Below the pieces are notes generated by a model. It was given only the letters and a program-made list of their open reading frames with translations, did no database searches and was not told the origin of the DNA. Positions 1-64,000 of a DNA stretch of 64,000 nt are shown here, one piece after another. This DNA comes from Curvibacter sp. PAE-UM (GTDB taxonomy: Bacteria; Pseudomonadota; Gammaproteobacteria; Burkholderiales; Burkholderiaceae_C): NCBI RefSeq assembly GCF_001432305.1, contig NZ_KQ483358.1, forward strand, positions 570,790-634,789, in the 5' to 3' direction. A program made the translations under genes and the position numbers. Every line of letters starts with the position of its first letter. Positions within the stretch are counted from its first letter, which is position 1.

Positions 1-37
1 TTCCTGAATTTTGCAAGCTCATCACAAGGAGACACCC

Positions 38-1027
38 ATGAGCATTTCCCGTCGTCACGTCATCCAGTCCGCCGGCGCCACCGCGCTGCTGGCCAGCCTG
101 GGCCAGCAGGCCATGGCCCAGGCCCAGATCGACACCCTGAAGATCGTCACCGGCTTCGCTGCCGGCGGCACCTCGGACAACACCTGCCGTCGTGTCGGCA
201 CGCGCCTGACCGGCCCCTATGCCAAGACCGTCGTGGTCGAGAACAAGACCGGCGCCGGCGGCCAGATCGCCATCCAGTACATCAAGGGCCAGCCGGCCGA
301 CGGCACCTCGTTGCTGCAGTCGCCGACCTCGATGTTCACCATCTACCCGCACATCTTCAAGAAGCTGCCCTATGACCCGGTGGCCGATGTGACCCCGGTC
401 ACCCTGGCCTGCGTGTTCGACTTCGGCTTCGCCGTCGGCCCCCTGGTGCCGGCCAGCGTGAAGAACGTGGCCGACTTCATCGCCTGGGCCAAGGCCAATC
501 CCACCCAGGCCAACTTCGGCTCCCCCGCTGCCGGCTCCACGCCCCACTTCGTGGGCGCCCTGCTGGGCAAGAGCGGCGGCATCGACCTCAAGCACGCGGC
601 CTACCGCGGCACGCAACCGGCCATGCTGGACCTGCTGGGTGGCCAGATTGCCGCCGTCAGCGGCCCCATCGGCGACATCACGCAGCACCTGGCCACCGGC
701 AAGATCCGCATCCTGGCGACTTCGGGCGCCAAACGCAACCGCTTCGCACCCGACGTACCGACCTACGCCGAGCAGGGCTTCAAGGAGCTGACCCACAGCG
801 AATGGTTCGCCTTCTTCCTGCCCCCGAAGGCCGCGCCCGAGCTGGTGGCCCGCATGAACAGCGCGCTCAAGGCAGCCCTGGCCTCCAAGGACGTGATCGA
901 CGGTCTGGCCACCTTCGGCCTGGAAGCCATGTCGAACTCGCCCGCCGAACTGGCCGATCTGCTCAAGCAGGACACGGCCAAGTGGGCGCCCATCGTCAAG
1001 GCCATCGGTTTCACCGCCGACGCTTGA
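38..1027 (+). CDS. Bug-family tripartite tricarboxylate transporter substrate-binding protein
   Basis: Periplasmic binding protein of the TctC/Bug family, which captures carboxylates or related small acids for a tripartite tricarboxylate transporter or for sensing. The 329-aa product starts with an SRRHVIQ twin-arginine-like motif and a hydrophobic stretch ending in AMAQA, so an N-terminal signal is cut near residue 29. The family hallmarks are present: a KIVTGFAAGGTSD segment after the signal, VVENKTGAGGQIA, and a PAMLDLLGGQI region. The ATG is chosen because AAGGAG lies 6 nt upstream; a longer in-frame start at 11 lacks this. No TctA/TctB membrane partners are nearby, as is common for Bug proteins in Burkholderiales. 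The short gaps to the next genes suggest an operon with the aldolase, reductase and exporter. The ligand cannot be read from sequence. Confidence 0.93.
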   Translation: MSISRRHVIQSAGATALLASLGQQAMAQAQIDTLKIVTGFAAGGTSDNTCRRVGTRLTGPYAKTVVVENKTGAGGQIAIQYIKGQPADGTSLLQSPTSMFTIYPHIFKKLPYDPVADVTPVTLACVFDFGFAVGPLVPASVKNVADFIAWAKANPTQANFGSPAAGSTPHFVGALLGKSGGIDLKHAAYRGTQPAMLDLLGGQIAAVSGPIGDITQHLATGKIRILATSGAKRNRFAPDVPTYAEQGFKELTHSEWFAFFLPPKAAPELVARMNSALKAALASKDVIDGLATFGLEAMSNSPAELADLLKQDTAKWAPIVKAIGFTADA

Positions 1028-1051
1028 GCACAGAGTGAAGGAGCGCCTGCC

Positions 1052-1831
1052 ATGAATGCCATTCTGAAATCGGCACCTCCCGTGCACATGCACCCGGAGG
1101 AATGGCAGGCGCGCCTGCAGCTGGCGGCCTGCTACCGCATCTTCGCGATGCTGGGCTGGACCGAGATGATCTACAACCACATCACGCTGCGCCTGCCGGC
1201 CAGCGTGAGCGGTGGCGAAAAGCACTTCCTGATCAACCCCTTCGGCCTGCATTACAGCGAGGTCACCGCCAGCAACCTGGTGAAGATCGACCTGCAGGGT
1301 CGCGTGCTCGACGGCTCCACGCATCCGGTCAACCCGGCCGGCTTCACCGTGCACTCGGCCATCCACGAGCACATCGCCGGGGCGCATTGCGTCATGCACA
1401 CCCACACCACGGCCGGTGTGGCCGTGGCCTGCCAGCAAAACGGGCTGGCCCAGAACAACTTCTATTCCGCCCAGCTGCACGACATGGTGGCCTACCATGA
1501 CTTCGAGGGCATCACCATCCACGCCGACGAGGCGCCGCGCCTCCTGCACAGCATCGGCAATAGACCAGCGGTGATCCTGCGCAACCACGGCCTGCTGGCC
1601 TGGGGCGCCACGCTGGCGCAGACCTTCGCCATCCTGTGGACGCTGCAGCGCGCCTGCGAGATCCAGCTGGCCACGCTCAGCATGGGCCCGGCCATTCCCG
1701 TGCCCGAAGCCATTGCCGCCAGGTGCACGCGCGACGCGCTACAGTTCAACCCGAACCATGGCGCCGGACAGGACGTGTTCGACGCGCTGGTGCGGCAGGT
1801 GGACCGACTGGACACCAGCTACAAGAACTGA
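1052..1831 (+). CDS. class II aldolase/adducin family protein
   Basis: Cytosolic 259-aa member of the class II (zinc) aldolase/adducin fold, related to L-fuculose-phosphate and L-ribulose-phosphate aldolase-epimerases. The zinc-binding region is visible as HSAIHEHIAGAHCVMHTHTT around residues 100-120, with a later RNHGLLAWG segment carrying the third histidine. Many catabolic operons of soil betaproteobacteria carry such proteins acting as decarboxylases or aldolases on hydroxy or keto acids; the actual substrate is unknown. It lies 24 nt after the Bug gene and 33 nt before the reductase gene, with GAAGGAG upstream of the ATG, so co-transcription is likely. The pairing with a KPR-type reductase points to turnover of a branched or hydroxylated acid, but this is inference. 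Confidence 0.9.
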   Translation: MNAILKSAPPVHMHPEEWQARLQLAACYRIFAMLGWTEMIYNHITLRLPASVSGGEKHFLINPFGLHYSEVTASNLVKIDLQGRVLDGSTHPVNPAGFTVHSAIHEHIAGAHCVMHTHTTAGVAVACQQNGLAQNNFYSAQLHDMVAYHDFEGITIHADEAPRLLHSIGNRPAVILRNHGLLAWGATLAQTFAILWTLQRACEIQLATLSMGPAIPVPEAIAARCTRDALQFNPNHGAGQDVFDALVRQVDRLDTSYKN

Positions 1832-1864
1832 CCCGCCTGCGGGCCTCACGGGGAGAGGGACGAC

Positions 1865-2857
1865 ATGAGCGACAAGCCTTACGGCAAGGTTTGCATTTAT
1901 GGTGCCGGCGCCATCGGCGCCTGGATGGGTGTGCGGCTGGCGCGTGCCGGTTGCCAGGTCAGCGTGGTGGCGCGCAGCGCTACGCTCAGCGCCCTGCAGC
2001 AGCACGGCTTGCGCTGCCAGATCGACAAGGAACTGCTCAGCGTGCCGGTAAAGGCCAGCGCCAACCCCGCAGACCTGGGCACGCAGGACCTGGTGATCCT
2101 GGCCGTCAAGGCACCGGCCCTGCCCGAGGTGGCGCGCCAGATCGCCCCGCTGCTGGGCCCCGCCACCGTGGTGCTGACCGCCATGAACGGCGTGCCCTGG
2201 TGGTTCTTCCAGGGTTTCGGCGAGAAGTTCGCCGGCACCCAGCTCAAGGCCATCGACCCCAAGGGCGAGATCGCCAGGGCCATCCCTGCCGCGCACATCA
2301 TCGGCGGCGTGGTGCATGCCAGCTGCTCGATCCGGGAGCCGGGCTGCGCCTTGCACCACTTCGGCAACCGCCTCATCATCGGCGAGCCCACGGGCCAGAA
2401 GACCGAGCGCGTGCAGCAGCTCGTGCAACTGCTTAGCCAGGCCGGCTTCGAGACCGAGCTCTCGGCCCAGATCCAGAAGGACATCTGGTACAAGCTCTGG
2501 GGCAATATGACGGTCAACCCGGTCAGTGCGCTGACCGGCGCTACCACCGACAAGATCCTGGGCGACAAGCTGGTACGCGACTTCATCTCGAAGGTGATGC
2601 TCGAGGCCAAGGAGATCGGCGCGCGCATCGGCATCCCGATCTTCCAGCAGCCCGAGGACCGGCACGCCGTCACGATGAAGCTGGGCGCCTTCAAGACCTC
2701 GATGCTGCAGGACGTGGAGGCCGGTCGCCCCGTGGAGATCGACGCGCTGGTCACCGTGGTGCAGGAGCTGGGTGCGCTGACGGGTGTGCCCACCCCCTAC
2801 ACCGACGTTCTGCTGGGCCTGTCGCGCTTGCAGGCGCGCACACGCGGCCTGCTCTAG
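1865..2857 (+). CDS. 2-dehydropantoate 2-reductase family oxidoreductase
   Basis: NADPH-dependent reductase of the ketopantoate reductase (PanE/ApbA) family, 330 aa, close to the usual length. The Rossmann dinucleotide motif IYGAGAIGAWMG lies at residues 10-21. The AVKAPALPEVARQIAPLL segment, the TAMNGVPWW region and the KDIWYKLWGNMTVNPVSALTG helix around residue 205-225 (lysine and asparagine of the active site) are typical. Many Burkholderiales carry several PanE-like paralogues outside pantothenate synthesis. The position between a class II aldolase and an exporter argues for a role in a peripheral catabolic pathway rather than coenzyme A supply. A GGGAGAGG SD lies before the ATG. The DMT gene begins 5 nt after its stop. 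Confidence 0.88.
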   Translation: MSDKPYGKVCIYGAGAIGAWMGVRLARAGCQVSVVARSATLSALQQHGLRCQIDKELLSVPVKASANPADLGTQDLVILAVKAPALPEVARQIAPLLGPATVVLTAMNGVPWWFFQGFGEKFAGTQLKAIDPKGEIARAIPAAHIIGGVVHASCSIREPGCALHHFGNRLIIGEPTGQKTERVQQLVQLLSQAGFETELSAQIQKDIWYKLWGNMTVNPVSALTGATTDKILGDKLVRDFISKVMLEAKEIGARIGIPIFQQPEDRHAVTMKLGAFKTSMLQDVEAGRPVEIDALVTVVQELGALTGVPTPYTDVLLGLSRLQARTRGLL

Positions 2858-2862
2858 ATCGC

Positions 2863-3768
2863 ATGTCGTCATCGCCCCACGCGCTCAGCCGCGCCGCCTT
2901 CTTCACGCTGCTCTTCACCGCCTGCCTGTTCGGCGCCAACCATGTGGCGGCCCGCCTGGCCTTCAACCACGGGCTGGACGTGGCCACCGCCGTGCTGGTG
3001 CGCAGCTTCGTCACAGCCATCGTGGTCGGCGCCATCGTCTGGCAGCAAGGCGTGTCGCTCGTCGTCACGCCGCGCCAGCGCGGCTTCCTCTTGCTCATCA
3101 GCGCCCTGGTGGCCGTGCAGAGCCTGTGCCTGTACGCCGCCGTGGTGCGTCTGCCCGTGGCTCTGGCCCTGCTGACCTTCAACACCTATCCGCTGTGGAC
3201 CGCCCTGTTCGCCTGGCTGCTCTACCGGCACCGGCCGGAACGCGCCGTGCTGCTGGCCATGCCGGTGCTGCTGTTCGGGCTGGCACTGGCGCTCGACGCG
3301 CTGGGGGCGGCCTCGGGCCTGGGTGCCGCCGGGCAGTGGAGCCGCATCGGCGCAGGTGTCGCCTTTGCGATGGTGGCCGCCGCCGTGTTTGGCGCCGCCC
3401 TGGTGCTCACGCAGCATGAAGCCGCGAGCGTGGACGGTCGCCTGCGCACGGCCATCACCATGGCCTTGGTCGGCCTGCTGGCGCTGGTGGCCGTGCCGTT
3501 GCAAGGCGGCCTGCACCTGCCCCAGGCGGCGGCCGGCTGGTGGGGCCTGGCCGGCCTGACGCTGTTCTACGGCACGGCCTTCACCATCATGTTCACCTTG
3601 CTGCCCCGTCTGGGCGTAGTCGGCAGCTCACCCATCATGAACGTGGAGCCGGTGGCGGCGCTGGTGCTGGCCTGGGTCCTGCTGGGCCAGGCCATTGCGC
3701 CGGTGCAGGTGGCCGGCGCGCTCATCGTGGTGGGCACCGTCATGGCCCTGGGCCTGCGCCGGCGCTGA
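2863..3768 (+). CDS. EamA/DMT-superfamily transporter
   Basis: Inner-membrane protein of 301 aa with ten predicted hydrophobic segments in two EamA repeats, the standard architecture of drug/metabolite (RhaT/YdcZ-like) exporters. The first repeat contains LFGANHVAARLAF and FNTYPLWTALFAWLL; the second contains FYGTAFTIMFTLLPRLG and ends in LRRR. The start follows the reductase stop by only a few bases and there is no independent promoter space, so it is the last gene of the operon starting with the Bug gene. Possible role: export of a pathway intermediate or end product. Specificity cannot be inferred. Confidence 0.88.
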   Translation: MSSSPHALSRAAFFTLLFTACLFGANHVAARLAFNHGLDVATAVLVRSFVTAIVVGAIVWQQGVSLVVTPRQRGFLLLISALVAVQSLCLYAAVVRLPVALALLTFNTYPLWTALFAWLLYRHRPERAVLLAMPVLLFGLALALDALGAASGLGAAGQWSRIGAGVAFAMVAAAVFGAALVLTQHEAASVDGRLRTAITMALVGLLALVAVPLQGGLHLPQAAAGWWGLAGLTLFYGTAFTIMFTLLPRLGVVGSSPIMNVEPVAALVLAWVLLGQAIAPVQVAGALIVVGTVMALGLRRR

Positions 3769-3789
3769 AGGTCTCAGGCCGCTGGGCGC

Positions 3790-4170
3790 TCATCTGGGCA
3801 GGCAGCGGAAACTTCCGTTCGGAAAGTCTTCGTATTCCCCGCTGTTGCCGAAGCTGATGCCGCCGACGCAGGCCGCATAACGGTACTGGCCTTCGACCAC
3901 AAAGTCGGTGCTGGCACCCGGCTGCACATTGTTGGAGTGCGTATAGAAACCGCCCTTGGGGCCTTCGCCGCAACCCTTTTTGGAATACTTCAGGTCACCG
4001 CAATAAAGCACGAAGATCTGCTTGTTGCAGGTGTTGGTCAGGGTGACACGTCCGTTCTTTTCGCTGGCGTCGACACAGCGCTGCGCGCTCTCGCCCGGGT
4101 TCCTGGCATGTGCATTGACGGCCACGACCATCAACAATGCGGCGGCGGCCAAGATGCGTTTCGAACTCAT
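3790..4170 (-). CDS. small secreted cysteine-containing protein, function unknown
   Basis: Predicted exported protein of 126 aa. MSSKRILAAAALLMVVAVNAHA forms a clear Sec signal peptide, cleaved after AHA. The mature part has several cysteines (QRCVDASE, NTCNKQIFVLYCGDLKY, KKGCGEG, YAACVGG, SFRCLPR), which suggests a disulfide-stabilised periplasmic or extracellular domain. I recognise no family. The ATG is preferred over an upstream in-frame one because GGGAG sits 8 nt before it and the signal peptide then begins properly. It is transcribed alone, convergent with the DMT gene (21-nt gap). Confidence 0.75.
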   Translation of the reverse strand: MSSKRILAAAALLMVVAVNAHARNPGESAQRCVDASEKNGRVTLTNTCNKQIFVLYCGDLKYSKKGCGEGPKGGFYTHSNNVQPGASTDFVVEGQYRYAACVGGISFGNSGEYEDFPNGSFRCLPR

Positions 4171-4351
4171 AGGTGCTCCCTGATCAGGTTGGTTGGTTTT
4201 CAGATAGTTGTACAGGCCGTGTGCGGCCCAGGGCAATCTAGCCGGCCCGCGCATGCGGCCGGCTCGGGACTAACCCGCACCGGCCTGCGTGCGTGTGAAA
4301 AATTCACGGGTTGCGGATCGCAAGGGGGTGGCCCCCGCGCGCCGCCCGTTT

Positions 4352-5563
4352 TCAGCGCCGGATCTTCTCGCGCGCGCGTCGCACGCGCTCGACGTTGATC
4401 GCCACCTTGCCGCTGCGAAACAACATGGGGGAGGCAATGGCGTAAGCCGGGTCCGAGGTGTCCAGGCAGTGGTAGTTGAAAGCCGGCATGCCGTTCTTGT
4501 CGACGATGACGATGACCCAGGGCGTGTTGGCACGCTGCCCGCGCTGCACCGCCACGGCCGTCTCGCCGCTCACGAGGCGCACATAGGTGCCGGGCGGATA
4601 GAAACCGACCGCTGCAGTGAGTGCGCCTCCAACCGATGCGGTGACTTCCTTCTCGGTCTTCAGGTAGATGGACTTGGCCGACTCCAGCGGCGAGAGCGCC
4701 TCGCGCGTGCGCCGCGCCGCCATCTTGGCAACAAAGACGTCGGTCATGCTCAGCAAGCGGCGCGCCTGCAGGTTGTGTGGCACCCCTTCGGCGCTGTCGG
4801 GCTGGTGGTGCCAGCGCACCAGGTCCAGCTCCTCCACGTCTTCGATGCCCAGCCAGACCAGGATCTTCAGGCTGAGCTGCGGATGGTCCTGGATCAGCTG
4901 TCGCTGTTCGGGCGTGGGAGCTTCGTTCTGCCGGGCCAGCACGTCCTGCTCGCGGGCCATGCCGATGTTCATGGTCAGCGCTGCGCTCATCAGTGACTGC
5001 CGCTGCTGCGGGTTCAGGCCCAGCTTTTGCGCCGCCAGCTCGCAGACGCAGGCACACAGCAGGGCATGCGTGGCGCAATAGCCCAGGCTGCTGTCGGCCA
5101 GGGCCTGGAACAGACAGAACAGGCTGTCGTCGGCGTCTGCCAGGAGCAGGGCGCGCGCCTTGTTCTCCAGGGCCGCCAGGCGCGGCAAGGGATTGAGCGC
5201 CAGCCCCCCCTGGTAGAGGATGCCGCGCAGCACCTCCTGCAGGTCCATCCAGCCGCCGTTGAGCTGCTCGCCGACCATGTAGTCGCGCTCGCGGATCGCG
5301 CTGGGCATGGGCAGGCGCGCGATCGCGTCGACCTCCACCCCTTCCATCAGCATGGTGTGCACCATGCGCTCGTAGGAGCGCTGCCAGGCTTGCGCCTCGG
5401 CCTCGGTGGTCGATGCATTGTGGGCGTAGAGCTTGTCGCGGTGCTGCTCGGAGACGATGGGCTGGCCCTTGCGCAACAGCAGCAGGCCGTCGGGGTTCCA
5501 GACGTTGACCGGCAGGGGCTTGCCCACAGGCAGCATGGCGATGGGGATGGGCACGTATTTCAT
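4352..5563 (-). CDS. degenerate HD-GYP-like protein
   Basis: Protein of 403 aa built like HD-GYP cyclic-di-GMP phosphodiesterases: an N-terminal beta domain (residues 5-50), a helical HD-like core (about 100-300) and a C-terminal beta domain beginning [15 protein letters not shown] near residue 320. The first histidine (H166) and later landmarks (DHP at 226-228, WHH at 251-253, MTDVF at 273-277) align with the family. The metal-binding HD pair that should stand before IGK is replaced by M-N (ALTMNIGM, residues 195-202). Catalysis is therefore unlikely, and a c-di-GMP-sensing or scaffold role is possible. The start overlaps the alr stop as ATGA, so translation is coupled to alanine racemase, an unusual partner. 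Confidence 0.8.
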
Positions 5564-6675
5564 GCGAGCCCCACCGGCACGCGCGCGGCCAGCGCACACA
5601 TCAACTCGTAGCCCACGCTGCCCCCGGCCTGGGCCACTTCGTCGATGGGCAGGAGGGCCCCATTGGAGGCGCGCCCCCAGAGCGTGACTTCGGAGCCCAT
5701 GCCCGCGGCGGGCACTGGCGTGAGGTCCACCGTGATCAGGTCCATGCTGACACGCCCGACCAGCTGGGTGCGCACGCCGTCCACCAGCACCGGCGTGCCG
5801 CGTCCGGGTGTGCCCGGGCTGGCGCGCAGGTAACCGTCGGCATAACCGCAGGCCACCACGCCGATGCGCATGGGCTGTGCCGCGGTGAAGGTCGAGCCGT
5901 AGCCCACGCTGTCGCCGGCGGCCAGCTGCTGGATGCCGACGATGCGCGAGCGCAGCGTCATGGCGGGCTGCAACGCCCAGTGGGCCGCGCTGTGCTCGGG
6001 AAAATCGGGTGAGGCACCGTAGAGCACGACGCCGGGCCGGATCCAGTCCGAGCGCAGGCTGGCTGCGGCCTGCGGCCCCATGTGGCGCAGGACCGCCGCG
6101 CTGTTGCTCAGGGACCGTTCGCCCGGCAAATCCTGCGTGGCGGTGTTGAAGGCGGCCAGCTGCTGCGCCACGCCCTTGGCGCCATCGGCGTCGCTGAAAT
6201 GCGTCATCAGCGAGATCTCGTCCACCTGCGGCAGCGCGTTCAGACGGTGCCAGGCCGCGCGGAACTGATCCGGCTTGAAACCCAGGCGGTTCATGCCGCT
6301 GTTCATCTTGAGGAAGACGCGGTGCGGTGTGTGCGTCTTGTGCACGGCCAGCATGTCGATCTGCTCATTGCAGTGCACGGTGTGCCAGAGGTCCAGGCGC
6401 GAACACAGCTCCAGGTCGCGCTGCTCGAACACGCCTTCGAGCAGCAGGATGGGCCCGCGCCAGCCCAGGCCCCGCAGACGCTCGGCCTCCCCCAGGTCCA
6501 GCAGGGCAAAACCGTCGGCACCACGCAACCCTTCGTAGACACGCTCGATGCCATGACCATAGGCATTGGCCTTGACCACCGCCCACACCCGCGCATCGGG
6601 GCTGGACTGGCGCGCGCGCGCCAGGTTATGGCGCAGGGCTTCGACGTGGATCAGGGCTTGGATCGGGCGTGACAT
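5560..6675 (-). CDS. alr: alanine racemase
   Basis: PLP-dependent enzyme interconverting L- and D-alanine for peptidoglycan synthesis in the cytosol. The 371-aa product has the usual length. The PLP-lysine motif [11 protein letters not shown] is at residues 32-42 (K35). [30 protein letters not shown], the [10 protein letters not shown] segment carrying the second catalytic tyrosine, and [10 protein letters not shown] are all recognisable. It diverges from lplT with about 140 bp between them, a neighbourhood known from Burkholderiales, where radA usually follows alr; here a degenerate HD-GYP gene takes that place. Confidence 0.97.
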
Positions 6676-6699
6676 GCTGGCGGAACTATCTTTGGACGG

Positions 6700-6760
6700 G
6701 GCGTTCAGTCAACCCCTTGCGATGAATTGTGACATTGCCCGCCATGCTATAACCCAGCGT
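6700..6760 (+). promoter_or_regulatory. possible lplT promoter in the alr-lplT divergent region
   Basis: The 138 bp between the divergent alr and lplT starts contain a TATAAC-like -10 box (CATGCTATAACC, near 6742-6755) facing lplT, with TTGTGA 15 nt upstream as a weak -35. The spacing is short for sigma-70, so this is only a candidate. No clear SD precedes the lplT ATG. Confidence 0.3.
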
Positions 6761-6813
6761 CGATTGGATTTTCACAACAAGCCTCAAAGCACGAGTTCCC
6801 GGTCCCCCAGCCC

Positions 6814-8097
6814 ATGAAACGCGGTTTCTACACCATCATGTCGGCGCAGTTCTTCAGCTCGCTGGCTGATAACGCGTTGTTCGTCGGGGCCGTGCAGCTG
6901 CTGCGCAGCGAGGGCGCACCCGAGTGGCAGCAGGCGGCGCTGGTGCCCATGTTCGCCCTCTTCTACGTGATCCTGGCGCCCTTCGTGGGCGCTTTTGCCG
7001 ACGCCCAGCCCAAGGGCAAGGTCATGCTGATCAGCAACGGCATCAAGATCATCGGCTGCCTGATGATGCTGTTCGGCACGCACCCGCTGATGGCCTACGC
7101 CATCGTGGGCCTGGGCGCGGCGGCCTATTCGCCCGCCAAGTACGGCATCCTCACCGAGTTGCTGCCGGCCTCGCAGCTGGTCAAGGCCAACGGCTGGATC
7201 GAGGGGCTGACCATCGCCTCCATCATCCTGGGCGTTCTGCTGGGCGGCCAGCTGGTCGGGCATGCCATCTCGTCCACGCTGCTGACCATCGACCTGCCAC
7301 TGATCAACACCGGCATCGACAGCCCACCGGAAGCGGCGATTTCGGTGCTGATCCTGGTCTACCTGCTGGCGGCCTGGTTCAACACCCGCATCCCGCACAC
7401 CGGCGTCGAGATGCGCCCCATGCCGCGCAACCCGCTGGCCCTGCTGCCCGACTTCTGGCGCTGCAACACCCGGCTCTGGCAGGACCGCCTGGGCCAGATC
7501 TCGCTCTCCACCACCACCCTGTTCTGGGGCGTGAGCGGCAACCTGCGTTACATCGTGCTGGCCTGGGCCGCGGCGGCGCTGGGCTACAGCGTCACGCAGG
7601 CCTCCTCGCTGGTGGGGGTGGTGGCCATCGGCACGGCCGTGGGCGCCGTGGTGGCCTCCATGCGCATGCGGCTGGAAGATGCCACGCGCGTCATGCCCCT
7701 GGGCATCGCCATGGGCGTGCTGGTGATCCTGCTCAATTTCATCGACAACGTCTGGCTGGCCGCGCCTTTCCTGGTGCTGCTGGGCGGCCTGGGCGGCTTC
7801 CTCGTGGTGCCCATGAACGCACTGCTGCAGCACCGCGGCCACAACCTCATGGGCGCCGGCCGCTCCATCGCCGTGCAGAACTTCAACGAGCAGTCCTGCA
7901 TCCTGGGCCTGGGTTTTCTCTACAGCTTCTCCACCGGCATGGGTCTCTCGGCCTTCGGCGCCATCGCCAGCTTCGGCATCCTGGTGGCCGGCTTCATGTG
8001 GCTGATCAAGCGCTGGCACGCCAGCAACTGCGTCAAGTACCCGGAAGAAGTCGAGCATCTGCTCGACATCGCCCGCAACGACCACCTGCACGGCTAG
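6814..8097 (+). CDS. lplT: lysophospholipid transporter LplT
   Basis: MFS-type inner-membrane flippase that moves lysophospholipids, especially lyso-phosphatidylethanolamine, inward for re-acylation. The 427-aa product opens with MKRGFYTIMSAQFFSSLADNALF, very typical of LplT, and has the conserved YSPAKYGILTELLP segment around residue 107. Twelve hydrophobic segments can be traced. No acyltransferase-ACP synthetase (Aas) domain is fused or adjacent, so re-acylation would depend on a distant gene. It is divergent from alr. Confidence 0.95.
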   Translation: MKRGFYTIMSAQFFSSLADNALFVGAVQLLRSEGAPEWQQAALVPMFALFYVILAPFVGAFADAQPKGKVMLISNGIKIIGCLMMLFGTHPLMAYAIVGLGAAAYSPAKYGILTELLPASQLVKANGWIEGLTIASIILGVLLGGQLVGHAISSTLLTIDLPLINTGIDSPPEAAISVLILVYLLAAWFNTRIPHTGVEMRPMPRNPLALLPDFWRCNTRLWQDRLGQISLSTTTLFWGVSGNLRYIVLAWAAAALGYSVTQASSLVGVVAIGTAVGAVVASMRMRLEDATRVMPLGIAMGVLVILLNFIDNVWLAAPFLVLLGGLGGFLVVPMNALLQHRGHNLMGAGRSIAVQNFNEQSCILGLGFLYSFSTGMGLSAFGAIASFGILVAGFMWLIKRWHASNCVKYPEEVEHLLDIARNDHLHG

Positions 8098-8145
8098 GCT
8101 GCGGTTGCACTGCGCAGGCCCCTCTGCGCTAATATTGCCTGCACC

Positions 8146-8472
8146 ATGGCCACGCGCACCCGCCACCTCGCACCGCACGACCTGCAGCCCGGCATGGTGC
8201 TGGCCCAGGCCCTGACCCTCGTCGAGCACGGCATCGTCACCTACACCCTGCCGGGCGGGCATGTCCTGACGCAGGAGAACCAGCACCAGCTCGCCAGCCA
8301 CCACGCCGTGTGCGTCCAGGTCGAGCAGGAGGACACGCGCACCGATGCCCAGCGCGAGGCCGACGCGCTGCGCCAGGCTGGCCGCCTGAAGATGATCTTT
8401 CGCCATGCCGATCTCGGCGCCCCGGAAAACCAGGCGCTGATCCAGGCGCTGCTGACGCACCGGAGCGCATGA
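8146..8472 (+). CDS. stand-alone N-terminal regulatory-type domain (HD-GYP/HDOD associated)
   Basis: Small cytosolic protein of 108 aa. Residues 8-60 (LAPHDLQPGMVLAQALTL, then LPGGHVLTQENQHQL and a short V-x-V strand) resemble the short beta domain that precedes HD-GYP or HDOD domains in larger proteins (pattern LxPGMVLA...G..L...GxxLT). The rest is an acidic/arginine-rich helix. The stop overlaps the start of the HDOD gene as ATGA, suggesting that the two products form one split protein or complex. The assignment rests on pattern resemblance only. Confidence 0.65.
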   Translation: MATRTRHLAPHDLQPGMVLAQALTLVEHGIVTYTLPGGHVLTQENQHQLASHHAVCVQVEQEDTRTDAQREADALRQAGRLKMIFRHADLGAPENQALIQALLTHRSA

Positions 8473-9302
8473 TGCCCATCCAGGCCAGCGAAGTCGTGGC
8501 GCGCTTGCAGGCGCTGCCGGCATTCCCCGCCATCGTCACCCGCATCCTGGAGACGCTCAATGACGAACGTGCCGCACTGGAACTGCTGGAACAGCATCTG
8601 CAATCCGACCCGGTGATCAGCGCGCGCATCCTGTCGGCCGCGAACCGGCTGATCCGGCACTCCGGGCGCGAACCGGTGGGCGATGTGCACACCGCCGTCA
8701 GCTACCTGGGTCTGAACCGGGTGCACGACGTCGTGGTGTCCACCAGCCTGCTGGACTTTGCGCAGAACAGCCATTGCGCCAGCGTGTTCTGGGAGCGCAG
8801 CCTGGCCGTGGGCCTGTGCGCGCAGGAACTGGCCGGGCTGGCGGGCGAAAACCCGGACCACGCGCTGGTGGCCGGCCTGTTGCATGGGGTGGGCATCCTC
8901 TGGCTCCATGTCTGCCACCCGCACGAATACCAGCAGGTGCTGATCGAGCGCCAGCTGCACGACAGCGACCTGGCGCAGGCCGAGCGTGCGCTGCTGGGCA
9001 TCGATCACCTCGAGATCGGCCGTCTGCTGGCCGAGCACTGGGATCTGCCCAGCGACATCGTGCAGGCCATCGCCGGCTACCGCACGCCGGCGCACGGCGC
9101 GCTGCCGCCCCTGGTGGCCGTCGTCCATCTGGCGACCGTCATCTGCAGCGGCCTGGACCTGCCCTTCCAGCCGGACAGCGAAGTCCGCCACCTTGCACCG
9201 CAGGCGCTGCGCGCGCTGGGCGAGGACTGGGAAGACAAGATGCCGGACCTGCTGGGCCGGGTCGAGGTGCGTTTCGCCCAGTCCCGCACCCTGCTGAAAT
9301 AG
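8469..9302 (+). CDS. HDOD domain protein
   Basis: Product of 277 aa consisting almost wholly of an HDOD domain, a non-catalytic relative of HD hydrolases used in signalling scaffolds. Typical features are LPAFPAIVTRILETLND near the N terminus, then DPVISARILSAANRL, AVSYLGLNRVHDVVV, ALVAGLLHGVGILWL and LIDHLEIGRLLAEHWDLP-like segments (LGIDHLEIGR). The expected HD signature is replaced by LLHGVG, as in this family. Tandem ATGs (8469, 8472) exist; the first gives ATGA overlap with the upstream gene and is preferred. It probably partners the preceding small protein in c-di-GMP or stress signalling, but the output is unknown. Confidence 0.88.
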   Translation: MMPIQASEVVARLQALPAFPAIVTRILETLNDERAALELLEQHLQSDPVISARILSAANRLIRHSGREPVGDVHTAVSYLGLNRVHDVVVSTSLLDFAQNSHCASVFWERSLAVGLCAQELAGLAGENPDHALVAGLLHGVGILWLHVCHPHEYQQVLIERQLHDSDLAQAERALLGIDHLEIGRLLAEHWDLPSDIVQAIAGYRTPAHGALPPLVAVVHLATVICSGLDLPFQPDSEVRHLAPQALRALGEDWEDKMPDLLGRVEVRFAQSRTLLK

Positions 9303-9336
9303 GATCTGCCAACCGCCGGTCCTGTTTGCGTTTCTC

Positions 9337-10209
9337 ATGCACACACAACTTGCCGCCTGGGCCCTGGTGCTCAACGCCTTCGTCTGGGGCGTCTCCTGGT
9401 ACCCCTTCCGACTGCTGGAGGCCGAGGGCCTGCACCCGCTGTGGTCCACCTTCCTCATCTACGTTCTGGCCTTCGCCGGCCTGCTCGCCTGGCGCCCCGG
9501 GGCCTGGCGCCATTTCCTGCGCCACCCGCTGCTGTGCCTGCTGCTGGTGGCCTCGGGCCTGACCAATGTGGGCTTCAACTGGGCCGTCACCATCGGCGAC
9601 GTGGTGCGCGTGGTGCTGCTGTTCTACCTGATGCCGGCCTGGTCCGTGCTGCTGGCCTGGCTGCTGCTGGGTGAGCGCCCGGGCCTGAGCGCGCTGCTGC
9701 GCCTGCTGCTGGCGCTGGCCGGCGTGGTCATCGTGCTCAAGGCACCCGACTCATCCTGGCCCGTCCCCAGCGGCCTGGCCGACTGGCTGGCGCTGCTGGG
9801 CGGCTTCAGCTTTGCGCTGACCAATGTATTGCTGCTCAAACTCAAGGACACGCCCGACGAAGCGCGCATGACGGCCATGTTCGGTGGCGGCGCGCTGCTG
9901 GCCCTGGCCACGGCGCTGCTGGGCGGCCCCTCGGGTCTGGTGCCGCTGCCGCCCGCCTTCGCCACCGGCTGGCTGCTGCTGGTGCTGCTCACCAGCCTGG
10001 CCTTCCTGTTTGCCAACCTGGGCCTGCAGTACGGCGCGGCGCGATTGCCGGCGGCCACCACGGCATTGGTGATGCTGACCGAGGTGGTGTTTGCGAGTGT
10101 TTCGTCGGTGCTGCTGGGGGCGGCGGAGTTGGAGACGCGCACGCTGCTGGGTGGGGCCTTGATCCTGCTGGCAGCGCTGTGGGCCTCCTGGGGAGACCGC
10201 GGGCACTGA
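9337..10209 (+). CDS. EamA/DMT-superfamily transporter
   Basis: Inner-membrane protein of 290 aa with ten hydrophobic segments arranged as two EamA repeats (VLNAFVWGVSWYPFR at the N terminus; LLGGFSFALTNVLLLKLKD in the second half). Family members export amino acids, drugs or metabolites. It lies 34 nt after the HDOD gene and 50 nt before a Bug gene, all on the same strand, so it could be transcribed with either. No feature gives its substrate. Confidence 0.88.
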   Translation: MHTQLAAWALVLNAFVWGVSWYPFRLLEAEGLHPLWSTFLIYVLAFAGLLAWRPGAWRHFLRHPLLCLLLVASGLTNVGFNWAVTIGDVVRVVLLFYLMPAWSVLLAWLLLGERPGLSALLRLLLALAGVVIVLKAPDSSWPVPSGLADWLALLGGFSFALTNVLLLKLKDTPDEARMTAMFGGGALLALATALLGGPSGLVPLPPAFATGWLLLVLLTSLAFLFANLGLQYGAARLPAATTALVMLTEVVFASVSSVLLGAAELETRTLLGGALILLAALWASWGDRGH

Positions 10210-10259
10210 GCAGGGCGCTGCGCTGCTACGATGGCTCCAACAACACCGAGGAGAACCGC

Positions 10260-11228
10260 ATGCATCGCCGACTCATCATCACCCTGGCGGCCACCCTGCT
10301 CATGCTGGGCACGAACATCGCCCGCGCGACCGACTATCCCACCAGACCTGTGACCGTGATCGTGCCGCAGACGGCCGGTGGCACCAACGACATCGTGGGC
10401 CGCCTCATCGCGCAAAAGCTGGGTGAGGCGCTCGCCGGCAGTGTCGTGGTGGAAAACCGCCCGGGCGCCGGCGGCAACATCGGCACCGTGTATGCGGCCA
10501 AGGCGCCGAAGGATGGCCACACCCTGCTCATGACCATCAGCAGCGCGCAGGCGATCAACCCCGCCGTCTACAAGAACCCGGGCTTCGACCCGGTCAAGGA
10601 CTTCACGCCCCTGGCCCTCGTGGGCGCCGTGCCCAATGTGCTGGTGGTCAATCCGGCCTTCCCGGCGAAGAACCTCGCAGAGTTCCTCAAACTGGTGAAG
10701 GCCAACCCCGGCAAGTACCCCTATGCCTCGGCCGGCAACGGCACGCTCAACCACCTGCTGGGGGAGATGCTCAACAGCACGGCCGGCGTGAAGCTGCAGC
10801 ACATCCCCTACAAGGGCGTGGCCCCGGCCATGACCGACGTGATCGGCGGCCAGGTGCCCATGGCCTTCACCAGCCTGCCCTCGGTGCTGCAACACCTCAA
10901 GGCGGGCCGGCTCATTGCGATTGGCGTGAGTTCCCCCGCCCGTTCTCCCGTGCTACCCGACGTGCCCGCCATCGGCGAGCAGGTGCCGGGCTACAGCGGC
11001 ACGCTGTGGGTGGGCCTGTTTGCCGCGCGCGGCACGCCGCCGGAGATCGAGGCCAGGCTGCAGGACGCGATGAAGAAGGTGCTGGCCGCCCCTGACACGC
11101 AGGAGAAGCTGCAGGCCCAGGGCGTGGAGCTGGCGAACGCCACACCAGCGCAGTTCGCCGCGCTGCTGCAGGAAGACATCACACGCTGGGCAAGGATCGT
11201 CAGGGAATCGGGCGCGACGATCGATTGA
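10260..11228 (+). CDS. Bug-family tripartite tricarboxylate transporter substrate-binding protein
   Basis: Periplasmic TctC/Bug-type solute receptor of 322 aa. MHRRLIITLAATLLMLGTNIARA is a standard Sec signal peptide. The mature domain begins DYPTRPVTVIVPQTAGGTNDIVGR, the classical Bug N terminus, followed by VVENRPGAGGNIGT and KGVAPAMTDVIGGQV. GAGGAGAA (SD) ends 6 nt before the ATG; a longer reading would run back into the DMT gene and is rejected. No TctA/TctB genes are nearby. A downstream ATG-rich stretch leads into the glutathione peroxidase gene. Confidence 0.93.
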   Translation: MHRRLIITLAATLLMLGTNIARATDYPTRPVTVIVPQTAGGTNDIVGRLIAQKLGEALAGSVVVENRPGAGGNIGTVYAAKAPKDGHTLLMTISSAQAINPAVYKNPGFDPVKDFTPLALVGAVPNVLVVNPAFPAKNLAEFLKLVKANPGKYPYASAGNGTLNHLLGEMLNSTAGVKLQHIPYKGVAPAMTDVIGGQVPMAFTSLPSVLQHLKAGRLIAIGVSSPARSPVLPDVPAIGEQVPGYSGTLWVGLFAARGTPPEIEARLQDAMKKVLAAPDTQEKLQAQGVELANATPAQFAALLQEDITRWARIVRESGATID

Positions 11229-11287
11229 GTTCCGGAGTCTGCATCGCCTATCGGTTCGAGCAAGGCCCTGTCGCCGGATCCTGCAAC

Positions 11288-11773
11288 ATGCCCACTGTCT
11301 ATGACTTCGAAGCAGAGATGATCGGCGGCCAGCGTGTCGCCCTGAACCAGTTCAGGGGCCAGGTCATGCTGATCGTCAACACCGCCAGTGCCTGCGGCTT
11401 CACCCCGCAGTTTGCGGGGCTGGAAGAGCTGCACAAGACCTATGGCCCCCAGGGCCTGGTGGTGCTGGGTTTCCCCTGCAACCAGTTCGGCGCCCAGGAC
11501 CGCGGCAGCAACGACGAGATCGCCAGCTTCTGCCAGCTCAACTATGGCGTGAGCTTCCCCATGATGGCCAAGGTCCAGGTGAACGGGCCGCAGGCCCATC
11601 CGCTGTACCAGTGGCTGGTGCGGGAGGCCCGGGGTGTGCTGGGTACGAAGTCCATCAAATGGAACTTCACCAAGTTCCTGATCGGCAAGGACGGCACGGT
11701 GCGCAAGCGCTATGCGCCCTTTACGAAACCCGAGCGGCTGCAGCGCGATATTGAGGCCGCGCTGGCCGTCTGA
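11288..11773 (+). CDS. glutathione peroxidase family protein (cysteine type)
   Basis: Thiol peroxidase of 161 aa that reduces hydroperoxides using thioredoxin or glutathione. The peroxidatic cysteine is C36 in NTASACGFTPQ. The GFPCNQFGAQD motif carries the catalytic glutamine, and IKWNFTKFLIG carries the conserved tryptophan and asparagine. It is thus the non-selenium form usual in bacteria. The ATG at 11288 gives the canonical short N terminus (MPTVYDFEAE); an upstream in-frame start inside the Bug gene end adds 21 unrelated residues. It is likely cytosolic, as no signal peptide is present. Confidence 0.94.
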   Translation: MPTVYDFEAEMIGGQRVALNQFRGQVMLIVNTASACGFTPQFAGLEELHKTYGPQGLVVLGFPCNQFGAQDRGSNDEIASFCQLNYGVSFPMMAKVQVNGPQAHPLYQWLVREARGVLGTKSIKWNFTKFLIGKDGTVRKRYAPFTKPERLQRDIEAALAV

Positions 11774-11786
11774 TCGCCTGACCGGC

Positions 11787-13013
11787 TCAGGCCTGCGCCA
11801 GCGCCTCGTCCAGCAACTCCACCCAGTGCTTCACCGGCGTGCCGGTGCCACTTTGCAGGTGCGTGATGCAGCCGATGTTGGCCGAGACGATCTGCTCAGG
11901 CTGCATCTCGCCCAGGTTCCTGAGCTTGCGATCGCGCAGTTCGTAGGCCAGCTTGGGGTTGAGCACCGAGTAGGTGCCGGCCGAGCCGCAGCAGAGGTGG
12001 GGCTCGACGCGACAGGTGTTGACCTTGAAGCCCAGCGCACCCATGTGCTCTTCCACGCCGCCGCGCAGCTGCTGGCCGTGCTGCAGGGTGCAGGGCGGGT
12101 GGAAAGCAAGCTGGCCGGCCTTGGCCGAGACCTTGCCGCGCAGCTGGTCCACCAGTTCCGGCAGCAGCTCGCTCAGATCTTTGGTCAGTTCGCTGATGCG
12201 TCGGGCCTTGGCCGCGTACTGCGGATCGTCCCGCAGGATATGACCGTATTCCTTCACGGTCACGCCGCAGCCGGAAGCGTTCATGACGATGGCTTCCGCA
12301 CCGGCTTCGATGTGCGGCCACCAGGCGTCGATGTTGGCCCGCATCTCGGTCATGCCACCGTCCTGGTCGTTCAGGTGGAACTTCACGGCACCGCAGCAGC
12401 CGGCCTTGGCGGCCACCATGGTCTGCATACCGGCGGCGTCGAGCACACGCGCCGTGGCGCTGTTGATGTTGGGCATCATGGCCGGCTGTACGCAGCCTGC
12501 GAGCATCAGCACCTTGCGCGCATGGGTGCGCGTGGGCCAGGCGCCGGCGTCTTGCGCGGCCGGCACCTTGGCCTTGAGGCTGGCGGGCAAGAGGCCGCGC
12601 ACGAGCTGGCCCATTTTCATCGCCGGGGCGAACAGCGGCGAGGTCAGGCCCTCTTTCAGCGCCCAGCGCACGAAACGTTCGCCGGCAGGGCGCTCGACCT
12701 TGGCGTCCACGATCTTGCGGCCGATATCAACCAGGTGGCCGTAGTCCACGCCGCTGGGGCAGGTACTTTCGCAGTTGCGGCAGGTGAGGCAGCGGTCCAG
12801 GTGGGCCTGGGTCTTGCGCGTGGGCGCCGTGCCTTCGAGCACCTGCTTGATCAGGTAGATGCGGCCACGCGGGCCGTCGAGCTCGTCACCCAGCAACTGG
12901 TAGGTGGGGCAGGTGGCGGTGCAGAAGCCGCAATGCACGCACTTGCGCAGGATGGCTTCGGCCGCCTGGCCGTCGGCCGTGTGCTTGAACTCGGGGGCGA
13001 GATTGGTTTGCAT
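11787..13013 (-). CDS. glcF: glycolate oxidase iron-sulfur subunit
   Basis: Iron-sulfur subunit (408 aa) of glycolate oxidase, which oxidises glycolate to glyoxylate at the membrane. Two [4Fe-4S] ferredoxin-type motifs are visible, CVHCGFCTATCP (residues about 24-35) and CLTCRNCESTCP (about 76-87). Two CCG domains follow (GCCGAVKFH, CCGSAGTY). The start MQTNLAPEFKHTADGQAAEAIL is the usual GlcF N terminus; the SD is weak. It follows glcE by 20 nt on the same strand. No glcD gene stands upstream, where amtB is found instead. Confidence 0.95.
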   Translation of the reverse strand: MQTNLAPEFKHTADGQAAEAILRKCVHCGFCTATCPTYQLLGDELDGPRGRIYLIKQVLEGTAPTRKTQAHLDRCLTCRNCESTCPSGVDYGHLVDIGRKIVDAKVERPAGERFVRWALKEGLTSPLFAPAMKMGQLVRGLLPASLKAKVPAAQDAGAWPTRTHARKVLMLAGCVQPAMMPNINSATARVLDAAGMQTMVAAKAGCCGAVKFHLNDQDGGMTEMRANIDAWWPHIEAGAEAIVMNASGCGVTVKEYGHILRDDPQYAAKARRISELTKDLSELLPELVDQLRGKVSAKAGQLAFHPPCTLQHGQQLRGGVEEHMGALGFKVNTCRVEPHLCCGSAGTYSVLNPKLAYELRDRKLRNLGEMQPEQIVSANIGCITHLQSGTGTPVKHWVELLDEALAQA

Positions 13014-13033
13014 GGGAGGTTCGCCTGTCCTGC

Positions 13034-14113
13034 TCAGAAATCGGGGTAGAGGCGGCCGCGGTTGAAGATGCCAGCCGGATCGAACTGCTTCTTCAGTTCG
13101 CGGGTGATACGGTCCAGCGGCGCGGCCAGCGGGGTGAAGACACCGGCACTCTTGTCCTCGGCGCGGAACAGGGTGGCGTGGCCGGTGGTGCTGTCCAGCA
13201 CCTCGCTCATGTCGGGGCGCCGCGGCAGCGGCAGCTTGAGCCAGCGCTGGGCGCCGCCCCATTCGATCAGCGTGGGGCCCAGGTTCAGCGGCGGGGCGGT
13301 GTCGGGCACGCTCAGGCGCATCAGCGATTCGCCCTGCGCCAGTTGGAAGAAGGGCGCGGTCTGCTCGCGCAGCGCATTCCACAAGAGCGTGGCCTGGCCG
13401 GCGTCCATGACGGTGCCACCCATGCTTTTCTGCGCAGCGGCCACGGCCGCCTGCGCACCCCGCAGGCGCACCATGAGCGCGCCTTCATGCCAGCAGGAGG
13501 CGTTGACGGGCAGGGGCAAGGCACCCCACTGGTTCAATTGCGCGAGCGCGCGGGTTTCGTCCAGTTCGAACACCAGGGTGCTTTCGGCCACGGCACGCGG
13601 CAGCACCTTGAGCGAGACCTCGGTGATCAGGCCCAGCGTGCCCATGGCACCGGCCATCAGGCGCGAGACGTCGTAGCCCGCCACGTTTTTCATGACCTGG
13701 CCGCCGAAGGTCAGCAGCTCGGCCTTGCCGTTGAGCAGCTCCAGGCCCAGCACGTAGTCGCGCACGGCCCCCACGCTGGCACGCGCCGGGCCATTCAAGC
13801 CTGACGCGACCATGCCGCCCACGGTGGCCATGGCGCCGCCGGTGGCGAAGTGCGGGGGTTCGAAAGGGAGGTATTGCCCGCGCTCGGCCAGCACTTCCTC
13901 CACCTCGGCCAGCGGGGTGCCGGCACGCACGGTGATGACGAGTTCGCTGGGTTCGTAGCTGACGATGCCCTGCAGGGGCCGGGTGTCCAGTATCTCGCCT
14001 TGCAGCGACTGGCCGTAGAAATCCTTGCTGCCGCCGCCGCGGATGCGCAGTGGGGTGCCGGCCTCGGAGGCCTGGCGCACGCGCTCGATCATGTTTTGGA
14101 GAGCTGTATCCAT
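13034..14113 (-). CDS. glcE: glycolate oxidase FAD-binding subunit
   Basis: FAD-binding subunit of glycolate oxidase, 359 aa, related to but shorter than GlcD. The PCMH-type FAD domain is seen from LRIRGGGSKDFYG (residue about 22) through GGMVASGLNGPARASVGAVRDYVLG and GGQVMKNVAGYDVSRLMAGAMGTLG, ending with GRLYPDF, a common C terminus of these enzymes. It pairs with glcF downstream. GlcD, needed for an active complex in E. coli, is not in this window. Confidence 0.95.
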   Translation of the reverse strand: MDTALQNMIERVRQASEAGTPLRIRGGGSKDFYGQSLQGEILDTRPLQGIVSYEPSELVITVRAGTPLAEVEEVLAERGQYLPFEPPHFATGGAMATVGGMVASGLNGPARASVGAVRDYVLGLELLNGKAELLTFGGQVMKNVAGYDVSRLMAGAMGTLGLITEVSLKVLPRAVAESTLVFELDETRALAQLNQWGALPLPVNASCWHEGALMVRLRGAQAAVAAAQKSMGGTVMDAGQATLLWNALREQTAPFFQLAQGESLMRLSVPDTAPPLNLGPTLIEWGGAQRWLKLPLPRRPDMSEVLDSTTGHATLFRAEDKSAGVFTPLAAPLDRITRELKKQFDPAGIFNRGRLYPDF

Positions 14114-14147
14114 ACCGCCATGTTAACGGCTGATGGCCGTGCAGACG

Positions 14148-14181
14148 AAAAAAGACCCGCTCGAGCTTGCGCTCTTGCGGG
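14148..14181 (-). terminator. Rho-independent terminator after amtB
   Basis: Read on the minus strand, CCCGC-AA-GAGC, a GCAA tetraloop, GCTC-GA-GCGGG and then TCTTTTTT form an interrupted stem with a stable loop and U-tract. It lies 80 bp past the amtB stop and just before glcE, so it would end the porin-glnK-amtB transcript and separate it from glcEF. Confidence 0.75.
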
Positions 14182-14260
14182 CCTGAACCAGAGGAGACTC
14201 TCGCTTGCCCTGGTGCGGCAGCCGGACCCTGATGAAGTTCAGCTGCCGTCCATTGCTCGT

Positions 14261-15763
14261 TTAACGGTTGTAGGCGGTTTCGCCGTGGGCCGTGATGTCC
14301 AGGCCCTGACGCTCGTCTTCTTCGCTGACGCGCAGGCCGATGGTCAGATCGACGATCTTGTAGGCGATGAAGGAAACCACACCCGACCAGACGACGGTGA
14401 TCAGCACGGCCTTGGCCTGGATCCACACCTGTGCGGCGATGGAATAGTCGGCCGGAGCCACCATGCCGGCCGTGACCCAGTCACCCACCAGGCTCGGGCC
14501 ACCCAGGGCCGGGCTGTTGAACACGCCGGTCAGCAGGGCACCGACGATGCCGCCGATGCCGTGCACGCCGAACACGTCGAGCGAATCGTCGGCACCGAGC
14601 ATCTTCTTCAGGCCGCTGACACCCCACAGGCAGGCGAAACCGGCGATCAGGCCGATGATCAGCGCGCCACCGATGCCGACGTTGCCGGCAGCGGGGGTGA
14701 TGGCCACGAGGCCGGCGACGGCGCCGGAAGCAGCACCCAGCATGGAGGACTTGCCCTTGAGCAGCGCCTCACCGATGGACCAGGCCAGCACGGCAGCGGC
14801 GGTAGCCACGAAGGTGTTGGCGAAGGCCAGGGTGGCGAAGCCGTTGGCTTCCAGGGCGGAGCCGGCGTTGAAGCCGAACCAGCCCACCCACAGCAGGGAG
14901 GCACCGACCATGGTCAGCGTCAGGCTGTGCGGGGCCATGGCTTCCTTGCCGTAGCCGATGCGCTTGCCCACCATGTAGGCGCCCACCAGGCCAGCGACAG
15001 CGGCGTTGATGTGCACCACGGTACCGCCGGCGAAGTCCAGCGCACCCATCTGCCAGATGTAGCCGGCCTTGCCGTTCATGGCATCGACGACTTCCTTGGC
15101 GGTGTAGGCGTCCGGGCCCATCCAGAACCAGACCATGTGCGCGATCGGCGCATAGCTGAAGGTGAACCACAGCACCATGAACATCAGCACGGCCGAGAAC
15201 TTCATGCGTTCGGCGAAGGCACCGACGATCAGCGCGCAGGTGATGCCGGCGAAGGTGGCCTGGAAGGCGGCGAACACGATCTCGGGGATCACCACGCCCT
15301 TGCTGAAGGTTGCAGCATTGGCAAAAGTGCCGGCGACGTTGTCCCAGACGCCCTTCATGAACAGGCGGTCAAAGCCTCCGATGAAGGCGTTGCCTTCCGT
15401 GAACGCGAGGCTGTAGCCATAGATGAACCACAGCACGACGATCAGCGAGAAGGTCACCATGACCTGCATCAGCACGGACAGCATGTTCTTGCTGCGGACC
15501 AAGCCGCCGTAGAACAGGGCCAGGCCAGGCACGGTCATCATGATGACCAGCAGGGTGGCCACCATCATCCAGGCGGTATCGCCCTTGTTGGGCACGGGTG
15601 CGGCAGCAGCCGGTGCGGCAGCGTCTGCGGGCGCTGCAGCGGCCGGGGCAGCAGCCGCTGCGGGAGCGGCGGCCTCGGTGGCCGGAGCGGTCTGGGACCA
15701 GACTGCAGCCGAGCCGGCCAGCAGGCCCAGGCCCAGCACGAAGGAGACAATTAGTTTTTTCAT
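14261..15763 (-). CDS. amtB: ammonium transporter AmtB
   Basis: Trimeric ammonium channel of the inner membrane, 500 aa. A signal peptide (MKKLIVSFVLGLGLLAGSAAVWS) is followed by an alanine/proline-rich stretch of roughly 35 residues. The Amt core then starts at GDTAWMMVATLL, with GLALFYGGLVRSKN, DFAGGTVVHINAAVAGLV and GVHGIGGIVGALLTGVF marking the conserved helices; the pore histidines lie in VVHINA and DVFGVHGIGG. The start with the signal peptide is preferred over an upstream one inside the glnK gap. It lies 28 nt after glnK, the standard partner that plugs the channel under nitrogen excess. Confidence 0.96.
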   Translation of the reverse strand: MKKLIVSFVLGLGLLAGSAAVWSQTAPATEAAAPAAAAAPAAAAPADAAAPAAAAPVPNKGDTAWMMVATLLVIMMTVPGLALFYGGLVRSKNMLSVLMQVMVTFSLIVVLWFIYGYSLAFTEGNAFIGGFDRLFMKGVWDNVAGTFANAATFSKGVVIPEIVFAAFQATFAGITCALIVGAFAERMKFSAVLMFMVLWFTFSYAPIAHMVWFWMGPDAYTAKEVVDAMNGKAGYIWQMGALDFAGGTVVHINAAVAGLVGAYMVGKRIGYGKEAMAPHSLTLTMVGASLLWVGWFGFNAGSALEANGFATLAFANTFVATAAAVLAWSIGEALLKGKSSMLGAASGAVAGLVAITPAAGNVGIGGALIIGLIAGFACLWGVSGLKKMLGADDSLDVFGVHGIGGIVGALLTGVFNSPALGGPSLVGDWVTAGMVAPADYSIAAQVWIQAKAVLITVVWSGVVSFIAYKIVDLTIGLRVSEEDERQGLDITAHGETAYNR

Positions 15764-15791
15764 GTCAGTGTTCTCTCTTGTTGTGGGAGCC

Positions 15792-16912
<1,121 letters not shown>

Positions 16913-16952
16913 GTCGTACTCCATTAGAGGGTTAAAGGGGACGAACCGAATA

Positions 16953-16968
16953 AGCAGGGACCGTGCCA
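16953..16968 (-). promoter_or_regulatory. sigma-54 (-24/-12) promoter for the porin-glnK-amtB operon
   Basis: Minus-strand TGGCACGGTCCCTGCT matches the RpoN consensus TGGCACG-N4-TTGCW with one substitution and keeps the obligatory GG-N10-GC spacing. It sits about 40 bp before the porin start. Together with the NtrC-like site upstream it predicts activation under nitrogen limitation. Confidence 0.72.
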
Positions 16969-17050
16969 GCTCAGATGCACAGAATTTCCACACGAATGTG
17001 TACACGTATCCGTACAAGCTGCGTTAAGATAACTGTACGAATATACAGAT

Positions 17051-17067
17051 TGCACCAATAGTGTGCG
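17051..17067. promoter_or_regulatory. NtrC-like binding site
   Basis: TGCACCAATAGTGTGCG fits the NtrC dyad TGCAC-N7-GTGCA except for the final base. It is centred about 100 bp upstream of the sigma-54 promoter, a normal enhancer distance. It is closer to comM (about 50 bp before its ATG), but comM control by NtrC is not expected. A separate dyad CTGTA-N6-TACAG lies at 17033-17048. Confidence 0.55.
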
Positions 17068-17118
17068 CCCTCTGATGAGCAAGCACAAGACTTGCACCGA
17101 TTTGTGGAGGAAATTGCC

Positions 17119-18636
17119 ATGAGCCTGTCACTGGTGCATAGCCGGGCCCTGCTGGGCCTGGAAGCCGCCGCGGTCACGGTGGAAGTCCATCTCGCCAATG
17201 GCCTGCCCAGCTTCACGCTGGTGGGGCTGGCCGAGACCGAAGTCAAGGAGGCACGCGAACGCGTGCGCTCGGCCATCCAGAACGCCGGGCTGGAATTCCC
17301 GCACAACAAGCGCATCACGGTCAACCTGGCGCCCGCGGATCTGCCCAAGGACTCCGGGCGTTTCGACCTGCCCATCGCCCTGGGCATTCTGGCGGCCAGC
17401 GGGCAGATCGACGACGACGCCCTGGCAGGCCACGAGTTCGCGGGCGAACTTTCGCTCTCGGGCGAACTGCGCCCGGTGCGCGGCGCCCTGGCCATGGCGC
17501 TGGCCCTGCGCGCCATGCCGACCCGGCTGGTACTGCCGCCGGGCAGCGCCGAGGAAGCCGCCCTGGTGCCGGACATCACCATCTACAAGGCAGGCCACCT
17601 GCTCGACGTGGTGCAGCAGTTCCTGCCCGGCCGTGACCAGGCCGCGAGCGATGCACCCGCCTGGTCACGCCTGGCTTCGCAGCCGCTCCACTTAAAGAAC
17701 GAGGGCCCCGATCTGGCCGACGTCAAGGGCCAGGCCGGTCCGAAACGGGCCCTGGAGATCGCTGCGGCCGGCGGCCACAGCATCCTGTTCAGCGGCCCGC
17801 CGGGCGCCGGCAAGTCCATGCTGGCCGAACGCCTGGCCGGCCTGCTGCCCCCCATGTCCACCGACGAGGCGCTGGAAAGCGCGGCGGTGGCCAGCCTGGC
17901 CGGGCGCTTCGATCCGGGGCACTGGGGGCACCGCCCCACCTGCAGCCCGCACCATTCCGCCAGTGCCGTGGCCCTGGTGGGGGGCGGTTCGCCGCCGCGC
18001 CCGGGCGAGGTCTCGCTGGCCCACCATGGCGTGCTTTACCTCGATGAACTGCCGGAGTTTCCACGGGCCGCGCTCGAAGCCTTGCGCGAGCCGCTGGAAA
18101 CCGGCCGCATCACCATCGCGCGGGCGGCGCGGCGCGCCGAGTTCCCGGCGCGCTTCCAGCTGGTGGCCGCCATGAACCCCTGCCCCTGCGGCCACCTGGG
18201 CTCCGCCCAACGGTCCTGCCGCTGCACGCCCGACCAGGTGGCACGCTACCAGGGGCGGCTGTCCGGCCCGTTGCTCGACCGCATCGACCTGCACGTGCAG
18301 GTCGGGGCCCTGCCAGCAGCCGAACTGCTGCAAGCCAGGGCGGGTGAGCCCAGCGCGGCCGTGCGCGAACGTTGCAACGCCGCGCGGGAACGCGCCCTGG
18401 CACGCCAGGGCAAGCCCAACCACTTGTTGAATGGACAGGAAATCGACACGCACACCCGGCCCGAGGAAGCCGCCCTGCGTTTTCTGGACGCGGCCGCGGT
18501 GCGCCTGGGCTGGTCGGCGCGCGGCCTGCACCGCACGCTCAAGGTGGCACGCACCATTGCCGACCTGGCCGGGGCGCCGCGCATCACGCTGGAGCACGTG
18601 GCCGAGGCGCTGCAGTACCGGCAGGCCCGGCCTTAG
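17119..18636 (+). CDS. comM: YifB/ComM family Mg-chelatase-like AAA ATPase
   Basis: AAA+ helicase of 505 aa. In naturally transformable bacteria ComM drives branch migration during integration of incoming DNA; the family was earlier called Mg-chelatase-like. The N-terminal lon-protease-like fold (residues 1-170, GLPSFTLVGL, NAGLEFPHNKRITVNLAPADLPK) precedes the ATPase domain with Walker A SGPPGAGKSM near residue 230 and Walker B VLYLDELPEF. FQLVAAMNPCPCG and the C-terminal HRTLKVARTIADL segment are typical. The ATG is chosen because GGAGG lies 8 nt upstream. Its TAG stop is formed by the first bases of the palindromic element that follows. Confidence 0.94.
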   Translation: MSLSLVHSRALLGLEAAAVTVEVHLANGLPSFTLVGLAETEVKEARERVRSAIQNAGLEFPHNKRITVNLAPADLPKDSGRFDLPIALGILAASGQIDDDALAGHEFAGELSLSGELRPVRGALAMALALRAMPTRLVLPPGSAEEAALVPDITIYKAGHLLDVVQQFLPGRDQAASDAPAWSRLASQPLHLKNEGPDLADVKGQAGPKRALEIAAAGGHSILFSGPPGAGKSMLAERLAGLLPPMSTDEALESAAVASLAGRFDPGHWGHRPTCSPHHSASAVALVGGGSPPRPGEVSLAHHGVLYLDELPEFPRAALEALREPLETGRITIARAARRAEFPARFQLVAAMNPCPCGHLGSAQRSCRCTPDQVARYQGRLSGPLLDRIDLHVQVGALPAAELLQARAGEPSAAVRERCNAARERALARQGKPNHLLNGQEIDTHTRPEEAALRFLDAAAVRLGWSARGLHRTLKVARTIADLAGAPRITLEHVAEALQYRQARP

Positions 18637-18904
18637 GGCCTGTTCACGCCCATTTCTCAAGATGCGTTGCGGATCAAAAAAGTCATGCGGTAGGCGCGTG
18701 GACGCCGCCGGGGTAGGCCCCCGGCCAGTCCGCGCAACACCCCGCATGGCCTTTTTGGCCGCAACCCGCAGGGAATAGGGTGAAAACGGCGCCACTCGTT
18801 GTTGCACTCCTCACCCAGACAGTCAGTCTGGGCCTCGTCGCGCGCCTAGATTGGCGCCGTTTTCACCCTATTCGCACTTGAGAAATGGGTGTGAACAGGC
18901 CCTA
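18634..18904. repeat. nested palindromic intergenic element with TAG termini
   Basis: A 271-bp element between convergent genes. The outer arms (18634-18661 and 18877-18904) are 28-bp inverted repeats with one mismatch, both beginning TAGGGCCTGTTCAC; their TAG triplets are the stop codons of comM and the MFS gene. Inside lie two large hairpins. Hairpin A (18663-18690 with 18741-18770, imperfect) encloses GCCGGGG/CCCCGGC (18707-18713, 18719-18725). Hairpin B has perfect 22-bp arms (18773-18794 and 18852-18873, containing GGTGAAAACGGCGCC) and encloses CCCAGAC-AGTCA-GTCTGGG (18814-18832). The fold would be an outer stem with two branches. No ORF of interest lies inside. Possibly a dispersed miniature element or a bidirectional terminator. 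Confidence 0.85.
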
Positions 18905-20122
18905 CTCCAGCAGCATCAGCGCCTGACGCCGGCGCAGGGCTTGCGCAAAGAACAGCCCCACGGCAACGAGCACGGCGCTGCCGCCGGCGATCACCGCCGT
19001 CGAACCGTACCGGCCGACCAGGTTGGCGGCCAGCAGCACACCGATCGACTGGCCCATGAACAGGGCCGAGGCAAACAGTGACACGGCCGTACCGCGCGCG
19101 GCCGGCGCCATCTGCGTGGCATTGGTCTGCATGGTGTTGTGGAACATGAAAAAGCCAAAACCCGCCAGCAGGCTGGCCGGCACCGAAGGCCACCAGACCG
19201 GTGCGTAGGCGATCACCAGGGTGGACAGGCCCAGCAGGGTGACACCGCCGCGCGCCAGGCCGTGCTCGCCCAGGCGCGGGATCAGGAAACGCGCCACCGC
19301 CATGTAAAGCATGCCCCCCAGGCCGAACAGCGCGACGATGGCGCCCGACGCCGAGAGCGAGAGCCCCAGCTCATGGTGCAGATGCGAAGCCCAGATGGCC
19401 AGCACGCCAAAACCGGAGGCGCCTTCGATCAGCGCGACGATGAGCACGACACGCGACCAGCGCCCCGTGACAATCAGCAGCGCCTGCTGCACGAAACCCG
19501 GGCGCACCTCGGGCACGGGATTATGCGTGGCCGGCGCCTCGCCGCGCTGGCGCCGTTCATCGCGCCACAGCAGCAGGCCCACCACGCCGAAGAGCCCGGT
19601 CATGAAGGCAAAGGCCCAGCGCCAGCCCAGGGTGTCGGTGAACAGGCCGCCCAGCAGCTGGCCGCCGGTGATGCCCAGCGTGGTGCCCAGGCCCACGCGT
19701 GCCAGCGTCTCCTGGCGCTGTTCGTAGGACACGGCGTCGCCGATCCAGGCCAGCGAGAGCGGGATGATGGCCGCCGCCCCCAGCGCCACCAGCACACGCG
19801 CCAGCACCAGCATGTCCAGACTGGCCGCGAAAAGCGCCAGCACGCTGCCCACGCTGCAGCCCAGCGTGGCCCAGGTCACGATGCGGAACTTGCCCAGGCG
19901 GTCACCCAGCGGGCCATAGAACAACTGGCACAGGCCATAGACCACGGCGAACACCGAGATCACCTGCGCCGCCTCGGCCAGGCTGACGGAGAACACACGC
20001 GCGAGCTCGGGCAGCATGGCGTCGCACAGGCGCTGCGCCGCCATGCTGGCAAAGGTGGCGAAGGACAGCAACAGGACGGAGCGGCGTGTGGAAGCGGAAA
20101 TCGTGGCGGTGCCGGAGCTCAT
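18902..20122 (-). CDS. MFS transporter
   Basis: Inner-membrane transporter of 406 aa with twelve hydrophobic segments. The loop between helices 2 and 3 has the MFS motif FYGPLGDRLGKFR (about residue 67-79). VARVLVALGAAAIIPLSLAWIGD and GITGGQLLGGLFTDTLGWRWAFAFM are typical of drug:H+ antiporters of the arabinose-efflux/DHA type. The substrate is unknown. The stop codon is supplied by the palindromic element. It diverges from another MFS gene with a 90-bp promoter space. Confidence 0.88.
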   Translation of the reverse strand: MSSGTATISASTRRSVLLLSFATFASMAAQRLCDAMLPELARVFSVSLAEAAQVISVFAVVYGLCQLFYGPLGDRLGKFRIVTWATLGCSVGSVLALFAASLDMLVLARVLVALGAAAIIPLSLAWIGDAVSYEQRQETLARVGLGTTLGITGGQLLGGLFTDTLGWRWAFAFMTGLFGVVGLLLWRDERRQRGEAPATHNPVPEVRPGFVQQALLIVTGRWSRVVLIVALIEGASGFGVLAIWASHLHHELGLSLSASGAIVALFGLGGMLYMAVARFLIPRLGEHGLARGGVTLLGLSTLVIAYAPVWWPSVPASLLAGFGFFMFHNTMQTNATQMAPAARGTAVSLFASALFMGQSIGVLLAANLVGRYGSTAVIAGGSAVLVAVGLFFAQALRRRQALMLLE

Positions 20123-20212
20123 GCAGAAATGTAGAGGTGGGAATCAGCGGGCAGGACACGCCCGGGTCTGCAGGGCGATGCGCGAGAAGCGTACTGAATC
20201 ATAATCGTCGCC

Positions 20213-21412
20213 ATGCAAGCGCGCTCGGCCCCTGCCCTGATCGGCTGGCTCTCGCTGGCCCAGCTCATCAGCTGGGGCAGCGTGTTCTATGGCTATTCCC
20301 TGCTGCTCGAACCGGTGGAACGCGAGCTCGGTCTCAGCCGCGCCGAGACCTCGCTGGCCTTCAGCCTGGCCCTGCTGGCCGAAGGGCTGCTGGCCTGGCC
20401 GGTGGGCCGGCTGATCGACCGCGGCCATGAGCGCGCCGTGATGACCGGTGGCTCGCTGGTGCTGGGCGCCTGCCTGCTGCTGCACAGCGCCGTCGACAGC
20501 CAGGCCAGCTTCTACCTCGCCTGGCTGGGGCTGGGCGTGGGCCTGTCCGGCACGCTCTACCCGCCGGCGTTCGCGGTGGTGATCCGCCGTTACCCGCACA
20601 ACTTTCGCCGCGCCATCATCGTCATGACCTTCCTGGGCGGGCTGGCCAGCACGGTCTTCATGCCGCTCACCGCCTGGCTGATCGCCAGCCTGGGCTGGCG
20701 CCAGGCGCTGTGGCCGCTGGCCGCGCTGCACCTGCTGGTGTGCGCCCCCATCCACGCGCTGATGCTGCGTGGCGCACCGCCGCCTGCGGCCCCGCACCCG
20801 ACCGCGCCCCACGCCCCTTTGCGGCGCCATCTGCTCAGCGCGCCCTATCTGCTGGTCGGCGTGTTCATCGTGCTGCTCATGGGCGTGACCGCTGCCTTGC
20901 CGGCGCACATGGTCAGCCTGCTGCGCAGTTATGCACTGCCCGAGCAGGGCGTGATCGCCGTCACGGCGGCCATCGGCGTGCTGCAGGTCGCCGGGCGCGC
21001 CTTGCTGTATTTCTTCGAGCACCACATGGACCTGCACCGGGTCAACCGGCTCATTCCCTGCCTGATCCCGCTGGGCCTGCTGGCCCTGCTGCTGGCGCCG
21101 CTGGCGGGCGCCCTGCAGATGGCCGTGGTGCTGCTCTTCGTCGTGGTCTATGGCATGGGCAACGGCATGCTGACCATCGTCAAGGGCACGGCGGTGGCCG
21201 AGTACGTGAGCCGCGAGCAGGCCGCCAGCCTCAACGGCGCACTGGGCCTGCCCATGGCACTTGGGCGGGCGGCCGCACCCTGGCTGCTGGGCCTGATGTG
21301 GACACCCACGGGCGCCTACACATCGGGCCTGGTCTTGATGCTGGCCCTGGCCCTGATCGGCGTGCTGGCCCTGGTACTGGCGCAGCGCCTGGCCCGACGT
21401 CCGGGTCTTTAG
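20213..21412 (+). CDS. MFS transporter
   Basis: Inner-membrane protein of 399 aa with twelve hydrophobic segments and the MFS loop motif WPVGRLIDRGHERAVM near residue 65. The GSVFYGYSLLLEPVERELGLSRAETSLAFSLAL start resembles the oxalate/formate and monocarboxylate branch of MFS (OFA/MCT-like), where helix 1-2 loops contain this pattern. An anion or monocarboxylate substrate is possible but unproven. Its stop overlaps the end of the convergent glycine-zipper gene by 4 nt. Confidence 0.87.
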   Translation: MQARSAPALIGWLSLAQLISWGSVFYGYSLLLEPVERELGLSRAETSLAFSLALLAEGLLAWPVGRLIDRGHERAVMTGGSLVLGACLLLHSAVDSQASFYLAWLGLGVGLSGTLYPPAFAVVIRRYPHNFRRAIIVMTFLGGLASTVFMPLTAWLIASLGWRQALWPLAALHLLVCAPIHALMLRGAPPPAAPHPTAPHAPLRRHLLSAPYLLVGVFIVLLMGVTAALPAHMVSLLRSYALPEQGVIAVTAAIGVLQVAGRALLYFFEHHMDLHRVNRLIPCLIPLGLLALLLAPLAGALQMAVVLLFVVVYGMGNGMLTIVKGTAVAEYVSREQAASLNGALGLPMALGRAAAPWLLGLMWTPTGAYTSGLVLMLALALIGVLALVLAQRLARRPGL

Positions 21413-22071
21413 TTGGCCGCGGGCAGAGGAAGCAGGGCGTTGCCGTCGATCCGAACGCGCGCGCCCACGCCGACAGGCGCATCCAGCTCCAGCGTACGCT
21501 GGCTGCCGTCATCCATGCGCAGGTCCACCTGGTAGACCGTCACCTTCTTCATCTTTTTCTCGACCTGGTTGCCGGCAATGCCGCCACCGATGGCGCCGAT
21601 GATGGTGGCCAGGTCCTTGCCCTGCCCCTGGCCCACCTGGTTGCCGACGATGGCGCCCAGCACGCCACCGGCGACCGCGCCCGTGCCGCTGCCCTGGCCC
21701 TCCCGCTCGATGGGTGTCACCGCCGTCACGGTAGCGCAGTCGGGGCAGACCGGCTTGGCGGGCGCGGCCTTGGCCTCCACGGGTGCCGCAACAGGCGCCG
21801 GCCTGGCCGTCTTCGTCGCTGCGGGCCTCGGTGCAGGTGCCGGCACCGCAGGCGTGGCCTTTTCGGCAACGGGCTGACGGGCAGCAGGCTCGGAGACGGA
21901 GGCCGGCGCGGCAATAGCGGGCGACGGCGCGGCCGCCTCGGGAGACTTCTGCGCCTGCGTGTAATAGAGGGCGCCGCCCAGACCGACGACGGCAACGCCC
22001 AGCACGCCCACGGCCGCCCAAAGGGTCTTGGCACCGGTCGCAACGACGGCGCCGGGAGAAATATTGCTCAT
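21409..22071 (-). CDS. glycine-zipper 2TM domain membrane protein
   Basis: Protein of 220 aa with one membrane helix (TLWAAVGVLGVAVVGLGGALYYT, about residues 16-38), a proline/alanine/lysine-rich linker (40-115) and a C-terminal domain with glycine-zipper pattern GGVLGAIVGNQVGQGQGK and GAIGGGIAGNQVEKK, known from the Rick_17kDa_Anti/SlyB-type family. The end (VYQVDLRMDDGSQRTLELD, VGARVRIDGN) is the usual beta tail of these envelope proteins. It probably sits in the periplasm anchored to the inner membrane and supports envelope integrity; the precise role is unknown. The start follows a short leader without strong SD. Confidence 0.85.
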   Translation of the reverse strand: MSNISPGAVVATGAKTLWAAVGVLGVAVVGLGGALYYTQAQKSPEAAAPSPAIAAPASVSEPAARQPVAEKATPAVPAPAPRPAATKTARPAPVAAPVEAKAAPAKPVCPDCATVTAVTPIEREGQGSGTGAVAGGVLGAIVGNQVGQGQGKDLATIIGAIGGGIAGNQVEKKMKKVTVYQVDLRMDDGSQRTLELDAPVGVGARVRIDGNALLPLPAAN

Positions 22072-22163
22072 GTGATGTTTCCTGGTTGAGAAGGCATGGA
22101 GAAACGGTGGCCATGCCACCGGCTTTCATCTTCAACGCCCTGATCGTCCGATGGTAGACACGA

Positions 22164-22184
22164 CCGGCACCAAACCGGTGCCGG
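22164..22184. repeat. short inverted repeat downstream of metH
   Basis: CCGGCACC-AAACC-GGTGCCGG is a perfect 8-bp stem with a 5-nt loop, 25 bp past the metH stop. No T-tract follows on the metH strand, so it may be a Rho-dependent end or processing hairpin rather than an intrinsic terminator. Confidence 0.5.
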
Positions 22185-22208
22185 CACGTGTAAAACAGCG
22201 TAAAGCCG

Positions 22209-24929
<2,721 letters not shown>

Positions 24930-24932
24930 GCG

Positions 24933-24963
24933 GCTCACCTGAAAAAATCCATGGCAGGTGAGC
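24933..24963 (-). promoter_or_regulatory. SD-sequestering hairpin (riboswitch expression platform)
   Basis: On the minus strand GCTCACCT (24963-24956) pairs perfectly with AGGTGAGC (24940-24933), the latter containing the metH SD directly before the ATG. The 5' strand overlaps the 3' side of riboswitch helix P1 (CGCTC), so ligand-bound and SD-masked folds exclude each other. This predicts translation ON with S-adenosylhomocysteine. Confidence 0.75.
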
Positions 24964-25019
24964 GTCGTTGGGACATCCAAGCCTGACAACACGGTCCGTG
25001 CTGCTGCAACGCTCCTTGG
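24957..25019 (-). ncRNA. S-adenosylhomocysteine (SAH) riboswitch
   Basis: Minus-strand sequence CCAAGGAGCGTTGC ... CAGGCTTGG ... CAACGACGCTCACC matches the conserved core of the SAH riboswitch (ahcY motif): GAGCGTTG pairs with CAACGACGCTC (P1/P2 region), CCAAG pairs with CTTGG (pseudoknot partner), and CACGGACCGTG-type hairpin fills the variable arm. The family controls ahcY, metH and related genes in beta- and gammaproteobacteria. SAH accumulation would switch on the methionine synthase half that recycles homocysteine. Confidence 0.88.
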
Positions 25020-25078
25020 ATTGCCCCGATTTTAATGGGTATTGCACCCACCCGCCATCCGTGTGTACTGAATGAGCT

Positions 25079-26137
25079 TCAGCCCTGTACCGGCCGCACC
25101 GGGATCACGCGACGCTCCTGTGCACTCCTGTCCTGCACGGCCCGCGCGCGCAGCTGGCCACAACCGCCGTCGACGTCCTGCCCCGCCGACTGGCGCAGCT
25201 TGGTCAGGATGCCGCGCTGATGGAGCCGGCGCGCCAACGCGACCGCCTGCTCCGGACCCGGCCGTTTGTACGGCAGGCCTTCGACTGTGTTGTAGGGGAT
25301 CAGGTTGAGGATCGCGTGCTTGCCGTGCAGCAGCCGCACCAGGCCTTCGACTTCTTCCTCGCCGTCGTTGACGCCGGCCAGCAAGGTCCACTGGTACTGG
25401 ATCGGATAGCCGCTGGCGCGCGCATAGGACTCGCCTGCCTCGACCAGTTCTTGCGGAGAGATGCGCGGGGCACGCGGCAGCAGCTCGGCGCGCAGGTCGG
25501 CGCGCGTGCTGTGCAGCGAAAGCGCCAGCGCCGGCTTCACGCGCCCCAGCGGCAAGGCCTCGAAGACGCGGGGGTCGCCGACCGTCGAGAAGACCAGGTT
25601 CTTGTGCCCGATATTGCCCGCCGTGCCCAGCAGGTCGATGGCCTCCAGCACGTTGTCCAGGTTATGGGCCGGCTCGCCCATGCCCATGAACACCACGCGC
25701 TTGACCGGCTGGCGGGTGCGCGCCAGCACCACCTGGGCCACGATCTCGGCGCTGCCGAGCTGCCGGATCAGGCCGGTGGTGCCGGTCATGCAGAACACGC
25801 AGCCCACGGCACAACCGACCTGGGTGGAGACGCACAGGGCCGGGGTGCGCCCCGGCGGCAGCAGCACGCTCTCGACCAGCTGACCGTCGGCCAGGGCCAC
25901 CACCAGGCGGTGCGAGCCGTCTTCACCCGGATGCTCGGAGACCAGGGTAACCAGGCCGGCCAATTCGCGTTCGAGCGCCGGCAGGGCCGTGCGCAAGGTA
26001 GTCGGCAGGAAGTTCTCGATCGGCCGGCTGCCATGGTCCTGCGGCAGGGCCTGCGACCACAGGCGCAGCACGCGGTGTTCGTGGCGGGGGTTGGCGCCGA
26101 GCGAGCGCAGCCGTTGGCGCAGCGACTCGACGCGCAT
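25079..26137 (-). CDS. RlmN/Cfr-family radical SAM RNA methyltransferase
   Basis: Radical SAM protein of 352 aa with the RlmN/Cfr architecture. The cluster motif CAVGCVFC is near residue 116-123, followed by FMGMGEPAHNLDNV, SLHSTRADLRAELLPRAP and GVNDGEEE, all diagnostic. The methyl-carrying cysteine region GQDVDGGCGQLR is near the C terminus. RlmN makes 2-methyladenosine in 23S rRNA and tRNA. This copy is more divergent than housekeeping RlmN and sits between the two halves of metH, so it may be a paralogue with another target; that cannot be decided here. It starts 8 nt after the metH homocysteine-half stop. Confidence 0.85.
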   Translation of the reverse strand: MRVESLRQRLRSLGANPRHEHRVLRLWSQALPQDHGSRPIENFLPTTLRTALPALERELAGLVTLVSEHPGEDGSHRLVVALADGQLVESVLLPPGRTPALCVSTQVGCAVGCVFCMTGTTGLIRQLGSAEIVAQVVLARTRQPVKRVVFMGMGEPAHNLDNVLEAIDLLGTAGNIGHKNLVFSTVGDPRVFEALPLGRVKPALALSLHSTRADLRAELLPRAPRISPQELVEAGESYARASGYPIQYQWTLLAGVNDGEEEVEGLVRLLHGKHAILNLIPYNTVEGLPYKRPGPEQAVALARRLHQRGILTKLRQSAGQDVDGGCGQLRARAVQDRSAQERRVIPVRPVQG

Positions 26138-26145
26138 AGAGGGCT

Positions 26146-27195
26146 CTAGGCCGCTTCGCGGTAGAACGGCCCGGCGCTGCCCAGAGCGCGCGTGGCCAGC
26201 GGTGTTACAGCGGCGTGGATGGCACCGATGTGCTCGGGCGTGGTGCCGCAGCAGCCCCCGACGATGTTGACCAGGCCCTCGGAGGCAAATTCCTTCAGCA
26301 GACGCGAGGTCACCTCGGGGGTCTCGTCGAACCCGGTCTCGCTCATGGGATTGGGCAGGCCGGCGTTCGGGTAGCAGCTGATGTAGGTGTCACCGGCCAC
26401 CTTGGCCAGCTCCTGGATATAGGGCCGCATCAGCGCCGCACCAAGCGCGCAGTTCAGGCCCACGGCCAGCGGCCGGGCATGGCGCACGCTGTGCCAGAAG
26501 GCGGTCACGGTCTGGCCACTCAGAATCCGGCCCGAGGCATCGGTCACGGTGCCGCTGATGATGAGCGGCAGGCGCTGGCCGGAGGCCTCGAAGTACTCGT
26601 CGATGGCAAACAGCGCGGCCTTGGCATTGAGCGTGTCGAAGATGGTTTCCACCAGCAGCACGTCGGCACCGCCTTCGACCAGGGCTTCGACCTGTTCGTA
26701 ATAGGCTGCGCGCAGTTCTTCAAAGGAGGTGTTGCGTGCACCAGGGTCGTTCACATCCGGGCTGATGCTGGCGGTCTTGGGGGTGGGGCCCAGGGCGCCC
26801 GCCACGAAACGCGGCCGGTCCGGCGTGCTGTACTTGTCGCAGGCCTCGCGCGCGATGCGGGCCGAGGCGAGGTTCATCTCGCGCGCCAGGTGCGCCATGT
26901 CGTAGTCGGCCTGGGCCACGGTGGTGGCGCCGAAGGTGTTGGTCTCGACCAGGTCGGCACCGGCGGCCAGATACCCCTCGTGGATGTCGCGAATGATGTC
27001 GGGGCGGGTCAGGGACAGCAGCTCGTTGTTGCCCTTGACGTCCTTGTGGAAGTCCTTGAAACGCTCGCCGCGGTACTGGGCCTCGCCCAGCTTGAAGCGC
27101 TGGATCATGGTGCCCATGGCACCGTCCAGGACGACGATACGGCGGGCCAGGATACCGGGCAGGGTTTGGGCGCGGGTGTAGTGCAGCGGCTTCAT
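26146..27195 (-). CDS. homocysteine S-methyltransferase domain (N-terminal half of split MetH)
   Basis: Homocysteine-binding module of methionine synthase, 349 aa, encoded separately. Zinc ligands are visible as GLNCALGA (about residue 237) and [11 protein letters not shown] (about 315-325). [15 protein letters not shown] and [15 protein letters not shown] are hallmarks. It works with the separate pterin/B12/activation protein encoded downstream on the same strand; split MetH is common in Burkholderiales. [10 protein letters not shown] with GGAGG just upstream is chosen over a far longer frame that extends antisense through the rhodanese gene. Confidence 0.92.
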
Positions 27196-27265
27196 AGCCC
27201 TCCATTGTAGAAAGGCTGGCCCGGCCAGCCCAGGGCCTGCCCAAAACCCGGGACAATAGAGCCCC

Positions 27266-27661
27266 ATGAAACATCTTTTGCCCCGGGAAGCCTGGGAGTT
27301 CCTGCAGCAACAGCCAACGGCGCTGTTTCTCGACGTGCGCATGGAGATCGAGTCGCTTTATGTCGGTCGTCCGCCGGGTGTGGTCAATATTCCCTGGTAC
27401 GAATACCCTCAGCTGACGCCGGATGCGGCGGCTTTCGTGGTGGCCGTGGAGCGCGAGGTCGGTGGCGACAAAAGCCGTCCCATGGTCCTGCTGTGCCGCA
27501 GCGGCAAGCGCACACTCGATGCCGGCCAGGCGCTGGCCCAGGCAGGCTACACCGAGGTCTACAACGTGCTGCACGGCTTCGAAGGCGACCTGGACGACCA
27601 CTTCAAGCGCTCCACCCTCAACGGCTGGCGACACGATGGTCTGCCCTGGGAGCAGATGTAG
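27266..27661 (+). CDS. single-domain rhodanese (sulfurtransferase)
   Basis: Cytosolic rhodanese-like protein of 131 aa. The active-site loop is CRSGKRT with catalytic C77. [14 protein letters not shown] and [10 protein letters not shown] are typical of the single-domain group linked with sulfur relay or thiosulfate handling. It is divergent from the metH cluster with about 70 bp between. Its last codons include the GGGAG used by the abutting recQ start, implying translational coupling. Confidence 0.92.
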
Positions 27662-29506
<1,845 letters not shown>

Positions 29507-29536
29507 AGGCCGTCTGCCGACGGCCTGGTTTCCCGC

Positions 29537-29836
29537 TCAGTGGCGGCGGAAGTTGCTTTCATAGGACATGGCCGCGGCGGACATGGTGTTCTGTAGGCGT
29601 TCGATGGCGCGGCTATGGCGCTGCATCTTGGAACTGTCGCACAGCTGCTGGCGGTGGTGCTGCATGAGCTTGTCGAACTTGGTGCGGCAGGGCTCCAGCA
29701 CGCCGGCCAAGTGCAGGGCGATGTAGGCCACATGGTCCGCCTGGGTCTGGCGGAACTCGTCGGTCCACTGCTTGAAAAGCTGCCACTTGTAGGTGCCTTT
29801 TTCCGGCACTTTGATGATGTCTTTGCGCATGGTCAT
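29537..29836 (-). CDS. small basic helical protein, function unknown
   Basis: Protein of 99 aa rich in lysine, arginine, histidine and glutamine with no signal peptide or membrane segment. The pattern (DIIKVPEKGTYKWQLFKQW, then LHLAGVLEPCRTKFDKLM and SRAIERLQNTMSAAAMSYE) suggests an all-helical protein. I do not recognise a family. Two close ATGs (29836, 29830) are possible; AGAGGA lies before the first. It is on the same strand as the tandem AAA+ ATPase gene, 178 bp downstream of it, so it might be co-expressed. Confidence 0.65.
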   Translation of the reverse strand: MTMRKDIIKVPEKGTYKWQLFKQWTDEFRQTQADHVAYIALHLAGVLEPCRTKFDKLMQHHRQQLCDSSKMQRHSRAIERLQNTMSAAAMSYESNFRRH

Positions 29837-29874
29837 AAAGTCCTCTGCTGCGGGTCCAACGACTTCGGTGATCT

Positions 29875-29893
29875 TGCCGGGACCGTCCCGGCA
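29875..29893. repeat. perfect short hairpin in the ATPase-small protein gap
   Basis: TGCCGGGA-CCG-TCCCGGCA is a perfect 8-bp stem with a 3-nt loop in the 178-bp gap between the AAA+ gene stop and the following small gene. There is no T-tract on the coding strand. The remainder of this gap shows nothing I can assign. Confidence 0.5.
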
Positions 29894-30014
29894 GCCCATT
29901 CCGGCGCCCGCCATGGACCTATGACGCCTGAGCCATGTAAACGGTTGACATAGGCCTGCTGGACCAGGCCGACAGGCTGTATCCAGGCGCAACAAGTCCC
30001 TGGATTCCTGGGGG

Positions 30015-32345
30015 TTATTGCATGAAACCGACGCTGCGGCTTTCCCGCACTTCGGGCTTGATGCGGTGCTCGGCCTCGAGCTGTTCCAGGAATTCCAGCG
30101 CATCGAAACCGCCCCCCAGGATGCCGGCTTGACGCTGCACCGCAGCAAAATCACCCAGACAGAGCTGGTCCAGCAAGTCCAGCCGGTGCTGCAACTCGGG
30201 GCTGAGCTGATCGGCCTGACCACCCAGGGCCTCGGTCACGAACATGGCATGGCGCTGCTCGCGCGTCAGCGCCTTGAAGCGGATCTTGAAGGTGAAACGC
30301 CGCAGCGCCGCCTGGTCGATGCGGTCGAACAGGTTGGTGGTACAGATGAAAACCCCCTTGTGGCGCTCCATGCCTTGCAGCATCTCGTTGACCTCGGTCA
30401 CCTCGTAGGTGCGCTGGGCACCGCGCCGGTCCTGCAAAAAGCTGTCGGCCTCGTCCAGCAGCAGCACGGCGTTCTCGGCCTCGGCCTCGGCGAACATGGC
30501 GGCCATGTTCTGCTCGGTCTCGCCGATGAACTTGCTGACCAGGTCGCTGGCCTGGCGGATCATCAGCGGCCGCCCCATCTGCTCGGCCAGGTGGGCAGCC
30601 AATGCCGTCTTGCCGCTGCCCGGCGGGCCGTAGAAGCACAGGCTGCCGTGGCCGCGCGTCTGCAAGGCCTGCACCATGCGCGGCAACTCGAAACGGCTCT
30701 CCACGTTCAGCAGGGCCAGGTCGTAGTGCGTGTCCTGCGGACGCGCCGGTACGTTTTCGCGCCGGCTGCCCAGAGCCAGGTCGGCATTGCGCAACTGCCG
30801 TTCGATCAGCGCCTCCAGCCCCCCCTGGGCGTTCGCCGCTTCGGGCGCCGGGACGACTAGGCCGGCAAAACGCACGGCGGTATGGATCTGGGCCGGGGTC
30901 AGCCCCTTGCGCGCCACCAGGCGGGCCACGAAGGCGTCGGACACGGCCACCCCCTCCAGGGCCCGGTGCACCAGCTGTTCGCGCGCACCTGGGGGCGGCG
31001 ATTTCAGCTCCAGGTGGTAGGCAAAACGCCGGCGGAAGGCCGGGTCGATCTGCTCGATGCGGTTGGTCACCCAGACCGTGGGCACGGCGTTGGATTCCAG
31101 GATCTGGTTGACCCAGGCCTTGCCGCTGACGCTGCTGGACGCCGGTGCCCCGGACTTCTCGGCGCGCACCAGCAGCTGGGCCGCCTCGCTGGAGATGGGC
31201 GGGAAGACGTCTTCCACCTCATCGAACAGCAGGGCCGATTGCGCGCTGCCCTTGAGGAAGACCTGCGCGATCTGCAGCGAGCGGTAGCGCTCGCGCCCGC
31301 TGAGTGAATTGCCGTCGCGGTCCGCGTACTCCACTTCGAACAGCTCCAGCCCGGCGGCCTGAGCCGCCACCTTGGCCAATTCGGTCTTGCCGGTCCCCGG
31401 CGGGCCGTAGAGCAGCACGTTCACGCCCACCTCGCGCCGCGCCACGGCGTTGCGCAGCAGGGTGGTCAGCATCTGCGCCTCCTCGCCGACAAAGGCAAAG
31501 TCCTCCAGCGCCAGGCCGCTCTTGCTAGCCGGGCGGGTGAAAACGGCCATCAGCTCGGCCTGGTCGCGGTAGGCGCGCATGAGCACCGGCGGCAGCTTCT
31601 CGCTGACCTTCATCAGGTCGGCCAGGTCGGTGATGTTGTGCTCGGAGATCAGGTTGTCGACCAGGCCGATGCGCTCCAGCCGCGAGCCGGTGCGCAACGC
31701 CTCGCCCACCTCCTCGGCCTTGACGCCGGCCACTTCGGCGATGACGGCGTAGGCCTCGGCGGCATTGTTGACCTTGAACTCCACCAGCAGGCTGCGCAAC
31801 TCGCGCTGGTAGCGCGTCAGCGTGCCGTAGAGCAGCAGCGCGCGCTCGGCCTGGTTGAGCTGCAGCAGCTTAGCGAGGGCGTCGATGTTCTTCTGCACCA
31901 GCGTCGACTGCTTCTTCAGGGTCTGGCGCAGCCAGTCGCCAGTGGCGCCCAGCACCGCCAGCAGATCACGCGGCTGGCTTTTGGCGTAGTCATCCAGGTA
32001 GAAGAACAGTGTGCCTTCCTCGTAAGGCCCGCGCCAGTCGCCGTAACGCGCCAGGAAGCCCTCCATGTCCAGGGTTTCGTGGCCGGTCCAGTGCTCGTTG
32101 CCCGCGCAGCGCCAGGCTAGGTAGTCACGCAGACGTTGCAGCACCGGCTGCGGCCAGACAAGGTGCCGGCCCGCCAGGTCGATCACGCCGTGCAGGTCGC
32201 GCCGCGCGTTGAAGGCGCCACCCATGCGGCTCACCAGGGTCAGCACGAAATGCGAACACATCAGGTCCAGCACCGGCGCATCGCGCAGGCCGGGTGAGGC
32301 CAGCAAGGGCCCGTATGCCTTGTCGATCGTCAATCGCTTGACCAT
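30015..32345 (-). CDS. tandem AAA+ ATPase (CDC48-like arrangement)
   Basis: Cytosolic protein of 776 aa with an all-helical N-terminal part (1-290) and two complete AAA+ modules. Module 1: Walker A GPPGTGKTE (314-322), Walker B ALLFDEVEDV (371-380), sensor VTNRIEQIDPAFRRRF. Module 2: Walker A GPPGSGKTA (573-581), pore-like SKFIGETEQN (604-613), Walker B VLLLDEADSF, sensor TTNLFDRIDQAALRRFTF with arginine finger. Both look catalytic. The second module resembles the Bcs1/spastin/FtsH-type classic AAA clade. The N domain is unknown. No protease or substrate gene sits beside it, so the target (unfolding, complex disassembly) is open. Confidence 0.88.
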   Translation of the reverse strand: MVKRLTIDKAYGPLLASPGLRDAPVLDLMCSHFVLTLVSRMGGAFNARRDLHGVIDLAGRHLVWPQPVLQRLRDYLAWRCAGNEHWTGHETLDMEGFLARYGDWRGPYEEGTLFFYLDDYAKSQPRDLLAVLGATGDWLRQTLKKQSTLVQKNIDALAKLLQLNQAERALLLYGTLTRYQRELRSLLVEFKVNNAAEAYAVIAEVAGVKAEEVGEALRTGSRLERIGLVDNLISEHNITDLADLMKVSEKLPPVLMRAYRDQAELMAVFTRPASKSGLALEDFAFVGEEAQMLTTLLRNAVARREVGVNVLLYGPPGTGKTELAKVAAQAAGLELFEVEYADRDGNSLSGRERYRSLQIAQVFLKGSAQSALLFDEVEDVFPPISSEAAQLLVRAEKSGAPASSSVSGKAWVNQILESNAVPTVWVTNRIEQIDPAFRRRFAYHLELKSPPPGAREQLVHRALEGVAVSDAFVARLVARKGLTPAQIHTAVRFAGLVVPAPEAANAQGGLEALIERQLRNADLALGSRRENVPARPQDTHYDLALLNVESRFELPRMVQALQTRGHGSLCFYGPPGSGKTALAAHLAEQMGRPLMIRQASDLVSKFIGETEQNMAAMFAEAEAENAVLLLDEADSFLQDRRGAQRTYEVTEVNEMLQGMERHKGVFICTTNLFDRIDQAALRRFTFKIRFKALTREQRHAMFVTEALGGQADQLSPELQHRLDLLDQLCLGDFAAVQRQAGILGGGFDALEFLEQLEAEHRIKPEVRESRSVGFMQ

Positions 32346-32558
32346 GCAATGCCCTCCATCAGGACCTGCTCCCTGGACGCATTCACGATAGCGCAGACCA
32401 CGACCGCTGGGAAGCCCCGCCCGGCCATGACCGCCCGGCCGGATGGCGCTTGACTTTCGCGCCGCTGCAGTACACGCTTGCCGGTTGACGGCCTCGGGTC
32501 TACCGCGCGCACCATGTAAAATGCGCGCAGTCGATTACCCGTCTATTGAGGAAACACC

Positions 32559-32687
32559 ATGTCCCACAAGCCGTCCCCGTCCGCTGATCCGATCGAAAGC
32601 ATCGTGCACTCCATCCCGGTCGTGATTCCGGTGCTCGGCGCCCTGATGATCTTCCTGCTGGCCTTCATCGCCGTCTTCATGGCCTGA
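32559..32687 (+). CDS. small single-span membrane protein (42 aa)
   Basis: A 42-codon gene: MSHKPSPSADPIESIVHSIP is followed by one hydrophobic span VVIPVLGALMIFLLAFIAVF and ends FMA. GAGGAA lies 6 nt before the ATG, and the codons show the usual GC-rich third positions. It is too short for routine calling. It stands alone between the divergent AAA+ gene and the convergent modC. The N terminus is polar and probably cytoplasmic. Small proteins of this kind often tune transporters or kinases, but nothing here identifies a partner. Confidence 0.65.
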   Translation: MSHKPSPSADPIESIVHSIPVVIPVLGALMIFLLAFIAVFMA

Positions 32688-32697
32688 GCCCGGCGCC

Positions 32698-33854
<1,157 letters not shown>

Positions 33855-33858
<4 letters not shown>

Positions 33859-34535
33859 CGCTCCTGCAAGGTGCGCGCCGCCGCCTGGCGCCGGTCCGCT
33901 GCAAAGACCAGCGCCAGCGCCAGCAGCGAGAACAGCACCAGCGCCAGGGCCATGCCGTGGGCGCCAGCCAGGTCGAAGGCCTGGACCCGGTCATAGATGG
34001 CCACGCTCAGGGTGCGCGTCTCGCCCGGGATGCTGCCGCCCACCATCAGCACCACGCCGAATTCGCCCAGGGTGTGCGCCACCGTCAGCGCCACACCGGC
34101 CAGCAGGCCGGGCCAGGCCAGCGGCAGCTCGATGCGCCAGAAGGTCTGCCACACACTCAGGCCCGAGACCCAGGCCGCCTCGCGCAGGCTGTGCGGCAAG
34201 GCGGCAAAGGCACGCTGGATGGGCTGCACCATGAAAGGCAGGTTGACCAGCACACTGGCCAGCAACAATCCCTCGAAACTGAACACCAGGCGCAGGTTCA
34301 GCGTCGAGCCCAGCCAGGCACCGAGCGCCGAGCCCTGGCCGAAGACCAGCAGCAGGTAAAAACCGATCACCGTGGGGGGGAGCAGCAGCGGCAACATGAG
34401 CAGCGCCTCCACCAGCGGCTTGCCACGCCAGGCACTCAGCGCCAGCCAGCGCGCCAGCCACAGGCCCGGCGGCAGCAGCAGCAGCGCAGTGGCCGCGGCG
34501 AGCAGCAGGGAGACGCGGGCGGCCTGGTAGTCCAT
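33855..34535 (-). CDS. modB: molybdate ABC transporter permease
   Basis: Inner-membrane permease of 226 aa with about six hydrophobic segments. The LLLPPTVIGFYLLLVFGQGSALG region and the EAA-like loop EAAWVSGLSVWQTFWRIELPLAWPG are characteristic of ModB. GEFGVVLMVGGSIPGETRTLS near the C terminus is also typical. It is embedded in the modA-modB-modC order. It carries molybdate across the membrane, supporting molybdoenzymes such as nitrate reductase or xanthine/aldehyde oxidases. Confidence 0.95.
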
Positions 34536-34565
34536 GCGCCGATTATGTCCGCGGGCTCTGCGCCA

Positions 34566-35405
34566 TCAGACGGTGAAGCCGTAACGCCGGAACACTGCCT
34601 GGGCAGCGGGCGTCTGCAGATAGTCATACAGGCGCTGGGCACCGGGTGGCGCATCCCTCAGCAGCACCATGCGCTGGCGCATGGGCTGGTGCAGGCTTTC
34701 CGGAAGCAGGATGGTCCGGACCTGGCGTGCCACTTCCGGGGCCAGCGCCAGGGCCTGCGCGGTGATGCCGGCCTGGGCGGCGCCGGTTGTGACGAACTGG
34801 GTGGCCTGGGCGATGTTCTCGCCCAGCACCAGTCTGGTTTTTGCCAGGCTCCACACACCCAGCTTCTCCAGTGCTTGCTGGGCGGCCCGCCCATAGGGCG
34901 CATGCTCGGGGTTGGCGATGGCGAACTTGCCGACCTGGGACCATCCCGCCTGCAAGCCCTTGAGTTCCGGGTCCAGTTGCAGCGTCGAGGCCGCCGGCAC
35001 GATCAGCGCGATCCGCCCCAGGCCGTAGACAGCACCGCGATCCGCCAGCCCGTCCGGCAGACGCCGCGTCAGACCCGCCTCGGCCAGCTGCAGGACCCAG
35101 CTCTCGTCAGCCGACATGAAAAGATGCACCGGCAACCCCTGCCGGATCTGGCGCGCAAAGTTGCCGGACGATCCAAAACTGGCCTCGACCCTGAGGCCCG
35201 TTTCCCTCTGGAAGGTCTCCAGCAGCTGAGCCAGTACAAACTTCAGGTCGCTGGCTGCAGCAACGCGCAGCACGGGCGGGTTGGCCCAGCTCGGCCGCAC
35301 CGCCAGACCCAGGGCCAGCAGCCCCAGGCAGTGCCGCCGCCGCAGGCCCGGGCTTGCTTTGGAAGTCTGTTTTTGATGAGGCATAAAGTTATGCATGTTT
35401 TGCAT
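34566..35405 (-). CDS. modA: molybdate ABC transporter substrate-binding protein
   Basis: Periplasmic molybdate/tungstate receptor of 279 aa. A basic leader RRRHCLGLLALGLAVRPSWA forms the signal peptide. The mature protein has VAAASDLKFVLAQL near the start, FGSSGNFARQIRQGLPVHLFMSAD (oxyanion-binding serine region), and the C-terminal DYLQTPAAQAVFRRYGF, all typical of ModA. The start codon is uncertain: ATGs at 35405, 35396 and 35384 are in frame and none has a good SD. It leads the modABC operon. Confidence 0.93.
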   Translation of the reverse strand: MQNMHNFMPHQKQTSKASPGLRRRHCLGLLALGLAVRPSWANPPVLRVAAASDLKFVLAQLLETFQRETGLRVEASFGSSGNFARQIRQGLPVHLFMSADESWVLQLAEAGLTRRLPDGLADRGAVYGLGRIALIVPAASTLQLDPELKGLQAGWSQVGKFAIANPEHAPYGRAAQQALEKLGVWSLAKTRLVLGENIAQATQFVTTGAAQAGITAQALALAPEVARQVRTILLPESLHQPMRQRMVLLRDAPPGAQRLYDYLQTPAAQAVFRRYGFTV

Positions 35406-35415
35406 GGATTTCGGC

Positions 35416-35437
35416 TGTAACCCGGATGTAACCCGGG
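35416..35437. repeat. 11-bp tandem direct repeat upstream of modA
   Basis: TGTAACCCGGA and TGTAACCCGGG stand head to tail with no gap, ending 11 nt from the first modA start codon. This is a possible binding site for a regulator in the modA leader. It does not resemble the ModE palindrome I know, so any regulator is unnamed. Confidence 0.55.
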
Positions 35438-35573
35438 ATCCACTTCATACAATGGCCCGCACAGCGGTGCCAGCCGCCTCTTGAGGCCCTTGGTGCCAGG
35501 CATTTTCCGGCAGTTGCGGGCCACCCCTCGCGGGCCGGTTTCGAAGAGATCACCATAACCAGGAGCCTAATCC

Positions 35574-37454
35574 ATGAATTCCCCCGTGATGCAGGGCCTA
35601 CACCTCAATGCACCGAGCCATGTGAAACACGCCCGGCTGCTGGCCTGGGTGGCCGACATGGCCGCCCTGTGCAAGCCCGACGCCATCTACTGGTGCGACG
35701 GCAGCGACGAAGAGTACCAGCGCCTGTGCGAGCAACTGGTCCAGGCCGGCACGTTCACCAGGCTCAACGAAGCCAAGCGCCCCAACAGCTTCCTGTGCCG
35801 CTCCGACGCCAGCGACGTGGCGCGCGTGGAAGACCGCACCTTCATCTGCTCGGCCCGCAAGGACGATGCCGGCCCGACCAACAACTGGGTCGAGCCGACC
35901 GAGATGCGTGCGCTGCTGCAGTACGGCAAGGCCGATGGCACGCCCGCCCTCTTCAACGGCTGCATGAAGGGCCGCACCATGTACGTGGTGCCCTTCTCCA
36001 TGGGCCCGCTGGGCAGCGACATCGCCCACATTGGTGTCGAACTCTCCGACAGCGCCTACGTGGCCGTCAACATGAAGCTCATGACACGCATGGGCAAGCC
36101 CGTCTTCGAGGTGCTGGGCACGGACGGCGATTTCGTGCCGGCCATGCACACCGTGGGCGCGCCGCTGCAGCCGGGCCAGCAGGACAGCAAGTGGCCCTGC
36201 AACCAGACCAAGTACATCGTGCACTACCCCGAAACGCGCGAGATCTGGTCCTACGGTTCCGGCTACGGCGGCAACGCGCTGCTGGGCAAGAAGTGCTTCG
36301 CGCTGCGCATCGCCTCCAACATGGGCCGCGACGAAGGCTGGCTGGCCGAGCACATGCTGATCCTGGGCGTGACCAGCCCCAAGGGCAAGAAGTACCACGT
36401 GGCCGCCGCCTTCCCCAGCGCCTGCGGCAAGACCAATTTCTCCATGCTGGTCCCGCCGACGGGCTTCGAGGGCTGGAAGGTCACCACCATCGGTGACGAC
36501 ATTGCCTGGATCAAGCCGGGCAAGGATGGCCGCATGTACGCCATCAACCCGGAAGCCGGCTACTTCGGCGTGGCCCCCGGTACCAACTACAAGACCAACC
36601 CGAACTGCATGGAATCGCTCAAGAGCGATGTGATCTACACCAACGTCGCTCTGACCGACGACGGCGATGTCTGGTGGGAAGGCATGGACGGCGCGGCGCC
36701 GGCCCACGCCATCGACTGGCGGGGCTTGGACTGGACACCCCAGATCGCCAAGGAAACCGGCGCCAAGGCGGCCCACCCGAATTCGCGTTTCACCGTGGCC
36801 GCCACCAACAACCCGGCCCTGGACCCCGAATGGGACAACCCCAAAGGCGTGACCATCGACGCCTTCATCTTCGGTGGTCGCCGTTCCAACACCGTGCCGC
36901 TGGTGACCGAGGCCCGCAACTGGGTGGAAGGCGTCTACATGGCCGCCACCATGGGTTCGGAAACCACGGCGGCCATCATCGGCCAGCAGGGCGTGGTGCG
37001 CCGTGACCCGTTTGCCATGCTGCCCTTCACCGGCTACCACATGGGTGACTACTTCCAGCACTGGCTCAACCTGGGCGAGAAGGTTGCCGCGCAGGGCGGC
37101 CGCCTGCCGTCCATCTTCACGACCAACTGGTTCCGCAAGGGTGAGGACGGCAAGTTCGTCTGGCCCGGCTACGGCGAGAACATGCGCGTGCTCAAGTGGA
37201 TGATCGACCGCATCGAGGACGAGGTCCAGGGCAAGGAGCACTTCTACGGCCTGACCCCGAGCTACGACGAAGTCAACTGGAAGGGCCTGGACTTCACGCC
37301 CGAGCAGTTCCACGCTGTGACCAGCATCGACAAGCAGCTCTGGCTCAGCGAGCTCAAGCTGCACGACACGCTGTTCGAGCAGATCGATGCACGCCTGCCC
37401 AAGGCCCTGCGCGATACACGCCAGCGCATCGAAAAGCTGCTGACCGCCGGCTGA
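35574..37454 (+). CDS. pckG: phosphoenolpyruvate carboxykinase (GTP)
   Basis: GTP-dependent PEPCK, converting oxaloacetate to phosphoenolpyruvate for gluconeogenesis in the cytosol. The 626-aa length and motifs match: the substrate loop [15 protein letters not shown], kinase 1 motif [12 protein letters not shown] (reactive cysteine near residue 283), GDDIAWI metal site, and [11 protein letters not shown] guanine-loop region. AGGAG lies 8 nt before the ATG. A bidirectional intrinsic terminator follows 25 bp after the stop. It faces modA with a 168-bp spacer. Confidence 0.97.
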
Positions 37455-37478
37455 TCCGGCTGCCGCCGGCAAGTAAAA

Positions 37479-37503
37479 AGCCACCGCGAGCGGTGGCTTT
37501 TTT
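37479..37503. terminator. bidirectional intrinsic terminator after pckG
   Basis: AGCCACCGC-GA-GCGGTGGCT with an A-tract before and a T-tract after. It can end both pckG (+) and the convergent membrane-protein gene (-). The stem sequence is repeated almost exactly in the next terminator at 38287. Confidence 0.88.
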
Positions 37504-37539
37504 ACAGGGTGCGTCAGCCAGCGGCTGGCTGGCCGGCCT

Positions 37540-38193
37540 TCAGTTCTGCTCTGGTGGCGCCACGCTGACGCCCCGGCTGGCGCGGACGTTTCCGGAAGGC
37601 TCGCGCAGCCTGAGCGCGACCGCCTCGGGCACCAGGCCTGGCGGCAGCTGGATCTTGCCTTCGGTCTTGATGTACCGCCCGACCCGCATCTGGGCGTTGC
37701 CCGCGGTTCGCTGCCCCGCGGGGGGGTACTCCCATAGCGTGGGACGCCCCTCCAGGGTTCCCTGGACCAGGAACTCCAGCGTGCCCTCATAAAGGCGCCC
37801 CTCGTTGGAAATGGTGAACTCGTAGCGCAACTGGCCCGGAACGGCGTTGTCGCGTACGACCTGGAATGCCTGGATGTCCAGGCCTTCGAGCTTGCGCAAC
37901 TCCATCACATCCGGCTTCGCTGCGGCCGGGATGCTGCGCTCCGGCTGTGCCGCTTTCTGCGGGTCCCCGGGCTGGGGTGCAGACACGGCGACTGGGGCCG
38001 ACCCGGCCACCCGCTGCCGGTACCGCTCGAAAAGAATCCCCGCGTAGAACAGCGCCGCACAGACCAGCACCAGGCCGGCCATCCTGAACCCGCCCAGCAC
38101 CATGGCTTTCCAGCGTGGCAGGGGTTCGTTGATCACGATACTCGGCGGCATTTGCGCAAACAAGGTCCGGCCGATAGAAAAGGGCATGCCCAT
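37540..38193 (-). CDS. single-span membrane protein, function unknown
   Basis: Protein of about 217 aa with a cytoplasmic N-terminal tail, one transmembrane helix (MAGLVLVCAALFYAGILF, about residues 37-54) and a periplasmic or cytoplasmic C-terminal beta domain (LDIQAFQVVRDNAVPGQLRY, then FLVQGTLEGRPTLWEYPP). I recognise the general look of Burkholderiales DUF membrane proteins that follow other envelope genes but cannot name the family. The start is uncertain (38193, 38187 or 38151). It is bracketed by two near-identical terminators, so it is a monocistronic unit. Confidence 0.7.
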   Translation of the reverse strand: MGMPFSIGRTLFAQMPPSIVINEPLPRWKAMVLGGFRMAGLVLVCAALFYAGILFERYRQRVAGSAPVAVSAPQPGDPQKAAQPERSIPAAAKPDVMELRKLEGLDIQAFQVVRDNAVPGQLRYEFTISNEGRLYEGTLEFLVQGTLEGRPTLWEYPPAGQRTAGNAQMRVGRYIKTEGKIQLPPGLVPEAVALRLREPSGNVRASRGVSVAPPEQN

Positions 38194-38286
38194 GTGTTTA
38201 TGAATCTCTAGTTTACAGACGAGACACTCGCTTCCCATCCTGGCTATGCAGCCCGATTATCACCGGGAGCTTGCCCCTGCACATGA

Positions 38287-38316
38287 GAAAAAGCCACCGC
38301 ATGCGGTGGCTTTTTC
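38287..38316. terminator. palindromic bidirectional terminator
   Basis: A perfect 30-nt palindrome: GAAAAAGCCACCGCA followed by its complement TGCGGTGGCTTTTTC. It shares the AGCCACCGC/GCGGTGGCT stem with the pckG terminator. It lies between two minus-strand genes and ends transcription of the 173-aa membrane-protein gene. Confidence 0.85.
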
Positions 38317-38357
38317 TTGCGGCCCATGGCCGCGCGCTGCGGTAGACCGGCCTGGTC

Positions 38358-38879
38358 TTACTCGTTCCAGATGCGATTCGTCAGGCGTGCGACGCGACCC
38401 GCAGCAGCGTAATTCACCACCGGGACCACCGTCTCGCTGGCCACGGCATCTTCGGCGTCATCCTGGACGCGGCTGGCTGCCGCCTGGATATCGGCCATCA
38501 CGCGGGGGTCCTTGCGGGCCAGATCCCACAGACGCTCGTCGGCACGGCGACGGGCCAGGCCTTGCGACCAGCCGTCCAGGCCGACCATGACGCGGCCAGC
38601 CAGGCTGCGCGCCGTCGGGGCCAACAGGGCCAGGGCCGCAAAACCGATCACCCACATCAGCACCCAGGCGGCCAGCAGGTGACCATCCGCCCAGGTTTCC
38701 ATGAGCTGGTCAGCCACCACCACCAGGGTCGCCACCATGGCGGCCAACAGCACGCCGGCCAAGCCGCGTGTCGCGTCCAAGCCCTTGCGCAGGATGCCGG
38801 CGCTGTGCATCACACGCTCCATGCGCTCCACGCCCGGATGACGGGTCGGGTACTCAAGGTGTACGAAACTGTTGTTCAT
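38358..38879 (-). CDS. two-span membrane protein, function unknown
   Basis: Protein of 173 aa with two adjacent hydrophobic helices (GLAGVLLAAMVATLVVVADQL, about 39-59, and LLAAWVLMWVIGFAALALL, about 68-86) flanked by basic residues, and a helical C-terminal tail (DLARKDPRVMADIQAAASRVQDDAEDA). I do not recognise the family. The start has a strong SD (AGGAGG, 7 nt spacing). It is divergent from a LysR-type gene, with a 118-bp AT-rich spacer, so it may be that regulator's target. Confidence 0.75.
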   Translation of the reverse strand: MNNSFVHLEYPTRHPGVERMERVMHSAGILRKGLDATRGLAGVLLAAMVATLVVVADQLMETWADGHLLAAWVLMWVIGFAALALLAPTARSLAGRVMVGLDGWSQGLARRRADERLWDLARKDPRVMADIQAAASRVQDDAEDAVASETVVPVVNYAAAGRVARLTNRIWNE

Positions 38880-38956
38880 GGTGAACCTCCTGGTTGAGAT
38901 CTTTGCTGCAATGCGGGAATGTTAGGGTTTTTACTACTGTTGTTCAACTTTATATT

Positions 38957-38972
38957 AATGATGAGCGTCATT
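38957..38972. promoter_or_regulatory. dyad AATGA-N6-TCATT in divergent promoter
   Basis: The AT-rich spacer between the membrane-protein gene and the LysR gene holds the inverted repeat AATGA-TGAGCG-TCATT, followed by GATATATTAT as a possible -10 box of the regulator. LysR-type proteins often bind such divergent dyads. Weak on its own. Confidence 0.4.
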
Positions 38973-38997
38973 CATGATGGTGATATATTATCTCCCC

Positions 38998-39957
38998 ATG
39001 GCTGAACTCAACTTCCGCACCCTGGATCTGAATCTGCTGCGTGTGTTCAACGAGGTCATGACCGAGCGCAGCCTGACCAAGGCAGCCAGCAAGCTAGCAC
39101 TCACTCAACCAGCCGTCAGCAACGCACTGCGCCGTCTGCGTACCGTACTGGGCGACGAACTCCTGCGCCGCAGCGGCCAGGGCCTGGAGCCCACGCCGCG
39201 CGCCCTGGCCTTGTGGCCGACGGTGCAGCAGGCCCTGCAGGCTTTGCAGGAGACGCTGGCGCCGGGCAACTTCGTGCCCGGTCAGGCCAACACCACCTTC
39301 GTGCTGGCCATGGCCGACGCCACGGCCGCCGAACTGATCCCCGGCCTGATCGCCGTCATCGACCGCGAGGCCCCGGGCGTGACCATCCGCGTGGTGCCGC
39401 TGACCACGCGCGATCCGCGCCGTCTGCTCGACGAGGAGGCAGCCGACCTGGCCATCGGCTACTTTCCGGCCGTGCTGGCCTCACTGACGGCCCAGGCCCA
39501 GGCCGGTGAGACCGTGGCCTTCGAGCACCAGCGCCTCTACCTCAGCAACTATGTCTGCGTGATGCGGCGCGACCATCCCCTGGCCCGCGAGGAGCTGACG
39601 CTGGACCGTTATTGCGCAGCGCGCCACCTGCTGGTCAGCTTCTCGGGCCGGCCCTACGGCTTCATCGACGAGGCGCTGGCCGGACTGGGTCGGCAACGCC
39701 ACATCGTGCTTACCGTCAACCAGTTCTTCACAGCCGGCCGCGTGGTGGCGACGTCCGATCTGCTGACCGTGCTGCCGCGGCATTTCGTGAGCGTGACCGG
39801 CATCGCCGACCAGCTGGTGCTGCGCGAATTGCCCTTCAAGGTCCCGGCCGTGCACGTCGATGCGCTATGGCACCGGCGCCTGCAGCACAGCGGCGCGCAC
39901 GCGTGGCTGCGCGAGGTGCTCGCGCACCTGCCGCAACAGCGTCGGCAGGACGAATAA
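38998..39957 (+). CDS. LysR-family transcriptional regulator
   Basis: LTTR of 319 aa. The winged helix-turn-helix fills residues 8-66 (LDLNLLRVFNEVMTERSLTKAASKLALTQPAVSNALRRLR), followed by the dimer helix and a periplasmic-binding-protein-like effector domain (residues 92-300). The LYLSNYVCVMRRDHPLA segment resembles NodD/LinR-type regulators of aromatic or flavonoid-related genes. The effector is unknown. MAELNFRTLDLN is chosen as start; an upstream in-frame ATG (38974) would add eight residues from the promoter region. Confidence 0.92.
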   Translation: MAELNFRTLDLNLLRVFNEVMTERSLTKAASKLALTQPAVSNALRRLRTVLGDELLRRSGQGLEPTPRALALWPTVQQALQALQETLAPGNFVPGQANTTFVLAMADATAAELIPGLIAVIDREAPGVTIRVVPLTTRDPRRLLDEEAADLAIGYFPAVLASLTAQAQAGETVAFEHQRLYLSNYVCVMRRDHPLAREELTLDRYCAARHLLVSFSGRPYGFIDEALAGLGRQRHIVLTVNQFFTAGRVVATSDLLTVLPRHFVSVTGIADQLVLRELPFKVPAVHVDALWHRRLQHSGAHAWLREVLAHLPQQRRQDE

Positions 39958-39973
39958 GTATTACCCCTTCTTT

Positions 39974-39987
39974 TTGACCAGGGTCAA
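39974..39987 (+). promoter_or_regulatory. FNR/ANR-type box before the universal stress gene
   Basis: TTGACCAGGGTCAA is a perfect TTGAC-N4-GTCAA dyad, close to the FNR consensus TTGAT-N4-ATCAA. GATAAA near 40007 fits as -10 box, placing the dyad around -40 from the start of transcription, the position of an FNR-activated class II promoter. Confidence 0.65.
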
Positions 39988-40044
39988 TCGGTCGTACGAT
40001 CGGCCCGATAAACTCCGGTACACCGAAAAGAAAGGAAATCCCCC

Positions 40045-40467
40045 ATGAAAATTCTTCTGGCCGTTGATGGCAGCGAGTACACCAAGAAGATGCTGGCCTA
40101 CCTGACCACGCATGACAGCCTGTTCAGCGCAGACAACAGCTACACCATTTTTACGGCCCAGCCCCAGTTGCCCCCCCGTGCGCGCGCGGCTGTCGGCAAG
40201 GAAATCGTCGACAAGTACCACACCGAAGAAGCCGAGAAGATCGTGGGCCCGGTGTCCAAGTTCCTCGCCCGCCATGGCATCGAGGCCAAGAGCCAGTGGA
40301 AGGTCGGCCATGCCGGCGAGACCATCGCCAAGGCTGCCGAGTCCGGCAAGTTCGACCTGGTCGTCATGGGCTCGCACGGCCACAGCGCCCTGGGCAATCT
40401 GGTGCTGGGGTCGGTCGCCACGCAGGTGCTGGCGCACTGCTCGGTGCCCGTGCTGCTGGTGCGCTGA
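40045..40467 (+). CDS. universal stress protein (UspA family)
   Basis: Cytosolic stress protein of 140 aa. The ATP-binding pattern G-x2-G-x9-G-S is present in MGSHGHSALGNLVLGSVATQVL (about residues 107-128), ending with SVPVLLVR. Such proteins aid survival during starvation, oxygen limitation and oxidative stress. The FNR-type box upstream predicts induction at low oxygen. GAAAGGAAA precedes the ATG. Confidence 0.94.
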   Translation: MKILLAVDGSEYTKKMLAYLTTHDSLFSADNSYTIFTAQPQLPPRARAAVGKEIVDKYHTEEAEKIVGPVSKFLARHGIEAKSQWKVGHAGETIAKAAESGKFDLVVMGSHGHSALGNLVLGSVATQVLAHCSVPVLLVR

Positions 40468-40484
40468 GCCGCACCCGCCAGCCG

Positions 40485-41258
40485 TCACCGGCCAAACGCG
40501 GCAGGTGACGGCAGCTCCGCCAGGGACCGGAACGCCGGCCTGGCGAAGTAATACCCCTGGAAGAGTTCCACCCCGAGATCCTGCAGCGCCAGGTACTCCT
40601 CGCGCGTCTCGATGCCCTCGGCAATCACCTGGATGGAAAGCTCACGGCAGACCGCCATCATGCCCCGCACGATGGCCTGTCGCCGCCGGTCGTGATCGAT
40701 CCCGCGGATCAGCGCCATATCCAGCTTGATCAGATCGGTCTGGATCTCCGCCAGCAGGTTCAGGCCCGCATGCCCCGCGCCGAAATCGTCCAGTGCCGTC
40801 AGGAAGCCTCGCTCCTTGTAGTGGCGCACGATGTTGCGCACATGGCCCAGGTCGGTGATGTACTCGTTCTCCGTGAACTCGAAAATGATCTGCCGGATCG
40901 GAAAGTTGTACGTTTCGGCCGCCTCGATCGTGGTGCGTATGCACAGCTCGGGCCGGTACACCGCGTTGGGCATGAAGTTGATGCTGATCAGCGAGGGCAC
41001 CTGCAGTTCGGCCGCCAGCTGGATGGCCTTGACGCGGCAGGCCTGGTCGAAGGCATACCGGTTGTCTTCGTTGACATGCTGGAAGACCTGGGCGGCCGGT
41101 TCTCCCTGCAGGCCGCGCACCAGCGCCTCCTGCGCATAGACGGTCTGCGTGCTGGCGTGCACGATGGGCTGGAAGGCCATGGCGAAATCGAAGCCCAGGC
41201 CGGCCCCGGCCGCACATTCGGCACAGCCGATCTTGCGGAAGTTCTTCTGTTCAAGCAT
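40485..41258 (-). CDS. EAL-domain c-di-GMP phosphodiesterase
   Basis: Protein of 257 aa that is almost only an EAL domain. Catalytic landmarks are all present: YAQEALVRG (EAL), SINFMPNAV (asparagine), FEFTENEYI, DDFGAGHAGL (double aspartate), LIKLDMALIRG (lysine) and VIAEGIETREE (glutamate). It should hydrolyse cyclic di-GMP to pGpG. The N terminus has a CAECAAG cysteine pair, which could bind a metal or respond to redox. No sensor domain is attached. The M14 peptidase gene lies 28 nt upstream on the same strand. Confidence 0.9.
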   Translation of the reverse strand: MLEQKNFRKIGCAECAAGAGLGFDFAMAFQPIVHASTQTVYAQEALVRGLQGEPAAQVFQHVNEDNRYAFDQACRVKAIQLAAELQVPSLISINFMPNAVYRPELCIRTTIEAAETYNFPIRQIIFEFTENEYITDLGHVRNIVRHYKERGFLTALDDFGAGHAGLNLLAEIQTDLIKLDMALIRGIDHDRRRQAIVRGMMAVCRELSIQVIAEGIETREEYLALQDLGVELFQGYYFARPAFRSLAELPSPAAFGR

Positions 41259-41286
41259 GACAACACGGCTCCAGGGTCTTGCCCAT

Positions 41287-42135
41287 TCAACGTTGCAGGG
41301 TGCTCTGGGCGCCGTCCGCCATGGCGCCCGCCCAGGTCACGCCCATCCATTGCCTCAAATCTTGCCACATACGCTGGATCTCCACGTTGCGCGGGGTCAG
41401 CAAGGCGCTGGGCAGCTCGATCGTCACCACGGGCATGCCCTTGTGCACGCCACCGTAGTGGCCCAGCGAGCCGGGGAAGATGCCCACCTGGTCCAGGTAG
41501 AGCCGTCCCAGGCGACGCGGTGGCTCGATCGGGCCGTCGAAATCCAGCACACCATAAGGCGCGTGGATGCTGACGATCAGGTTGGGCTTGAAGCGCTGCA
41601 TCTCGTCGTGCAGGTAACGGCTCTCGGGCTCGCTCAGCGGCGTCTTGCCCGGCCAGCGGCGCGGGTCCTTGCGGGTGCGCTTTTCCCAGTAGAAGGCCGC
41701 ATCGCGCTCCCAGTTGGGCGTGGGGAAATTGCGGTTGAGGTCGACACCATTGGCATTGACGCGGCGCGCCGGCTTGTCGAAGAGGCCGTCGGGGTTGAGC
41801 GCGGGGATGAAACGCCAGTGGATGGGCTCGTTCGCGTCCTGGGCCAGCCGGATCCAGTGCAGCGCCACCGAAGCCGATGACAGCTCGTCGCCATGCATGC
41901 CGCCGATCACCAGCACGCGCAGGCGCGCCGTGGCAGGCTGCACGTCGCGCGTGTAGATCATCCGGCCCTTGACGCTGCGGCCCTCGCTGACTTGAAGGCC
42001 AGCGGCCTGGCACAGGGCCCAGCTCACGTTCGGCAGACGGGCGTAAAACTCGTCGCACGCCCGGTCAGCAGCGCGCACGCCATCGACCAGCAACAGCGGC
42101 ACGGTCGCGGCCGCCATCCATTTCCAGAAACGCAT
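41287..42135 (-). CDS. M14-family zinc carboxypeptidase-like protein
   Basis: Predicted exported peptidase of 282 aa. MRFWKWMAAATVPLLLVDGVRA is the signal peptide. Zinc ligands occur as IGGMHGDELS (H and E, about residue 78-84) and a later histidine in IVSIHAPYG. FIPALNPDGL and VDLNRNFPTPNW are diagnostic of the M14 family and close to murein peptide amidase (MpaA)-like enzymes. It may trim peptidoglycan peptides in the periplasm. The EAL gene follows 28 nt downstream. Confidence 0.9.
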   Translation of the reverse strand: MRFWKWMAAATVPLLLVDGVRAADRACDEFYARLPNVSWALCQAAGLQVSEGRSVKGRMIYTRDVQPATARLRVLVIGGMHGDELSSASVALHWIRLAQDANEPIHWRFIPALNPDGLFDKPARRVNANGVDLNRNFPTPNWERDAAFYWEKRTRKDPRRWPGKTPLSEPESRYLHDEMQRFKPNLIVSIHAPYGVLDFDGPIEPPRRLGRLYLDQVGIFPGSLGHYGGVHKGMPVVTIELPSALLTPRNVEIQRMWQDLRQWMGVTWAGAMADGAQSTLQR

Positions 42136-42178
42136 GCCGGCATTCTATGGCGCCCCCGATTTCAGGTAAATTGCACGG

Positions 42179-42697
42179 ATGTCAGTTTCCTCCCCGGGCT
42201 CGCGCGCCCGCCCGCCGAGCTTCACCCAGGCCGAGTTCCGAGCCGCCCTGGGCATGTTTGCCACCGGCGTCACCATCGTCACCGCGCGCGCAGCCAACGG
42301 CAAGCTCGTCGGCCTGACGGCCAACTCCTTCAACTCGGTCTCCCTGAACCCGCCACTGGTACTCTGGAGCCTGGCGCACGCAGCCGCCTCCATGGCCGTG
42401 TTCAGCACCGGTTCGCATTACGCCATCAACGTGCTGGCCGCCGACCAGCAGGCCCTGGCCCAGCGCTTCGCCACCAAGGGCGTGGACCGCTGGGCCGGGG
42501 TAGACCACAGCGAAGGCCTGGCCGGCGCCCCGCTGCTGGCCGGTGCCGCCGCCACCTTCGAATGCTTCAATCGCAGCCGTTATGAAGAGGGCGACCACGT
42601 GATCTTCGTCGGCGAGGTCGAACGCTGCACGCACCGGGCCGACGCCTCCCCGCTGCTCTTCCACGGCGGCAGGTTCTACGCCGAACACCCCCTCTGA
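42179..42697 (+). CDS. flavin reductase family protein
   Basis: FMN-binding reductase of 172 aa, small partner of two-component flavin monooxygenases. The family pattern FTQAEFRAALGMFATGVTIVTA at residues 16-36 and GLTANSFNSVSLNPPLVLWSL are intact; FHGGRFY closes the fold. It supplies FMNH2 or FADH2 to an oxygenase that is not encoded nearby. The short gap to the peptidase gene indicates a divergent promoter. The downstream DMT gene starts 13 nt after the stop. Confidence 0.92.
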   Translation: MSVSSPGSRARPPSFTQAEFRAALGMFATGVTIVTARAANGKLVGLTANSFNSVSLNPPLVLWSLAHAAASMAVFSTGSHYAINVLAADQQALAQRFATKGVDRWAGVDHSEGLAGAPLLAGAAATFECFNRSRYEEGDHVIFVGEVERCTHRADASPLLFHGGRFYAEHPL

Positions 42698-42710
42698 CCC
42701 CACGCCAGCG

Positions 42711-43607
42711 ATGATGCAACGCAAGGACCACCTCGATGGCCTGGCCGCCGGCGTCCTGCTGGCCTGCTGCATGTTCTGGGGTTTTCAGCAGGTGCTGGTG
42801 AAAGCCACCCTGCCGGAGCTGCCGCCCATCTTCCAGGCCGCCTTGCGCTTCGTCGGCGCCACCGCCTTGCTGATGCTCTGGTGCCGCTGGCGCGGCGTGG
42901 CCCTGTTCGCACGCGACGGCACGCTGGGGCCCGGCCTGCTGGCCGGCGCGCTGTTTGCCGGCGAGTTCGCCTGCCTCTACATCGGCCTGCAACACACCAC
43001 GGCCTCGCGCCTGACCGTCTTCCTCTACACCTCACCCTTCTGGGTGGCCCTGGTGCTGCCCCTGCTGGTGCACGCCGAACGCCTGCGCACCGTCCAGTGG
43101 TTCGGCCTGCTGCTGGCCTTCGTCGCCCTGGTGTTCGCCATGCGCGAGAGCTTTGTCGCGCCAACGACCGAAGGGCAGCTGCTCGGCGACCTGCTGGCGC
43201 TGGCCGCCGGCCTGTCCTGGGGCATGACGACCGTGACCATCCGCGCCAGCGCATTGGTGCGCAGCTCTCCCGAGAAACTGCTGTTCTACCAGGTGGCCGT
43301 GAGCGCGGCCGTGCTGCCGCTGCTCTCGCTGGTCCTGGGTGAAACCTGGACCTGGCAGTTCAGCCCCTTCGCCATCACTTCGCTGCTGCTGCAGACGGTG
43401 GTGGGCGCCTTTGCCAGCTACCTGGTGTGGATGTGGATGCTGGGGCGCTACCCGGCAACGAAGATTTCCGCCTTCGCCTTTCTCACGCCCCTGTTCGCGC
43501 TGCTGTTTGGCGCGCTCTGGCTCGGCGAGCCGCTCACGCCCAGCCTGCTGGCCGCCATGGCCCTGGTGGCCGTGGGCATCGTGCTGGTGAACCGCAGGAC
43601 GGCTTGA
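42711..43607 (+). CDS. EamA/DMT-superfamily transporter
   Basis: Inner-membrane exporter of 298 aa with ten hydrophobic segments and two EamA repeats (LACCMFWGFQQVLVKATLP near the start, AGLSWGMTTVTIRASALV in the second repeat). Tandem ATGs (42711, 42714) exist. It lies 13 nt after the flavin reductase gene, so they form an operon, and converges with a Bug gene. The substrate is unknown. Confidence 0.88.
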   Translation: MMQRKDHLDGLAAGVLLACCMFWGFQQVLVKATLPELPPIFQAALRFVGATALLMLWCRWRGVALFARDGTLGPGLLAGALFAGEFACLYIGLQHTTASRLTVFLYTSPFWVALVLPLLVHAERLRTVQWFGLLLAFVALVFAMRESFVAPTTEGQLLGDLLALAAGLSWGMTTVTIRASALVRSSPEKLLFYQVAVSAAVLPLLSLVLGETWTWQFSPFAITSLLLQTVVGAFASYLVWMWMLGRYPATKISAFAFLTPLFALLFGALWLGEPLTPSLLAAMALVAVGIVLVNRRTA

Positions 43608-43626
43608 TGCCGCCCCGCGGGCCCGC

Positions 43627-44625
43627 TCAGATCTTGCCGGCCGCCTTGAGGCGGTCGATCGTCGCCTTCTCGGCCGCGAAGGTGCGCTCGGCGTAGGCCG
43701 TGTACTCGGCCGTGCTCATGTAGATCGATGGCATGTAGAACTTGTCCAGCGTGTCGATCACGCGCTGGTCCTCCAGCGTTCTGCGGAAAGCATCGTGCAG
43801 GACCTTGACCAGGGCCGGGTCCATGTTCTTCGGGCCGCCGATACCGAAGGGCGACTCGGTCACCGTGTCCCAGCCGCTTTCCTTGACCGTCGGCACGTCG
43901 GGGAAGGCCTTGTTGCGCTTGCTGCCCAGCGTGGCCAGCAGGTTCAGCTTGCCGGCGACGACGTGAGGCGCGAACTCGGTGGTGCCGCTCATGAGCGGGA
44001 TGTGGCCGCCCAGGATGGCTTGCAGGATCTCGGCCGAGCCCTTGTAGGGGATGTCCTGCAGCACGATGCCGGCCTTGGATGCGAACTCCTCGATGGCCAG
44101 GTGCGGCGTGGTGCCGGTACCGGTGTGGCCGTAGTTGACCTTGCCGGGATTGGCCTTGGCATAGGCCACCATTTCCTTGAGCGTCTTGTAGGGTGCATCG
44201 GGGCGCGCGGCCAGGCCGAAGGTATAGCCGGTCAGACAGACGATGTGCGTGATGTCCTTGACCGGGTCGAAGCTGGTCTTCTGCATGTGCGGGATGCGGT
44301 AGATGCCCAGCGGCAGCTGCGTGAGCGTGTAGCCGTCGGGCTTGGCCTGCACCATGGCCGCCGCCCCCAGCGTGCCGCCGGCGCCCGGCTTGTTCTCGAC
44401 GATCACCGTGCCGCCCAGGGCGCGGCCCGCTGCCTCGGCAAAAGCGCGCATCACCGCATCGCTGCTGCCGCCCGTCGGCCAGGGTGCGATCAGCGTGATG
44501 GGGCGGTTGGGAAACTTGTCCTGCGCGAGCGCCCAGGGGCTGACGAGCGCCGGCGCGGCGGCCAGTGCGGCGCTGCGTGTCATGAGCTGGCGGCGGGTCA
44601 GGGAGCGCTTGAGGGGTGCTGTCAT
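43627..44625 (-). CDS. Bug-family tripartite tricarboxylate transporter substrate-binding protein
   Basis: Periplasmic TctC/Bug receptor of 332 aa. The leader has an LTRRQLM twin-arginine-like motif and a hydrophobic stretch ending SPWALAQ. The mature domain starts KFPNRPITLIAPWPTGGSSDAVMR, followed by VIVENKPGAGGTLG and KGSAEILQAILGGHI, all Bug signatures. GGAGACAGAC precedes the start. It is divergent from the TfoX gene with 105 bp between. No TctA/B nearby; ligand unknown. Confidence 0.93.
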   Translation of the reverse strand: MTAPLKRSLTRRQLMTRSAALAAAPALVSPWALAQDKFPNRPITLIAPWPTGGSSDAVMRAFAEAAGRALGGTVIVENKPGAGGTLGAAAMVQAKPDGYTLTQLPLGIYRIPHMQKTSFDPVKDITHIVCLTGYTFGLAARPDAPYKTLKEMVAYAKANPGKVNYGHTGTGTTPHLAIEEFASKAGIVLQDIPYKGSAEILQAILGGHIPLMSGTTEFAPHVVAGKLNLLATLGSKRNKAFPDVPTVKESGWDTVTESPFGIGGPKNMDPALVKVLHDAFRRTLEDQRVIDTLDKFYMPSIYMSTAEYTAYAERTFAAEKATIDRLKAAGKI

Positions 44626-44730
44626 GTCTGTCTCCTGTTTGTTGGAATGGCCTTCGGATTGTGATCCGGCTGGTGCGGGAAAACTGTCGCCTAGGTGCAG
44701 GCCGGGCCCGTCGCCGTTATAGTCCAGCGC

Positions 44731-45084
44731 ATGCCACGTCGCAACGAGTTTCTGGCCCTGGTCCTGGACCTGATGGCGGCCTTGGGCGTCATCTCCTCAC
44801 GCGCCATGTTCGGCGGCCACGGCCTGTACTGCAATGGCCTGTTCATCGCCATCGTCACCGGTGACAAGCTCTATTTCAAGGCCGACGCCCAGAGCCAGCC
44901 CCGCTTCGAATCCGCCGGCCTGCAGCGCTTCCAGTACACGGCGCGCGGCAAACCGGTGCAGTTGATGTATTACGCAGCCCCGGCCGAGGTCTACGAGAGC
45001 CCCCAGGCCATGGCCGAATGGGGCCAGCTCGCCCTGGCCGCTGCGGTGCGGGCGCGCCGACCGGCACGGAAAAAACTGAACTAG
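44731..45084 (+). CDS. TfoX N-terminal domain family protein
   Basis: Cytosolic protein of 117 aa with a TfoX-N fold: FLALVLDLMAALGVISSRAMFGGHGLYCNGLFIAIV (the RxMFGGxGLY pattern is the family mark) and LYFKADAQSQPRFESAG. TfoX/Sxy regulates competence in gammaproteobacteria; single-domain homologues in betaproteobacteria are of unknown role. Presence of comM and a pilus operon elsewhere in the window makes a link to DNA uptake tempting but unproven. Its end overlaps the convergent CoA-transferase stop by 4 nt. Confidence 0.9.
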   Translation: MPRRNEFLALVLDLMAALGVISSRAMFGGHGLYCNGLFIAIVTGDKLYFKADAQSQPRFESAGLQRFQYTARGKPVQLMYYAAPAEVYESPQAMAEWGQLALAAAVRARRPARKKLN

Positions 45085-46331
45085 ACGATGCCGCTGGCGC
45101 GCAGCGCCGCAATGCGTCCGGCGTCCAGTCCCAGGCCTGCCAGCACCTCCTCCGTGTGCTCACCCAGCGCCGGCGGCGCACGGTGCAGCACCGGCGGCGT
45201 GGCGCTCAGGCGCAAGGGGCTGGCCACGCTGCGGATCGTCGGCACGCCTTCGGCGGCCACGGCCTGCGGCGAGCGGGGCTGCTCGATGGCCAGGCCGCGC
45301 GCCTGCACTTGTGCATCCGCAAAGGCCTGGCCGATGTCGTTGATCGGACCGCAGGGCACGGCCTTGTGCTCCAGCGCGGCAATCCATTCGGCCGTGCTGC
45401 GCGTGCGCGTGATGGCCTCCAGCTGCGGCACCAGATCGGCGCGGTGCAACACGCGCTGCGTGTTGCTGGCGTAGCGCGCATCCTGCGCCAGTTCGGGCCG
45501 GCCCGCCACCTCGCAGAAGCGCGTGAACTGCCCGTCGTTGCCGATGGCCAGCAGCATGGCGCCATCCTTCGTCGGCATGTCCTGGTAGGGCACCAGGCTG
45601 GGGTGGCTGTTGCCCTGGCGCTGCGGTACCCGTCCGGTGTTGAGGAAACCGCCGGCCTGGTTGGCCAGGATGGCCATGCCCACATCCAGCAGGGACATGT
45701 CGATGTGCTGGCCCTCGCCCGTGCGGTGCCGCACTTCCAGCGCTGCCAGGATGGCGGTCGATGCGTAGACCCCCGTGAAGATGTCCGTCAGCGCCACGCC
45801 CACACGCTGCGGGCCGCCGCCGGGCACCTCGTCCGGGCGGCCGGTGATGCTCATCATGCCGCTCATGGCCTGCACCATCAGGTCGTAGCCCGCGCGCTCG
45901 GCATAGGGGCCGTCCTGGCCAAAGCCGGTGACCGAGCAGTAGATGAGTTTCGGGTTGACTTGCTTGAGGCTCGCGTAATCCAGCCCGTAATGCGCCAGGC
46001 CGCCGACCTTGAAGTTCTCCACCAGCACATCGCTCTGCTCGGCCAGCTGGCGGATCAAGGCCTGGCCTTCCGGCTTGGCGATGTCCACCGTGATGGAGCG
46101 CTTGTTGCGATTGGCGCAGGTGTAATAGGCCGCGTGCTCAGTGTCGTTCCCCTGCGCGTCCTTCAGGAAGGGCGGGCCCCAATGGCGCGTGTCGTCACCG
46201 GCGCCGGGGCGCTCGATCTTCACCACGTCGGCACCCAGGTCGGCCAGGATCTGGGTGCACCAGGGGCCGGCCAGGACACGGGACAGGTCCAGCACCTTGA
46301 TGTGCGGTAGGGCGGCGGGTTTGTTGCTCAT
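45081..46331 (-). CDS. CaiB/BaiF-type CoA transferase (glutarate degradation)
   Basis: Class III CoA transferase of 416 aa. The family pattern is visible: KVLDLSRVLAGPWCTQILADLGADVVKIERPGAGDDTR at the N terminus, the catalytic aspartate region FKVGGLAHYGLDY, and DLMVQAMSGMM. Placed after gcdH and with a LysR gene beyond, it probably activates glutarate to glutaryl-CoA with succinyl-CoA as donor (inference from gene order). MSNKPAALPH is the likely start. An in-frame TTG at 46409 lies inside hairpin I and would add 26 residues of hairpin-derived sequence; I reject it. Confidence 0.9.
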   Translation of the reverse strand: MSNKPAALPHIKVLDLSRVLAGPWCTQILADLGADVVKIERPGAGDDTRHWGPPFLKDAQGNDTEHAAYYTCANRNKRSITVDIAKPEGQALIRQLAEQSDVLVENFKVGGLAHYGLDYASLKQVNPKLIYCSVTGFGQDGPYAERAGYDLMVQAMSGMMSITGRPDEVPGGGPQRVGVALTDIFTGVYASTAILAALEVRHRTGEGQHIDMSLLDVGMAILANQAGGFLNTGRVPQRQGNSHPSLVPYQDMPTKDGAMLLAIGNDGQFTRFCEVAGRPELAQDARYASNTQRVLHRADLVPQLEAITRTRSTAEWIAALEHKAVPCGPINDIGQAFADAQVQARGLAIEQPRSPQAVAAEGVPTIRSVASPLRLSATPPVLHRAPPALGEHTEEVLAGLGLDAGRIAALRASGIV

Positions 46332-46361
46332 GGTTCTGTCCTTCTTGCTGACGTAGCACCT

Positions 46362-46437
46362 GCCATGTGGGTGACTGCCGGGGGCCTCATAGGCGCTGCG
46401 CTTTGCCAAATCGGCCCCCGGCAGTCACCCACATGGC
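46362..46437. repeat. hairpin I: perfect 25-bp stem with conserved 26-nt loop
   Basis: Arms 46362-46386 and 46413-46437 are perfectly complementary over 25 bp. The loop (46387-46412) reads TCATAGGCGCTGCG then CTTTGCCAAATC. Only the GGCC at the loop end and the loop itself recur in hairpin II, as reverse complement; the rest of the stem is unrelated. It lies between gcdH and the CoA transferase gene of one apparent transcript. No T-tract follows. Confidence 0.9.
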
Positions 46438-46481
46438 GAGAGGGGAAGTTTCTTCCAGGCGACGCGCCAAATACCTTCGCT

Positions 46482-46559
46482 GCTGAAGCGGGGCAGGGGT
46501 GGCGGCCGATTTGGCAAAGCGCAGCGCCTATGAGGCCGCCGCCCCTGCCCCGCTTCAGC
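46482..46559. repeat. hairpin II: 26-bp stem with the same loop in inverse orientation
   Basis: Arms 46482-46507 and 46534-46559 pair over 26 bp with one mismatch. The loop 46508-46533 is the exact reverse complement of the hairpin I loop. The stem sequence (GCTGAAGCGGGGCAGG...) has nothing in common with that of hairpin I apart from GGCC next to the loop. The 44 bp between the hairpins show no feature I can assign. Loop-loop pairing between the two is possible in the single-stranded state. Confidence 0.9.
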
Positions 46560-46598
46560 GCCAGGACGTCTCTGCACGAAGCCAGCAAAAACCCAAAC

Positions 46599-47795
46599 TC
46601 AGTTCGCAAACGCGGCAATGCCCGTCTGCGCGCGGCCCAGGATCAGCGCGTGGATGTCGTGCGTGCCCTCATACGTGTTGACCACCTCCAGGTTCACCAG
46701 GTGGCGGGCCACGCCGAATTCGTCGGAGATGCCATTGCCGCCCATCATGTCACGCGCCAGGCGCGCGATGTCCAGCGCCTTGCCGCAGGAATTGCGCTTG
46801 AGGATGGAGGTGATCTCCACCGCGGCCGTGCCCTCGTCCTTCATGCGGCCCAGGCGCAGGCAGCCCTGCAGGCCCAGGCTGATTTCGGTCTGCATGTCGG
46901 CCAGCTTCTTCTGGATCAGCTGGTTGGCCGCCAGCGGGCGGCCGAACTGCTTGCGGTCCAGCACGTACTGGCGCGAACGGAACCAGCAGTCCTCGGCCGC
47001 ACCCAGCGCGCCCCAGGCGATGCCGTAACGCGCCGAGTTCAGGCAGGTGAAGGGGCCCTTGAGGCCTTGCACTTCGGGGAAGGCGTTTTCTTCGGGCACG
47101 AAGACGTTGTCCATCACGATCTCGCCGGTGATGGAGGCGCGCAGGCCCACCTTGCCGTGCACGGCCGGGGCGCTCAGGCCCTTCATGCCCTTCTCCAGCA
47201 CGAAACCGCGGATCGGGCCGACGGCGCCGCTCTCGCTGACCTCCTTGGCCCAGACCACGAAGACATCGGCGATGGGGCTGTTGGAGATCCACATCTTGCC
47301 GCCGGTGAGCTTGTAGCCGCCGGCGGTCTTCTGCGCACGCGTGATCATGGAGTTGGGGTCGGAGCCGTGGTCGGGCTCGGTCAGGCCGAAGCAGCCGATC
47401 CACTCACCCGTCGCCAGTTTGGGCAGGTACTTCTGCTTCTGCGCCTCGCTGCCGAACTCGAAGATCGGCACCATCACCAGCGAAGACTGCACGCTCATCA
47501 TGGAGCGGTAGCCGGAATCGACGCGCTCGACCTCACGCGCGATCAGCCCGTAAGCCACGTAGTTCAGGCCCGGGCCGCCGTATTGCTCGGGGATGGTGGG
47601 GCCCAGCAGGCCCAGCTCACCCATCTCACGGAAGATGGTGGGGTCGGTCTTCTCGTGGCGGAAGGCCTCCAGCACGCGGGGCGCCAGCTTGTCCTGGCAA
47701 TAGGCGGCGGCGGCATCGCGCACCATGCGCTCGTCGTCGCTGAGCTGCTGGTCCAGCAGGAAAGGATCGTTCCAGTGAAAGGTGGCGTTGGCCAT
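46599..47795 (-). CDS. gcdH: glutaryl-CoA dehydrogenase
   Basis: FAD-dependent acyl-CoA dehydrogenase of 398 aa that oxidises and decarboxylates glutaryl-CoA to crotonyl-CoA in lysine and glutarate breakdown. The [32 protein letters not shown] pattern, [16 protein letters not shown] (flavin-side loop) and [20 protein letters not shown] (catalytic glutamate in YEGT) distinguish it as GcdH rather than a generic dehydrogenase. The start [11 protein letters not shown] is used because upstream frames run into the divergent promoter. The CoA transferase gene follows after the hairpin pair. Confidence 0.95.
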
Positions 47796-47953
47796 GGTGG
47801 GTACTCCAGAAATCTGCCGCCATCGTAGCCGCCCCAGCCACCCCGGGCAAACGAAAAGTGGGCATCCAGACATGAGTTGAATGCATATATAAACCCGGCA
47901 AGCCACTTGAAACCACTCAGGCGGAGCGGCCAGTTGTGTATATTTCGCACACC
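47796..47953. promoter_or_regulatory. divergent promoter region of gcdH and its LysR gene
   Basis: A 158-bp spacer with an AT-rich block GAATGCATATATAAAC near 47878-47893 between divergent genes. TATATA-like elements on either strand could serve as -10 boxes. No clear LysR T-N11-A dyad could be settled by eye. Confidence 0.35.
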
Positions 47954-48853
47954 ATGCGCCGCAAGATCCCTTCGTTGCAAGCCCTGGCCTGCTTCGACGC
48001 CGCCGCCCGCCACGAGAGCTACACGCGCGCCGCGCAGGAGCTGGCCTTGACCCAGAGCGCGGTGTCGCGCCAGATCGCTGCGCTGGAAGACTACCTGGGC
48101 ATTGCGCTGTTCCGGCGCACGCGCCACGGCGTGGCGCTCACCCTTGGCGGCGCCGACTACGCGCGCCAGATCGCGCCGCGCCTGCAGGCGCTGGAGCGCG
48201 ACACCCTGGACGCCATGTCGCGCCAGGGCACGGCTGGCAGCATTTCACTGGCCGCGGTGCCGACCTTCGCCACCCGCTGGCTCATGCCGCGTCTGCCGCA
48301 ACTGGCGAACTCGCATCCCGAACTGGTGGTGCACATCGAAACGCGCACCCGCCCCTTCCTCTTCGCGGATACCGGCTTCGACGCCGCGCTCTATTCAGGC
48401 ACAGCCGAGCAGGTGGCCAACTGGGCCGGCACGCGCGCCACCGCACTGATCGAGGAAGAAGTGGTGCCGGTCTGCGCACCGGCCCTGCTGGGCGGGCGCA
48501 AACGGCTGCAGCCCCGGGATCTGACCGGCTTGCCGCTGCTGCAGCAAAGCACCCGCCCCGAAGCCTGGCGCCAGTGGTTCGAGGCCATGGGCGTGGAAGC
48601 CCCCGCCGCGCTGTCTGGCCCACGCTATGAGCTGTATTCGATGACGGCCGCGGCTGCCGCGCAGGGTCTGGGCCTGGCCCTGGTGCCGCGGCTGCTGATC
48701 GAGCCGGAACTGGCGCGCGGCGAACTGGTGGTCGCCTGCCCGCGGCCCCTCAAGAGCGGGCGCACCTACTGGCTGGTGCTGCCGGATCGCGGCGAGCCGC
48801 GCCCGGCACTGGCGGCCTTCGCCGCCTGGCTGCAGCAAGCTGCAAAAGGCTGA
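47954..48853 (+). CDS. LysR-family regulator, probable regulator of gcdH
   Basis: LTTR of 299 aa. Helix-turn-helix at residues 3-62 ([41 protein letters not shown]), followed by an effector domain resembling the GcvA group ([22 protein letters not shown]). Divergence from gcdH with a shared promoter region suggests that it is the GcdR-type activator responding to glutarate or glutaryl-CoA (inference). MRRKIPSLQ is preferred over an ATA-adjacent upstream start. Confidence 0.9.
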
Positions 48854-48859
48854 AACCCC

Positions 48860-50008
48860 TCAGAGCTCTTCCACCCGGTTGCGCCCGTTCTGCTTGGCCA
48901 GATAGAGCGCGCGGTCGGCCGCGCCGATCATGTCGTCGCGCTCATTGCCAGAGGACAGCTCCAGCGCGTGCAGCCCGATGCTGATGGTCATCTTGAGGGA
49001 CTGCCCGTCGACACCAGAAAAACGCGCCTGCGCCACCGCCGCGCGCAGGTCTTCAGCCAGGGCCTGTGCCCCAACTGCATCGGTATCGGGCAGGATGGCA
49101 ATGAACTCCTCGCCGCCCCAGCGGCCCACGAGGTCCTGCGCACGCAGACGTTCCCGCAGGCACCCGGCCACGTCCCGCAGCGCCTGGTCGCCTGAAAGAT
49201 GGCCGTGGGTATCGTTGATCTGCTTGAAATAATCGATGTCGATGAGCAGCAGGGCCAACGGTCGCTGGCTGCGCCGCGCCAGCGCGATCTGCTGGGTCAG
49301 GACCTGCTGGATGGAGCGCCGGTTGCTCAGGCCGGTCAGGTCGTCCTGCATGGCCAGGGTGTGGTTGCGCACATCCGCCTGCTCCTTGGTCATCAGCACC
49401 AGGCCCATGGCGATGAGCACGATGATCAGGGTGGACATCAGGACGCTGAAGGCATGGGCCGGATGGGAAGCGGTGACCTGGTTCAGATCCACCTGTCCGG
49501 ACAGGGCGGCCACGAAGCGCAGCAACAAGGCGAGGATGATCATCACCAGGCCGGCCACCACGAAATACTGTCCGCCCCCCGGTGTCGCATGGCGCCGCGC
49601 GATGATCAGCTGCAGCAGCACCAGGGACTGGAAACTCAGCAGCAGGGTGGCCAGCTGGGGGCGGGCCTGCGGATGGTTCATCAGCAACGTCACGAGCAGC
49701 GGCATCGCCAGCACCGGGCCCCAGATCAGCCAGCGCCGCGCAGGCCGCTGCTGGAACTCGCACAGACCCTCGGCAAACAGGGCAAAGGTGGCCACCAGCA
49801 GGGTGTTGGCCAGTACCACGGAGAGCCAGTCGCTGATCTGGCCGCGCAAGGCGAACAGCAGGTAGGTCAGCGTCTGCGCCCCCATGGCCCAGGCCCACCA
49901 GACCATGCCGTCGCGGCGCGAGCGACGCGCCACGATCCCCAGGCCGATGCCCAGGACCGCTGTGACAAGGATGTTGACCAGCAGCAAGGTGGGCGTATGC
50001 ATCTGCAT
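48860..50008 (-). CDS. membrane-bound diguanylate cyclase (GGDEF)
   Basis: Protein of about 382 aa with six or seven hydrophobic segments over residues 5-210 (an uncharacterised membrane sensor) and a C-terminal GGDEF domain. DDLTGLSNRRSIQ opens the domain, DIDYFKQINDTHGH binds metal and substrate, and WGGEEFIAIL is the active site. An RAQD I-site stands five residues before GGEEF, so product inhibition is expected. It makes cyclic di-GMP. Start is at 50008 or 50002; GGAG is better spaced for the second. Confidence 0.9.
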   Translation of the reverse strand: MQMHTPTLLLVNILVTAVLGIGLGIVARRSRRDGMVWWAWAMGAQTLTYLLFALRGQISDWLSVVLANTLLVATFALFAEGLCEFQQRPARRWLIWGPVLAMPLLVTLLMNHPQARPQLATLLLSFQSLVLLQLIIARRHATPGGGQYFVVAGLVMIILALLLRFVAALSGQVDLNQVTASHPAHAFSVLMSTLIIVLIAMGLVLMTKEQADVRNHTLAMQDDLTGLSNRRSIQQVLTQQIALARRSQRPLALLLIDIDYFKQINDTHGHLSGDQALRDVAGCLRERLRAQDLVGRWGGEEFIAILPDTDAVGAQALAEDLRAAVAQARFSGVDGQSLKMTISIGLHALELSSGNERDDMIGAADRALYLAKQNGRNRVEEL

Positions 50009-50080
50009 CGCTCCATTATTGCGAAAGTCCTCCCTCCACGCCATGACCGGATGCTCTGGCCCGGCCGGGCGCGACGAAGC

Positions 50081-52174
50081 TCAAGCGCGCAGATGCAACC
50101 GGGCGAAGTCCACGTACCAGCCCAGGCAACCCGGGTTCGCCATGGCATCCTGGTTGACGACCTTCTCCAGCGGCTGGCCCAGCAGCAGCTTCTTGATCGG
50201 CAGCTCCTGCTTCTTGCCCGTCAACGTGCGCGGGATCTCGGCCACCTGCAGGATCTCGTTGGGCACGAAACGCGGCGACAAGGCGATCTTGATGGCGTCG
50301 TTGATCTTCGCCTTCATGGCGTCGTCCAGCACGTGGCCGGGGCGCAGCACCACGAACAGCGGCATGTAACTCTCGCGGCCCAGGTACTCCAGGTCCACCA
50401 CCATGGAGTCCAGCACCTCGGGCAGGGCCTCCACCGCGCTGTACAGCTCGCTGGTGCCCATGCGCAGGCCGTGGCGGTTGATGGTGGCGTCACTGCGGCC
50501 GTAGATGATGCAACTGCCGCGCGGCGTGATCTTCAGCCAGTCGCCGTGGCGCCAGACCGGACCGGCTTCGGGTCCGGCATCGCCGCCGCCGGGCCGCCGG
50601 CCATGGCCGGCCGGGTACATGTCAAAGTAGCTGGAGAGGTAACGCTGGCTGCCCTCGTCTTTCCATAGATACAAGGGCATGCTGGGTATGGGCTGGCTGC
50701 AGACCAGTTCGCCGACGGCGTCGACCACCGGCTCGCCTTGCTCGTTCCAGGCCTCGACCGCACAGCCCAGCACGCGGCACTGCATCTCACCCGGCACCTG
50801 GGGCAGCTCGCGGTTGCCGGCGATGAAGGCACCGGCAAAGTCGGTGCCGCCCGAGATATTGCTCCACCAGATGTCCGGGGTACCGATGGCTTTCATCTGC
50901 GCGTTCGTCCAGCGCTGCACGTCCTCGCTCAGCGGCGAGCCGGTCGAGCCCAGGGCGCGCACCTGGCGCAGCGGGCCGCACTGCTTCAGATCGATCCCGG
51001 CCTTCATGCAGTTGGCAAAGAACGCCGCGCCGGCGCCGAAGAAAGTGGTTTTCGTGTCGGCCGCGAAGCGCCACAGCGTGGTCCAGTCCGGCGCCTGCTT
51101 GTTGCCTGCTGCGTCGACGGTGGCGCCGCCGGGGCTGCCGTCGAAGATGCAGACCGTGGTACCGGTCAGCAGGCCGCCGAGCTGGCAGTTCCACATGACC
51201 CAGCCCGTGGAGCTGTACCAGTGGAAGCGCTCGCCCCAGCTGTTGGGCGCATAACTGCAGCCGATGTCGGTGTTCAGTGTGAAGGCCAGGGCCACGATCA
51301 GGATGCCGCCATGCCCGTGCACGATGGGTTTGGGCAGGCCGGTGGTGCCGCTGGAATAGACCACCCACAGCGGGTGGTCGAAAGGCACGCTCAGGGGCTT
51401 GAAAGCCGCCGTCTGCGCGTCCTTGCGCGCCACCGTCTGCGCCCAGGGCGCCACGCTCACACCGGCGCGTACTTCGATGTCCGGCAGACCCAGGCTGGGC
51501 AACACGATCAAGTGCTGCACCGTGGGCAGCGCGGCGCAGAGCTCGGCCACCACCTCGCGCCGGTCGGTGTCGCGCCCGCCGTAGCGCACGCCATCGCAGG
51601 CGATCAGCGCCTTGGGTTCAATCTGCTTGAAGCGGTCCAGCACGGCGGCCATGCCCATGTCGGGCGCGCACAGGCTCCAGATGGCGCCGATGCTGGCTGT
51701 GGCCAGGAAAGCCACCATGGCTTCGGGGATGTTGGGCAGGTAGGCCACCACCCGGTCGCCCTTCTTCACACCCTGGGCCTGCAGGTGCAAGGCCAACGAC
51801 GCCACCTGGCGCTGCAGCTCGGGCCAGCTCATCTCGCGCGCCGGCTCACCCGTCGCCAGGCTCTGCTCGTTGTGGCTGACGATGGCCGGAAAGCCTGCGG
51901 CGTGCGCCATCTGCGCGTGCCGCAGCACCTGCTGCACGTAGTTCACCTGGGCACCGGGGAACCAGCGTGCACCGGGCATGCGGTTGTCAGCCAGAGCCGC
52001 CGCATGGGGCGTGGGGGAATGGACGCCGTAACAATCCCAGATGCTTTGCCAGAAGGCGTCCAGGTCGCTCACCGACCAGCGCCACAGCGCGTCGTAGCTG
52101 TCGAAGGCCAGGCCGCGCTGCGTGCGCAGCCAGTCCTGGTAGAGGCGGATTTGCGGGGTGTAGGGCGTTTGCAT
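50081..52174 (-). CDS. acetoacetyl-CoA synthetase
   Basis: AMP-forming ligase of 697 aa converting acetoacetate to acetoacetyl-CoA. The length, the N-terminal RTQRGLAFDSYDALWRWSVSDLDAFWQSIWDCY segment typical of acetoacetate-CoA ligases, the core motif VVYSSGTTGLPKPIVHGHGG (about residues 265-285) and the C-terminal RTLTGKKQELPIKKLL with the catalytic lysine identify it. AGGAG lies just upstream of MQTPYTPQIR. The reading frame stays open far upstream, antisense within pilY1's frame, but that part does not look like a protein and is rejected. It may serve ketone or polyhydroxybutyrate metabolism. Confidence 0.93.
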   Translation of the reverse strand: MQTPYTPQIRLYQDWLRTQRGLAFDSYDALWRWSVSDLDAFWQSIWDCYGVHSPTPHAAALADNRMPGARWFPGAQVNYVQQVLRHAQMAHAAGFPAIVSHNEQSLATGEPAREMSWPELQRQVASLALHLQAQGVKKGDRVVAYLPNIPEAMVAFLATASIGAIWSLCAPDMGMAAVLDRFKQIEPKALIACDGVRYGGRDTDRREVVAELCAALPTVQHLIVLPSLGLPDIEVRAGVSVAPWAQTVARKDAQTAAFKPLSVPFDHPLWVVYSSGTTGLPKPIVHGHGGILIVALAFTLNTDIGCSYAPNSWGERFHWYSSTGWVMWNCQLGGLLTGTTVCIFDGSPGGATVDAAGNKQAPDWTTLWRFAADTKTTFFGAGAAFFANCMKAGIDLKQCGPLRQVRALGSTGSPLSEDVQRWTNAQMKAIGTPDIWWSNISGGTDFAGAFIAGNRELPQVPGEMQCRVLGCAVEAWNEQGEPVVDAVGELVCSQPIPSMPLYLWKDEGSQRYLSSYFDMYPAGHGRRPGGGDAGPEAGPVWRHGDWLKITPRGSCIIYGRSDATINRHGLRMGTSELYSAVEALPEVLDSMVVDLEYLGRESYMPLFVVLRPGHVLDDAMKAKINDAIKIALSPRFVPNEILQVAEIPRTLTGKKQELPIKKLLLGQPLEKVVNQDAMANPGCLGWYVDFARLHLRA

Positions 52175-52272
52175 GGTCTCCTGCCGGGTCTTTTTTCTGA
52201 CTCGGCGCACTCTAGCACCAGGCCAGCCCCGCCTTGCCGGGTACGTGCCAGCCCGTACCCGGCCCGCCCGGC

Positions 52273-55200
52273 TTATTTCTGCCCTTCGACGTACCAGTAG
52301 TTCTTGCGGCGCACCGGTGTCGTCGACGGCTGGATCTTCGAGCCCTCGATGCCGGACTTCTTGGCGTTCGGCGCGCCGATGATGAAGGGCACGTTCTTGC
52401 TCAGCGTCTGCCCGTTCACCGTATAGGTGACCTGCACGATGCCGGTCACCGGCGAGGGCGGCAGGCCGCCGCCGGTCAGTATCTGGTTCGTCGCCGCCTT
52501 GCAGAACAGCGGGGCCGCATAGATCTTGGCGCGCCCCAGATTGTTCACGCAGGAGTTGCTGCTCGGCGGCACCGGCTTGTTGGTCGCGAAATAGGTCACG
52601 CCCAGGGAGGTCACCGGCGCATTGACGACCTTTTCGCCGTTCTCCAGGTTCAGGTAGCAGCCATCGTTGCCGCTGGTCGACGAGTCGCCGATGACGGCCA
52701 TCGTGGACGGCGTAATCGGGCTGGGCGTGACCACCGGCTTGTAGCCGATGTTCCTGTCCATCACGGTGAAGAATGCGTCGATGGACGACTGGTTCAGGGG
52801 TTTCTCGCGATCGCCGCTGCCCACCATCACCGCCACGAAGTTCGGCCCCTGCACCACGTCGGGGGCGAAGAAGAATTTGCGCGGATAGGTGGCCCCGCCC
52901 TGCAGCGCCGCCAGCTTGTAGAGCGTCCAGTTCGCCTTGTCGCTGTTCGAGGCGTTCTCCAGGTCGATGCGATAGACATTGCCGCCCACATCGACCGCGT
53001 ACGCACGGTCGATCTTGCCGTCCAGGTTCACGTCCATCAGGGTCACGTCGGCCGGCACGCTGCGGTCGGTGGGAAAGACGCGCAGCAGCTGGCCATCGAT
53101 GGCGTCGATCACCAGCACGGCATTGCCCATGGTGGTGGTCCCGGGTGTCGCCTGGTCTTCGGCGACCGCGTCGTAGCCGGCGCCCATGATGATGACCGGG
53201 TTGCCCCAGCCCTGGATACGGGCGACCTTGGGCTCGGACCAGGTCTGTCCCAGCACGGCGAAACCCGTGTCTGCCGAGGTGCGCTTCCACATGTACTTCG
53301 GCGCTGCCGGATCGGTCACGTCCAGCGCGTACAGGATGCGGCCGCCGCGGCGCATGCCCGCATAGATATGGGCCTTTTCGCTCACGCCCAGGCTGTCGAT
53401 CTTCTGGTAGACGCCAATCGGGCCGTCCAGCAGATAGTCGCGCGGCTGCGATGAGGTCAGGCTCGACGGCGTTGTCGACAGGCGGATGGCCGGCGAGTTG
53501 TCGCGCAGGCGCTTGTACTTGCCGAAATGCTCGCTCGGCGCGAAGGTCCACAGTTCGTGGCCCGCGTTCGTCCCGCTCTGGTTGCCGTTGACGACGTGCA
53601 GCAATCCGTCGTTGGCACCATAAAAGAGCAGCACACCGGTCGTCCCGCCATAGTTCACCACCGCCGGGCGCGAATGCAGCACATCGCCGTGCACACTGGG
53701 TCGTATCGTGGTCGTGCCTCCCGGCCCCTGCTCATCGCCGGCGTTGTCCGTGCCGCGTATCCAGTTGATGATGGCCGTCCGCTCGGCGGCGCTGGCGGCG
53801 TTGAGCACGGCCTGCGTGATGCCGGTGTTGCCGTCGACAAACTGGCTGTCCGGCGTGGTGGCCAGGTCCATGCCCGGGTTGCAGTTGCCCGGCAGGCAGG
53901 TGTAGACCTTGCGGCCATCCTGCGACAGGGCATAGGTGCTGCGCAGGCGCTGGGCCGCGCCGCCTTTTTCCACCACTTCGCCGTCCGGGGAGTCGGACGG
54001 CGAAGGCGGTGTGCCCATCGGCTGGTTGGCCCAGAAGCTGCTGTCCTCGGTCCAGTAGGACACCGCGTTGGGCGCGATGAAACCCGTCGAACTGCTCACG
54101 ATGGGCGTGCCATTGGTGTCGGTCAGCGCGATGGAGTCCGTCACCGGGTCGTAGGAGAACTGGTACTGCTTGACGTTGCCGCGCCAGCGGGGCCGCGCCT
54201 GCTCATCGGGCCTGAACATGCCCATGTAGACCTGGTTCAGGTAGGTTCCACGCGCGTTCACGCTCACCGGCAGGCTGGCCGAGGCAAACACACTGTTGAC
54301 GGCCTGAAGCTGGTTGAAGATCTTGAGAATCGCGTCCACAACCGCGTCGACGCTGGCTCCCTGGTAATAGCTACCACCGCCGTTGCTGGCCGTGCTCTTC
54401 ATCAGCGCCGGGAAACTGCCATCGCTGTTGTTGCCCTTGAGCACCGCGATGGCGTGGGTGGTGATGGCCTGCTCGCCGTCCTTGCTGCTGACATCCATGC
54501 GTGTCATGAAACGGGCCATTTCATCGACCCAGTCGGCCTGGTCGGTGCCCAGCGCGGCGTTGACGATTTCAGCCTTCAGTGCATCGCGCTCGGCCTGCGT
54601 CAGGCTGGGCAGGTCGGCCTCCACGCGTGCGGCCAGCAGGTTGCGCACGTTCTTCTCGGGGTTGGAGATCTGCGGTGAGCCGTTGCCGATCACGATGATG
54701 TGGTTGTTGGCGCAGGAGATGGACGACGGGCTGTTGTAGGCGCCGGTCGACAGGAAGGCACTGGTGTCCCGCTTGCTGGAATGCTGCCCGTTGAGCGGAT
54801 TCAGCCCCTTGTAATACAGGTAGGCCTCGTACAGCGCCTGCCCGTAGTCGGCGTTGCTGCCCTTGTCCGTATTGATGTCCAGGGCCTTGATGAAGGCCTT
54901 GAAGAGCGTCTTGTTCGCCGTGGTCAGCGCCTTGATGGCCTGGCGCGGATAGGCGCCGCTGTAGGGCGTCTCGTTCATCAGCAGGACACCGACATTGAAC
55001 AGGGCCGTTCCGTCGTCCGCGGTCGGCAAGGCATCGATCACGTTGTAGAGCGCACATTTCTCGATGGCGAACTTGGTGCCCTGGTTGGCCGGACCGATGG
55101 CGGTCGTGATGTTGTTGTCCTTGTAGTAGCAGTTGGGCGCCCCCGTGACCGTGGCCCCCCAGTTGGCCGAGGTATCCCAGACAAACAGCACGTTGGGCTT

Positions 55201-55350
55201 GTCGGCACTCGCCGCGGCGCCGACGTAGAGATCGATGTCCTCGGCCCAGGCCGAGGACATCACCAGCGACAGGCTGCTCGCCAGCAGCCATTGCCACCAT
55301 CCGCCGCGCACCGTCATCCGCGAGGTCTTCTTCATGTCGTTTGGCTGCAT
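52273..55350 (-). CDS. pilY1: PilY1-type pilus tip adhesin
   Basis: Large secreted protein of 1025 aa for the tip of type IV pili. A signal peptide (LLASSLSLVMSSAWAED, about residues 22-38) leads to an N-terminal von Willebrand A-like region with VLFVWDTSANW replacing the usual MIDAS start. The C-terminal half is the PilY1 beta-propeller: RPAVVNYGGTTGVLLFYGANDGLLHVVNG near 560-590 and the calcium-loop motif DVNLDGKIDRAY (near 775). It ends GQK. It is last in the minor-pilin operon, and its VWA part is variable between strains in this family. Confidence 0.92.
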   Translation of the reverse strand: MQPNDMKKTSRMTVRGGWWQWLLASSLSLVMSSAWAEDIDLYVGAAASADKPNVLFVWDTSANWGATVTGAPNCYYKDNNITTAIGPANQGTKFAIEKCALYNVIDALPTADDGTALFNVGVLLMNETPYSGAYPRQAIKALTTANKTLFKAFIKALDINTDKGSNADYGQALYEAYLYYKGLNPLNGQHSSKRDTSAFLSTGAYNSPSSISCANNHIIVIGNGSPQISNPEKNVRNLLAARVEADLPSLTQAERDALKAEIVNAALGTDQADWVDEMARFMTRMDVSSKDGEQAITTHAIAVLKGNNSDGSFPALMKSTASNGGGSYYQGASVDAVVDAILKIFNQLQAVNSVFASASLPVSVNARGTYLNQVYMGMFRPDEQARPRWRGNVKQYQFSYDPVTDSIALTDTNGTPIVSSSTGFIAPNAVSYWTEDSSFWANQPMGTPPSPSDSPDGEVVEKGGAAQRLRSTYALSQDGRKVYTCLPGNCNPGMDLATTPDSQFVDGNTGITQAVLNAASAAERTAIINWIRGTDNAGDEQGPGGTTTIRPSVHGDVLHSRPAVVNYGGTTGVLLFYGANDGLLHVVNGNQSGTNAGHELWTFAPSEHFGKYKRLRDNSPAIRLSTTPSSLTSSQPRDYLLDGPIGVYQKIDSLGVSEKAHIYAGMRRGGRILYALDVTDPAAPKYMWKRTSADTGFAVLGQTWSEPKVARIQGWGNPVIIMGAGYDAVAEDQATPGTTTMGNAVLVIDAIDGQLLRVFPTDRSVPADVTLMDVNLDGKIDRAYAVDVGGNVYRIDLENASNSDKANWTLYKLAALQGGATYPRKFFFAPDVVQGPNFVAVMVGSGDREKPLNQSSIDAFFTVMDRNIGYKPVVTPSPITPSTMAVIGDSSTSGNDGCYLNLENGEKVVNAPVTSLGVTYFATNKPVPPSSNSCVNNLGRAKIYAAPLFCKAATNQILTGGGLPPSPVTGIVQVTYTVNGQTLSKNVPFIIGAPNAKKSGIEGSKIQPSTTPVRRKNYWYVEGQK

Positions 55351-55363
55351 TTTTTGACCTTGT

Positions 55364-55936
55364 TCATTTGCATGCACTTTCGGCATCGGTCACCAGCACC
55401 CGCAGGGACACACCCTGGTTGATGGCGACTTCCGTCTTGCTGGCGGGATCGGCCACGGAGGCGCGGATGTTCCACTCGCTGTTCGAGCACAGGGAATCGC
55501 CCGTCGCTGCGGCGGCCATCTCCGATTCGAGGCCGCTGTTGTTGGCGGCCGAAGATCCCATGCAGGCCAGGTCTGCGGGGATGCCCGGATTCAGCTCGCT
55601 GGTCTTGATCGTCTTCACCTTGTTGCAGCGCGGCTGCGGATTGCGCGTGACGGTGTAATCGCTCTTGCCGTCGCCATCGATGTCCACCGGCAAAGGGGTC
55701 GCGGCAATCAGCTCGGGTGCGGTCGAGAACTGGATATTGCTGATCGTCGCTGCCAGCCCCACCTGCGCCGCGGCCAGCGCTTCGTTGCGCACCTGGGCAT
55801 TGCCCGTGATCTTCACATTGGTCGCGGTCATGTTGAAGACCGTGACCGTGAGCAGGCTCATGATCATCAGGAAGATCAGCGTGATGATCAGCGTGGCGCC
55901 GCCCTGCCGCCGGGTCTGGATGACTAGCGTGTTCAT
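55364..55936 (-). CDS. pilX: minor pilin PilX
   Basis: Inner-membrane minor pilin of 190 aa. Prepilin-like start RRQGGATLIITLIFLMIMSLLTVTVFNMTA; the glutamate at position 5 of the mature part is absent, which is typical for PilX/GspK-type tip pilins. The soluble domain has several cysteines. The gene lies between pilW (3-nt gap) and pilY1 (13-nt gap). Confidence 0.88.
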   Translation of the reverse strand: MNTLVIQTRRQGGATLIITLIFLMIMSLLTVTVFNMTATNVKITGNAQVRNEALAAAQVGLAATISNIQFSTAPELIAATPLPVDIDGDGKSDYTVTRNPQPRCNKVKTIKTSELNPGIPADLACMGSSAANNSGLESEMAAAATGDSLCSNSEWNIRASVADPASKTEVAINQGVSLRVLVTDAESACK

Positions 55937-55939
55937 GAT

Positions 55940-56953
55940 TCAGTTTTCCCTCGGGCCGGCCACGTTCTGCAACTTGGCGGTTGCCACGAACACCTTGCGC
56001 TTGTATTTGTCGTTGTAGGGACCCAGGGTGCCCTCCAGGCCCATGACATAGCGTTTGGTGTCCGTGTACGCGTGTTCCTCGTCCGCCGTCCTTGCCAGCA
56101 CGTAGACCCGTGCCGTCACGACGTTGGCCCAGGCGTTGTCCGCCGCACCCGCCACACCGCTGAGCCCGGTGCGGTAGACATCCGGGCTGCCATCGTTGTT
56201 GGTGTCGAAGCCGTATTCCAGCGCAATGTGCTCGATGCCCACCGCCAGCGGCGTCACCACCACCTTGTCGCCGGCCAGCTCGGCACGCTTGAGCGTGGGC
56301 ACGGTATCGGCGCCGGCACCGCTGCATTCGTTGCACTTCGCCACGTAATAGATCCGGCTCAGATAGCGGCGGACGTCGCCGGGCCCGCTGCAGCTGAGGT
56401 TGCGCAGCGTGAAGGCGCCTTTCTGGGTCGACGCGACAAAGACTGTACTGGCCAGGTCGTTGTTGCACTGGGATGTCTGCACATAGGCGACGGCGGCGCT
56501 GTCCACCACGCTGGCCTGTGCAGTGGTGTTCGTGTCGAGCCGGCGCAGCACCACGGCCGAACTGCTCGCCGAGGGGTTGCTGGCGCAGGTGACGCCGGCC
56601 ATCGCACCGGCCGCTTTTCCTTCTATCGGGTCAGGCCGCTTCTTGCTCGCGTCATCCCAGCCCAGCTGGTCGAGCGTCGTGGCGCAGGGATTGGGCTGCG
56701 TGTAGACCCCGCCGGCATACGGCACATCACCGTAGAAGCCGGCCGCGGCCATCTCCTGGGACAGGAAGTCCACGGCATAACGCCCGTTTTCGATCTGCCT
56801 TGACGTGTTGTCCAGTTCGCGGCCGGCCTGGCTGCTGTTCGCAAACATCATGGCCAGCCCCGCCACGACGATCAGGCCGATGGCCATGGCGACCATCAGC
56901 TCGACCAGCGTGACGCCGGCCTGGGCCCTGCCGATTGCGCGATACCGCTTCAT
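55940..56953 (-). CDS. pilW: minor pilin PilW
   Basis: Minor pilin of 337 aa. The class III cleavage site is AG|VTLVELMVAMAIGLIVVAGLAMM with glutamate at +5. Large C-terminal domain with QIENGRYAVDFLSQEMAAAGFYGD and several cysteines (NPCATTLD, KCNECSG), typical of PilW. The ATG overlaps the pilV stop as ATGA. Confidence 0.9.
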   Translation of the reverse strand: MKRYRAIGRAQAGVTLVELMVAMAIGLIVVAGLAMMFANSSQAGRELDNTSRQIENGRYAVDFLSQEMAAAGFYGDVPYAGGVYTQPNPCATTLDQLGWDDASKKRPDPIEGKAAGAMAGVTCASNPSASSSAVVLRRLDTNTTAQASVVDSAAVAYVQTSQCNNDLASTVFVASTQKGAFTLRNLSCSGPGDVRRYLSRIYYVAKCNECSGAGADTVPTLKRAELAGDKVVVTPLAVGIEHIALEYGFDTNNDGSPDVYRTGLSGVAGAADNAWANVVTARVYVLARTADEEHAYTDTKRYVMGLEGTLGPYNDKYKRKVFVATAKLQNVAGPREN

Positions 56954-57519
56954 GAGAGCACCGACATCTGCACGACCACCGTTGCTGCGCGGCGCGCGGC
57001 CTCGCTGCTGTAGGCGTCCTTGCCGCACTCGACCACGGGCGCCCCGGTTTCACGCAGCCCTTGCCAGACCACGGCGACCATGTAGACCTGCGGGGAGGAC
57101 ACCGGGTCGGGCTGCGAGATGCAGCCGCGCGCACTGATCAGCGTGCCGACCTTGTCACCGTTGAGCACTTCTGCGGCGCCCTGCAATTGCGCCGCCCACT
57201 CGCACAGGTCACGCGCGGCCGTCGTCGTCAATGCGGTGCAATCCTGCGCCGCCCCGGTCCCGATGTCGTTGGCCAGGTAGGCCGTGACCTGGGAGCGGTT
57301 GGCCTCCATGCGTTGTGCCATGTCCTTCACCAGCACCAGCGCCTGTGCGCGCTGGTAGCTTTCCATTTGCGACACCGTGGCCTGGGTCTGCATGCCCAGC
57401 ATGCCCATGATGCCGAAGGAAACGATCAGCATGGACACCAGCACCTCGATCATGGCGCCGCCGAACTGCGCCGCTCGCTTGTGCTGCGGATGGGATGGGG
57501 TGGTGGAGCGGGCACTCAT
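56950..57519 (-). CDS. pilV: minor pilin PilV
   Basis: Minor pilin of 189 aa with leader ending FG|GAMIEVLVSMLIVSFGIMGMLGMQ, glutamate at +5. The conserved PilV region QATVSQMESYQRAQALVLVKDMAQRMEANR follows. The 4-nt overlaps with fimT (upstream) and pilW (downstream) show translational coupling in the operon. Confidence 0.9.
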   Translation of the reverse strand: MSARSTTPSHPQHKRAAQFGGAMIEVLVSMLIVSFGIMGMLGMQTQATVSQMESYQRAQALVLVKDMAQRMEANRSQVTAYLANDIGTGAAQDCTALTTTAARDLCEWAAQLQGAAEVLNGDKVGTLISARGCISQPDPVSSPQVYMVAVVWQGLRETGAPVVECGKDAYSSEAARRAATVVVQMSVLS

Positions 57520-57983
57520 GGGCAGGCCTTGATCTTGGTTGTCGGCATGCCCGACGGATCCACGGTAATGCAGCGGTAGCTGTTGTCCCCGTCGAAAAGC
57601 TCGAAACGCACGGTCGAGGTCGCGCCGCTGAGCCGGCCCGAGCTGTCGTAGGTGATGCTCGTGGGCGAACGGGTCATCTGTATCTTTCCACCGACCGGGT
57701 TTCGCTGGCCGATGAGTTCCGCATCCGCTGCCGTCTTGACGATCCAGCCTCCGGTCCAGTCCACCACCGGACTCAGCATCACGTCCTTGTTGCGCTTGAC
57801 CGCCTCGCTGCGCGCGCGCATCAGGTCCGAGATCAGGTCTTGTGCGGCGCCGCGTGCCCGCTGGCTCGCGATAAGCGACTGCATGCCCGGCGCGGCGACG
57901 GTTGCCATGATCGTGAGGATCACGATGACCGTCATCAGTTCGATCAGAGTGAATCCGCGTTGGCGGGCGGGCATCTTGCTCAT
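57516..57983 (-). CDS. fimT: GspH/FimT-type minor pilin
   Basis: Minor pilin of 155 aa: leader RG|FTLIELMTVIVILTIMATVAAPGMQ with glutamate at +5, then a GspH/FimT domain (LISDLMRARSEAVKRNKDVMLSP, WIVKTAAD). It caps or primes the pilus; FimT homologues bind DNA in some transformable species. The start follows the pilE stop by 13 nt with GGAGAAGG upstream. Confidence 0.9.
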   Translation of the reverse strand: MSKMPARQRGFTLIELMTVIVILTIMATVAAPGMQSLIASQRARGAAQDLISDLMRARSEAVKRNKDVMLSPVVDWTGGWIVKTAADAELIGQRNPVGGKIQMTRSPTSITYDSSGRLSGATSTVRFELFDGDNSYRCITVDPSGMPTTKIKACP

Positions 57984-57996
57984 GTCCTTCTCCGCA

Positions 57997-58392
57997 TCAC
58001 CAGCAGTTCGCCGGCAGCTTCGTGTTGTTCTGGTCGATGCTGATCGTCCCGCAGCTGTCCTTGGTCTGCGCGCCAAGCGGAGTCGCCGTGACCACGAAGC
58101 TCGGCGCCGTGCCCGTGCCCAGCGTGATCGCAACGCTGTAGTTGGAACTTGCCTTGGCCGGGATCGTGACCTTGAGCTCTTCCACGGTGGCAACGTACTT
58201 GCGGGTGTCCACCAGCATCTGCTGCTGGCGTGTCGCGATATTCATCAGTGCGGACTGCGCTTCGGAGCGATTCGACTTGCGTATCGCATTGCTGTACGAA
58301 GGCAGGCCTACGGCGACGAGGATGCCGATCACCGCGATGGTGATCATCAGCTCGACCATAGTGAAGCCCTGCTCCAGCTTCTTAGCTTGCAT
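57997..58392 (-). CDS. pilE: PilE-type pilin
   Basis: Pilin of 131 aa. Leader EQG|FTMVELMITIAVIGILVAVGLPSY with glutamate at +5. The C-terminal DSCGTISIDQNN...ANCW pair forms the conserved disulfide loop of PilE-like minor pilins. It is the first gene of the operon pilE-fimT-pilV-pilW-pilX-pilY1. Upstream 282 bp is AT-rich near 58510-58570 and should hold its promoter. Confidence 0.9.
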   Translation of the reverse strand: MQAKKLEQGFTMVELMITIAVIGILVAVGLPSYSNAIRKSNRSEAQSALMNIATRQQQMLVDTRKYVATVEELKVTIPAKASSNYSVAITLGTGTAPSFVVTATPLGAQTKDSCGTISIDQNNTKLPANCW

Positions 58393-58674
58393 GTTTCTGG
58401 CCGCTGACACGGCTCCTGGTTTTCTATCCCAACAAAGTCCCCGCCGATATGCAATGGACTGCATAACGACGTCTGGTGCGAATTTTCGTCCCGAGCCCCT
58501 CCAAGTCCAGTTACTAAGTTACTTATTTGGTGTGCAAATGTGTATGTGTGTAAGTGAAAGTTAATAGCTGTTTCGAGATGAATCAAAAACAGCACTTATG
58601 GCCTTCCGGGGACCGGCATTAGCCCTGTTCATGAGGGCTCTTGAAATTTCGCACAGTTGTGCTAAATTTCAGCC
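58393..58674. promoter_or_regulatory. divergent intergenic region of pil operon and tetR gene
   Basis: A 282-bp spacer between divergent genes. An AT-rich patch (about 58505-58570, with TGTGTATGTGTGTAAGT) lies toward pilE, and the TetR operator lies next to the tetR start. I could not fix -35/-10 boxes confidently. Confidence 0.4.
58648..58665. promoter_or_regulatory. TetR operator 1
   Basis: TTCGCAC-AGTT-GTGCTAA, an almost perfect dyad ending 9 nt before the tetR start codon. The same motif recurs before the 37-aa gene. Extended arms AATTTCGCACA/TGTGCTAAATT match at 10 of 11 positions. It predicts autorepression. Confidence 0.8.
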
Positions 58675-59283
58675 ATGTCGCCCGATACCAAAACTGCCAA
58701 GAGTGAACTGACGCGTGCCGCCATCGTGGGCGCCGGCATGGACTTGGCCGCGGCCGAAGGCCTGGAGGCGCTGACCCTGCAGGCGGTGGCTGACCGGGCA
58801 GGCCTGTCCAAGAGCGGGGTGTTCTCGCGCATCGGTTCGCGCGAAGCCCTGCAGAAGGCGGTGATCGAGGAGTTCGGCCGCCGCTTCCTGGCCGACGTCT
58901 TCGTGCCCGCCATGCAAAAGCCCAAGGGGCTGCCGCGGCTGGACGAGATCGTGGCGCGCTGGCTGGCCCGCATGAGCCGGCCCGAGGCCCACAACAGCTG
59001 CATCTACGTGCCTGGCGCCTTCGAACTCGACGACCGCGAGGGCGAGTTGCGTGACCTGCTGCTGCAGGAGGTCACGCGCTGGCGCGCCGCCTTGCGCCGC
59101 ACGGTGCTGCAGGCGGTCGAAGCCGGCCAGCTGCTGGCCGACACCCACCCCGAGCAACTGGTCGGGGAGATCTACGCCCTGGCCATCGGCCTCTTGCACG
59201 ACACGCGTTTCCTGCGCGACCCCGCAGCACCCGCCCGTGCCGCCGCCAGCTGGCAGCGCCTGCGACGAAGCTACCTGGCCTGA
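58675..59283 (+). CDS. TetR-family transcriptional regulator
   Basis: Repressor of 202 aa. The N-terminal helix-turn-helix is at residues 12-58 (IVGAGMDLAAAEGLEALTLQAVADRAGLSKSGVFSRIGSREAL). The ligand domain follows (residues 70-195), with NSCIYVPGAFELDDREG and EIYALAIGLLHD, resembling regulators of lipid or fatty acid-related genes. It is flanked by two copies of TTCGCAC-N4-GTGCKAA, one before itself and one before the following small gene plus hydrolase. Confidence 0.92.
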   Translation: MSPDTKTAKSELTRAAIVGAGMDLAAAEGLEALTLQAVADRAGLSKSGVFSRIGSREALQKAVIEEFGRRFLADVFVPAMQKPKGLPRLDEIVARWLARMSRPEAHNSCIYVPGAFELDDREGELRDLLLQEVTRWRAALRRTVLQAVEAGQLLADTHPEQLVGEIYALAIGLLHDTRFLRDPAAPARAAASWQRLRRSYLA

Positions 59284-59342
59284 ACGCCAGCGGCCGGCCG
59301 CCAACCCCCATGTCCCGCCTTCTTCTTTGTGTCCGCCCCAAT

Positions 59343-59360
59343 TTCGCACGATTGTGCGAA
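59343..59360. promoter_or_regulatory. TetR operator 2
   Basis: TTCGCAC-GATT-GTGCGAA, a perfect dyad with 4-nt centre, 15 bp before the 37-aa gene. With operator 1 it defines TTCGCAC-N2TT-GTGCKAA and marks the small gene and hydrolase as regulated by the adjacent TetR protein. Confidence 0.82.
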
Positions 59361-59374
59361 GAAAGGAACTCACC

Positions 59375-59488
59375 ATGTGGATCATCTTTTCCGGCCTCGG
59401 CCTCTACCTGCTGGTGCGCGGCGTGATCGCCGCCTTCCAGTCGTTGCGCAACATCCCGCGCAGCAATCGCGACTGGATCTTTTTCTGA
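59375..59488 (+). CDS. 37-aa membrane-associated small protein
   Basis: Small gene just downstream of TetR operator 2. MWIIFSGLGLYLLVRGVIAA is a short hydrophobic helix, followed by a basic/aromatic tail ending NRDWIFF. AAAGGAA lies 6-7 nt before the ATG. It overlaps no other gene and precedes the hydrolase by 11 nt. Function unknown; the operator position makes it the first gene of the regulated operon. Confidence 0.7.
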   Translation: MWIIFSGLGLYLLVRGVIAAFQSLRNIPRSNRDWIFF

Positions 59489-59499
59489 GGGCCCCCGCC

Positions 59500-60399
59500 A
59501 TGTCGACCAGCCCCCAGACCGCCAGCGCCAGCTACTACGGCAACAGCGCCCTCGTCCGCCTGGCCCGCCTGGGCCTGTCTCTCTCGCAGCAGCTCTGGCC
59601 GGGCCTGGCGGTGCGCGCGGCCCAGCGCCTCTTCGGCACGCCGCTGCCGCCGCGCTGGCTGCGCCGGCCCCGCGCCTGGCCGACGCACTGGTTGATCGAG
59701 CGCTGGCCCTTCGAGCGCGCCGGTCTCACGCTGTACCGGGACAGCATGGCAGCGGGCGATGCACCCGCCGTGCTGCTGGTGCACGGCTGGGGCGGCCACG
59801 CCGGCCAGATGCTGCCGCTGGCAACAGCCCTGGCCAGGGAAGGTCTGCAGCCCGTGATCCTGGAAATGCCGGCGCACGGGCGCAGCGCCGGCGGCACCAG
59901 CAACCTGCCGCAGTTCGCGCGCGCCGTGGAATACGCAGCGGCACGGCTGCAGGCACGCGGCCTGGCCCTGCACGCGGTGGTGGCGCACTCCCTGGGAGCC
60001 AACGCGGCGGCGCACGCGGCCAGCCGCAGCCTGGCCGTGCAGCGGCTGGTGCTGCTGGCGCCGCCGGCCTCGCCGCATGACTACACGCATCTGTTCGCCC
60101 GCATGTTCGGACTCAGCGAGCGCACGCGCGGCGCCATGCAGCAGCGCATCGAGGCGCGCGAGGGCATCCTGATGCCGCAGTTCGAGCCGCCGGCGGTGGG
60201 CCCGCGCATCCGCCAGCCCGTGCTGGTGGTGCATGACCGCGGCGACCGCATCAACCGCTATGCCGATGGCGAGGCCTACGCCCGGGCCATCGCCGGGGCG
60301 CAACTGCAGGCCACGGAAGGACTGGGGCACATGAAGATCCTCAAGGACCCGGCCGTGCTGGCCGATGTGGCCGACTTCGTCAGCCTCAAACCACGCTGA
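59500..60399 (+). CDS. alpha/beta hydrolase
   Basis: Serine hydrolase of 299 aa. VLLVHGWGGHAGQM carries the oxyanion region (about residue 92-105), AHSLGANAAAH the nucleophile serine (about 165), VVHDRGDRINRY the aspartate (about 246) and GLGHMKILKD the histidine (about 272-280). An N-terminal stretch (LSLSQQLWPGLAVRAAQRLFGTPLPPRW) may bind membranes. An esterase or lipase-type role on lipid-like substrates fits the TetR context. Its 3' end overlaps the convergent GGDEF/EAL gene by 14 nt. Confidence 0.9.
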   Translation: MSTSPQTASASYYGNSALVRLARLGLSLSQQLWPGLAVRAAQRLFGTPLPPRWLRRPRAWPTHWLIERWPFERAGLTLYRDSMAAGDAPAVLLVHGWGGHAGQMLPLATALAREGLQPVILEMPAHGRSAGGTSNLPQFARAVEYAAARLQARGLALHAVVAHSLGANAAAHAASRSLAVQRLVLLAPPASPHDYTHLFARMFGLSERTRGAMQQRIEAREGILMPQFEPPAVGPRIRQPVLVVHDRGDRINRYADGEAYARAIAGAQLQATEGLGHMKILKDPAVLADVADFVSLKPR

Positions 60400-63124
60400 A
60401 GTTGTCGGCCAGGTAACGCCCGAAGTCCTCGGCGCTCATGGGCTTGCCGAAGTGGTAGCCCTGCAGCAGGGTGACGCCCTGCTGGGCCAGCACGCCTGCG
60501 ATGTCCTCGGTCTCCACGCCCTCGGCCACGGTCTGCAGCCCGAAGGCCGAGGCGATCTTGACCACGGCCTGGATCAGCTGGCTGCCCTGCTCGGTCCTGG
60601 CGCGGCGCACGAAGGAGATGTCGATCTTGATCTTGGAGGCCGGCATGTCGTGCAGCTGCGAGAGCGAGGAAAAGCCGGTGCCGAAGTCATCGATGGCGAT
60701 GCCGAAGCCGGCCTCGGTCAGTTCGGCCAGGCGCTTTTCGGTGTGCTCGGCGTCTTCCATCGCCACGCTCTCGGTGATCTCCAGGTCCACCACCGAAACG
60801 GGGATGGCCAGCCGGTCCAGGTCTTCCAGCAGGTCGGCGGTGAAGGTGGGCGTGAAGAGCTGGCGGCGCGAGACATTGACGGAAATGCGCATGTCCAGCC
60901 CGCGCTGGCGCCAGCGGTGCAGGCTCTCGATGGCCTGGCGCCAGACCTGCTGGCCCATCTCGCGGATCAGGCCCAGGTTCTCGGCCATGGGCACGAAGGT
61001 GGCCGGTGAAACCCAGCCATAGGTTTCGTCCTGCCAGCGCGCCAGCGCCTCGCAGCTCACCACGCGGCGGGTGCGCGCGTCCACGATGGGCTGGAACCAG
61101 GTCTGGATCTTTCCTTCCCGGATGGCCGTGGCCAGCCGGTTCTGGATATAGAGCGCCTTGCGGTCCTCCTCGCGCTGCGCAATCTCGGAGAAGAAGCGCA
61201 CCGTGTTGCGCCCCTGCTGCTTGGCCGCGAACATGGCACGGTCGGCCTGCGAGAGCAGGGTCTCGACGGTCTTGGCGTCCGTCGGGAACAGGGCCACGCC
61301 CATGCTGAAGGTGGCGTTGAACTCCGCCTCGCCCAGGCGGATCGGCGTCTGGCAGACCGCGGCGAGCTTGCTGATGGCCTCCTCGGCGTCGGCCTGGCTG
61401 CCCAGGTCGGTGAGCAGCACCACGAACTCGTCACCCCCCCAGCGCGCCAGCGTGTCGCCGGCGCGCAGGCAGTGGCGCATGGCGCCCGACAGCGCCACCA
61501 GCAGCTCGTCGCCGGTCTTGTGGCCGAACTGGTCGTTGACGTGCTTGAAGTGGTCCAGGTCCAGGAAACCCAGCGCCACCGTCAGGCCGCTGCGCTCGGC
61601 GCTGCGCACGGCCATCTTGCAGCGGTCCTCCAGCAGCACGCGGTTGGGCAGGCCGGTCAGCGCGTCATGCAGGGCCATGTGCGTCACGTGCTTTTCGAGC
61701 TGGTAACTCTGCGTGATGTCGCGCAGCACGCCGCGCACGCTCCCGCCACGGCGCGTGCCGCTGATGAAGCGGTACTCGATCCACAGCTCCTTGTCGTCGG
61801 GGCGGCGCAGGCGCAGGCGCCCGGCCAGGCTGCTTTTCTCGCCCTCACCCAGCTGCAGGAACTGCATCTGCAGGTTTTCCACGTCTTCCAGATGGATGTG
61901 CTCGAAGATGCGCGCGCCGGTCTGCACCTCGATACCGGCCAGCCGTGCCCAGCCCGGACTGGCGCGCAGGTAACGACCGTCGGCGGCCAGTTCGACCACG
62001 CCTTCCTCCAGCATGTCCAGCGTCTGCAGGTGGGCAAAGTGCTCTTCGTCGTGCTGCAACACGCTTTGCATGAGCGTGTGGCTGGCCTCGGCCGCTTCGC
62101 CGATCTCGTCGGGCTCGGAGCGCGCCTGCGCCAGCGCCTGCTCCACGGGCGCGCTCAGCGCATGCTCGCGGGCGAACAGGGTGGTGGCGCGCGACAGGCT
62201 GGCGATGCGCAGGGCCCCGGCATTGGCCCAGCGGCCCAGCACCAGCCACAGCACCGCGGCCAGCAAAGCCATCAGCGTGAAGCTGCCCAGCAGCACCAGC
62301 GCCGGCGACAGGGCCTGCTGCACGTTATGCCGCAGCACCAGCACCGGCACCCCGGGCTCATCGGCCAGGACCGGCAGGCTGCGCTGCTCCTGCTGACGCT
62401 CGCCGTCGCTGATCGGACCACTGTAGTCGACCGACAGCTGGCGGCCGAAATCCTGCGAGCCGCCGGAGCTGGCCAGCACCTGACCGTCGTGCACCAGGTA
62501 AAGGCTGATGTCCGAAGCGCTCAGCTGGCGCAGCACGCCATGGTCCAGCGGCTGCAGCAGCACCAGCTGCCCGGTGCCCTGGACCCCCAGCCACAGCGGC
62601 ACGCTCTGCACCCTGAACACGGTGCGGTGCTCCGCGCTGTAGAACCAGCTCGGTTGGGGCCGGCCGATCGAGAAATGCCGGCGCAGCACGGGGCCCTCCG
62701 GGCCGTACTGGAACACGACCCGGCCCTTGTCATCCAGCACGACCCCCGAGGGAAAGCGGTCGAGCTTGCCCTCCAGCGCCGCGAAATAGGCACGCAGGCG
62801 CAGCCAGTTGGCGGCCTGGTCGCCCTGCGCAAACACCCGCATGAAATCGATCTGCGACTTCACCTCATCGGCGTTGCGCAGCCAGGTGTCCTGCAAGGAC
62901 GCATAGCTGCGCTCCAGGTGCCGCAGCGCCTCGTCTGCACTGCGGCGCTGGGCCTGCTGGACCTGCATCTGGTACCCCAGCAGGGCCAGCAGGCTGCCGC
63001 TGAGCGTGACGATCAGGAAGACCAGGGCAAAACGCGCGACCAGCTGGCGCTGCAGGCTGTGCCGCGCGGCATCCTGCCAGGTCGAAGGGCTTGCCAGGGG
63101 AGCGTCAAACGGGCTGCGTGGCAT
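60386..63124 (-). CDS. sensor GGDEF/EAL protein (CHASE4-like receptor)
   Basis: Membrane receptor of 912 aa. TM1 (FALVFLIVTLSGSLLALLGY, 32-51), a periplasmic domain with CHASE4-like features (LQDTWLRNADEVKSQIDFMRVF, GVVLDDKGRVVFQYGPEGP; about 55-265), TM2 (LVLLGSFTLMALLAAVLWLVLG), PAS region (LEEGVVELAADGRYLRASPGW), GGDEF with WGGDEFVVLL and an RAGD I-site, and EAL with SCEALARWQDE, NVSRRQL, LEITESVAM and DDFGTGFSSL. Both catalytic cores look intact, so it could make or degrade c-di-GMP. It follows the binding-protein gene on the same strand. Confidence 0.92.
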   Translation of the reverse strand: MPRSPFDAPLASPSTWQDAARHSLQRQLVARFALVFLIVTLSGSLLALLGYQMQVQQAQRRSADEALRHLERSYASLQDTWLRNADEVKSQIDFMRVFAQGDQAANWLRLRAYFAALEGKLDRFPSGVVLDDKGRVVFQYGPEGPVLRRHFSIGRPQPSWFYSAEHRTVFRVQSVPLWLGVQGTGQLVLLQPLDHGVLRQLSASDISLYLVHDGQVLASSGGSQDFGRQLSVDYSGPISDGERQQEQRSLPVLADEPGVPVLVLRHNVQQALSPALVLLGSFTLMALLAAVLWLVLGRWANAGALRIASLSRATTLFAREHALSAPVEQALAQARSEPDEIGEAAEASHTLMQSVLQHDEEHFAHLQTLDMLEEGVVELAADGRYLRASPGWARLAGIEVQTGARIFEHIHLEDVENLQMQFLQLGEGEKSSLAGRLRLRRPDDKELWIEYRFISGTRRGGSVRGVLRDITQSYQLEKHVTHMALHDALTGLPNRVLLEDRCKMAVRSAERSGLTVALGFLDLDHFKHVNDQFGHKTGDELLVALSGAMRHCLRAGDTLARWGGDEFVVLLTDLGSQADAEEAISKLAAVCQTPIRLGEAEFNATFSMGVALFPTDAKTVETLLSQADRAMFAAKQQGRNTVRFFSEIAQREEDRKALYIQNRLATAIREGKIQTWFQPIVDARTRRVVSCEALARWQDETYGWVSPATFVPMAENLGLIREMGQQVWRQAIESLHRWRQRGLDMRISVNVSRRQLFTPTFTADLLEDLDRLAIPVSVVDLEITESVAMEDAEHTEKRLAELTEAGFGIAIDDFGTGFSSLSQLHDMPASKIKIDISFVRRARTEQGSQLIQAVVKIASAFGLQTVAEGVETEDIAGVLAQQGVTLLQGYHFGKPMSAEDFGRYLADNFSVV

Positions 63125-63130
63125 GGTCGG

Positions 63131-63271
63131 TCAGGGCATGCGCCCGGCCCAGATGGTGTTGATCATGTCCTCGGCCTGGGCCCGCGCCCCCAGACCATGG
63201 GCCAGCAAAGGCCAGACCGGCGCCTGACGGACCGCCTGCGCGACCACGGCCCGGCGTTTCCCTGTCGTCAA
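63131..63271 (-). CDS. possible 46-codon linker gene between binding protein and receptor
   Basis: A short frame with a TTG start overlapping the binding-protein stop (TTGA) and a stop 6 nt before the receptor start. The translation (VVAQAVRQAPVWPLLAHGLG, then EDMINTIWAGRMP) looks somewhat protein-like. It may be real, or merely spacer that keeps ribosomes coupled. Confidence 0.3.
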   Translation of the reverse strand: MTTGKRRAVVAQAVRQAPVWPLLAHGLGARAQAEDMINTIWAGRMP

Positions 63272-64000
63272 GGCGCGCTCCCCGCCCAACGTGCATCGAC
63301 CAGGCTGCGTACGCTCAGGCCCTTGGCCAAAATCTCGGGCTCGGTGGCGCGCAAAAAGCGGTCCACCGTGGCCAGCTGCTCATCGGAAATGCGGCCATCG
63401 GGTGAATAGATGTTCTTGCGCAGGCGTAGCACATCGAGCAGCGTCTTGCGTTCCTCGGGCTCGCCCGGGCTCAGCGCCTCCACCATGTCTTCGGCCTTGT
63501 GCGTGGCGACCCAGACCAGCGTGCGCTTGAGTGTGCGGACCATTTTCTCGACCAGCTCGGGGCGAGAGGCAATCATGTCCTCGCGCGTGGCGACCATGCC
63601 GTTGAGGAACAGGCCGCCCATCTGCTTGCGTGTGGTGTCCAGGTCATGGTAGTCGGCCAGCACGTAAGCGGTCTTTTGCCGCACCAGGCGGGTGACAAAA
63701 GGCTCGTCGCCCACGATGGCGTCGACCGACCCGGAGCTCAGGGCCGCATGCTGGCTGTCATAGGACTGCCCGGCCGACACATAGTTGACCTGGTCGGGCT
63801 TGAGCCCGGCCTGGGTCAGCAGGTATTCGGCGAACAGCTGCGAGGTGGAGCGCCCGCCCGGCACATGGCCTTTCACACCCACCACCCGGCCCTTGAGGTC
63901 GGCCATCGTCTTCACCTTGCCGCGCAGATTGGCGCGCACCAGCAGGGTGTAGGCCGGGACACGCGTCATGGGCGCGATGCAGACCACCGGTTTGCCATTG
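63268..64000 (-). CDS. ABC-type periplasmic substrate-binding protein, partial
   Basis: C-terminal part (at least 244 codons) of a type 2 periplasmic solute-binding protein; the N terminus lies beyond the window. KGRVVGVKGHVPGGRSTSQLFAEYLL, VSAGQSYDSQHAALSSGSVDAIVGDEPF and DYHDLDTTRKQMGGLFLNGMVATRED resemble NMT1/SsuA/ThiY-type receptors (nitrate, taurine, aromatic sulfonate or pyrimidine classes). No permease or ATPase follows. Instead a GGDEF/EAL receptor does, so it may hand ligand to that receptor's periplasmic domain. Confidence 0.85.
   Translation of the reverse strand, partial: NGKPVVCIAPMTRVPAYTLLVRANLRGKVKTMADLKGRVVGVKGHVPGGRSTSQLFAEYLLTQAGLKPDQVNYVSAGQSYDSQHAALSSGSVDAIVGDEPFVTRLVRQKTAYVLADYHDLDTTRKQMGGLFLNGMVATREDMIASRPELVEKMVRTLKRTLVWVATHKAEDMVEALSPGEPEERKTLLDVLRLRKNIYSPDGRISDEQLATVDRFLRATEPEILAKGLSVRSLVDARWAGSAP

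Follow-up and report, generated by a model that had tools for sequence, protein, structure and literature searches.

In the gap between a CoA-transferase gene and a gcdH-like acyl-CoA dehydrogenase gene of Curvibacter sp. PAE-UM, two long hairpins carry one core in opposite orientation on stems of different sequence. This arrangement raises the question of what keeps such stems paired while leaving their letters largely free, and of the strand and molecule on which the structure is read. The features of the locus are collected in Table 1 for the window, that is, the whole 64-kb stretch of DNA analysed.

Table 1. Features of the gcdH–CoA-transferase gap, in window coordinates
Feature	Position	Strand	Remarks
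CoA-transferase family III gene, PF02515	45081..46331	-	neighbour, outside element
Hairpin element I	46362..46437	acting strand -	25-bp stem
Hairpin I arms	46362-46386/46413-46437		25 nt, 100% complementary, 26 nt between
Core of element I	46387..46412	-	
Linker	46438..46481	no strand	44 nt, separating the inverted elements
Hairpin element II	46482..46559	acting strand +	26-bp stem, one T.G wobble
Hairpin II arms	46482-46507/46534-46559		26 nt, 96% complementary
Core of element II	46508..46533	+	identical to core I on other strand
Acyl-CoA dehydrogenase (gcdH-like) gene	46599..47795	-	neighbour, outside element

A scan of the window for 26-nt arms with at least 22 Watson-Crick pairs and a loop of 3–40 nt finds only these two sites, and folding z-scores of -6.7 to -11.8 indicate that the hairpins are not due to chance. 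The sequence-only reading had described a perfect stem for hairpin I, arms with a single mismatch for hairpin II and 26-nt cores that are exact reverse complements; remeasurement agrees on all of these, and the sole mismatch of hairpin II is a wobble on the plus strand. Its description of two real hairpins with unrelated stems holds largely, but the inverted match between them (46379-46419/46501-46541) spans 41 nt at 95%, so that a few inner stem bases are common to both. The GGCC that it took as constant on both sides of the core is one of several variants, GGGC/GCCC and GGGGT/ACCCC also being common in the family. The loop-loop pairing that it proposed is not favoured either, the two hairpins folding separately in a 241-nt minus-strand fold. 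A TTG-started open frame extends from the CoA-transferase gene into the core of hairpin I (window 46409).

Distribution, stem and core of the hairpin family

The core is not unique to this locus and recurs in exact and near copies in other genomes. A third copy in the same genome lies between aldehyde dehydrogenase and GMC oxidoreductase genes, and the exact core occurs in 10 copies across six public contigs, five from Curvibacter or Hylemonella and one from an uncultured beta proteobacterium. At up to three mismatches the core is present in 11 of 41 genomes (the own genome plus relatives) and in 11 of 399 family genomes, the own included, while a reversed control pattern has no match in either set. 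The hairpin family assembled here comprises 214 distinct copies with 66 distinct cores of 20 to 29 nt, one of which, of 20 nt, may be a chance match.

A covariance model (R1) built from 45 hairpins extends this distribution, with genome counts that are lower bounds because searches above 40 genomes used stricter filters. At E <= 0.01, R1 matches 20 of 26 genomes of the own genus, the own included, and 43 of 60 genomes of the related genus g103, with up to 27 matches per genome. At E <= 1e-4 it matches 40 of 299 family genomes (23 of 141 genera). At the level of the order it matches 5 of 300 genomes, two of them outside the family, and at the level of the class 1 of 369, which is the own genome. 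The matches are mostly 71-82 nt long with a GC content of 0.59-0.79. Genome G498 (L335), from a different taxonomic family within the order, has a hairpin that shares the GATTTCGA..CGTATGA ends and has a much longer, 57-nt core. No match is found in plasmids. Viral contigs hold a 17-mer of the core in 24 cases, none of them among the matches with at least 12/20 stem pairs, and lack both full core patterns; spread by viruses is rejected on these grounds.

Pairing of the stems is maintained while their sequence changes. Among the 45 hairpins, whose rows were pre-filtered for at least 17/26 paired positions (leaving out L020 and L030), 96.4% of stem cells are paired against 60.3% after shuffling, with a double change in 481 of 1440 stem cells and a covariation of 0.848 against 0.173 shuffled and at most 0.146 in slid controls. 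The family scans demanded at least 20/26 paired positions, so that pairing of the copies is partly given by construction; the filter-free evidence consists of the flanks of core matches, exact and with up to three mismatches. Examined without a pairing filter, complementary flanks accompany every distinct exact-core copy shown, and the stems of two weaker-core copies, L020 and L030, are partly decayed; the stem test of core matches showed only those with at least 12/20 stem pairs, and L034 and L035 dropped out. Covariation is also seen at the gcdH locus alone, reaching 0.369 against 0.139 for hairpin II in nine genomes and 0.516 against 0.138 for hairpin I in six distinct rows, which shows that a stem can drift, through paired substitutions, without any change of locus. 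Together, the family-wide and single-locus covariation strongly supports the earlier suggestion of selection for structure with a largely free stem.

Stem length is nearly fixed, at 25-30 bp in 79 of 84 nonredundant elements (range 25-34) in a scan that itself demanded 26-nt arms. These 84 elements are separated only by stem difference (>14/52), and some orthologues remain among them; alignment A2, which has some wrong-strand matches, is kept out of all counts. The stem letters are not wholly free: G.C is preferred at pairs 15-17 from the core (57, 66 and 56 of 84), with G on the 5' arm.

The 26-nt stretch read earlier as an unpaired loop is itself folded, its pairs 4-23 and 6-21 covarying. 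On the acting strand the core runs from a 3x3 loop GAT/TGA through pair 4-23 and a mismatch to a short apical helix, and the internal loop is constant in the family as GATTT/TATGA or GATGT/TCTGA. Pair 4-23 (T-A or G-C) is present in 211 of 214 elements and the position-5 mismatch, T.T or T.C, is kept in 207. The core of element I, which reads GATTTGGCAAAGCGCAGCGCCTATGA on its acting (minus) strand, accordingly has a T4-A23 pair, a T.T mismatch and a 3-bp helix. Predicted folds of this core leave a 10-nt loop at the tip, energy models generally leaving most of the tip open; we read it as an AAA bulge followed by a GC-GCA-GC apical hairpin. The tip sequence varies between genera. A GNA triloop closed by two G/C pairs is present in 45 of the 66 cores and 187 of the 214 elements, against 4.3 cores expected from shuffled tips and one on the opposite strand. 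A pseudoknot of the 5' flank with the tip, judged by eye, is not general.

Mini-hairpins with a GNA loop and two or more G-C pairs are exceptionally stable in DNA form (PMC4686876). The GNA triloops are the main, though indirect, ground on which single-stranded DNA is preferred over RNA as the recognised molecule. RNA of the sequence GCGAAGC has a much less stable fold than its DNA, and tetraloops are usual in RNA; GNA loops can nevertheless form in RNA, which would also tolerate G.U pairs.

Strand asymmetry and genomic setting

Departures from Watson-Crick pairing are strongly asymmetric between the strands. On the GAT..TGA strand of the 84 nonredundant elements, G.T/T.G fills 144 cells and A.C/C.A 15, and 64 elements have more G.T whereas three have more A.C. 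In inverted pairs, each member shows this asymmetry on its own strand (G.T:A.C of 53:3 for left and 38:4 for right members), and it recurs in every gene context: 44:4 and 70:8 where both neighbouring genes run with or against the element, 60:3 in divergent and 29:5 in convergent gaps. The strand is thus a property of the element rather than of the surrounding gene, which suggests that the structure is recognised on a single strand belonging to the element and not as part of the gcdH–CoA-transferase mRNA.

Two explanations that dispense with a single-strand reader are weighed against these data. Replication template switching (quasi-palindrome correction) would copy changes from one arm to the other and keep the palindrome without any selection on the stem, and it would suit the scarcity of one-sided intermediates, most changes being double. 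The same process should erase the core mismatches, which are retained almost throughout at position 5, and offers no reason for own-strand G.T over A.C in both members of an inverted pair; we regard it as very unlikely. A double-stranded DNA site is given only a slim chance; here the palindrome, or a cruciform extruded from it, would be bound by a nucleoid or topology protein in the way that gyrase or IHF binds BIMEs. Inverted repeats, intergenic position, C-rich 3' flanks and the preferred G.C pairs within the stem are compatible with such a site, which nevertheless supplies no reason for a one-strand wobble asymmetry or for a triloop of the stable kind on one strand only.

The placement of copies relative to genes is not random. 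Adjacent copies are inverted in 36 of 38 pairs and share an orientation in two, with orthologues kept in the count. Orientation was taken from a simple gene caller, which counted 134 of 156 hairpins; 19 of the others were flagged as intragenic, partly through wrong starts, the remainder had no called neighbour, and the TTG-started frame at 46409 misled the caller. Among the 134, copies between co-directional genes are sense in 31 cases and antisense in 40; divergent gaps hold 40 copies and convergent gaps 23. Paired copies show a preference for divergent gaps (34 of 66), single copies one for convergent gaps (21 of 68).

At the gcdH locus itself, compared by eye in 23 g1 genomes (three further genomes are not comparable), seven carry the pair, two a single element (one of them decayed), two carry three elements and 12 have none. 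Neither an exact boundary nor a target duplication is visible at sites without an element. In genomes G012 and G021 (L249, L250) the gap holds three hairpins with three different tips.

These observations bear on a role in the host transcript, in which the hairpins would stabilise or attenuate an mRNA such as that of gcdH and the CoA-transferase, an effect put forward in the sequence-only reading. The window pair does sit between two co-directional genes, and strong hairpins commonly affect mRNA decay. As a general function, however, this idea is not supported: the unbiased sense and antisense orientation, the inverted pairs and the own-strand wobble argue against it, the wobble asymmetry being alike for sense and antisense copies and lying on opposite strands in the members of an inverted pair, and about half of the compared genomes do without the element at the locus. 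A U tract as in an intrinsic terminator is absent from the acting-strand 3' flank of 51 nonredundant elements, which is C-rich, not T-rich. Among the readings considered, we give this one the least credence.

Mobility and candidate partner enzymes

The sequence-only reading had offered, as an alternative to selection, a process that makes inverted copies of flanking DNA around the core. Genome G453 speaks against it, three of its copies at different loci having 49-51 of 52 stem positions identical, which shows that a stem moves together with its element instead of being remade from the flanks; the stems at the gcdH locus, for their part, change by paired substitutions. De novo stem making from flanks is rejected on account of such stem-sharing copies. 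Across ten genomes, 16 of 337 within-genome copy pairs share at least 34 stem positions, against none under a null (mean 18.4 vs 24.0) that ignores which letters the stem prefers at each position; G453 alone contributes 10 of the 16 pairs. The G453 copies are parts of a mosaic repeat present in at least four partial copies (L182, L187, L188, L189); in L182, two inverted hairpins occupy about 290 nt, and in L187 and L189 a GTAG-tagged palindrome ending GCTTCAGCCCCGAC is added.

Copies also lie in frame within protein-coding genes. MmeI-like methyltransferase genes are present at threshold in 47 of 399 family genomes, and of 31 aligned homologues, 23 lack the stretch of about 180 nt that surrounds the hairpin in these genes; the other eight carry an insert, five of them with a hairpin-coded or hairpin-like peptide (in this count the misplaced row L322 is dropped, L314 and L321 represent one genome, and L285, which is G102, is excluded). 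In-frame hairpins at the MmeI-like linker are confirmed in G102, G382, G066, G378 and G390, and in the first two a further element, in antisense, lies at another place within that open frame. In L306 (G156) the matching peptide is present, but no hairpin passes the scan. The linker, between DAHRKRVL and LTLTGLYNVL, holds several kinds of insert, including PLPQGGEG-coding repeats (L269, L295, L297 and homologues).

The uvrA gene of G014 carries an in-frame inverted pair in a region of 134 residues, compared with 19 in PDB 2r6f, and G022 has a copy between two fused UvrA units. The UvrA genes L129, a tandem UvrA fusion, and L123 have in-frame hairpin elements in linkers. Together, the in-frame copies in MmeI-like and uvrA genes and the near-identical copies at different loci indicate mobility, which also agrees with the 12 of 23 compared genomes that have no element at the gcdH locus. 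The copies are apparently mobile elements for whose recognition folded shape counts more than letters. Their persistence at orthologous loci is compatible with parasitism and equally with a function for the host.

For the hairpin family, the analysis turned up neither a transposase nor any other partner. A RAYT-like Y1 transposase gene (PF01797) occurs at least once in each of 20 g1 and g103 genomes (L141-L169), six of which have no hairpins at the search threshold (E <= 0.01), and a search of 1.5 kb on each side of 29 RAYT loci in these 20 genomes yields one hairpin match, at E 0.99. Repeats resembling AATTAATTGGGGWCAGA, which form a family of their own, are present at several RAYT loci. RAYT is set aside as a general partner, being present in hairpin-free genomes, accompanied by other repeats and not located beside the hairpins. 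It could have moved the G453 composite, since the GTAG-tagged palindrome lies in two of the four mosaic copies.

The possibility that the element acts as RNA deserves separate consideration. Here the own-strand transcript would accumulate as a small structured RNA (a sponge, processing signal or regulator) bound by a protein at the internal loop. Tolerance of G.U wobble on one strand would suit this proposal, as would the 80-nt transcript bprJ1, antisense to both neighbours, that the paper on BRE, a possibly related repeat, reports from Northern blots (PMC3110155). Against it stand the upstream flank, in which nothing resembling a promoter is conserved (0.61 bit for C at -7 and no more than 0.18 bit at any other position), the unbiased orientation relative to co-directional genes, the triloops in place of RNA-typical tetraloops, and the in-frame insertions, which point to mobility. 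Rfam likewise gives no match at gathering score in 10 loci, the window locus matching only models below that score, all named miRNA. We consider an RNA element unlikely.

The explanation that we favour, and hold to be probable with some reserve, is that the two hairpins are inverted copies of a small, REP-like mobile element recognised by shape and probably acting as single-stranded DNA. Such an element would consist of 76-81 nt plus short flanks, without a gene of its own. An enzyme would recognise the folded single strand by internal loop, tip and stem length more than by stem letters, and would move or copy the hairpin, in the manner presumed for TnpA-REP and its REP hairpins. The recognised strand would be DNA rather than RNA, chiefly in view of the GNA triloops. 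More tentatively, and with considerable doubt, a non-RAYT recombinase may read the GATTT/TATGA loop and GNA tip on a helix of near-fixed length while largely ignoring the stem, which would make the family a new, ssDNA-shape-specified mobile class.

Relation to known repeats and significance

The sequence-only reading knew of no such element; REP/BIME sequences are a near analogue and BRE a possible relative. Like REP, BIME and REPIN sequences, the hairpins are short palindromes, mostly intergenic and sometimes intragenic, that form inverted dimers and mosaics, as in the predominantly inverted adjacent pairs and the G453 repeat. According to PMC8266576 and PMC3733652, REP is recognised as a folded single strand and on one strand only (REP, not iREP); recognition depends on a conserved stem mismatch but tolerates exchange of the upper stem and loop. 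The wobble asymmetry of the hairpin family would fit strand-specific single-strand recognition of this kind. The family differs from REP in its stem (25-30 bp and up to 34, against 5-13 bp), in widely variable stem sequence around a constant GATTT/TATGA internal loop, and in not lying beside a RAYT gene. GTAG lies within 12 nt of the 84 elements twice upstream and never downstream, CGTC twice and once. The hairpin family is not classed as REP, since GTAG tag, stem length and RAYT linkage all depart from it, and by analogy it plausibly works like REP.

The ends of IS200/IS605 elements offer a second parallel, an imperfect ssDNA hairpin being recognised there by mismatched bases and loop (PMC8266576, in the part available). 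The hairpin family is likewise an imperfect hairpin with mismatched bases and a loop; no adjacent transposase is seen and no guide or cleavage sequences are identified for it. A third parallel lies in in-frame insertion. Rickettsia palindromic elements (RPEs) insert in frame into protein genes, as the hairpins do in MmeI-like and uvrA genes. RPEs, known from Rickettsia, resemble one another in sequence over their full length, whereas the hairpin family shares only the core throughout.

The beta-proteobacterial repeat element (BRE) of Hot et al. 2011 is described, in the accessible text of PMC3110155, as a repeat of 75-91 bp, 63.7-78.9% GC and unknown function. The same text places it in Comamonadaceae and Bordetella, between genes and sometimes in coding sequences, in up to 29 copies and with a mobile-like character. 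Compared by description only, the hairpin family may be the same as BRE or overlap it. Size, GC content, hosts and coding copies agree with what that text gives for BRE, with a few hairpin copies below its 64% GC and the host group taken from the Curvibacter and Hylemonella contigs. By that account BRE is an aligned, conserved sequence in tandem arrays, whereas only two of the 38 adjacent hairpin pairs share one orientation, and the available description mentions no hairpin, core, free stem or strand asymmetry. The open literature searched, in the portions accessible, nowhere describes free stems around a constant core. If the hairpin family and BRE prove to be the same, the new findings would be the hairpin structure, its strand, the stem covariation and the in-frame insertions.

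Interspersed repeats in bacteria are usually detected, and assigned to classes, from their sequence. With a conserved part below 30 nt and a remainder constrained mainly to pair, elements of the present kind are easily missed by sequence search. The family provides a large natural covariation set that gives direct access to a putative recognised single-strand shape, a case in which shape-led recognition by a recombinase can be put to the test, and an instance of hairpins tolerated in frame inside DNA-repair and restriction genes. Should the shape-specified class be real, each copy would be free to drift to a stem of its own, and old copies would lose the homology needed to recombine.
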